A DNA stretch of 32,177 nt from an uncultured Alphaproteobacteria bacterium (GTDB lineage Bacteria > Pseudomonadota > Alphaproteobacteria > RF32 > CAG-239), in NCBI GenBank assembly GCA_944390895.1, contig CALXRQ010000019.1:1-32177 (forward strand). The letters run 5' to 3'. The translations under genes were made by a program, and so were the position numbers. Numbering within the stretch: the first letter of the stretch is position 1; each line of letters starts with the position of its first letter. Under the pieces are notes generated by a model. That model was not told where the DNA came from, did not search any database, and worked only from the letters and a program-made list of their open reading frames with translations. Below, piece by piece: positions 1 to 32,177 of the stretch.

Positions 1-6
1 AGAAAA

Positions 7-723
7 ATGAAGTTTAATGACGAAGGTTACATTGTCAGACTGCGCAAACACGGAGAAAATTCGGCCATTTTGACCGTTTTGACCCGTCATCACGGCAAAA
101 TCGTAGGCTTTGTCAAGAATGCCTTTACCAAAAGAAGCCTCGGCGTTTTTCAGCTGGGTAATCTGGTGGCGGTTGAGGCTTATGCCCGGGTAGATGAAAA
201 TATGCTGAGCCTGAAAACGGAATTGCTGGCGCCGACCGCCGTCAATTTTCTCGGCGATGCCGCCCGTTTGGAAGCTTTAGCCTCTTTCTGCGAGCTCTGT
301 AATGTCTGTATGCCCGAACAAATGGCGCTTGAACGCCTTTTTTACTATGTTGACAGTTTTTTTAATCTGATACTTGAAGATAATTGGATAACACATTATG
401 CTTATTTTGAATTTTATCTTCTTGATTTTCTCGGAATCTCGCTGGACCTGAGCGAATGTTCGGCCACCGGAACCACCGAAAATCTGAAATATGTGTCGCC
501 TAAAACCGGACGTGCCGTCTGTGCGGAGGCAGGGGAACCCTATAAAAACCGGCTGTTCAGTTTTCCACAGTTTATTCTTGAGCAAAATTATGCGCCGACA
601 CGGCAGGAACTGAAGGATTTGCTGAAAATGACCGAGTTTTTCCTGAACAAAAACTTTTTTCAAACTCACGGCTTGAAATTCCCGCTGAACCGTGCTAATT
701 TGCTGCATAATTTGGGTTTTTAG
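7..723 (+). CDS. recO: DNA repair protein RecO
   Basis: RecO loads RecA onto SSB-coated single-stranded DNA in the RecFOR recombination-repair pathway. The 238-residue protein has the family's usual length. The N-terminal part (about residues 1-80) fits the OB fold, with the typical opening GYIVRLRKHGENSAILTVLT and a later HHGKIVGFVKNA. The C-terminal half contains LDLSECSATGTTENLKYVSP followed by GRAVCAEAGEPYKNRLF, the pattern usual in alphaproteobacterial RecO. The ATG lies six bases from the window edge, so its ribosome binding site is mostly cut off and a slightly earlier start cannot be excluded. parC follows after 9 bases on the same strand, so the two are probably co-transcribed. Confidence 0.93.
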   Translation: MKFNDEGYIVRLRKHGENSAILTVLTRHHGKIVGFVKNAFTKRSLGVFQLGNLVAVEAYARVDENMLSLKTELLAPTAVNFLGDAARLEALASFCELCNVCMPEQMALERLFYYVDSFFNLILEDNWITHYAYFEFYLLDFLGISLDLSECSATGTTENLKYVSPKTGRAVCAEAGEPYKNRLFSFPQFILEQNYAPTRQELKDLLKMTEFFLNKNFFQTHGLKFPLNRANLLHNLGF

Positions 724-732
724 GGTGAAATT

Positions 733-2955
733 ATGGCAGACGCAGTAGAAAAAATAAAAGATGTCCACCTTGCGGAAGAATTAAGCAGCCGCTATTTGTC
801 TTATGCAATGTCGACCATTGTCGACCGGGCGCTTCCGGACGTGCGCGACGGCTTGAAGCCGGTGCACCGCCGTTTGCTTTATGCCATGCGTCAGCTGCAT
901 CTCGACCCTAAGTCCGGCTTTAAGAAATGCGCCCGTGTGGTCGGTGACGTCATCGGTAAATATCATCCTCACGGCGATACGGCCGTATATGGAGCCATGG
1001 TGCGTCTGGCGCAGGATTTTTCGGTGCGTTATCCTTTGGTTGATGGACAGGGCAACTTCGGCAACATCGACGGAGACGGCGCCGCCGCCATGCGTTATAC
1101 CGAAGCGCGCCTCACCGAATTTGCCATTGCCATGATGGAAGGGCTGAACGAAAACGCCGTTGACTTTCGCGATACCTATGACGGGGAAGAGAGCGAACCT
1201 GTGGTCATGCCGTCCATGGTGCCCAACCTGCTTTGCAACGGTTCAATGGGCATTGCCGTGGGTATGGCGACCAACATTCCGCCGCACAATCTGAGCGAGG
1301 TTTGCGATGCTTTGCTCTATCTGATAGAAAATCCCGACTGCGGTCTGGAACCTTTGGTCAAACGCATCAAAGGGCCTGATTTTCCGACCGGCGGCATTAT
1401 CATTGACAAGTTTTCAACCATTTTGGACGCCTATACGCAGGGCAAGGGTTCGTTCCGCATTCGCGCCAAGTGGGAAAAGGAAGACCTTGGCCATGGCCAG
1501 TATCAGATTATCATTACCGAGATTCCCTATCAGGTTGTCAAATCCAAGCTGATTGAAAAAATTGCAGCCTTGCTGATGGACAAGAAACTGCCGCTGTTGA
1601 GCGACATTCGCGATGAATCCGCGCAGGACGTACGGATTGTGCTGGAGCCCAAAAACCGCACGGTCGATGCGGCGCTGCTGATGGAACATCTTTTTAAGCA
1701 GACGGATCTGGAAGTCCGTTTTGCCATGAATATGAATGTCCTTGATTCGGACACGGTTCCCAGAGTTATGAACATCAAGGAAGTCTTGCGCGAGTTTTTG
1801 GATCATCGTCATAACGTTTTGAAACGCCGCGTCAGCTTCCGTCTGGATAAAATCAACGCCCGGATGGAGCTTTTGAGCGGCTATCTGATAGCTTATCTTA
1901 ACTTGGACGAGGTAATCCGCATCATCCGTGAAGAAGACGACGCCAAGACTGCGCTGATGAATAAGTTTGAGCTGAGCGAAAATCAGACCGAAGCCATTTT
2001 GAATATGAAACTTCGTTCTCTGCGCAAACTGGAAGAAATGGAAATCCGCAAAGAATACGATGACCTCTCGGCAGAGAAGGGAGAACTTGAAGCCTTAATG
2101 GCCGATGAAGGGAAACGCTGGGAAGCTCTGGCCGGAGAAATTAAGGCGACCCGGGAAAAATTCGGCAAAAAAACGGCCTTGGGCCGCCGCCGTACCGAGT
2201 TTGCCGAGGTTGAAGAAATTGTGGACGTTCCGGTAGAAGCGTTCATTGAGAAGGAACCGATTACGATTATCCTGTCACAAAAAGGCTGGATACGCTCGCT
2301 CAAGGGGTATGCCGATCTGAATGACGAGTTCAAGTTTAAAGACGATGACGCGCTGCTGTTTGCCATTCACGCTCAGACGACGGATAAAATCATTTTGTTT
2401 GACACCTCCGGCAAGTTTTTTACCATTTCCGCCAATGAGATTCCGAGCGGACGCGGTTTCGGACAGCCTCTGCGTTTGATGGTTGACCTCGGCATCAATG
2501 ACAACATTTGCGATATGTTTGTCTTTGAGCCCAAAGCGCAGTATCTCATTGCTTCCAATTCCGGTCGCGGTTTTCTGGTCGATGAAAATCATATTATGGC
2601 TCAAACCCGCAACGGCCGCAAGATTATGAACGTTGAAAACGGCGAGCACGCTGCTTTCTGCAAAAAGGTTACCGGCGATATGGTAGCCGTTATCGGCGAC
2701 AACCGCAAGCTTCTGGTCTTTAAGGTTGAAGAAGTTCCGACCATGGCTCGCGGGCGCGGCGTAACGCTGCAAAAATACAAGGACGGCGGCCTGAGCGATA
2801 TCCAAATATTTAACGAAGCTGACGGTTTTACCTATAATCGTGCCGGCGGCACCAAAACCGAAACCGATCTGTTGTCCTGGCTCGGTCACCGCGCACAGGT
2901 CGGCAAGCTGGCGCCGTTCGGTTTCCCGAAGTCAGGTAAGTTCTTGAAAGAATAA
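733..2955 (+). CDS. parC: DNA topoisomerase IV subunit A
   Basis: ParC is the DNA-cleaving subunit of topoisomerase IV, which unlinks daughter chromosomes together with ParE. The 740-residue protein opens with the type IIA breakage-reunion domain: [20 protein letters not shown], then [12 protein letters not shown], then the catalytic tyrosine Y122 in AAMRYTEAR. The C-terminal half (about residues 490-740) is the beta-pinwheel DNA-wrapping region. It is called ParC rather than GyrA because of its length, the alphaproteobacterial [11 protein letters not shown] signature, and the lack of a clear GyrA box. The quinolone-pocket positions equivalent to E. coli Ser80 and Glu84 are T83 and G87, which is unusual. 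It sits 9 bases after recO, and a small gene starts 2 bases after its stop. Confidence 0.93.
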
Positions 2956-2957
2956 AC

Positions 2958-3137
2958 GTGGCTGAAGTTTTGTTTGAATATGCCAGACAGGGACAATACG
3001 TAAAGGTAACGGCAATTGAACCGGAAACCCGAACCGAAGTCTGTGTCGTTGTCCCGGTCGGTCTGTCCGAACAGCAAATGCAGATTCAGGCTTTGAAAAA
3101 ACTCAGTTATAAAAAAAAAAAAATGGAAGATGAATAA
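2958..3137 (+). CDS. small DUF6898-like protein (59 residues)
   Basis: A GTG-started 59-residue gene fills the gap between parC and fhs. It begins AEVLFEYARQGQYVKVTAIEPETRTEV and continues through CVVVPVGLSEQQMQIQALKKLSY to a lysine-rich tail. This matches my memory of the short alphaproteobacterial DUF6898 family (EVLFE.....YVKV.A.DP..GTEV, then an ALRKL helix), whose function is unknown. Its stop overlaps the fhs start as TAATG, so translation is probably coupled. The lysine tail is encoded by a run of 13 adenines (3111-3123). The complete fit between neighbours and the protein-like composition support a real gene. The family name is a recollection, not a search result. Confidence 0.75.
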   Translation: MAEVLFEYARQGQYVKVTAIEPETRTEVCVVVPVGLSEQQMQIQALKKLSYKKKKMEDE

Positions 3138-4810
3138 TGTGGAGCGATATCCTGATTTCCCAGCAGGCCGTTTTGAAGCCGATTGCAGAGATTGCGGCGC
3201 AGGCGGGACTTGCTGCGGAAGACATTGAACCCTACGGAAGCCTCAAAGCCAAAATATCTTATGCCGCATTAAAAAAACTGCAAAATTCTTCTTTGCCCGA
3301 CGGGAAGCTGATTTTGGTGACAGCCGTTACGCCGACCCCGGCCGGAGAGGGAAAATCAACCGTTTCGATTGGTCTGGGAGACGCATTGCGCCGTTTGGGG
3401 AAAAAGACGGTCATTGCGCTGCGCGAACCGTCATTGGGTCCTTGTTTCGGCGCCAAAGGCGGCGCCACCGGCGGCGGATATTCGCAAATTGCGCCGATGG
3501 AAGACATCAATCTGCACTTTACCGGAGACATTCACGCCGTTACCGCGGCGGCCAATCTGCTGGCCTCAATCATTGATAACCATATATATCAGGGCAACTC
3601 TCTTAATCTGGATCCTGCTCAGATAACCTGGAAACGCAGCCTGGATCTCAACGACCGGGTTCTGCGCGACATAACCGTCGGACAGGGCAGTAAAATCAAC
3701 GGCATTGAACGCCGGGATCATTTCTGCATCAGCGTTGCCAGCGAGATTATGGCGGTTTTGTGTCTGGCACGCGATATGGCGGATCTGAAAGAACGCCTGG
3801 GGCGGATTATTATCGGCAAAGACCGGACGGGACGCGATGTCCGGGCTCGGGAACTTAACGTCGTCGGCGCCATGGCCGCGCTGCTCAAAGATGCGCTGAA
3901 GCCCAATCTGGTTCAAACGCTGGAACATACGCCGGCTTTGGTGCACGGCGGGCCTTTTGCCAACATAGCGCACGGCTGCAACAGCTTAATTGCCACCCGC
4001 ACGGCGCTGAAACTGGCGGATTATGTCGTAACCGAAGCCGGTTTCGGAGCTGATTTGGGCGCCGAAAAGTTTTTGGACATCAAATGCCGTTTCGGCGGCA
4101 TCAGGCCGTCGGCCGTTGTCGTCGTTGCCACGGTGCGGGCGCTCAAAATGCACGGTGGCATGGAGAAGGACAGTCTCGGACAGGAAAATCTTGCCGCGCT
4201 TGATAAGGGCTTTGATAATTTAAGGCTTCATATTGAAAATATGCAAAAATACGGCGTTCCGGTGGTGGCCGCGGTCAACCGCTTTGCTTCGGATACGGAT
4301 GCCGAAATCGCGCTGATAGAAGAAAAAGCGGCGCTTTGCGGTGTCAAGGCGCTTGTTTCCGAAGGCTGGGCCAAAGGCGGCCGGGGCGTGATCGCTTTGG
4401 CTGAAGAAACGCTCAAAGCCTGTAGCCGTCCGGCAAATTTTAAGTTTTTGTATGAGGATGAGCTGCCGCTGGAAGAAAAAATCCGTATCGTTGCCAGAGA
4501 AATATACCGGGCCTCGGATGTCGAATTTTCGGAAGTTGCGGCGGCAAAGCTGCGTGAATATGCCAAAAACGGTTTTGGGCGCTTTCCGGTTTGCATTGCC
4601 AAAACCCAGAATTCCGTCTCGCACGATAAAAATCTGCTTAACGCTCCGCAAGGTTACGTTTTGCCGGTGAGAGACGTTTCCGTTTCCGCCGGAGCTGGTT
4701 TCGTGGTGGTTTTTGCCGGCGGCATTCTGGATATGCCGGGACTGCCGCCCGTACCCGCTGCCGAAAAAATCGATGTTGACGAAAACGGTGTCGTTTCGGG
4801 CTTGTTCTGA
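3137..4810 (+). CDS. fhs: Formate--tetrahydrofolate ligase
   Basis: This enzyme makes 10-formyltetrahydrofolate from formate, tetrahydrofolate and ATP in cytoplasmic one-carbon metabolism. The 557-residue length is normal. The family nucleotide loop TPTPAGEGKST lies at residues 65-75, followed by GLGDALRRLGK, REPSLGPCFGAKGGATGGGYSQ and LHFTGDIHAVTAANNL-like segments. Later blocks such as LVHGGPFANIAHGCNS and VTEAGFGADLGAEKF are also diagnostic. Its ATG shares bases with the TAA of the preceding small gene, which argues for translational coupling and membership of the recO-parC operon. No separate promoter is evident. Fhs gives the cell a formate-dependent source of formyl groups for purines and initiator tRNA. 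Confidence 0.96.
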   Translation: MWSDILISQQAVLKPIAEIAAQAGLAAEDIEPYGSLKAKISYAALKKLQNSSLPDGKLILVTAVTPTPAGEGKSTVSIGLGDALRRLGKKTVIALREPSLGPCFGAKGGATGGGYSQIAPMEDINLHFTGDIHAVTAAANLLASIIDNHIYQGNSLNLDPAQITWKRSLDLNDRVLRDITVGQGSKINGIERRDHFCISVASEIMAVLCLARDMADLKERLGRIIIGKDRTGRDVRARELNVVGAMAALLKDALKPNLVQTLEHTPALVHGGPFANIAHGCNSLIATRTALKLADYVVTEAGFGADLGAEKFLDIKCRFGGIRPSAVVVVATVRALKMHGGMEKDSLGQENLAALDKGFDNLRLHIENMQKYGVPVVAAVNRFASDTDAEIALIEEKAALCGVKALVSEGWAKGGRGVIALAEETLKACSRPANFKFLYEDELPLEEKIRIVAREIYRASDVEFSEVAAAKLREYAKNGFGRFPVCIAKTQNSVSHDKNLLNAPQGYVLPVRDVSVSAGAGFVVVFAGGILDMPGLPPVPAAEKIDVDENGVVSGLF

Positions 4811-4826
4811 TTCTCTTTCAGGCTCC

Positions 4827-4835
4827 TGTGGATAA
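4827..4835 (-). promoter_or_regulatory. single perfect DnaA-box sequence
   Basis: TGTGGATAA is the exact reverse complement of the consensus DnaA box TTATCCACA. It lies 17 bases after fhs in an AT-rich intergenic stretch. Only one copy is seen here, so it is not an origin. It could be a titration or regulatory site, or chance. Confidence 0.3.
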
Positions 4836-4895
4836 CTTCTAAACTTGTAGTTTAAGGTTTAAAAATCCCGATTTTTATTATAAGCTCTACGCAGT

Positions 4896-4923
4896 TTCAA
4901 GCGGCAAGAATTGGCCGTTTGAA
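4896..4923. other. intergenic hairpin between fhs and the coiled-coil gene
   Basis: A 10-base stem (TTCAAGCGGC / GCCGTTTGAA, with one G-T pair) encloses an 8-base loop. No clean thymine run follows, so it is not a textbook intrinsic terminator. It could slow or end transcription from fhs, or structure the leader of the next gene, whose start is 42 bases downstream. Confidence 0.4.
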
Positions 4924-4964
4924 GCAAAAAACAGGGAAATATAAATATTTGGGGAAATATATTT

Positions 4965-7900
4965 ATGTCAAATCAACAAGTTGACAACAACAGCTCGGCC
5001 AAAAGTGATTCGTCTTTGCCGGGGTTTATGTCTGAAGCCAGCAGCATTAATTATAACGAAGAAGCAGAAAACGGAAGCTGGTTAAACAATAATCTGACCA
5101 GACTGATGATTTCCATCAGCGTAATCTGGTTTATCATCGTACTGATTTACATTACCCAGTTTTTTGGCTGGTCCAACCTTTTCCTGATGATGCCCGACGA
5201 GTTTGGTGCGTTTCTGGCCGGTATAACGCTGCCTTTGGCAATTATCTGGGTCGTTATGGCTTATATCGACCGCGGCAACAGTTTTAAGAACGAAGCCAGA
5301 TTTCTCCGCGCATATATGAATCAGCTCGTTTATCCCGAAGACGGCGGTGCCAACACTGCCAAAGCCATGGCCGACGCCATCCGTTCCCAGGTGGTTGAAC
5401 TCCATGAGGTTACCAAACATGCAACCGAGCAAACCGAAAAGATAAAAAAGGAACTGAGCGCTCGGGTTAACGATTTCTCCAAACTTGTCAACACGCTGGA
5501 CAATTATTCTACCAAGACGATTGTCGAATTGTCCGACGGCGTCAAAACCCTGGTTGAAAACTTTGAATATGTAACTGAACGCGCGCAGAATTCCACCCAG
5601 ATGTTTAAGGGTTACATTAATGATTTTTCTGCTACGGCCGCTGGTCTGGAAAACAACTGCGGCGAGCTCTTCGGTAAAATCATTCCTCACATTCAGGAGC
5701 TTAAAACCTCGTCTCAGCTGCTCCAGAGTATGGCCGATGACAACAATTCCAAAATGGATAAGGCCAATCAGGCTCTGCTTGACTTTGGCAACCGTGCGTC
5801 TGAAAGCGTAAACAATGTGATTCAGATTCTCGATTCTCAGACGTCGCGGCTTGAAGAAGTTGCCAACGACGCCGTATCCGTTTGTGACAACATCTATGGC
5901 AAGATAGACGGTGGTGTTAGCAAAATAGACGAAGTTTTGCGAGGACAGAGCGAAGCGGTTGAAAGGTATTTGGGCAAGCTGAATGAAGAAAGCGACGTTT
6001 TGGCTTCAAAATTCAGCGATCACAGCGCCATGATTTCCATGGAAGTCGACAAAATTATTACCCGTTCCAATTTGATAGAAGAAAGCGTAGCCACGCAGGT
6101 TAATCAGCTTCAGGGCGTTTCCGATGAGATTTTTGACAATATTAAAGGCGTGGAAAATCGTCTGACTGCCGGTTCTGTCGCTTTGGAAAAACGTTCGGCA
6201 GAAATTGTTGACAATATACAGAACGTGGTTTCTTCGGCCGAAAACAACACCGCTAAACTGACAGCTTTGTCGGATCAGTATATTGCCAAGTCTGCCGCCT
6301 TGTCCGAAGATGTCGGAAGCCGTAGTGAAACTTTGCAGAAGGTCAGTGACGGTATTGTCCTGAACTTGAAGTTGCTGCTTCAGGAACTCGGAGCAAGCAC
6401 CATAGGATTGAAAGAACAGGCGGATGTTTCCAGAAAAGAGCTTGAGGATATCGGCGCCGTTATCAGCAAACATACCGACAATCTTAAAGAGGCCGCGTCT
6501 TTGGTCGTTGCTCAAAGCAAGGTCGGCGAAAATTCTTTGATTCAGCAGCAGAAAAACATTGCGGAATCCGTCAACCGAATTGAAGAAATAAAAGTTGAGC
6601 TCAAATACCAGATTGACGAGCTGACCCGCGCCGCGTCTTATCTGACGCAGGAAGCCGAAACGACCGTCGGACAGCTTAAACAGCAGATGGGCGAAACGCT
6701 TTCTTCCTGCAATGACGTTGTCGCCAAGACCAAAATGGTCAGTGCCAGCCTCAACGAGCAGGCCGGTGTTTTTGACAACACGGCAGATCAGGCCTTGAAC
6801 AAAGTTATTCAAATGGAAAATATTCTGAATAGTCATTATCAGGAACTGGATAAAATTTCTCGGAGCGTCTCCGAACGTGCGGAGAATGTGTCCGAGGTCT
6901 TGGAAAAACAGGCCGCCAACATCAACGTTGCCACCGCCAATTCCGATAATACGTTTCAGCAGATTACGGAAGCTTTTGCCCGCCAGAACGAAACACTGGA
7001 CAAGATTACCGGCGCAACCGTCAACCATGTGGCGGATGTGGTTCAGCTTTTGGATGAAAAGGCTGAAAATATTAATCTGTTGTTCAAACAGCAGGAAAAC
7101 GAGTTTTTCAATATTTGCGACCGTTTAACCGAAAACACCGACAATATGGGCAACAATCTCAAAAAACAGGTTGCCGTTATTGAACAGAACGCCGATAAGG
7201 TTTTTGCCCGGATGACGCTTTTGGAAGAGGATGTCAACAAAAGGGTTGAGGCGGTTGTCGCTAACTCCGTCAAATCAATCGACAAGCTTTCGGAGGTTAA
7301 TCAGTCGATTGCCGTGCAGAACAATGACGTCAGCAAGTTCATTCAGCAGATTTCCGATAAAATTGCGCAAATTGCCGCGGCTTTCAGAGAAAATTTCCAG
7401 GTTTTCAACAACACGGTCAAAGATCTTACCGTCAGCTCGGACGAGTTCACCAATTCTATTTTGGACAACTGTGATAAAATTAATGCAGCCAATCAAAATC
7501 TGGCAGCCGAAAGCAGAAATACGACCGATGTTTTGGATGCACAGGCCAAAAATATTGATAAGGTCTTAAACCGGACCGTCAGCCAGACGGATTCCATCCG
7601 CGAAAGTTTTGAACACCAGCGCGAGGTTCTGACTGACATTGTCAATACCGTGGCCACGCAAACCCGCCTGGGTGAGGCCTCTTTGGCGCAGCAGTATAAA
7701 TATCTTTCCGACACCTCGACCGAAGTTGCCCAGCGCGTTAACGAAATCAACAACAACTTCAAAAACAGCACCGATACCATATTTGAAACTTCGGCCAAAA
7801 TTGCCTATGAGTTTAATGTGCTGGGCGACAGGCTGCTTAAAGTCAACGATGACATCAACAAATCTTCCCGCGATTCGATTAAGAACGTCGAGCAGGTTAA

Positions 7901-8969
7901 TATGTCCTTGAGCCAGCTGGTTGACGATTTGGCGGTCAATGTTAACAGTTCCAGCAATAAAATCGGCAATGTAATGAAAGATTATGAAAAATACATAGCC
8001 AACTTCAATACGGTTACGGCCGAAGCCAGCAGCGGCGTTTTTGAAATCAACAATCTCATTTCCGCCCAGAGCGACAAGATGATTAAGATTTCCGAAGACA
8101 CCAAACAGCTGGTGGAATGCTTCAATACCGTTTTGAACGATACGTCGCTCCAGCTCTCCAACCGTGCCAATATGGCCTATGAAAAGGTCAAAGGCCTCGG
8201 CGAGAACCTGAAAGTTTTGAGTATGCAGATGGAAGAGGCGACCAAGATGAGCTCCACCCATTTTGAAAACTCAAGCGGCAAACTGCGCGCAACCTTGAAT
8301 GAAGTTGCCGCCAATGCCGAGCGCATTTCCAACGAAATCCGCTCTTCGGGCGAAGTCTTCCTGAAACAGTCCGGAGTTTTGGTTGTCGCAACCGACGATA
8401 CGTTGAAAAAAGTCAACGATGTCATGAATGTCTTAAATGACAGCACCAACGAATTTTCGGCCAAGGGCGACGACATTATCAAAAAATCAATTTCCTTCAG
8501 CGATGTTGTCAACAAACAGCTTAAGGTTTTGAACGAAACCTCGCAGAAAGCCGACGGCAAGCTGGCCGAGCTCGAAAAGCGCTATGAGGGCGTGCGTGTC
8601 GACAGTTTCCTGAAAGACGCTTCTTATATTATAGAGAAACTGGAAACCGTTTCGGTCGACATCAACCGTATTTTTAACCCGGCGGCGGAAGAGGAAATCT
8701 GGAAGAAATATTATAACGGCGATACGGCGGCCTTTGTGCGCTACCTTTCCAAAACCATGACCAAACAGCAGGTTTTGGCTATCCGCGGCGAGTTTGAAAA
8801 GAATATGGAGTTTCGCACGCTGGTAACCAAATATCTGTCCGAGTTTGAATCTCTTATAACCAAGGCCAGAACCAACGAACGTTCGGGCATTCTGCTGTCG
8901 GTCATTTCCGGCGCCGATATCGGCAAGGTATATTATATTCTGGCCAGAGCGTTGGATAAACTGAACTAA
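4965..8969 (+). CDS. giant membrane-anchored coiled-coil protein, TipN-like layout
   Basis: This 1334-residue protein has a polar N-terminus (1-45), two membrane segments (about 47-66 and 80-101), then more than 1,100 residues of almost uninterrupted helical coiled coil. The coil is rich in Asn, Asp, Glu, Lys, Val and Ile. A final region of about 95 residues (from about 1240) looks globular and less repetitive (WKKYYNGDTAAFVRYLSK ... DIGKVYYILARALDKLN). Parts of the coil repeat: the segment from residue 514 (VVAQSKVGENSLIQQQ) resembles that from 896 (VATQTRLGEASLAQQY). Two N-terminal membrane helices plus a huge cytoplasmic coil is the layout of the Caulobacter pole marker TipN, which is shorter at about 890 residues. 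A structural role in polarity or cell shape is an inference. A chemoreceptor is unlikely, as no signalling hairpin is seen. GGGGA at 4951-4955 fits the chosen ATG. Confidence 0.8.
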   Translation: MSNQQVDNNSSAKSDSSLPGFMSEASSINYNEEAENGSWLNNNLTRLMISISVIWFIIVLIYITQFFGWSNLFLMMPDEFGAFLAGITLPLAIIWVVMAYIDRGNSFKNEARFLRAYMNQLVYPEDGGANTAKAMADAIRSQVVELHEVTKHATEQTEKIKKELSARVNDFSKLVNTLDNYSTKTIVELSDGVKTLVENFEYVTERAQNSTQMFKGYINDFSATAAGLENNCGELFGKIIPHIQELKTSSQLLQSMADDNNSKMDKANQALLDFGNRASESVNNVIQILDSQTSRLEEVANDAVSVCDNIYGKIDGGVSKIDEVLRGQSEAVERYLGKLNEESDVLASKFSDHSAMISMEVDKIITRSNLIEESVATQVNQLQGVSDEIFDNIKGVENRLTAGSVALEKRSAEIVDNIQNVVSSAENNTAKLTALSDQYIAKSAALSEDVGSRSETLQKVSDGIVLNLKLLLQELGASTIGLKEQADVSRKELEDIGAVISKHTDNLKEAASLVVAQSKVGENSLIQQQKNIAESVNRIEEIKVELKYQIDELTRAASYLTQEAETTVGQLKQQMGETLSSCNDVVAKTKMVSASLNEQAGVFDNTADQALNKVIQMENILNSHYQELDKISRSVSERAENVSEVLEKQAANINVATANSDNTFQQITEAFARQNETLDKITGATVNHVADVVQLLDEKAENINLLFKQQENEFFNICDRLTENTDNMGNNLKKQVAVIEQNADKVFARMTLLEEDVNKRVEAVVANSVKSIDKLSEVNQSIAVQNNDVSKFIQQISDKIAQIAAAFRENFQVFNNTVKDLTVSSDEFTNSILDNCDKINAANQNLAAESRNTTDVLDAQAKNIDKVLNRTVSQTDSIRESFEHQREVLTDIVNTVATQTRLGEASLAQQYKYLSDTSTEVAQRVNEINNNFKNSTDTIFETSAKIAYEFNVLGDRLLKVNDDINKSSRDSIKNVEQVNMSLSQLVDDLAVNVNSSSNKIGNVMKDYEKYIANFNTVTAEASSGVFEINNLISAQSDKMIKISEDTKQLVECFNTVLNDTSLQLSNRANMAYEKVKGLGENLKVLSMQMEEATKMSSTHFENSSGKLRATLNEVAANAERISNEIRSSGEVFLKQSGVLVVATDDTLKKVNDVMNVLNDSTNEFSAKGDDIIKKSISFSDVVNKQLKVLNETSQKADGKLAELEKRYEGVRVDSFLKDASYIIEKLETVSVDINRIFNPAAEEEIWKKYYNGDTAAFVRYLSKTMTKQQVLAIRGEFEKNMEFRTLVTKYLSEFESLITKARTNERSGILLSVISGADIGKVYYILARALDKLN

Positions 8970-8979
8970 AAGGTAGCCG

Positions 8980-9579
8980 ATGAGCGCAATATCAGCCGAC
9001 AAAATGCAGAATATCTACCGGACGCTGACGTCAGGAATTGCGGATTCCGTAAAAAACATTGCGCAAAAGCGCGGACAGGGGTTCAGCCTGCCGGCGGATA
9101 ATGCTTCGGACAATGTCTCGGTCTCGGGACCGGGCGGCAGTTACAGTCTGCAAAATATGGCTTTTTCTTATCTGGAGCCGTCATCTTTATATACGTTGCA
9201 GCGCTTTGTCCAGGAAATGCCGGCGGGAGAGGAGGCCAAAGACCGCCGTCCGCGGGGGCAGGTTTCAGACGATGCCGGTGAAAAAAACATTGCACCCGAC
9301 ACGGAAACAACGGAAAGTCCGAATTCGGTCAGTTTTCGGGATGAATTGTACAATTCGGCGGATTTGCCGTCGGCTGCCTATGTCAGCGATGCCTACAGAC
9401 AGGCCGCATTGTCGTCGCCCTCGACGGTTAATATGAGTTACGGATTGGAAAAGTCCTTTTTCAGCGACATAAAATATGCAACAAAAACCTATGCTTTCAA
9501 TTTTAATGTGAACAACAAGCCGCAGATTCGTCTGGACCTGATGCACAGATACAACCGCAGTTTCGATTACAGGGTATAG
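8980..9579 (+). CDS. hypothetical protein downstream of the coiled-coil gene
   Basis: A 199-residue soluble protein that I do not recognise. It has no signal peptide or membrane segment. The first 60 residues are moderately helical and contain DNVSVSG. The middle (about 75-120) is charged, low in hydrophobics and probably disordered. The last 60 residues (YGLEKSFFSDIKYATKTYAFNFNVNNKPQIRLDL) are richer in aromatics and could form beta structure. An AAGGTAG motif precedes the ATG. It starts 10 bases after the coiled-coil gene and ends 4 bases before dusB, so all three are probably in one transcript. The tight spacing suggests it may work with the coiled-coil protein, but this is inference. Confidence 0.75.
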   Translation: MSAISADKMQNIYRTLTSGIADSVKNIAQKRGQGFSLPADNASDNVSVSGPGGSYSLQNMAFSYLEPSSLYTLQRFVQEMPAGEEAKDRRPRGQVSDDAGEKNIAPDTETTESPNSVSFRDELYNSADLPSAAYVSDAYRQAALSSPSTVNMSYGLEKSFFSDIKYATKTYAFNFNVNNKPQIRLDLMHRYNRSFDYRV

Positions 9580-9583
9580 CTGA

Positions 9584-10543
9584 ATGCTCGATTTTGATTC
9601 AAAAGTTTTTTTGGCGCCGATGGCCGGCATTACCGACAAGCCGATGCGCCGTCTGGTCAAAAGTTTCGGCGGCGGACAGATGGTTTCGGAAATGGTGGCA
9701 ATTAATGCCATTCAGCGCAAAAATCCCAAAAGTTATAAAATCGCCGATGTCCGCGACGAGCCCTATCCGGTGGTGGTGCAGCTGGTCGGAGGGGAGGCCG
9801 CGTTGTTTGACGATGCCTGCAAGTTGGCGGCAGAGCTCGGCGCTGCGTCAATTGACATCAATATGGGCTGCCCGGTAAAAAAAATCGTCAACAACAATTC
9901 CGGTTCTTATCTGATGAAAGATATGAAACTGGCGGCCGACATAATCAGAACCGCCGTTGCCGCCACGGGGCTGAAAGTCAGCGTCAAGTTTCGCAAAGGC
10001 TGGGACCACGACTCGGTAAACGCGGTCGATTTTGCCCGTATGTGCGAAGATTGCGGCGCGTCTTACGTTACGGTTCATGGCCGTACCCGCAGCGATTTTT
10101 ATGCCGGAACGGCAGATTGGGACATTATTGCCGAAGTCAAAGCCGCGGTAAAAATTCCCGTTATCGGCAACGGCGATGTTGCCAACGTTTATGACGCCGA
10201 AAAAATGCTGAAATATACCGGTGCCGACGCCGTTATGGTCGGCCGCGGCGCTTTGGGCAATCCGTGGCTCATCTCCCAGATTCACGATTATCTGGAAAAA
10301 GGCGTTGCTCCGACGCCGATAAGCCCTGCGCTTGTAAAAGACACCTTGTTAACCCATATTAAAGAATTAACGGCTTATTATGGCGAAAGGCTGGCATTGG
10401 CAGTTTCCCGCAAATATGTATGCTGGTACTGCAAAAATTGCCGCGATGCGCGCAGATTTCGTGAAAACTATGTGCGGATTAATAATTTTGCCGATGCTTT
10501 TGCTGAAATCGACCGCTATTTTGACAGCCTGAAAGAAGAATAA
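9584..10543 (+). CDS. dusB: tRNA-dihydrouridine synthase (DusB/NifR3 type)
   Basis: This FMN enzyme reduces uridine to dihydrouridine in the D-loop of tRNAs. The 319-residue protein has the Dus TIM-barrel signatures: FLAPMAGITDKPMRR near the N-terminus, DINMGCPVKKIV with the catalytic cysteine C96, VSVKFRKGWD, VTVHGRTRSDFYAGTADW, VIGNGDV and ADAVMVGRGALGNPW. The usual glycine-rich stretch after the catalytic cysteine is here VNNNSGSYLM. The C-terminal helical part is shortened and unusually cysteine-rich (VCWYCKNCRD). In many alphaproteobacteria dusB is the first gene of a dusB-ntrBC-ntrYX-trkA-hfq-hflX cluster. Here trkA follows directly after 9 bases, without any ntr gene. Confidence 0.93.
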   Translation: MLDFDSKVFLAPMAGITDKPMRRLVKSFGGGQMVSEMVAINAIQRKNPKSYKIADVRDEPYPVVVQLVGGEAALFDDACKLAAELGAASIDINMGCPVKKIVNNNSGSYLMKDMKLAADIIRTAVAATGLKVSVKFRKGWDHDSVNAVDFARMCEDCGASYVTVHGRTRSDFYAGTADWDIIAEVKAAVKIPVIGNGDVANVYDAEKMLKYTGADAVMVGRGALGNPWLISQIHDYLEKGVAPTPISPALVKDTLLTHIKELTAYYGERLALAVSRKYVCWYCKNCRDARRFRENYVRINNFADAFAEIDRYFDSLKEE

Positions 10544-10552
10544 GGAGCGCCA

Positions 10553-11911
10553 ATGAAAATAATTGTCTGCGGAGCCGGAAGCGTCGGCCGGAGTATTGTC
10601 AGTTATCTGGTCAAAGGCAACAATGATATTGTTGTCATTGACAATAATCAGCGCCATCTTGACGATCTCTCCAAAGAATTTGATATTCAGCCGGTTTTCG
10701 GTTCCGCGTCCCATCCCGAAATTCTTGAAAAGGCCAATGCCAAAAGCGCCGAACTGCTGATTGCCGTTACCGACGTTGATGAGGTTAATATGATTGCCTG
10801 CGAAGTTGCTTCGGCAATTTTTAACATTCCCCGCAAAATAGCCCGCATTGACGCGCAGGATTTTTTGAATCCGTTGTGGGCAACGCTGTATAATGACAAA
10901 AACATTCCCGTCGATTTGGTCATTTCTCCGGAAGTGGAGATCGGCAAATACATATATCAGCTGCTGAAAGTTCCCGGCGCTTCCGAAGCTCTGAGCCTGT
11001 ACGACGGAAAGCTGCGGCTGCTGGCTTTTAAGCTTCCGGAAAACTGTCCGCTGATTAAGACACCGCTGATAAATCTCAATCAGCTGGTTCCCGAACTCAA
11101 TGTCGAAATTGTCTGCATCAATCGCAGCGCCAACGTTTATATTCCTTATAAAAGCGATATGCTGGAAGTCGGCGACGAAGTATATTTTCTGGTTAAAGAC
11201 GATGACATCGACTTTACGCTGGAAGCTTTCGGGTTGGAAGAGCCTGCGGTGGAACGCGTTATTGTTTTCGGCGGCAATCAGATATCGCGCTGTATGGGCA
11301 GGATGTTTGAAAAAGATGACAATATCGTCAGCTGCAAAATCATTGAAGAAGACGTTCAAAGCGCCAGAGAACTGGCCAGAGAACTTAACAATACGATTGT
11401 TATCAACGGACAACAGATGAGCGACGTTATTTTAAGCGAGGCCGGCATCGGCAATGCTGATGCCGCCATAGCCGTCACTTCCAAGGACAAAGACAACCTT
11501 CTGGCGTCCATGCTTGCCCGCAAAAGCGGCGTCAACAATACGCTGGCTCTGGTAAATTCTCCGTCGTACAACAATCTGATAGACATTGTCGGCAATAACA
11601 TTCTGGTGGACCGCTCGTCGGTGACGATTTCGAGCATTCTGCAGGAGCTGCGCAAATCGAAAATTAAGGACGCATATTCTCTCGGCCGCGGTTTCGGCGA
11701 AATATGGGAGATGGAAATAGATGAAAATTCACCGGCGGCGGGCAAGACGATACAGAGCATAGATTTGCCGGCCAGCAGCAAAGTATGCGCGCTGTTGCGG
11801 GATGATGAAATATCGTTTCCTTCGGAAAAAGAAGAATTGAAAATCGGCGACGTTATAATATTATATGTTGATTCCAGAGCCATTCGCAAAGTGGAAAAAA
11901 TATTGTCCTGA
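10553..11911 (+). CDS. trkA: Trk potassium uptake regulatory subunit TrkA
   Basis: TrkA is the cytoplasmic NAD(H)-binding subunit that gates the TrkH/TrkG potassium channel. The 452-residue length fits the duplicated RCK arrangement. The first Rossmann motif is IIVCGAGSVGRSI (residues 3-15), with acidic VVIDNN at the end of strand 2. A second Rossmann-like half begins near ERVIVFGGNQISRCMGRMF. TrkA-C-like regions follow each half, including a final EEELKIGDVIILYV-type segment. A good ribosome binding site (AAGGAGCGCCA) precedes the ATG. No trkH is present in the window, so the membrane partner must lie elsewhere. It ends about 100 bases before hfq, where a new promoter is visible. Confidence 0.92.
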   Translation: MKIIVCGAGSVGRSIVSYLVKGNNDIVVIDNNQRHLDDLSKEFDIQPVFGSASHPEILEKANAKSAELLIAVTDVDEVNMIACEVASAIFNIPRKIARIDAQDFLNPLWATLYNDKNIPVDLVISPEVEIGKYIYQLLKVPGASEALSLYDGKLRLLAFKLPENCPLIKTPLINLNQLVPELNVEIVCINRSANVYIPYKSDMLEVGDEVYFLVKDDDIDFTLEAFGLEEPAVERVIVFGGNQISRCMGRMFEKDDNIVSCKIIEEDVQSARELARELNNTIVINGQQMSDVILSEAGIGNADAAIAVTSKDKDNLLASMLARKSGVNNTLALVNSPSYNNLIDIVGNNILVDRSSVTISSILQELRKSKIKDAYSLGRGFGEIWEMEIDENSPAAGKTIQSIDLPASSKVCALLRDDEISFPSEKEELKIGDVIILYVDSRAIRKVEKILS

Positions 11912-11936
11912 CCGACGGGTGGAAAATATCACCATT

Positions 11937-11966
11937 TTGCAATCTCTGCTTTACTATTTTTATAAA
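11937..11966 (+). promoter_or_regulatory. sigma-70-type promoter for hfq
   Basis: TTGCAA (11937-11942) and TATAAA (11961-11966) are separated by 18 bases, in an AT-rich gap. Transcription would begin near 11973, giving hfq a leader of about 37 bases. This would let hfq-hflX be transcribed separately from dusB-trkA. A weak inverted repeat (GGTG/CACC, 11918-11933) lies just upstream. Confidence 0.55.
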
Positions 11967-12009
11967 ATGATGTTAAATTAACAAAATAAAATAATTAATA
12001 AGGAAAAAT

Positions 12010-12261
12010 ATGATGTCTCAGAATGTTCAGGATGAATTTTTAAATAACCTCCGCAAGAACAAAATTTCTGTAACCGTGTTTTTGGTTAACGGGGTAAAAC
12101 TTCAGGGCTTGATTACCTGGTTTGACAGCTTTTCTCTGCTCCTGCGCCGCGACGGCCATACCCAGCTGATTTACAAACACGCCATTTCAACGATCATGCC
12201 GAGTTCCGCGGTTGATTTTGAAGTGGATGAAACAGAAGATCAGGCCGCCGCTGAAGAATAA
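12010..12261 (+). CDS. hfq: RNA-binding protein Hfq
   Basis: Hfq is the hexameric Sm-like RNA chaperone that pairs small RNAs with mRNAs. The 83-residue protein shows the Sm1 region ([36 protein letters not shown], residues about 4-39) and the Sm2 motif [12 protein letters not shown], with the YKHA core that lines the proximal RNA-binding face. The C-terminal tail is short and acidic. AGGAAAAAT precedes tandem ATG codons (12010 and 12013); the first is used here, the second is equally plausible. hflX follows after only 3 bases, the conserved hfq-hflX pairing. Confidence 0.96.
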
Positions 12262-12264
12262 GCC

Positions 12265-13572
12265 TTGCCGGATATCATTTTTGATAAAAAAATCTCTAAG
12301 GCTTATGTAATTTTCCCCCTTGTCGGCGGAAAAGAGTTTGCCTTATCTCCCGAATATCGTCTGGAAGAAGCGGTGCGTTTGGCTCAGGCCATCAATTTGC
12401 AGGTTGTAGCTCAGGAAACAGTCAAAATCAGGGAAATCAAACCGTCGGCATTTTTTGGCCGCGGATATATTGATGCACTTCAAAAAACAATAGCGGAACA
12501 AGAGATAGAACTCGTCATCGTCGACGCCTCGTTGACGCCCATCCAGCAGCGCAACCTCGAAAAGGCCCTGCATGCAAAGGTTATTGACCGTACGGCTCTT
12601 ATTTTGGAAATCTTCGGAGAGCGAGCCAATACCAAAGAGGGCAATCTGCAGGTTGAACTGGCTCATCTGACTTATCAGCGCAGCCGTTTGGTGCGCAGCT
12701 GGACGCACCTTGAACGTCAACGCGGCGGCGCCGGTTTCTTAGGCGGCCCCGGAGAAACTCAGATTGAGCTTGACCGCCGTATTATAGATGACAAAATCGT
12801 CCGCATAAAAAAAGAGTTGGAAAAGGTTAAAAAGACCCGCGAACTACAGCGCGGCGCCCGCAAACGCGTTCCTTATCCCGTCGTTGCCCTGGTCGGTTAT
12901 ACCAATGCCGGAAAGTCTTCTCTGTTCAACCGTTTATCTAAGGCCGGCGTTTTTGCCGAGGATCTGCTGTTTGCCACCCTTGATCCGACCATGCGCAAAA
13001 TAAAGCTTCCTTCGGGACGGGAAGTCATTTTGTCCGATACCGTGGGCTTTATCTCCGATCTGCCGCACGAACTGATTATGTCGTTCCGTGCTACGCTGGA
13101 AGAAGTTTTGTCCGCGGATGTCATCGTCCATGTCCGGGATTTGTCCAATCCTAACCACCGGCAGCAGCAACAGGATGTTTTGAGTGTTTTGCAAAATCTG
13201 GGACTGGAAAATATCGAAAAACAAGACAACTATTTGGAATTGTGGAACAAAACGGATCTTTTGAACGAAGAAGGCAGAATTTTTGTTGCGGAAAATGCCC
13301 GGCGCTTCCCTTTCGTCATTCCCGTTTCGGCCAAGACCGGAGAAGGGTGCGATGCCTTTCTTGATGCGCTTGACCATAAGCTTTCCGCCCGCCATCGTCT
13401 GATAGAAATCAAGGTTCCCAGTTCCGACGGACAAATGATTTCGTGGCTTTACAATCACGGAGAGGTTCTCTCGTTGCAAAATGTCGACGAATATCAGGTT
13501 TTCAAAGTCAGGATAGACAATGTCAGTTTTTCAAAAATCAGCAGCCGCAATTCGATAAAACTTCTGAATTAG
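12265..13572 (+). CDS. hflX: Ribosome-associated GTPase HflX
   Basis: HflX is a GTPase that binds 50S/70S ribosomes and helps split stalled or stress-hibernating ribosomes. The 435-residue protein has the HflX N-terminal domain (FFGRGYIDAL, VIDRTALILEIFGERANTKEGNLQVEL, then the glycine-rich GGAGFLGGPGETQIE) and a G domain with G1 GYTNAGKSS near 211-219, G3 DTVGF near 258 and G4 NKTD near 328. It starts with TTG: there is no nearer ATG that keeps the conserved N-terminus, and the gap to the hfq stop is 3 bases. It depends on the hfq promoter and probably on translational coupling. No intrinsic terminator is seen after it. Confidence 0.95.
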   Translation: MPDIIFDKKISKAYVIFPLVGGKEFALSPEYRLEEAVRLAQAINLQVVAQETVKIREIKPSAFFGRGYIDALQKTIAEQEIELVIVDASLTPIQQRNLEKALHAKVIDRTALILEIFGERANTKEGNLQVELAHLTYQRSRLVRSWTHLERQRGGAGFLGGPGETQIELDRRIIDDKIVRIKKELEKVKKTRELQRGARKRVPYPVVALVGYTNAGKSSLFNRLSKAGVFAEDLLFATLDPTMRKIKLPSGREVILSDTVGFISDLPHELIMSFRATLEEVLSADVIVHVRDLSNPNHRQQQQDVLSVLQNLGLENIEKQDNYLELWNKTDLLNEEGRIFVAENARRFPFVIPVSAKTGEGCDAFLDALDHKLSARHRLIEIKVPSSDGQMISWLYNHGEVLSLQNVDEYQVFKVRIDNVSFSKISSRNSIKLLN

Positions 13573-13607
13573 CCTTGAATAGATTCTTTCCGTCACTAAA
13601 TATTGTT

Positions 13608-13613
13608 TATAAT
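13608..13613 (+). promoter_or_regulatory. -10 element upstream of lipoprotein gene
   Basis: A perfect TATAAT lies 21 bases before the next ATG, in a short AT-rich gap after hflX. The -35 position 17 bases upstream (TCTTTC) is poor, so a promoter is plausible but not certain. Confidence 0.35.
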
Positions 13614-13634
13614 CTTTTTTAGGGGATATGCGGA

Positions 13635-14024
13635 ATGAAAAAGCTGATTTTACCTGTCTTGGCGTTTTTAGGCGCCTGTGCTTCAACCGGAAACTATCAG
13701 ACCGAATTGCAAAAATGGGTAGGGCGCTCGCAGACTCGTCTGTATCAAAGCTGGGGATATCCTGAAAATGAATTTTATGTCACGCCCGAAACCAAGATTG
13801 TTACCTATGTCCGGAGCGGAAACAAACCCATAGACGGCAATACCAGACCCTATGCCGGAATTGAGGTTGCTTATCAGGCCATAGAAACGCCTGACTACGG
13901 AGACGATTTGAGCAACAATGACGAAAATTCCGATTTTTACTATTGTAAAACCTCTTTTACCATCACCAACGGGCAGGTTGTTGACTTCACTTTCAACGGT
14001 GACGACTGCGTTGCAGGGGACTAG
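13635..14024 (+). CDS. small lipoprotein of unknown function
   Basis: A 129-residue protein with a short signal peptide and lipobox LGAC (acylated cysteine C15), so it is probably anchored in a membrane facing the periplasm. The mature part contains YQTELQKWVGRSQTRLYQSWGYPENEFYV and a later CKTSFTITNGQVVDFTFNGDDC, in which two cysteines (about 107 and 126) could form a disulfide. The W-G-x-P segment followed by a beta-rich tail recalls small SmpA/BamE-like or other outer-membrane lipoproteins, but I cannot assign a family. The middle (YGDDLSNNDENSD) is acidic. The stop is 3 bases before the next gene, so the two are probably co-transcribed. Confidence 0.82.
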   Translation: MKKLILPVLAFLGACASTGNYQTELQKWVGRSQTRLYQSWGYPENEFYVTPETKIVTYVRSGNKPIDGNTRPYAGIEVAYQAIETPDYGDDLSNNDENSDFYYCKTSFTITNGQVVDFTFNGDDCVAGD

Positions 14025-14027
14025 CAA

Positions 14028-15005
14028 ATGTTGAGTTTTCATAAATTGTCACTAAAGGACAAAGATGAATTTTCGGCATATTATCAGGCTTGTCCGCAAA
14101 AATCTTCAGATTACAGTTTTATAAATTTGTGGAGCTGGCAGGAAAAATATCATACGGAACTGGCTTATGCCGACGATTTGTGCTGGATTCGGCAAAGTTG
14201 CGGCGGAAAGGTCTTTTATGCGGCGCCGATAGGGGATTGGAACCGGGCAGAATGGCAGAAGATAATATCCCGCCGTCTGGGAACGGAATTTGCGTTAAAA
14301 AAACTTCCCGAAGCTCTGGCGCTGAAACTGGAAATGGATTTTCCGGGAATGTTGGTATTGAAGAATGACCGCGACAATTGGGAATATCTTTACGAGGCCT
14401 CAAAGCTCATAGCTCTGGAAGGTCAGGATTTCAGCACGCAGCGCAAACTTTCCAACCGGTTCAAACAATATTACAATTATGTTTTCCGTTTTATTGATAA
14501 AAAAGACGTTCCGTCGTTAATGCGCTTTCAGGAACAATGGATGGCCGCTCATGCCGGAGATTCTGAAAAAAACAGCCTCGATTTTGAAAACAGGGCCGTT
14601 TACAGGATTTTACGGCACTGGGATAAACTGACTCCTGAAGTTTTTGGCGCTGCAATATGGATAGAAGGGAAAATGGCGGCTTATACGATTGCCGAGAAAT
14701 TGGATGAGAACACGATAGCCGTTCATTTTGAAAAAGCCTTGGATAAGTATAAGGGGGCGTATCAGGCCGTCAACCGCATTTTTCTGGAAAATATTCCCGG
14801 CATCAGAACCGTAAACCGGGAGCAGGATCTTGGCCTGCCGGGACTGCGCAGAGCCAAACTGAGATACCGTCCGCAGGGGTTTGTCAGAAAGTATGATCTC
14901 TCGGGATATTTTGCAGCCAAAGCCGAGGAGAAGGATAATTATGGGATTTCTGCGAATTACAGTCGCTTTGATTGCGGTTGTTTATCTGGCCGTCAACACT
15001 TATGA
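14028..15005 (+). CDS. DUF2156 / phosphatidylglycerol lysyltransferase C-terminal domain protein
   Basis: A 325-residue soluble protein resembling the stand-alone DUF2156 family, which shares the tandem GNAT fold of the catalytic domain of phosphatidylglycerol lysyltransferases. Supporting blocks are LSLKDKDEFSAYYQACPQKSSDYSF-INLWSW at the N-terminus, YLYEASKLIALEGQDFSTQRKLSNRFKQYY in the middle (the usual L.G.....+K.N..N-type region), and later TIAVHFEKALDKYKGAYQAVNRIFLENIPGIRTVNREQDLGLPGLRRAKLRYRP, typical of the second GNAT domain. There is no membrane flippase domain, so acceptor and donor are unknown; an aminoacyl-tRNA donor is suggested only by the family. It starts 3 bases after the lipoprotein gene and overlaps a tiny membrane peptide gene at its 3' end. 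Confidence 0.8.
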   Translation: MLSFHKLSLKDKDEFSAYYQACPQKSSDYSFINLWSWQEKYHTELAYADDLCWIRQSCGGKVFYAAPIGDWNRAEWQKIISRRLGTEFALKKLPEALALKLEMDFPGMLVLKNDRDNWEYLYEASKLIALEGQDFSTQRKLSNRFKQYYNYVFRFIDKKDVPSLMRFQEQWMAAHAGDSEKNSLDFENRAVYRILRHWDKLTPEVFGAAIWIEGKMAAYTIAEKLDENTIAVHFEKALDKYKGAYQAVNRIFLENIPGIRTVNREQDLGLPGLRRAKLRYRPQGFVRKYDLSGYFAAKAEEKDNYGISANYSRFDCGCLSGRQHL

Positions 15006-15039
15006 GTATATCAGCGTTTTTTTCAAAAACGGCGATTAA
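14941..15039 (+). CDS. 32-residue single-pass membrane peptide
   Basis: A very short gene starts inside the 3' end of the DUF2156 gene in another frame. It has a strong ribosome binding site (GGAGAAGGATAATT before the ATG). The product MGFLRITVALIAVVYLAVNT is one hydrophobic helix, followed by YEYISVFFKNGD. The purine-rich binding site with the overlap is typical of translational coupling. I know no family for it, and a chance open frame cannot be excluded at this length. Confidence 0.45.
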   Translation: MGFLRITVALIAVVYLAVNTYEYISVFFKNGD

Positions 15040-15116
15040 ACTCAAAAGCATGAAACCGGAACCGCAAAAAATGGATCAATATTTGGTTCGGAACGAAGAA
15101 ATGCCGGACGCGTTTG

Positions 15117-15578
15117 TTATTTTGTTTCGTTCTGGAAAATAAAATGCCGAACCGTAAGGCCTTTTTTCAAACGATATTTTTCGGCGCTGCCGGCGTTGAG
15201 TTCCAGAACCGCGGCCGCATCCCCGGGAGAAGATATGAGCTTTTCTGACATCGGCTTGGCGTTTTTGTATATGCCGCTGATTTTATAATCGGGGCCGATA
15301 AAAACGATGTCAAGCGGAATATAGGTGTTCTTCATCCACATGGTAATGGTTCGGGGCGTTTTGATGTCAAAAATCATTCCCTGATTTTCGGGCATGGATT
15401 TTCGATACATCAGGCCGGTGCGCATTTCGCGCGAACTTTGGGCGGTCTCGACCATAAATTCGGCGGCGGGAGAGGTCTCTACAACCAGTCGGCTGAGGCC
15501 ACGCTGCGGGTTTTCTTCCTGCGGGGAACATGCCCAGAGCACAAAAGCGGCGGATAAGGCTGTAAATATCTTTTTCAT
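15117..15578 (-). CDS. DUF192 lipoprotein
   Basis: A 153-residue protein with an N-terminal signal and a lipobox-like VLWAC (cysteine C17; tryptophan at -2 is atypical). The body is the DUF192 fold: VETAQSSREMRTGLMYRKSMPENQGMIFDI, MWMKNTYIPLDIVFIG and AVLELNAGSAEKYRLKKGLTV are the family's recognisable blocks. DUF192 proteins are small exported or membrane-attached proteins of unknown function, common in alphaproteobacteria. The start codon overlaps the stop of the upstream Panacea gene (ATGA, 15575-15578), so the two are translationally coupled. Its 3' end converges on the plus-strand genes, with no clear terminator between them. Confidence 0.9.
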   Translation of the reverse strand: MKKIFTALSAAFVLWACSPQEENPQRGLSRLVVETSPAAEFMVETAQSSREMRTGLMYRKSMPENQGMIFDIKTPRTITMWMKNTYIPLDIVFIGPDYKISGIYKNAKPMSEKLISSPGDAAAVLELNAGSAEKYRLKKGLTVRHFIFQNETK

Positions 15579-16123
15579 TTGTTTTTCGTCCTTTGTTCAG
15601 AAGATTCCAGTTTGCGCGGATTCCAACGCGAAACCATTACCGGTCCGTTTTGGGATATCCTGATTTTTTTGTTCTCGCCGCTGCTCTCGGAGGGCCGCGG
15701 GAGTGTAAACTTGTCCAGAATGTCGTCAACCGCAACCAGCCGTTTTTCACCGTTTCGGTAGCATTCTTTATAAGCGCTTGAATTTTTAATCAGCGATGAA
15801 AAGGCCGCGGTTGTCATTTGAGCGTATTGTTTCCAGATTGCTTCCAGAAAAGCGCAGACTTTGTCCGATAGTTTTACCGGCGGCATATAGGGGCGCCCGA
15901 GAGAAAACATTTTTTTCAGGTTGGGTTCGCTGAAGCCGTCTTCGTCACATACGAAAAAACTCGGCACCAAAACCTCGCGTTCATAACGCCGGGCATAATT
16001 GAGTTGCGCAATAAAAAGCAGATGAAACATTTTTTCGTCATCCAGGAAAATGCCGTCTTTTTCGGCTCTGCCGAAAAACCAGTAGGCCACGTCAATTGCA
16101 GATTCTGTTGCGGAAACGCTCAT
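15575..16123 (-). CDS. Panacea (DUF4065)-domain protein
   Basis: A 182-residue protein whose first 130 residues resemble the Panacea domain (formerly DUF4065; the Caulobacter proteolytic adaptor SocA belongs here): AIDVAYWFFGRAEKDGIFLDDEKMFHLLFIAQLNYARRYEREVLVPSFFVCDEDG, then VCAFLEAIWKQYAQMTTAAFSSLIKNSSAYKE. Panacea proteins are often antitoxins, but no small toxin gene is adjacent; the coupled partner is a DUF192 lipoprotein. The C-terminus carries a separate basic tail (ISQNGPVMVSRWNPRKL). A good minus-strand promoter lies upstream. The domain call rests on motif resemblance only. Confidence 0.7.
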   Translation of the reverse strand: MSVSATESAIDVAYWFFGRAEKDGIFLDDEKMFHLLFIAQLNYARRYEREVLVPSFFVCDEDGFSEPNLKKMFSLGRPYMPPVKLSDKVCAFLEAIWKQYAQMTTAAFSSLIKNSSAYKECYRNGEKRLVAVDDILDKFTLPRPSESSGENKKIRISQNGPVMVSRWNPRKLESSEQRTKNK

Positions 16124-16154
16124 TTCTCATCCTCGCCGTTTTTATGTTGAACCA

Positions 16155-16183
16155 AGTATAATTCAATAAATCAATAAAAACAA
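16155..16183 (-). promoter_or_regulatory. promoter for the Panacea-DUF192 operon
   Basis: On the minus strand TTGTTT (16178-16183) and TATACT (16155-16160) are separated by exactly 17 bases, 32 bases upstream of the Panacea start codon. This is a good sigma-70-type match in an AT-rich divergent intergenic region. Confidence 0.55.
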
Positions 16184-16209
16184 ATGGTTTAAATTCTGAC
16201 AAAAACTGC

Positions 16210-16238
16210 TTGTTAATTATTTTTTATTCTTGTGTTAT
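16210..16238 (+). promoter_or_regulatory. possible promoter for the OmpA-family gene
   Basis: TTGTTA (16210-16215) and TGTTAT (16233-16238) are 17 bases apart in the divergent intergenic region. The whole stretch is very AT-rich, so other -10-like hexamers occur, for example TATTTA at 16253-16258. The exact element is uncertain. Confidence 0.3.
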
Positions 16239-16312
16239 GAATGTTAATAATATATTTATATAACTAACTGTAATTTATTTTTTGCAAAATGTTTTTATAG
16301 GGTACTGATTCA

Positions 16313-17140
16313 ATGAATTCGCTCAAAATGTTTAGAGATTGCTGCGGTATTTTGAGTATCGCGGTTTTGTTGTGCTCTTGTTCTTCGGCGGTTTTTCCCG
16401 AAATTATAGAAGATCAGGATACGATAGCTCAGGAAGACGAAGAGACGGCGTTTACCACCAAAAAAGGCGGCAAGATTGAGTTGTCCATGCCGGAAGAGGG
16501 TTCCAGCCTCCGGGCCGACGATAAAAACGCGGCTTATGAGGAAGATGAGGAAGACCGGGAGTTTGCCTCTGCCATGAGTTCGGATAATTTCAGCGGCGCT
16601 GATAAGGCTGAACCGGCCAAAAGCAAACCGGTTGAGAAGAAAGAAATGGTTCCGCTGGCAAAATCCGAGCCGCAGCCGGAAGACGCAAAACTGTCCGAGC
16701 TTTCCGAGAGCAAAGACCTGAATCTTGATGAAAGTTACATCGAACAAACCGAATTTGCTCAGGAAAATGCCGGTCCCAGCGTCAGTTACCGGATTGAAAC
16801 AATCTATTTTGCCAACGGCAGCGCGGTTGTGGATTCCCAGTATAACAAAAAACTCCGCGATATTGCAAAGCTGGCCAAAAGCAAGAAAAACGCCGTAGTT
16901 AAGGTATTGGGCTTTGCCTCAAGCCGCACGCGCAATACGGATATCGTCTCGCACAAACTGGCCAACTTCACGGTTTCGGCCGAGCGTGCGCAAAATGTGG
17001 CCGCAGCGCTCAAACGTTACGGTCTGAAATCATCCCAGATTGAAACCGAGGCCCTGTCCGATACTGCGCCGGCCTATCAGGAAGTTATGCCCGAAGGAGA
17101 GCGTCTGAACCGCCGCGCCGAAATATACATCACTTACTAA
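16313..17140 (+). CDS. OmpA-family lipoprotein
   Basis: A 275-residue envelope protein. Residues 1-23 form a signal peptide ending in a lipobox-like LCSC (cysteine C23). Residues about 30-155 are acidic, Glu/Lys/Ser/Pro-rich and probably a disordered linker. The C-terminal domain (about 157-275) is OmpA-like and would bind peptidoglycan: YRIETIYFANGSAVVD, VLGFASSRTRNTD, SHKLANFTVSAERAQNVAAALKRYG and LNRRAEIYI. The ASSRTR...HK.ANF..S.ERA variant is one I associate with alphaproteobacterial OmpA lipoproteins. The linker would let the domain reach from membrane to cell wall. recJ follows after 15 bases in the same frame, separated only by the TAA. Confidence 0.88.
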   Translation: MNSLKMFRDCCGILSIAVLLCSCSSAVFPEIIEDQDTIAQEDEETAFTTKKGGKIELSMPEEGSSLRADDKNAAYEEDEEDREFASAMSSDNFSGADKAEPAKSKPVEKKEMVPLAKSEPQPEDAKLSELSESKDLNLDESYIEQTEFAQENAGPSVSYRIETIYFANGSAVVDSQYNKKLRDIAKLAKSKKNAVVKVLGFASSRTRNTDIVSHKLANFTVSAERAQNVAAALKRYGLKSSQIETEALSDTAPAYQEVMPEGERLNRRAEIYITY

Positions 17141-17155
17141 CAATCGGCAGGGGAC

Positions 17156-18928
17156 GTGTCTTTGGATTTAATGGCAGACAGTGAGAAATCTTTAGGCGGC
17201 AATATATGGAAACTGTCACCCTGTGACGAGCGTATGGCCGAAGCCGTCGCCCAGCGCTATCGTTTGCCGCCGTTGGTCGCCCGCGTTTTGAATGTCCGCG
17301 GTGTGTCGATAGACGATGTTCCCGGTTTTATGGATCCGCGCCTGCAAAATCTGCTGCCGGATCCTTTTTGCCTGAAAGATATGGAAAAAGCGGCTTTGCG
17401 CATTGCCGAAGCCGTTGTGAAAAAGCAAAAGGTCGCCGTTATCGGCGACTATGACGTTGACGGCGCGACGTCTTCTTCCGTCTTGCGCCTGTTTCTTGAA
17501 AGCGTTGGTATCGAACCGGTAATCCATATTCCCGACCGCGAGGAGGGTTATGGTCCCAGTTGCCGGGCAATCGACGAATTTTCCGCTTTGGGCATTGATT
17601 TGGTCATTACGGTAGACTGCGGTACGACGGCTTTTGATACCTTTGAATATGCCGCAACGAAAGATATGGATGTTATCGTCCTGGATCATCATGAAGCGGA
17701 AGTCCGGCTACCGAAAGCATATGCCGTGGTCAATCCCAAGCGGCTTGACGATGACAGTGTTGACTATCTGAAATATATGGCGGCCGTCGGCGTTGTGTTT
17801 GTTACCGTCGTGGCCGTCAATCGCGAACTTCGCCGGCAGAATTTCTATAATGAGCAAAAACCCGAACCGCAGCTTATGCAGTGGCTGGATCTGGTTGCCT
17901 TGGGTACGGTCTGCGATGTTGTTCCGCTTAAAGGTCTGAACCGCGCTTTTGTTCGTCAGGGACTGAAAGTGATGAGCCGCCGCGGCAATCCCGGGCTGAA
18001 ATCTCTGATAGACAAGGCCAACATTACGGAAGCGCCCAATGCGTTTCATCTGGGATACGTTCTGGGACCGCGCATCAATGCCTGCGGCAGGGTGGGCGAT
18101 GCGGCTCTGGGAAACCGTCTTCTGTGCACCAAAGACGAGTTTCAGGCTCAGCTTCTGGCCGAAAAGCTCGGCGAATTTAACGAACAGCGCAAAGATATTG
18201 AAAATTATGTTTTGCTCAAGGCCATTGAGATGCTGGAAGGCACGCCGCAGACATATCCCGTTGCTTTTGTTGCCGGGGATGACTGGCATCAGGGCGTTAT
18301 CGGCATTGTTGCCGGCAAATTGAAAGAGCGTTACAATCTTCCGGCCTTTGTTATGTCGATTGAGGCGGACGAAGTGAAAGGCTCCGCGCGTTCAATTCCG
18401 CAGGTGGATTTGGGGGCGCTGATTATTGCGGCCAAAGAGCAGGGGCTGATAACCAAAGGTGGCGGACACACCATGGCGGCCGGTTTTTCCTTAAATCAGG
18501 ATAAGATAGACGCTTTTCATGACTTTGTCGGCCGATATGTCAGCGAAAAAATCGGCGGCGAGGCCATTGTGCCGGTTTTAGATGTCGACGGTGTTCTGGA
18601 CGTCGGTGGCGCCACCGTGGAAATGGCCGAAAGTCTGGAGCGGCTGGAACCTTTCGGCTCGGGAAATGCAGAGCCGAAGCTGATGTTGCGTTCGGTCCGC
18701 ATCAACAAGCCCTCGGTTATCGGCAGCGGGCATGTGCGCTGTTTTCTGAGTTCAAATATGGGCGGCAGCCTCAAGGCCATTGCTTTTCGCGTGGCGGACA
18801 ATGATATCGGCAATGCGATGCTCAACTCGCGCGGCGACGTCTACGATGTGGTAGGCGTATTGCGCCGCGATAACTGGCAGGGGCGTAATTCTGTTCAGTT
18901 TATTATAGAAGATATAATGAGGGTCTGA
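17156..18928 (+). CDS. recJ: Single-stranded-DNA 5'-3' exonuclease RecJ
   Basis: RecJ degrades single-stranded DNA 5' to 3' in recombination and mismatch repair, using the DHH-family two-metal centre. The 590-residue protein has motif I AVIGDYDVDGATSS (residues 94-107), ITVDCGTT, the DHH motif LDHHEAE (176-182), and late in the protein the DHHA1 motif GGGHTMAAGFSL (near 435). A C-terminal OB-like region follows. I use the GTG at 17156, because the preceding in-frame codons lead straight back to the ompA-like stop. An AGGGGA sits immediately before it, unusually close. An ATG at 17171 is the alternative start. The gene overlaps DUF502 by one base (TGATG). Confidence 0.95.
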   Translation: MSLDLMADSEKSLGGNIWKLSPCDERMAEAVAQRYRLPPLVARVLNVRGVSIDDVPGFMDPRLQNLLPDPFCLKDMEKAALRIAEAVVKKQKVAVIGDYDVDGATSSSVLRLFLESVGIEPVIHIPDREEGYGPSCRAIDEFSALGIDLVITVDCGTTAFDTFEYAATKDMDVIVLDHHEAEVRLPKAYAVVNPKRLDDDSVDYLKYMAAVGVVFVTVVAVNRELRRQNFYNEQKPEPQLMQWLDLVALGTVCDVVPLKGLNRAFVRQGLKVMSRRGNPGLKSLIDKANITEAPNAFHLGYVLGPRINACGRVGDAALGNRLLCTKDEFQAQLLAEKLGEFNEQRKDIENYVLLKAIEMLEGTPQTYPVAFVAGDDWHQGVIGIVAGKLKERYNLPAFVMSIEADEVKGSARSIPQVDLGALIIAAKEQGLITKGGGHTMAAGFSLNQDKIDAFHDFVGRYVSEKIGGEAIVPVLDVDGVLDVGGATVEMAESLERLEPFGSGNAEPKLMLRSVRINKPSVIGSGHVRCFLSSNMGGSLKAIAFRVADNDIGNAMLNSRGDVYDVVGVLRRDNWQGRNSVQFIIEDIMRV

Positions 18929-19635
18929 TGGAAGAAGAAGTAAAAAAAAGAGCTATGAATATCAAAAGGATTCGTCTGGAGCGGGAAAAGGCCGTGTTTA
19001 TGAAACTCGGCGCCAAAATCCGCGCTTATCTGTTTACCGGTATTTTGGTTACGGCGCCGGTTGCAATCACTTTTTATATGGCTTATATATTCATTGTCTG
19101 GGTTGACCGGATGGTCAATCAGATGATCCCGCCGCGGATTAACGAATATCTGAGCAGCATCATTCCGTTTACCGTCCCGGGGTTGGGGCTGGTAATTCTG
19201 GTTGTGGCGCTGATTCTGGTCGGAATGTTTGCCGCCGGTTTTTTGGGCAAGTTTTTTATGCGTCTGGGCGAATGGATCGTCTATAAGCTGCCGCTGATTT
19301 CCAGTGTTTATTCGTTGCTGAAACAGGTTTTTGAAACCTTTCTTTCATCCAAAACCCAGGCTTTCAGCAAGGTTGTGCTGCTGGAATATCCGCGCAAGGG
19401 AATATGGATACTGGGACTGGTCAGCTCGGATACCAAAGGCGAGGTGCATGAACGTCTGGGAGAGGAAATGCTGAATATTTTCATTCCGACGACGCCGAAC
19501 CCGACTTCCGGTTTTCTGATTTTTGTACCCAAAAAAGATACGATTGAACTGGATATGACGGTTGAAGAGGGAATCAAGTTTATCATCTCCGGCGGTCTGG
19601 TTGAGCCGGGCGATCCGCGCTTGAAGAAAAAATAA
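18928..19635 (+). CDS. DUF502 integral membrane protein
   Basis: A 235-residue protein with two strong membrane segments (about 31-53, YLFTGILVTAPVAITFYMAYIF; and about 72-97, VPGLGLVILVVALILVGMFAAGF). These are followed by a cytoplasmic-looking domain with LPLISSVYSLLKQVFETF and TTPNPTSGFLIFVPKKD. This is the DUF502 pattern. The function of DUF502 is not known to me. The start overlaps the recJ stop (TGATG), so translation is coupled; the recJ-DUF502 adjacency may only reflect operon packing. No strong terminator follows before the tRNA promoter. Confidence 0.9.
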   Translation: MEEEVKKRAMNIKRIRLEREKAVFMKLGAKIRAYLFTGILVTAPVAITFYMAYIFIVWVDRMVNQMIPPRINEYLSSIIPFTVPGLGLVILVVALILVGMFAAGFLGKFFMRLGEWIVYKLPLISSVYSLLKQVFETFLSSKTQAFSKVVLLEYPRKGIWILGLVSSDTKGEVHERLGEEMLNIFIPTTPNPTSGFLIFVPKKDTIELDMTVEEGIKFIISGGLVEPGDPRLKKK

Positions 19636-19667
19636 TCGGATTTTTTTCACACGCTTGCAGAAAAAGC

Positions 19668-19696
19668 TTGATTATTTTCTTTTTGTGCCTTATACA
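19668..19696 (+). promoter_or_regulatory. promoter for tRNA-Leu
   Basis: TTGATT (19668-19673) and TATACA (19691-19696) are separated by exactly 17 bases. The tRNA begins 18 bases after the -10 element, a normal arrangement for a stable-RNA promoter. Confidence 0.6.
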
Positions 19697-19713
19697 AACC
19701 CTAGTTTTGATGT

Positions 19714-19799
19714 GCGGCCATGGCGGAATTGGTAGACGCGTAACGTTGAGGTCGTTATGGGCTAAGCCCGTGGAAGTTCAAGTCTTCTTGGCCGCACCA
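19714..19799 (+). tRNA. tRNA-Leu (anticodon GAG)
   Basis: The 86-base gene folds into a class II tRNA. The acceptor stem is GCGGCCA/TGGCCGC. The D arm contains GGCGGAATTGGTAGACGC. The anticodon stem is TAACG/CGTTA with loop TTGAGGT, giving anticodon GAG at 19748-19750. A long variable arm (TGGGCTAAGCCCG) and a T loop TTCAAGT follow, and the final ACCA is encoded. GAG reads the leucine codons CUC and CUU. No terminator separates it from mgtE. Confidence 0.97.
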
Positions 19800-19867
19800 C
19801 TTAAATAAATTTCCTGCCCCGCAGCAGTCCCGGCGGTTTAATTCTTAAAAATATGGGAGGTAGTAAA

Positions 19868-21280
19868 ATGAGCAAGCGTTTCAAGCGTGACTTACTTCCC
19901 AAATCCAAACTCAAAAAAAAGAAAAAAGAAAGCCACATTTTGGGTCTCGGTCCCAAAATGATTAATTCTATCGTCAATGCTCTTGAAGAAGACGACAAAA
20001 TCCATGTCCGCAAAATCGTCGAAGGTCTGTCCGAATATGAACTGGCCCGCCTGATTGAATCTCTGGATCACAACAAGCGCCAGGAACTGGTTGATATCCT
20101 CGGCGACAAAATCAATCCTGATGTCTTTCCCGAGTTAAACGAAGTTGTTCAGGAACAAATCATCGAAAATATGAACGAAGACCAGGTCGTTAAAATCGTT
20201 AACGAGCTGGACTCCGACGAAGCGGTCGAAATTTTGGAGCACATGGACGATGAAGAGCAGGCCAGCATTATCCGCCGCTTGGATCCTGAGTTAAAGTTTC
20301 AGGTTGAGGCCTCCTTTTCATATCCGGAAGATTCCGCCGGACGTATCATGTCGCGCGATTTTGTCAGCATGCCCGATGACTGGAGCGTAAAACAGGCCAG
20401 AAAATATCTTTTGACCGAAACCGAGCTTCCCGACGAATTTTTTGAAATATTTTTAACCGATTCTCATTGGCACCCGACCGGACAGATTGCTTTGGACAAG
20501 TTGCTCCGGGCCAAGCCCGATCAAAAGCTGCGCGATATTATGGACGGAGAAATCTGCCCCATTGACGCCTACACCGATCAGGAAGAGGTTGCGCATATGT
20601 TTCGCGAATACGGCTGGATGTCGGCCATAGTCGTAGATAACAAAGGGCGGCTGGTCGGCACCATTACCGTCGACGATGTGGTTCACATCATTCATGAAGA
20701 AGTCAGCGAAGACATTATGCACCTTTCGGGAACGGAAGAAGGCGATGTTTACAAATCGGTCTTTTCCATTTTCAAATCGCGTTCGGTCTGGCTCGTGACC
20801 AATCTTTTTGCGACCATTATGGCAGCCTCTGTCGTTAAGGGTTTTCAGGAAATAATCGCTCAGGTTTCCACGCTGGCGGTTTTGATGCCTATTGTCGCCT
20901 CAATGGGCGGCACGACCGGACAGCAGACTTTGGCCGTGGTCGTCCGCGCTTTGGCCACCAAAGAACTGACTTCCCGCAATACGCTGCGTATGATCTTAAA
21001 AGAATTTCTGGTCGGAATATGCAACGGTTCGCTTTTTGCCGCCATGATCTGGGGCATTACTCATCTGATGTTTCCCGATAAAATAATGATAAGCAACATT
21101 ATCGCCGTTGCCATGCTCTGTAATCTTATGATCGCCAGCCTGGCCGGCATTTTGATTCCGTTGACGCTCAACAAGCTCAAGATCGATCCGGCTCTGGCTT
21201 CCGGCGTGTTTCTTATCGCTCTGACCGATTCCGGCGGTTTTTTCATTTTTCTGGGGCTGGCCAAGCTGCTGCTGTTCTGA
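19868..21280 (+). CDS. mgtE: Magnesium transporter MgtE
   Basis: MgtE is a homodimeric magnesium channel gated by cytoplasmic magnesium. The chosen ATG at 19868 has GGGAGG seven bases upstream; an in-frame ATG at 19853 would place that binding site inside the gene. The 470-residue protein starts with a basic tail, then the helical MgtE N domain (about 25-135, repeats such as LVDILGDKINPDVFPELNEVVQEQIIENM). The two CBS domains (about 140-260) include SAIVVDNKGRLVGTITVDDVV. Five membrane helices close the protein (from about 290), with ASMGGTTGQQTL and the pore block DPALASGVFLIALTDSGGFFIFLGLA. The 68-base gap after the tRNA is too short for an M-box riboswitch and none is seen. Confidence 0.95.
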   Translation: MSKRFKRDLLPKSKLKKKKKESHILGLGPKMINSIVNALEEDDKIHVRKIVEGLSEYELARLIESLDHNKRQELVDILGDKINPDVFPELNEVVQEQIIENMNEDQVVKIVNELDSDEAVEILEHMDDEEQASIIRRLDPELKFQVEASFSYPEDSAGRIMSRDFVSMPDDWSVKQARKYLLTETELPDEFFEIFLTDSHWHPTGQIALDKLLRAKPDQKLRDIMDGEICPIDAYTDQEEVAHMFREYGWMSAIVVDNKGRLVGTITVDDVVHIIHEEVSEDIMHLSGTEEGDVYKSVFSIFKSRSVWLVTNLFATIMAASVVKGFQEIIAQVSTLAVLMPIVASMGGTTGQQTLAVVVRALATKELTSRNTLRMILKEFLVGICNGSLFAAMIWGITHLMFPDKIMISNIIAVAMLCNLMIASLAGILIPLTLNKLKIDPALASGVFLIALTDSGGFFIFLGLAKLLLF

Positions 21281-21333
21281 TAAATATATATGAATATCTT
21301 TGAGTTTGGCCTTTTTATATTGCAAAAACTGCG

Positions 21334-21339
21334 TATAAT
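21334..21339 (+). promoter_or_regulatory. -10 element upstream of lspA
   Basis: A perfect TATAAT in the 96-base gap after mgtE, 37 bases before the lspA start. The hexamer 17 bases upstream (CTTTTT) is a poor -35. If used, this promoter would drive the long lspA-to-mutL operon. Confidence 0.4.
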
Positions 21340-21376
21340 GGGTGCAAGAATTAGTGTTTGTTAGGAGTTGTGAATT

Positions 21377-21850
21377 TTGTTGCTCGGACTAAGTATTGCC
21401 TTTTTGATTATCGTGTTTGACCAGGCATCGAAATATTATATCATGAATGAGGTTCTCGGTGAATACGGCGTCATCAGCTATACGTCGTTTTTCAATCTGG
21501 TTCGCGCCTGGAACACCGGTGTCAGTTTTTCCATGTTTAACAACTGGGGAATGTGGGGCGTAATCGTCTTGTCCGTGGTTGCCATGACCATCGTCGGTTT
21601 TCTTGTTTACTGGCTGTATACCGAAAAGGTGCGGATTATCCAAGTGGCGCTCGGCTTTATCATCGGCGGTGCCGTCGGCAACGTCATTGACCGGATTCGT
21701 CTCGGCGCCGTTTTTGATTTTTTAGACTTTCATATCGGCGAAAGCCATTGGCCGGCCTTTAATGTCGCGGACAGTTTTATCTGCATCGGTGCAACAATTA
21801 TTGTCATTCATGCTTTGCTTGCCAAAAAAACAAAAGAAGAGGTAAAATAA
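21377..21850 (+). CDS. lspA: Lipoprotein signal peptidase (signal peptidase II)
   Basis: LspA cuts the signal peptide from prolipoproteins in the inner membrane. The 157-residue protein has four membrane helices and the family blocks FDQASKYYI, FFNLVRAWNTGVSFSMF, GGAVGNVIDRIRLGAVFDFLDF and FNVADS. The catalytic aspartates would be D114 (FDF) and D132 (ADS). It starts with TTG, with AGGAG nine bases upstream; a second TTG follows directly. Several of its likely substrates are encoded in this window, including the next gene, whose ATG overlaps the lspA stop (TAATG). Confidence 0.95.
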   Translation: MLLGLSIAFLIIVFDQASKYYIMNEVLGEYGVISYTSFFNLVRAWNTGVSFSMFNNWGMWGVIVLSVVAMTIVGFLVYWLYTEKVRIIQVALGFIIGGAVGNVIDRIRLGAVFDFLDFHIGESHWPAFNVADSFICIGATIIVIHALLAKKTKEEVK

Positions 21851-22125
21851 TGAAAAAAGTCGTTATCAGCATTTTTGCCGCGGCTGCCGTACTGAGCGCT
21901 TGCAGCAATGTCACCAAAGAAAAGCTGGGCTTAAGTAAAAAAGCTCCGGACGAGTTTATGGTCGTTCCTCAGGCGCCGCTGTCCCTGCCGCCGGAATATG
22001 ACTATTCTCCGGTTGCCGTGCAGCCGCAGGAGATTTCCGAACCGGTTGTCGCGGAAGATCTGACGCCGGCCGAACAGGCGCTGATGAAACGCATTCGAGC
22101 CGCCGGCGGCGCTTCTGCAATTTAA
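21850..22125 (+). CDS. DUF3035 lipoprotein, BamF-like
   Basis: A 91-residue lipoprotein with signal peptide and lipobox LSAC (C18). The mature part contains the DUF3035 signature KAPDEFMVVPQAPLSLPPEYDYSP. In Caulobacter a DUF3035 lipoprotein is the BamF subunit of the outer-membrane beta-barrel assembly complex. The protein here is short for the family, with little beyond the signature and a C-terminal helix (TPAEQALMKRIRAAGG). The start overlaps the lspA stop, and the lspA-DUF3035-M16-M16 order is typical of alphaproteobacteria. Role in Bam assembly is by homology only. Confidence 0.85.
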   Translation: MKKVVISIFAAAAVLSACSNVTKEKLGLSKKAPDEFMVVPQAPLSLPPEYDYSPVAVQPQEISEPVVAEDLTPAEQALMKRIRAAGGASAI

Positions 22126-22144
22126 CCCGGGATTTTCTGCCGTA

Positions 22145-23479
22145 ATGCGCAATGTTCTAAAAACCATAATCTTTGTTGTCTTGTTTGTTTTTTGCATTAG
22201 TTCCGCTAATGCAAAACTTTTTGATGCCTCGGAATTTTATCTGAGCAACGGTCTGCGGGTGATTGTCGTGCCCAACCATAAGGCGCCGATTGTCAAGCAT
22301 ATGGTCTGGTATATGGCCGGTTCCGTCGATGAAGAAGCCGGAAAGGGCGGTTCGGCCCATTTGCTGGAACATCTGATGTTTCGCGGCACCAAAGACGTTC
22401 CTGAGCAGAGTTTCAATAACATTCTGGAGCAAAACGGCGCGGATAGCAATGCTTTCACGTCTCTGGACTATACCGCTTACCACCAGAAGCTGGACATCTC
22501 AAAATTGGAACTGGCCATGGCTCTGGAGGCCGACCGGATGCAGAATCTGGACATTTCGCCGGAAGCTTTTGCCCTGGAACGGGATATCGTTTTTCAGGAA
22601 CGTATGCAGGTGGTTGAAAACAATCCGGCCTCTCCGTTTTCGGAAAGTTATCGCCGCTTGATGTGGGGCGAACATCCTTATGCCCGTCCGGTTTCGGGAA
22701 CTTCCGAAGAAATCAAGAAACTGGGGCTTGAAGATGTCCGCCGCTATTATGAGCGCTTTTATTCGCCGGATAATGCGGTTTTAATCCTTTCGGGAGACAT
22801 CGACGTTCAAACCGCCCGAAAATTGGCGGAGAAATACTATGGCCGGATAGAGAAGCGCCCGCTTGGCGTCAAAGCGTCTTTTCCTCAAATCAAATCCGAT
22901 GTCAAAGCCGAACTGAAAATGACCTTGCCGCACATCAACGCCGGCCGCATTACCCGCAGTTACATAACATCTTCATACCGGGAAAATCCGGCGCAGGCAT
23001 ACAATCTTGCTGTTTTTTCAAGATATCTCGGGGAGGGGGACACTTCCGAGCTTTATAAAGAACTGGTGCTGAACAAAAAACTGGCTTTGAGCATATCCTC
23101 GGGCTTTGATTATACCAATCGCAGTCATTCTGTTTTCAGCATTTCGGCAATGCCGGCCGAAGGCGTTGCGCCGGAGGCGTTGAATCGGGCCATAGACGAG
23201 GCCGTTGCCCGTGCCGTGAACGACATCAGTCTTGACCGCATTGAGAAAACCAAACGCAAAATGCTTTCGGGACTTGTTTATCTGAAGGACAATCCTTTTG
23301 AAGCGGCGGATATTGTGGGTACCATGGCCGCAGTGGGAATGTCTTTGGAAGAAATTGAAAATCATGCGGACATGATTCGCCGAGTAAAATATAAAAACGT
23401 TAAGGCCGCGGCCAAAAAACTTTTTGAAGAAAGCCCGGTATTTTCCGGCGTTTTGCTTCCGCAGACAGGAGATAAATAA
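22145..23479 (+). CDS. M16 family zinc metallopeptidase (catalytic subunit)
   Basis: A 444-residue periplasmic protease of the pitrilysin (M16) family. A signal peptide with likely cleavage after SSANA (residue 23) precedes the mature protein. The inverted zinc motif HLLEH is at residues 72-76 within GGSAHLLEHLMFRGTKDVPE, and the downstream ALERDIVFQERMQ segment would supply the third zinc ligand. A second, non-catalytic M16 half follows from about residue 235. It overlaps the next M16 gene by one base (TAATG), so the two proteins are made together and probably form a heterodimer in the manner of mitochondrial processing peptidase. Natural substrates are unknown. Confidence 0.93.
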   Translation: MRNVLKTIIFVVLFVFCISSANAKLFDASEFYLSNGLRVIVVPNHKAPIVKHMVWYMAGSVDEEAGKGGSAHLLEHLMFRGTKDVPEQSFNNILEQNGADSNAFTSLDYTAYHQKLDISKLELAMALEADRMQNLDISPEAFALERDIVFQERMQVVENNPASPFSESYRRLMWGEHPYARPVSGTSEEIKKLGLEDVRRYYERFYSPDNAVLILSGDIDVQTARKLAEKYYGRIEKRPLGVKASFPQIKSDVKAELKMTLPHINAGRITRSYITSSYRENPAQAYNLAVFSRYLGEGDTSELYKELVLNKKLALSISSGFDYTNRSHSVFSISAMPAEGVAPEALNRAIDEAVARAVNDISLDRIEKTKRKMLSGLVYLKDNPFEAADIVGTMAAVGMSLEEIENHADMIRRVKYKNVKAAAKKLFEESPVFSGVLLPQTGDK

Positions 23480-24882
23480 TGTATCGCCGCCGTCGAAAAT
23501 CATCGGGGTTGTTCAAATATCTGGTCCTTCTGGCTTTCATCGGACTGATAATTTATATTGCGCCGCAGATTTATGCCAGCCGCTTTAAGTTCAACCCGCA
23601 ACAGATTCTGGATCATTCGGTTCTGAAGGAAAAAACTTTTGACAGCAAAGTCATTGAGGTCGTTTCCCCCAAAAACGGCATTAAAGCCTATCTGATAGAA
23701 GACAATACCAACCCCATTATCAGCATGAGCTTTTTGTTCAAAAATGCGGGGCGGGCTTCCGATGACGCCGACAAGCGGGGAATATCCGATATTGTGGCTG
23801 CGTTGCTCTTGGAAGGTACGGACAGCATGGATGCCACCGCCCTGAAAGAGGAAATGGAAGACCGGGCTATCGGTATCGGTTTTTCCGCAGGGCTGGACGA
23901 TTTTACCGGCTCGCTGATAACCACTTCGGAAAATCAGGAAACCGCTTATGCGCTTTTGCGCGACATTCTGAGCAACCCCCGGTTTGCCGATAAAGAGCTC
24001 GAACTTGCCAAACAAAGGGCGGACAATGCCTTTTTGCGCCAGAAAGAACATCCGGCCAGTGTTCTGGGGGTAGAGGCGGCTCGTTTTATATACGGTTCGC
24101 ATCCCTACGGACGCAATCCCCTTGGTGACAGGGATGACATTATGCGTCTGAAACGCGATGATCTGTTAGATTTTGTCCGCAGCCGCTTAACCCGTAATAA
24201 CCTGATTGTCGGCGTGGCAGGAGATATCAGTCCCGAAAAACTGGGCTTGGTTCTGGATGAAATATTCGGCGTCTTGCAAAAAAGCGGCAGCACCAATTTT
24301 GTCCGTCAGGCCGACGTAACTTTTAACCGCCGTACCAAAAACATCAGCCGCCGCACCGGGCAGAATATTTCCGTTTTTGCCGCGCCGGGCGTTGCGCGCA
24401 GCGACAAGAATTTTTATCCGCTGTTTGTCGCCAACCACATCCTGGGCGGTTCCGGACTTAATTCGCGTCTGTCCGTGGCTGCGCGGGAGAAAGAAGGCCT
24501 GACTTACAGCATATACAGTTATATGAGTCTGGCCGACAAATCGCCGTTGCTTCAGGGAAGTTTTTCTTCCACTAAGGAAAATTTTGCCGAACTGACCGGA
24601 ATTTTGAACCGCGAATGGCAAAGGTTCGGTGCCGAAGGCGCCACGGAAGAAGAAGTGGAAAAAGCCAAGAACTACCTGGTGTCTTCCTACAATCTGAGAT
24701 TTTCGTCAATTTCAAATCTTGCAGATATTTTAATGTATATGCAAAAAGAAAACTTAGGGCTGGATTTTTTGCAAACCCGCAATGATAAAATCCGCAAAAT
24801 AACCAAAGATGATGTTAACAAAGCTGCAGCCAAATATTTCCGTCCCGAAAATATGCTCTTTGTCAATATCGGAGAATTTTAA
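23479..24882 (+). CDS. M16 family peptidase-like protein lacking the zinc motif
   Basis: A 467-residue partner of the preceding protease. It has a basic N-terminus and one membrane segment (about 11-32), probably an uncleaved anchor or signal. Where the first M16 protein has HLLEH, this one has DIVAA (residues 104-108), so it cannot bind zinc. The C-terminal domain retains the M16 substrate-binding region, with LGGSGLNSRLSVAAREKEGLTYSIYSY. In two-subunit M16 enzymes the non-catalytic subunit supplies this region, so the pair is most likely one heterodimeric protease. It is translationally coupled to the upstream gene and followed by pgi after 17 bases. Confidence 0.92.
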   Translation: MYRRRRKSSGLFKYLVLLAFIGLIIYIAPQIYASRFKFNPQQILDHSVLKEKTFDSKVIEVVSPKNGIKAYLIEDNTNPIISMSFLFKNAGRASDDADKRGISDIVAALLLEGTDSMDATALKEEMEDRAIGIGFSAGLDDFTGSLITTSENQETAYALLRDILSNPRFADKELELAKQRADNAFLRQKEHPASVLGVEAARFIYGSHPYGRNPLGDRDDIMRLKRDDLLDFVRSRLTRNNLIVGVAGDISPEKLGLVLDEIFGVLQKSGSTNFVRQADVTFNRRTKNISRRTGQNISVFAAPGVARSDKNFYPLFVANHILGGSGLNSRLSVAAREKEGLTYSIYSYMSLADKSPLLQGSFSSTKENFAELTGILNREWQRFGAEGATEEEVEKAKNYLVSSYNLRFSSISNLADILMYMQKENLGLDFLQTRNDKIRKITKDDVNKAAAKYFRPENMLFVNIGEF

Positions 24883-24899
24883 TCCAAGGAGAAAACAAG

Positions 24900-26549
24900 A
24901 TGATTCTTAAATCAGGTGTAAACAAATCAAGAGCATGGAAAAAACTGGAACGCCACTGCAAAAAAATGAAAAAGCTGCATATGCGCGAGCTGTTTGAAAA
25001 AGACAATAACCGCGCTTCCAAATTCAGCATTCAGTTGGAATCGCTGCTGTTTGACTATTCCAAAAACCGCATTACCGAAAAAACCATGGCTTATCTTATA
25101 GACTTGGCCAAATCCAGAGGCCTTGAAGACAAAATCAAAGCCATGTTCAGCGGCGAGCGCATCAACATCACCGAAAACCGCGCCGTTTTGCACACGGCCT
25201 TGAGAAACCGCGCCAACACGCCGGTTTATGTCGACGGCGAAAACGTCATGGTCAAAATCAACGAAGTCCTGGCCAAAATGCGCAAATTTTCCGAAGCTGT
25301 CCGTTTTGGCGAGTTCAAAGGCCATACCGGCAAAAAACTGACCAATATTGTCAACATCGGCATCGGCGGTTCGGATCTCGGTCCCAAAATGGCGGTCGAA
25401 GCCCTGAAGAAATACAAGGCAAAGGATATTAACACCTACTTTATCTCCAATATTGACGGCACGGCCTGCGCCGAAGTTTTGAACAAAATAGATCCTGAAA
25501 CGACACTTTTTATCGTCGCGTCCAAAACCTTTACCACGGTAGAAACCCTGACCAATGCCAAAACCTGCCGCAAATGGCTGGTTGACGCTTTGGGCGAGCA
25601 TGCCGTTTCCAAACATTTTGTCGCCTTGTCGACAAATACGCAGAAAGTTAAGGAATTCGGCATTGACCCTGAAAATATGTTCGAATTTTGGGATTTCGTC
25701 GGCGGCCGCTATTCCATGTGGTCGGCCATCGGCCTGTCAATTGCCATTGCCGTCGGTATGGACAATTTTGAAAAAATGCTTGATGGCGCCTATGCCATGG
25801 ATATGCATTTCCTGCACACGGATTTTGCACACAATATCCCGGTCATTCTTGCTCTGCTCGGCATTTGGAACAGCAACTTCTTCGGCCTGCGCAGCAATGC
25901 TCTGGTACCTTATGACCAGTATCTGTCGCTCATTCCGGCTTATATGCAACAGCTTGAGATGGAGAGCAACGGCAAATTTGTCTCCATGGGCAATGATTTC
26001 ATCAAATACAACACCGGCACGGTTCTGTTCGGCGGTCCCGGAACCGATGTCCAGCATTCTTTCTTCCAAATGCTGCATCAGGGTACCACGCCGATTCCGG
26101 TAGACTTTATCATTCCGGCCATTTCCCACAACGAAATCGGCGAACATCATGAAATTTTGGTTTCAAACGTTCTGGCCCAGGGCGAGGCTTTAATGCGCGG
26201 CAAAACCGTAAAAGAAGCGGCCGCCGAGCTGGCAGCCAAGGGCAAGAGCAAGGAAGAAGTCAACTTCCTCAAAAAATTCAAGAGCTTCCCGGGCAATAAT
26301 CCGTCCAATACGATCGTGTTCAAAAAAATAGATCCTTATGCGTTGGGTATGCTGGTTGCAATGTACGAGCACAAAGTTTTCGTCCAGGGCGTTATCTGGG
26401 ACATTGATTCTTTTGATCAGTTCGGCGTAGAACTGGGCAAGGAAATGGCGACCAACATTCTGCCGGAGCTTCAGGGTAACGCGGCCGAAGGCAGACATGA
26501 CAGCTCAACTTCTGCGCTGATTGGTTACATTCGTCGTTTGAGAAAGTAA
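24900..26549 (+). CDS. pgi: Glucose-6-phosphate isomerase
   Basis: This enzyme interconverts glucose 6-phosphate and fructose 6-phosphate. The 549-residue length equals the long proteobacterial form. Diagnostic blocks are NIVNIGIGGSDLGPKMA (near 150), VASKTFTTVETLTNA, FWDFVGGRYSMWSAIG (the first sugar-isomerase signature) and VFVQGVIWDIDSFDQFGVELGKE (the second). The likely active-site residues (the glutamate after GGPGTDVQHSF and the late lysine of GVELGK) are in place. AAGGAG lies eight bases before the ATG. The gene sits in the lspA-mutL operon, 17 bases after the M16 pair and 4 bases before mutL. Confidence 0.97.
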   Translation: MILKSGVNKSRAWKKLERHCKKMKKLHMRELFEKDNNRASKFSIQLESLLFDYSKNRITEKTMAYLIDLAKSRGLEDKIKAMFSGERINITENRAVLHTALRNRANTPVYVDGENVMVKINEVLAKMRKFSEAVRFGEFKGHTGKKLTNIVNIGIGGSDLGPKMAVEALKKYKAKDINTYFISNIDGTACAEVLNKIDPETTLFIVASKTFTTVETLTNAKTCRKWLVDALGEHAVSKHFVALSTNTQKVKEFGIDPENMFEFWDFVGGRYSMWSAIGLSIAIAVGMDNFEKMLDGAYAMDMHFLHTDFAHNIPVILALLGIWNSNFFGLRSNALVPYDQYLSLIPAYMQQLEMESNGKFVSMGNDFIKYNTGTVLFGGPGTDVQHSFFQMLHQGTTPIPVDFIIPAISHNEIGEHHEILVSNVLAQGEALMRGKTVKEAAAELAAKGKSKEEVNFLKKFKSFPGNNPSNTIVFKKIDPYALGMLVAMYEHKVFVQGVIWDIDSFDQFGVELGKEMATNILPELQGNAAEGRHDSSTSALIGYIRRLRK

Positions 26550-26553
26550 GTCC

Positions 26554-28419
26554 ATGCCCATCAGGATATTGCCGTCAACCTTAGTCAACCAGATTGCCGC
26601 CGGCGAAGTTGTCGAACGACCGGCCTCGGTTATCAAGGAACTGGTCGAAAACGCCATTGATGCCGGAGCGACTTCCGTAGAGGTAACGCTGGTTGACGGC
26701 GGCAAAAGCCTGATGATTGTATCGGACAACGGCAAAGGAATGTCTCCTGACGAACTGGAACTGGCGGTTGAACGCCATGCCACCTCCAAGTTGCCCGATG
26801 ACAATCTGTTCAACATCAATTTTCTGGGCTTTCGCGGCGAGGCTTTGCCTTCCATTTCCTCGGTTGCGAGACTGAGCATCATTTCCCGCACCAAGGACGC
26901 GGACAGCGCCTGGAAAATAGAGGTCAACGGCGGAGAAAAAAGTAAACCGGTTCCGGTTTCGGGCATTTGCGGCACCCGCATCGAAGTGCGTGACTTGTTC
27001 TATGCCACGCCGGCGCGTCTGAAATTTTTGAAAGCTTCCGTCTCGGAGACCAATGCCTGTGTTGACATTTTAACCCGCATTGCTCTGGCCAATCCGCATA
27101 TTTCGTTTTATCTGAAAGACGGCGACCGCAAAAAACTGAGCCTGAACGCAGAACAGGGCGAGTTGTTTGACGCCCGTTTGAAACGGCTGTCGGAAGTCAT
27201 GGGGCGGGAGTTTGGCGAAAATTCGGTCCTGATTGATGCCGCGCGCGAAAATCTCCGTATTTCCGGCTATGTCAGCCTTCCGACCTTAAACAAGGCCAAT
27301 TCCCTGCACCAGTATTTGTTTGTCAACAATCGCCCGGTTCGGGACAAACTGCTGCTCGGAGCCATTAAGGGGGCCTATATGGATGTTTTGGCATCCAATC
27401 GCTATCCTCTTTGCGCTTTGTTTTTTGACCTTGACCCTGCCTATGTGGACGTAAACGTTCATCCGGCCAAAGCCGAAGTCCGCTTTTATGACAACGCTTT
27501 GGTCAGGGGATTGCTGGTCAGTGCTATCCGCAACGCGCTTAATACCGAAAGTAGGCGCGCTTCTCAAACCTTGGATCTGGCGGCATTTGTTCAGGATGCG
27601 ATCCCCGATTTCGGCGTGCCGCAGACGGCGCCTTCAATGCCTGCGTCCGGTTTGCCGGCCGACATTCCCGAAACGGTTGAATTGCGCGAACACCATCCCC
27701 GGCCGGCCGCCTTTTCCTTCCAGCGTGACTATGCGCCCCAATCCTGCCGTCAGGCAGATCTGCCGGATTTGGAATACAAATTTTCGGTAAAGACTGAAGC
27801 GCCCGAAGTTTATGAAAGCCGCAAACCGGAAGAAGCCGGACCTCTGGGCATTCCCAAAGCTCAGTTTCACAACACCTACATCATTTCTCAGAGTGAAGAC
27901 AGCATCATTATCATCGACCAGCATGCGTCTCATGAGCGGATTGTTATGGAAAAGATGAAGGCCAATCTGGAAAAAAGCGGACGTCTGTCTTCTCAGATGC
28001 TTCTGATTCCCGAAATCGTCGAACTGGACGCTTCCGCCAAAGAACGCATTTTAAGCGTTGACGCAGAGTTAAACAAACTGGGGCTTGAGGTAGAAGAGTT
28101 TGGCCCTGCCGCCGTCATTGTCCGTGAAATTCCGGCGCTGATTAAAGATTGTGACGTCAAGTCTCTGATTGTGGATTTGGCTGACGAAATTGCCGAATGG
28201 GGCGGAGAATATGCTCTGACCGACAAACTGCACCATATCTGCGCCACCATAGCCTGCCACGGTTCGGTGCGGGCAGGGCGCGCGTTGAATTTTGAAGAAA
28301 TGAACCGTCTTCTGCGAGATATGGAAAAAACCGATCATTCGGGTCAATGCAACCACGGCCGGCCGACCTATATCGAACTCAAGCTGAAAGACATTGAGAA
28401 GCTTTTCAACCGCCGTTAA
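26554..28419 (+). CDS. mutL: DNA mismatch repair protein MutL (endonuclease type)
   Basis: MutL links mismatch recognition by MutS to strand incision and removal. The N-terminal GHKL ATPase has KELVENAIDAGATSVEV, DNGKGM, FRGEALPSISSV and TRIEVRDLFYATPARLKF. A flexible linker follows (about 335-430). The C-terminal domain carries the metal-binding endonuclease motif DQHASHERIVME (about 455-466, fitting DQHA-x2-E-x4-E), plus ACHGSVRAGR (near 568) and CNHGRPT (near 598). MutL proteins with these motifs nick DNA themselves and occur in bacteria without MutH, so this organism probably uses a MutH-independent mismatch repair pathway. It is the last gene of the lspA operon. Confidence 0.96.
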   Translation: MPIRILPSTLVNQIAAGEVVERPASVIKELVENAIDAGATSVEVTLVDGGKSLMIVSDNGKGMSPDELELAVERHATSKLPDDNLFNINFLGFRGEALPSISSVARLSIISRTKDADSAWKIEVNGGEKSKPVPVSGICGTRIEVRDLFYATPARLKFLKASVSETNACVDILTRIALANPHISFYLKDGDRKKLSLNAEQGELFDARLKRLSEVMGREFGENSVLIDAARENLRISGYVSLPTLNKANSLHQYLFVNNRPVRDKLLLGAIKGAYMDVLASNRYPLCALFFDLDPAYVDVNVHPAKAEVRFYDNALVRGLLVSAIRNALNTESRRASQTLDLAAFVQDAIPDFGVPQTAPSMPASGLPADIPETVELREHHPRPAAFSFQRDYAPQSCRQADLPDLEYKFSVKTEAPEVYESRKPEEAGPLGIPKAQFHNTYIISQSEDSIIIIDQHASHERIVMEKMKANLEKSGRLSSQMLLIPEIVELDASAKERILSVDAELNKLGLEVEEFGPAAVIVREIPALIKDCDVKSLIVDLADEIAEWGGEYALTDKLHHICATIACHGSVRAGRALNFEEMNRLLRDMEKTDHSGQCNHGRPTYIELKLKDIEKLFNRR

Positions 28420-28430
28420 GCCCTCTTGTG

Positions 28431-28456
28431 TTGACAAACGCTGTTTTTAGTATAAC
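28431..28456 (+). promoter_or_regulatory. possible promoter after mutL
   Basis: A perfect TTGACA (28431-28436) is followed by TATAAC (28451-28456), but the spacer is only 14 bases, shorter than sigma-70 normally accepts. TTGTGT at 28426 with a 19-base spacer is an alternative -35. It would give the next gene a leader of about 37 bases. Confidence 0.35.
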
Positions 28457-28499
28457 ATTCAACGGTCAATATATTTATTAATCTTTAAATTTATGTCCT

Positions 28500-28913
28500 A
28501 TGAATAAGTCTGAAATCATCAGCCGTGCAGCTTTGCACCTGAGAATATTCAATTTTCGTTTTGTCAGTGATGTTGAAAATATCGTTTTTTTCAGAAGCAT
28601 TATGGCCGTTAAGCTTCAGGATGTTCTCGAAACAATTCCCCATATATGCAAATATTATAAGAAAGACTGCGGTATGGTTTTGTTTTTAGAGCTTGGTCTG
28701 GCATACGGATATGTCCGTTTTGTCTGCATCGGACCTGAAAAACTCCTTCAAAAACTGACCGATTCTTACGGCGGATACGTTCGTGACGGCTTTGTCTGGA
28801 TTTTGTTTGACGAGATGAACACGCCCCGCGGCATTCGCCGTGAGACGATTGACCGCGGCGCAGCCCTTGCCGCCGAAGACATCCATCGGCAAATGCGGAA
28901 TTGGCTGAATTGA
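28500..28913 (+). CDS. hypothetical protein (137 residues)
   Basis: I do not recognise this protein. It is soluble and mixed alpha/beta, with no signal peptide or membrane helix. It contains AVKLQDVLETIPHICKYYKKDC, a hydrophobic LFLELGLAYGYVRFVCIGPEKLL and a C-terminal helix ETIDRGAALAAEDIHRQMRNWLN. There is no Shine-Dalgarno sequence before the ATG. A four-codon frame (ATG at 28493, TAA overlapping the gene start) lies just upstream and could couple initiation. It ends at a strong terminator shared with galE and has its own candidate promoter, so it is probably a single-gene unit. Codon use looks like that of its neighbours. Confidence 0.7.
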   Translation: MNKSEIISRAALHLRIFNFRFVSDVENIVFFRSIMAVKLQDVLETIPHICKYYKKDCGMVLFLELGLAYGYVRFVCIGPEKLLQKLTDSYGGYVRDGFVWILFDEMNTPRGIRRETIDRGAALAAEDIHRQMRNWLN

Positions 28914-28929
28914 TTTTCTTATGCAAAAT

Positions 28930-28952
28930 AAAAGCCCCTGAACGGGGCTTTT
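28930..28952. terminator. bidirectional intrinsic terminator
   Basis: A perfect 9-base stem (AAAAGCCCC/GGGGCTTTT) encloses the loop TGAAC. It has thymines following on the plus strand and, on the minus strand, the complement of the upstream AAAATAAAA. It sits between convergent genes and can end both. Confidence 0.9.
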
Positions 28953-28955
28953 GTT

Positions 28956-29927
28956 TTATTTCAAATCCTTATAAAGGTTCCAGGTTGAACGGATAATGTT
29001 GTCAAGGCTCGAATGCTCCGCCTTCCAGCCCAGAACTTCTCGCGCTTTGTCCGCTTTGGCGGTAACGATTGCCGGGTCTCCGGCTCGGCGCGGTGCAAAT
29101 TCGTACGGAACTTTGCGACCGATGACTTCCTCGGTTTTGAGAATCATTTCCAAAACGCTGCTGCCCTGAGACGTTCCCAGATTCAAAATTTGGCTTTGAC
29201 CGCCCCGTTCCAAATATTCCAAAGCCTGAGCATGCGCGGTGGCCAGATCGGTCACGTGAATATAGTCGCGAATACAGGTGCCGTCTTTGGTGTCATAGTC
29301 ATTGCCGAAGATATTGACCTTGTCGCGAATGCCGACCGCTGCTTCCATTACAATCGGCAGCAGATTCTGCGGATTTTTCTCCAAACCGCGGACATCGCCC
29401 GCTTCGTCATAGCCGACCGCGTTAAAATAGCGCAGCGAAACGAATTTAACGCCTTTAAGTTGGTCATACCATTTCAAAAAGCGTTCCGTTTCAAGTTTGG
29501 TGAAGCCGTAAAAGCTCATCGGGTTTTCCGGATGTTTTTCATCCAGCGGATAATATTGCGGCGTTCCGTAAACCGAAGCGGAAGACGAGAAAATCACTTT
29601 TTTGACGCCGGCTTCGGTAGCGGCGTTTAAAACGTTGATAACGCCGTTGATGTTGTTTAGCGCATATTTCATCGGATTTTCCATAGATTCGCCGACCGCC
29701 TTTTTGCCGGCCAGCAGCACAATACCGTCCACATTTTGTTTCATTGCCGTCAAAATTTCATCATAGTTCAAAATGTCGCCTTTGATAAAATCGGCTTCCT
29801 TAAACAGATTGAGCTCGGTTCCGGTGGAAAGGTTGTCAAAAACCGTCACTTTCATTTTGTGGCCGAGCAAAGCCTTGACCACGTGGCTGCCGATGTAACC
29901 GGCGCCGCCGATAACCAGAATATGCAT
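28956..29927 (-). CDS. galE: UDP-glucose 4-epimerase
   Basis: GalE interconverts UDP-glucose and UDP-galactose for sugar-nucleotide and surface polysaccharide supply. The start is set at the codon for MHILVIGG: AAGGAG lies 7 bases upstream, whereas a longer frame (to 29957) would put that site inside the gene. The 323-residue protein is an extended short-chain dehydrogenase: NAD motif GGAGYIG (7-13), DNLSTG, the serine block SSSASVYG (114-121) and catalytic Y140-GFT-K144. RDYIHVTDLATAHAQAL near two-thirds is typical of GalE. It is a single-gene unit on the minus strand, with a shared terminator downstream. Confidence 0.94.
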   Translation of the reverse strand: MHILVIGGAGYIGSHVVKALLGHKMKVTVFDNLSTGTELNLFKEADFIKGDILNYDEILTAMKQNVDGIVLLAGKKAVGESMENPMKYALNNINGVINVLNAATEAGVKKVIFSSSASVYGTPQYYPLDEKHPENPMSFYGFTKLETERFLKWYDQLKGVKFVSLRYFNAVGYDEAGDVRGLEKNPQNLLPIVMEAAVGIRDKVNIFGNDYDTKDGTCIRDYIHVTDLATAHAQALEYLERGGQSQILNLGTSQGSSVLEMILKTEEVIGRKVPYEFAPRRAGDPAIVTAKADKAREVLGWKAEHSSLDNIIRSTWNLYKDLK

Positions 29928-30046
29928 TAAACATCTCCTTAAAATTGCACTGCTCATACCTTATAAACTATCAAAGCAAAAGTAAAGTGCAAAAACGGGA
30001 TAATTAAACGGCACGGTTAGCGGCGCGGAAAAAACAAAGGAAAAAA

Positions 30047-30667
30047 ATGAGCATCTTGTCAGTCAGTTCTTTATTGCAGCCCTTAAATACGTTTGGAAAA
30101 CGTTCAGACGGCATTGGCGCCGCTGTCGAAGCCCCGAAAACCGATGAGGCTTATATCCTTGATTTGTCTGATCGGAAAAATGTCGGCATATCTGCGGAAA
30201 AATCGTCGGTTTCAGGTGGTATGAGTTATGGTTCCTTGCTGAAAAGCGTGCAGGAACAAACGGTTAATGTTCAAGATCGTCTGACGCGACTGCTCTTGTC
30301 GCGCAATATAGACTATAGTGAAAACATCAAGTTCAAAATAGATGACAACGGCAAGATCCGGGTTGACGGCGAAAATGCCGGCAAAGAAGCCATTGAACAG
30401 GTTTTGAACGAAGATTCCGAATTTTCCGCAGAGTTGAAAAGACTGCTGAACGATGCTTCGGATTTGGCCCGGGAAGAGGTCCAGCAAAAATATCAAATTG
30501 CTCTGGAAGATGACGAAAATAAAGACGACGAAGAAAAAAAGCTGATGCTGGAAAACAAAGTCATAGAAATCAATAATCAGATTACAAAACTTTCGGGTTC
30601 TTTCAGTCTTGACGGCGGAAGCCTGAATATTGCTTCTCTGCAGTTTGCCGCCGGAGTAAGTTTTTAG
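30047..30667 (+). CDS. hypothetical protein (206 residues)
   Basis: I do not recognise this protein. There is no signal peptide or membrane helix. The first 70 residues look disordered and contain YILDLSDRKNVGISA. The middle has SYGSLLKSVQEQTVNVQDRLTRLLLSRNIDY followed by IKFKIDDNGKIRVDGENAGKEAIEQVLNEDSEFSAELKRLL, a beta hairpin and helix that look folded. A very acidic/basic segment (ALEDDENKDDEEKKLMLENKV) leads to a C-terminal FAAGVSF. The DxVxLS-like N-terminal pattern recalls small flagellar or secretion-associated proteins, and the unknown protein at 8980 has a similar DNVSVSG, but this is weak. AAAGGA precedes the ATG. Confidence 0.72.
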   Translation: MSILSVSSLLQPLNTFGKRSDGIGAAVEAPKTDEAYILDLSDRKNVGISAEKSSVSGGMSYGSLLKSVQEQTVNVQDRLTRLLLSRNIDYSENIKFKIDDNGKIRVDGENAGKEAIEQVLNEDSEFSAELKRLLNDASDLAREEVQQKYQIALEDDENKDDEEKKLMLENKVIEINNQITKLSGSFSLDGGSLNIASLQFAAGVSF

Positions 30668-30668
30668 G

Positions 30669-30697
30669 TTGACATTCAACGGCATAGATGCTAGAAC
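30669..30697 (+). promoter_or_regulatory. promoter upstream of the Hsp70 fragment
   Basis: A perfect TTGACA (30669-30674) and TAGAAC (30692-30697, four of six consensus bases) are separated by exactly 17 bases, directly after the preceding stop codon. Transcription would start near 30704, about 35 bases before the Hsp70-fragment gene. Confidence 0.5.
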
Positions 30698-30900
30698 CCT
30701 CCGACAACAAACAATAAACAAGCAGAAGGAAGCCGTCAATGTCATATACGTTTTGCGGCATAGACTTTGGCACGTCCAATTCGTCTGTCGCTGTGGCCGG
30801 TGCGGATAAATCTCCGTTGTTGGTTCCCGTGGAGAACGGCAAACCGACCATTCCGTCTACGGTTTTTTATGCGGAAGACGATCCTGCACCGCTTTTAAAT

Positions 30901-30929
30901 TTGACAAAAATCAAAAACGGTAATAACTT
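30901..30929 (+). promoter_or_regulatory. possible promoter for the CoaD-HD gene
   Basis: A perfect TTGACA (30901-30906) lies 17 bases before TAACTT (30924-30929, a weak -10). It falls inside the unrelated tail of the Hsp70 fragment, about 45 bases before the CoaD-HD start. Confidence 0.3.
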
Positions 30930-30933
30930 TTTG

Positions 30934-30956
30934 GGGTTAAAACAGATTATTAACCC
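30934..30956. repeat. inverted repeat at the end of the Hsp70 fragment
   Basis: GGGTTAA and TTAACCC form a perfect 7-base inverted repeat around a 9-base loop, just before the fragment's stop codon and 16 bases before the next gene. It could be a weak terminator, an operator site or a scar; no thymine run follows it. Confidence 0.4.
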
Positions 30957-30971
30957 TTAAAAATTATATGT

Positions 30972-32039
30972 ATGGCAACAAAAGCATTGTATGCAGGTTC
31001 CTTTGATCCTGTTCACCGCGGTCATATTGACATTGCCGCGGCCGCTGCCCGAAAATACGGCAGTTGCGTTATAGCCGTGGGCATAAATGACTGTAAAAAA
31101 CCGCTGTTTTTGCAAAGGGAGCGGGTAGAGATGGTCAGAGAGGCTCTGAACTTTTACCAAACCTACTATACGCCTCAGGAAAAGCTTGATATAGATGTCG
31201 TCAGTTATGACGGCTGTACGGTAGATATGGCAATCAAGCTCGGATGCAGCCATATTGTGCGCGGAACCCGCGGCGCTATGGATGATGACAATGAAAAACG
31301 GTTGTTTGAAATTAATCAGAAACTGCTAAAAATTCGCTTTCGGGAAGATATTGAGCAGGTTTTGATAAAGGCCTCGAAGCAATATGCTTCCGTTTCTTCT
31401 TCTGACGTCAAAGCTCTTTGCGCTGCCGGCGAATATATTCTGGCGATGAGTTATGTCTTTCCGCCGACGCACAACGAACTGATGAAAAAGTATCTCTCAA
31501 GGGAATACGAGCGTATCTCGTCCGGCTGGTGGTATGAGTTTGCCCGTTGTTTTGACGGCCGCGCCTACCACAATCTCAGTCATATCGCATATATGCTGAA
31601 CCGTTTGGAAATTTACCTGCGGAACGGTGGTGCGGTTGACGATATTGAAAATCTGCGCCGTGCAATATTTTATCATGACCTTTGCGAAACGCCGGCCGCT
31701 TCGGCAGACGCCGCGCCGTTTAAAGACCAAAACTTCCGCCGGCTGGTTATGGCGACGGACTATCTGAACGACGCTTGCAAAGCGGCTGAAAGAGACGAAC
31801 GTGTCATTAAAGACCTTGATCTGTCAATTTTGTTTGATGAGAACAATTATGCGGATTATGTGTATCGCGTTCGTGAAGAATATAAGCAATATGATATGGG
31901 GATATATGGCCGGGAACGGACAAAAGTGCTGACAAAGCTGATGAAGGAACTAGACTATAATATTTTTCCTTCTTGGACGCAGGCCAAGGCTCTCAGACAA
32001 ATGCAAAGCGAAATTGATATGCTGAACACGCTGCCGTGA
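30972..32039 (+). CDS. fusion of CoaD-like adenylyltransferase with HD-type phosphohydrolase
   Basis: A 355-residue two-domain protein. Residues 1-175 resemble phosphopantetheine adenylyltransferase (CoaD), which makes dephospho-CoA from 4'-phosphopantetheine and ATP: LYAGSFDPVHRGHIDI (H15 and H18 for the xxGH motif), DVVSYDGCTVDMA, HIVRGTRGAMDDDNE and SVSSSDVKAL. Several positions diverge: RGTR replaces the usual RGLR, and HRGH replaces the usual TNGH. Residues about 180-355 resemble predicted metal-dependent HD phosphohydrolases: AYHNLSHIAYML (H200, H204), AIFYHDL (H235, D236) and DLDLSILFDENNYADYVYRVREEY (D282/D284), so the metal ligands look intact. The NE...SA block that usually follows the HD is degraded. 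There is no Shine-Dalgarno before the ATG at 30972. A good terminator follows. Confidence 0.82.
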   Translation: MATKALYAGSFDPVHRGHIDIAAAAARKYGSCVIAVGINDCKKPLFLQRERVEMVREALNFYQTYYTPQEKLDIDVVSYDGCTVDMAIKLGCSHIVRGTRGAMDDDNEKRLFEINQKLLKIRFREDIEQVLIKASKQYASVSSSDVKALCAAGEYILAMSYVFPPTHNELMKKYLSREYERISSGWWYEFARCFDGRAYHNLSHIAYMLNRLEIYLRNGGAVDDIENLRRAIFYHDLCETPAASADAAPFKDQNFRRLVMATDYLNDACKAAERDERVIKDLDLSILFDENNYADYVYRVREEYKQYDMGIYGRERTKVLTKLMKELDYNIFPSWTQAKALRQMQSEIDMLNTLP

Positions 32040-32056
32040 TTTATTATTTTCTCGTT

Positions 32057-32081
32057 AAAGCACCCGTCCGGGTGCTTTTTT
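32057..32081 (+). terminator. intrinsic terminator after the CoaD-HD gene
   Basis: AAAGCACCC pairs with GGGTGCTTT around the loop GTCC, followed by a run of six thymines (32076-32081). It lies 17 bases after the stop codon. Confidence 0.92.
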
Positions 32082-32177
32082 GTTGCGGACAAAACTGAAA
32101 AAGCTCTGCCCGCAGAAGGCAAGCTGAGGCGCAGCCTGATGCGTATCTCCGCCGGAAATAAAAAAAGCCCGACATAA
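32082..32177. other. window end, no gene assigned
   Basis: These 96 bases are open in one plus-strand frame (ending in TAA at the very last bases) and also in one minus-strand frame. Neither has a supported start, and I recognise no product. The final AAAAAAAGCCCGACATAA looks like the thymine-tract side of a minus-strand terminator whose hairpin lies beyond the window. Confidence 0.35.

Follow-up and report, generated by a model that had tools for sequence, protein, structure and literature searches.

What function is served by a protein that joins a nucleotidyltransferase of the CoaD type to an HD-type phosphohydrolase, and does such a protein belong to CoA metabolism? A gene of this kind lies near the end of the window, the whole stretch of 32,177 nucleotides analysed here (contig CALXRQ010000019.1 of the uncultured Alphaproteobacteria assembly GCA_944390895.1). 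We tentatively propose that it encodes a bifunctional cofactor-salvage enzyme, consisting of an adenylyltransferase and a hydrolase that would act on its products, in the manner of the NadD-YqeK fusion.

Both halves are encoded in a single reading frame

We identified one uninterrupted open reading frame (ORF) at window positions 30972..32039 (+), which runs from ATG to TGA over 355 codons (355 aa), and its translation contains neither a stop nor a frameshift between the CoaD-like and HD-type halves. The joining of these two domain types, put forward in a previous sequence-only reading, is borne out by this single frame together with profile matches and the ligand set of the C-terminal half. 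The stop codon lies 138 bases short of the contig end, the window being the whole contig. An assembly artefact was rejected as the source of the fusion, since fused-length ORFs are present in 57/153 genomes of the window's family. The features of the gene are as follows.

30972..32039 (+): fused CoaD-like/HD ORF, 355 aa (translation; fused-length ORFs in 57/153 family genomes)
30972..31472 (+): CoaD-like nucleotidyltransferase half, residues 1-167, with G9-S10-F11-D12, H18, K42, R97-G-T-R100, E108, N115 and S142-S143 (PF01467, TIGR01510, PPATs in the PDB, alignment with ordinary CoaDs, site table)
31473..32036 (+): HD-type half, residues 168-355, start approximate (profile-profile match to a stand-alone HD family of ~205 aa; Pontibacter and Owenweeksia homologues)
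31560..31583 (+): R197...H200...H204 motif, R-x-x-H-x-x-x-H (sequence, site table, stand-alone alignment)
31674..31679 (+): HD dyad H235-D236 (sequence, site table)
31812..31820 (+): last-Asp motif D281-x-D283 (site table, stand-alone alignment)

The N-terminal half is of the CoaD type

Residues 5-157 of the window protein matched CoaD in profile searches. The N-terminal half was found by PF01467 (E 3.4e-16) and by solved PPATs in a PDB search (E 3.7e-15), and the CoaD model TIGR01510 scored 96.0 bits in the protein scan and 98.1 bits in the genome scan, slightly below its curated cut-off of 103.3. Profiles of other types were far weaker, at 31 bits for the NadM-type and 30 bits for the best NadD-type model, and NadD-type models as a group gave 12.4-30.3 bits against cut-offs of 112-315. 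In addition, the window protein carries the residues of the PPAT catalytic set (H18, K42, R97, R100, E108, N115, S142 and S143), which in E. coli CoaD numbering we take to be H18, K42, R88, R91, E99, N106 and the Ser pair, E108 and N115 presumably being E99 and N106. Among the 33 fused rows of our alignment (A4), H18, R97, E108 and S142 were each kept in 33/33 and K42, R100, N115 and S143 each in 31/33, and four rows lacked K42, R100 or N115.

The window half shares the G-S-F-D-P...G-H, K42, RGxR, E108, N115 and SSS motifs with CoaD, and differs from it by a few additional residues after the NxxL segment and by the added C-terminal HD half; some fused relatives also have a longer insertion ahead of the TVD motif. 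The points of divergence raised by the sequence-only reading appear to be mostly normal variation. RGTR in place of RGLR involves T99, the variable position of RGxR, with both Arg residues kept, and the supposedly missing "NE block" is in fact represented by E108 and N115. A shift in activity through domain divergence, suggested on the same grounds, finds no support in the window copy, in which the tabulated catalytic residues are kept, but does fit several of its relatives. In the window's genome the fused gene was the only strong CoaD match of the TIGR01510 scan. A second, ordinary coaD was rejected there, as the other two matches (L003 and L004) scored 28 and 22 bits, far under the cut-off, and lie in ORFs of 149 and 165 aa.

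The C-terminal half belongs with a family of stand-alone HD proteins

HD phosphohydrolases are described as having H...HD...D ligands and an Arg about three residues ahead of the first His (PMC8177086). The window copy has R197, H200, H204, H235-D236, D281 and D283, of which R197, H200, H235-D236 and D283 answer to this pattern. The ligand set given in the sequence-only reading was thus correct for H200, H204 and H235-D236, whereas its D282/D284 were numbered one residue too high and are D281/D283. Over the 36 rows of A4 (33 fused and three stand-alone), conservation was 34 for H200, 35 for H204, 34 for H235, 33 for D236, 34 for D281, 35 for D283 and 33 for R197. D283 is the likelier ligand of the two last Asp residues because its counterpart is invariant in 24 aligned stand-alone proteins.

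When searched alone, the C-terminal half (~168-355) matched no Pfam or NCBIfam family. Its relatives were found by other means. With the HD alignment built from the family (A2) we picked up stand-alone Pontibacter proteins (L073, L093) and one from an Owenweeksia MAG (L076), all 206-208 aa long. An hhalign comparison of A2 (16 fused) with A7, which aligns 24 stand-alone proteins, gave a full-length match (200 columns, E 1.9e-48, probability 100). On this profile evidence, the C-terminal half is assigned to a family of ~205-aa stand-alone HD proteins, which we take to be COG4339. Both share the R-x-x-H-x-x-x-H, HD, D-x-D-L, E-Y and GR motifs over a full-length alignment, and the DNExRSA segment of the stand-alone family is largely gone from the window copy.

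Membership of the HD superfamily would rest on the H...HD...D ligands, the first His having an Arg at the third position ahead of it, and on weak profile links. PF01966 was matched by 3/16 fused members (best 0.017) and 2/24 stand-alone members (best E 1.9e-4), the latter against 3/24 for DUF4202, and single members matched unrelated, non-HD families with E-values that were similar or better. The HD profiles gave weak PDB matches to 3b57 (E 0.012), 3dto (E 0.0057) and 3gw7 (E 0.010), and the profile of fused and stand-alone rows together (A5) matched only a non-HD intraflagellar transport chain (E 0.12). In genomes, A5 matched 43/398 Pseudomonadota, the window's own included, and hence 42/397 others. 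Stand-alone HD relatives also occurred on plasmids, in 133 of 72,556 records (110 from Pseudomonas), all at <60% identity to the Pontibacter query (L093 2926-3546 (+)).

The fusion is patchily distributed within one family

A search of 89 genomes (the window's own and its relatives) gave mostly fused-length matches within the family and, outside it, matches to the CoaD half alone. We ran a profile of 19 fused proteins (A1) against 153 genomes of the window's family and obtained matches in 65. In 53 genomes the match spans both profile halves, with not every site necessarily kept, and in four more (G104, G037, G005 and G138) a fused-length ORF has one half degenerate or split, which gives 57 genomes with a fused-length ORF (349-436 aa). 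Seven of the 65 matches were weak and are most likely other nucleotidyltransferases. In the A1 search no fused-length ORF was found in 96/153 genomes, some of which are incomplete, so that misses are possible; among genomes that are at least 90% complete, 49/110 gave any A1 match.

The TIGR01510 cut-off of 103.3 was exceeded in 21/153 family genomes, and no strong stand-alone coaD was found by that model except in G020. This genome (59% complete) carries CoaD alone (L019), scoring above the cut-off and not followed by HD sequence, an arrangement that may represent loss of the HD half or a pre-fusion form. Across 385 genomes of the class, two-half matches were found, among the matches listed, only in four genomes of the same family. 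One scan of genome contigs used a single family-biased pattern, and its 29 fused among 32 loci are not a frequency. A record titled 'Lactobacillaceae bacterium' (L074) carries an alphaproteobacterial fusion, and its label looks wrong. The CoaD-HD fusion is patchy, and it is decayed in some relatives.

The first steps of CoA synthesis were not found in the family

CoaBC was over cut-off in 0/153 family genomes (control 14/14), as were type III PanK (control 7/14) and type I PanK, the last with two weak matches (control 10/14). CoaE, on the other hand, exceeded its cut-off in 121/153 genomes (control 12/14). Since it did so in 48/57 genomes with a fused-length ORF and in 73/96 others, CoaE and the fusion are not tightly tied. 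For the window's genome, which is rated 100% complete, no CoaE match emerged from the 20 of 33 first-look candidates that were scored. NadD was over cut-off in 1/153 family genomes (control 11/14), and NAD synthesis in the family may also be reduced.

That the fusion has its place in an ordinary CoA pathway and, as the sequence-only reading suggested, ties CoA supply to nucleotide state is not supported, with CoaBC and PanK I/III over cut-off in 0/153 genomes. Because none of these enzymes was over cut-off, the fusion looks like a salvage module, salvage being what is left. The setting resembles that of Rickettsia, for which import of dephospho-CoA, with CoaE as the one enzyme kept, has been inferred (PMC5615194), and that of mycoplasmas reported to keep only PPAT and DPCK (PMC8721197). 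The latter source also describes a HAD-DPCK fusion, in which, as in the window, a phosphatase-type domain is joined to a late CoA enzyme in organisms with few CoA genes; the partners there are HAD and CoaE, in contrast to HD and CoaD here.

The same setting bears on an unlikely alternative, a recycling loop in which the HD half supplies the substrate. It would cleave holo-acyl-carrier protein, CoA or dephospho-CoA to free 4'-phosphopantetheine, which the CoaD half would then adenylylate again. With none of CoaBC, PanK I and PanK III over cut-off, salvage or turnover would presumably have to provide the 4'-phosphopantetheine. E. coli AcpH is a member of the HD superfamily. Enzymes that free 4'-phosphopantetheine from carrier proteins are documented, PptH being one (PMC8557913). 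However, HD homologues also occur in the 42/397 other Pseudomonadota genomes, which measure 2.5 to 7.2 Mb and where CoA synthesis is probably ordinary.

Gene neighbourhoods and an unfused HD-coaD pair

We found an unfused counterpart in G637, from another alphaproteobacterial family. Here a stand-alone HD gene (L145 5010-5711 (-)) is followed by coaD (L145 4393-5013 (-)), and the TGA of the HD gene overlaps the coaD ATG at 5013 as ATGA; the longest coaD frame, with a GTG start at 5049, overlaps the HD gene further. The G637 CoaD exceeds the TIGR01510 cut-off at 127.9 bits; this MAG is rated 10% contaminated, and one or more other CoaD-type matches occur in it. We rejected the idea that the stand-alone HD gene generally shares an operon with coaD, as tblastn with four CoaD queries found no coaD within up to ~1.5 kb at any of 29 loci drawn from the 42 other A5-matching genomes. 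The stand-alone family thus differs from the window protein in having no CoaD at these 29 Pseudomonadota loci, and none fused in the three stand-alone matches.

No single conserved neighbourhood emerged over 29 fused loci and the window. Naming each cluster by one representative, we counted nrdD-type ORFs in six of these 30 sources, a radical-SAM ORF (inferred to be NrdG-type) in six, NADAR in five, rubrerythrin in four and formate-THF ligase in two. In L075, L079, L080, L081, L082, L085 and L090 the 3 kb ahead of the fusion contain an nrdD-type gene, a radical-SAM gene or both, and a NADAR gene lies close to the fusion in L078, L080, L081, L082 and L090.

The upstream nrdD-type and radical-SAM genes lend some weight to the view that the HD half is a nucleotide-pool enzyme, a (d)NTP diphosphatase like YpgQ, fused with CoaD although the two share no pathway. 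Among solved structures, the HD profiles had their best distant matches in 3b57, 3dto and 3gw7/YedJ, chains that we presume to be YpgQ-like, which points the same way. YpgQ itself is reported to be a dNTP diphosphatase (PMC8177086). The structure matches are weak (E 0.006 to 0.012), though, and the overlapping gene pair of G637, from another family, speaks for a connection with CoaD. We consider this explanation improbable beside the salvage enzyme.

Immediately upstream of the window gene, a 73-aa ORF at 30739-30960 (+) matches the N-terminus of Hsp70 from L084, where an Hsp70 gene (420-aa frame) stands ahead of the fusion, with 30/49 residues identical. The remainder of Hsp70 was not found in the window, where about the first 50 codons remain, and L077 has a still shorter stub, judged by eye, followed by another ORF; this neighbour is thus cut short in the window and in one relative. 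Elsewhere in the window, the 1334-aa ORF at 4965-8969 (+) has only a sub-cut-off Pfam match (ATG17-like, 36.2 vs 43 bits), and the ORFs at 30047-30667 (+) and 28500-28913 (+), of 206 and 137 aa, match no significant Pfam family.

Site loss and selection

We scored the HD half on six residues (R197, H200, H235, D236, D281 and D283), which were intact in 28/33 fused and 3/3 stand-alone rows of A4. The five incomplete fused rows were L010, L016, L024, L084 and L088. The window protein is closest to L084 and L077, at 52% identity to each; D236 is replaced by N in L084, and L077 is intact. In L016 and L024, HD ligands have been lost along with K42 and N115, with the frame still open. As judged by eye, the frame is also open in L148 (G005) and L150 (G037), where the N-terminal motifs are lost and the HD half is kept, and in L147 (G104) and L149 (G138), where the HD motifs are lost. 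Because G005 and G037 keep the HD half without the nucleotidyltransferase half, their sequences suggest that the HD half may have a job of its own. The window copy keeps all tabulated residues of both halves except for an extra His, having Y264 where 28/33 fused rows carry His.

In 19 genomes (171 pairs, r 0.39), not including that of the window, where CoaE was not found, mean identity was 54.4% for CoaE and 33.8% for the fusion, and the fusion therefore evolves faster than CoaE, the next enzyme of the pathway. In the trees of CoaE and of the fusion, the firm branches were too few to choose between transfer and vertical descent. Identities of the two halves co-vary (r 0.76, 528 pairs; means 40.4% for the nucleotidyltransferase and 33.3% for the HD half), as expected if both travel as one gene. 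In nine near pairs of relatives, the window copy being in none of them, dN/dS was 0.05-0.21 per half where dS was finite, with three half-comparisons saturated and many dS values >1. Both halves are under purifying selection in these pairs.

That the gene is a decaying relic without function in most of its carriers is a distinctly unlikely explanation. It would account for the 96/153 genomes in which the gene was not found, for the residue losses in several relatives, and for the low identity of the fusion relative to CoaE over the same 171 pairs. Nevertheless, open frames of 349-436 aa persist in 57 genomes, dN/dS is well below 1 for both halves, and the window copy retains its tabulated residues, Y264 apart.

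Proposed function

Under the salvage-enzyme reading, the N-terminal half, given its profile matches and kept residues, would convert 4'-phosphopantetheine and ATP into dephospho-CoA, the PPAT reaction. The 4'-phosphopantetheine would be taken up from the surroundings or arise by turnover, de novo synthesis being apparently absent, and CoaE, where present, would complete CoA. Judging from its motif and weak profile links, the C-terminal half would be a metal-dependent HD phosphohydrolase, which, tethered to its partner, would most likely hydrolyse wrong or surplus products of the nucleotidyltransferase half, by analogy with YqeK. Candidate substrates may be dephospho-CoA analogues made from dATP or other NTPs, or dephospho-CoA itself, and this is the least certain part of the proposal.

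The sequence-only reading had already named NadD-YqeK as the nearest parallel, and we agree. That fusion, found in mycoplasmas, is described as proofreading, and its NadD is reported to accept dATP, CTP and UTP (PMC9426524). In both cases a reduced genome carries a cofactor adenylyltransferase with an HD phosphohydrolase attached, and the two occur elsewhere as a clustered, unfused pair. The window protein differs in that its N-terminal half is CoaD-type and not NadD-type, and in that its HD half lacks the six-ligand dinuclear set of YqeK, H...HD...H...H...D; it has Y264 where 28/33 fused rows carry one extra His, and no second extra His was found among the conserved A4 columns that separate the HD dyad from the last Asp.

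The salvage-enzyme reading is supported by the single ORF, the sole strong CoaD match, the recurrence of the fusion, the kept residues, purifying selection and the G637 pair, and, in its setting, by upstream CoA genes that were not found and CoaE in 121/153 genomes. Against it stand the missed TIGR01510 cut-off, CoaE not found in the window's genome, the gene not found in 96/153 genomes, residue losses in relatives, the lack of coaD at 29 stand-alone HD loci and the weak, mixed HD profile links. A 2025 review also reports that in a 1984 study 4'-phosphopantetheine was not reusable by bacterial cells (PMC12570885). A move of the nucleotidyltransferase half to the NAD-type substrates NMN or NaMN is very unlikely: NadD was over cut-off in 1/153 genomes and NADAR is a close neighbour in 5/30 sources, but CoaD is the best profile by far and 21/153 genomes exceed its cut-off, G020 with CoaD alone among them.

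Among the papers listed by searches of the open-access literature, none deals with a CoaD-HD fusion or with COG4339, judged by title or opening of the abstract, which is weak evidence of absence as subscription papers were mostly outside those searches. What may be new here is a CoaD-type partner in a known kind of fusion between a cofactor adenylyltransferase and an HD hydrolase. It is also possible, if doubtful, that the HD family present in roughly a tenth of the Pseudomonadota genomes searched is an enzyme of CoA metabolism, a proofreading or recycling hydrolase for molecules of the dephospho-CoA type. The fusion and the overlapping HD-coaD pair would then reveal this role as NadD-YqeK did for NAD. 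If true, this would provide a testable function for the family in the 42/397 other Pseudomonadota genomes and on the 133 plasmid records, and would extend the pairing of a cofactor adenylyltransferase with a clean-up hydrolase from NAD to CoA. Since our searches of the window's family did not turn up the first steps of CoA synthesis, these gut alphaproteobacteria probably depend on late CoA intermediates from their neighbours or their host.
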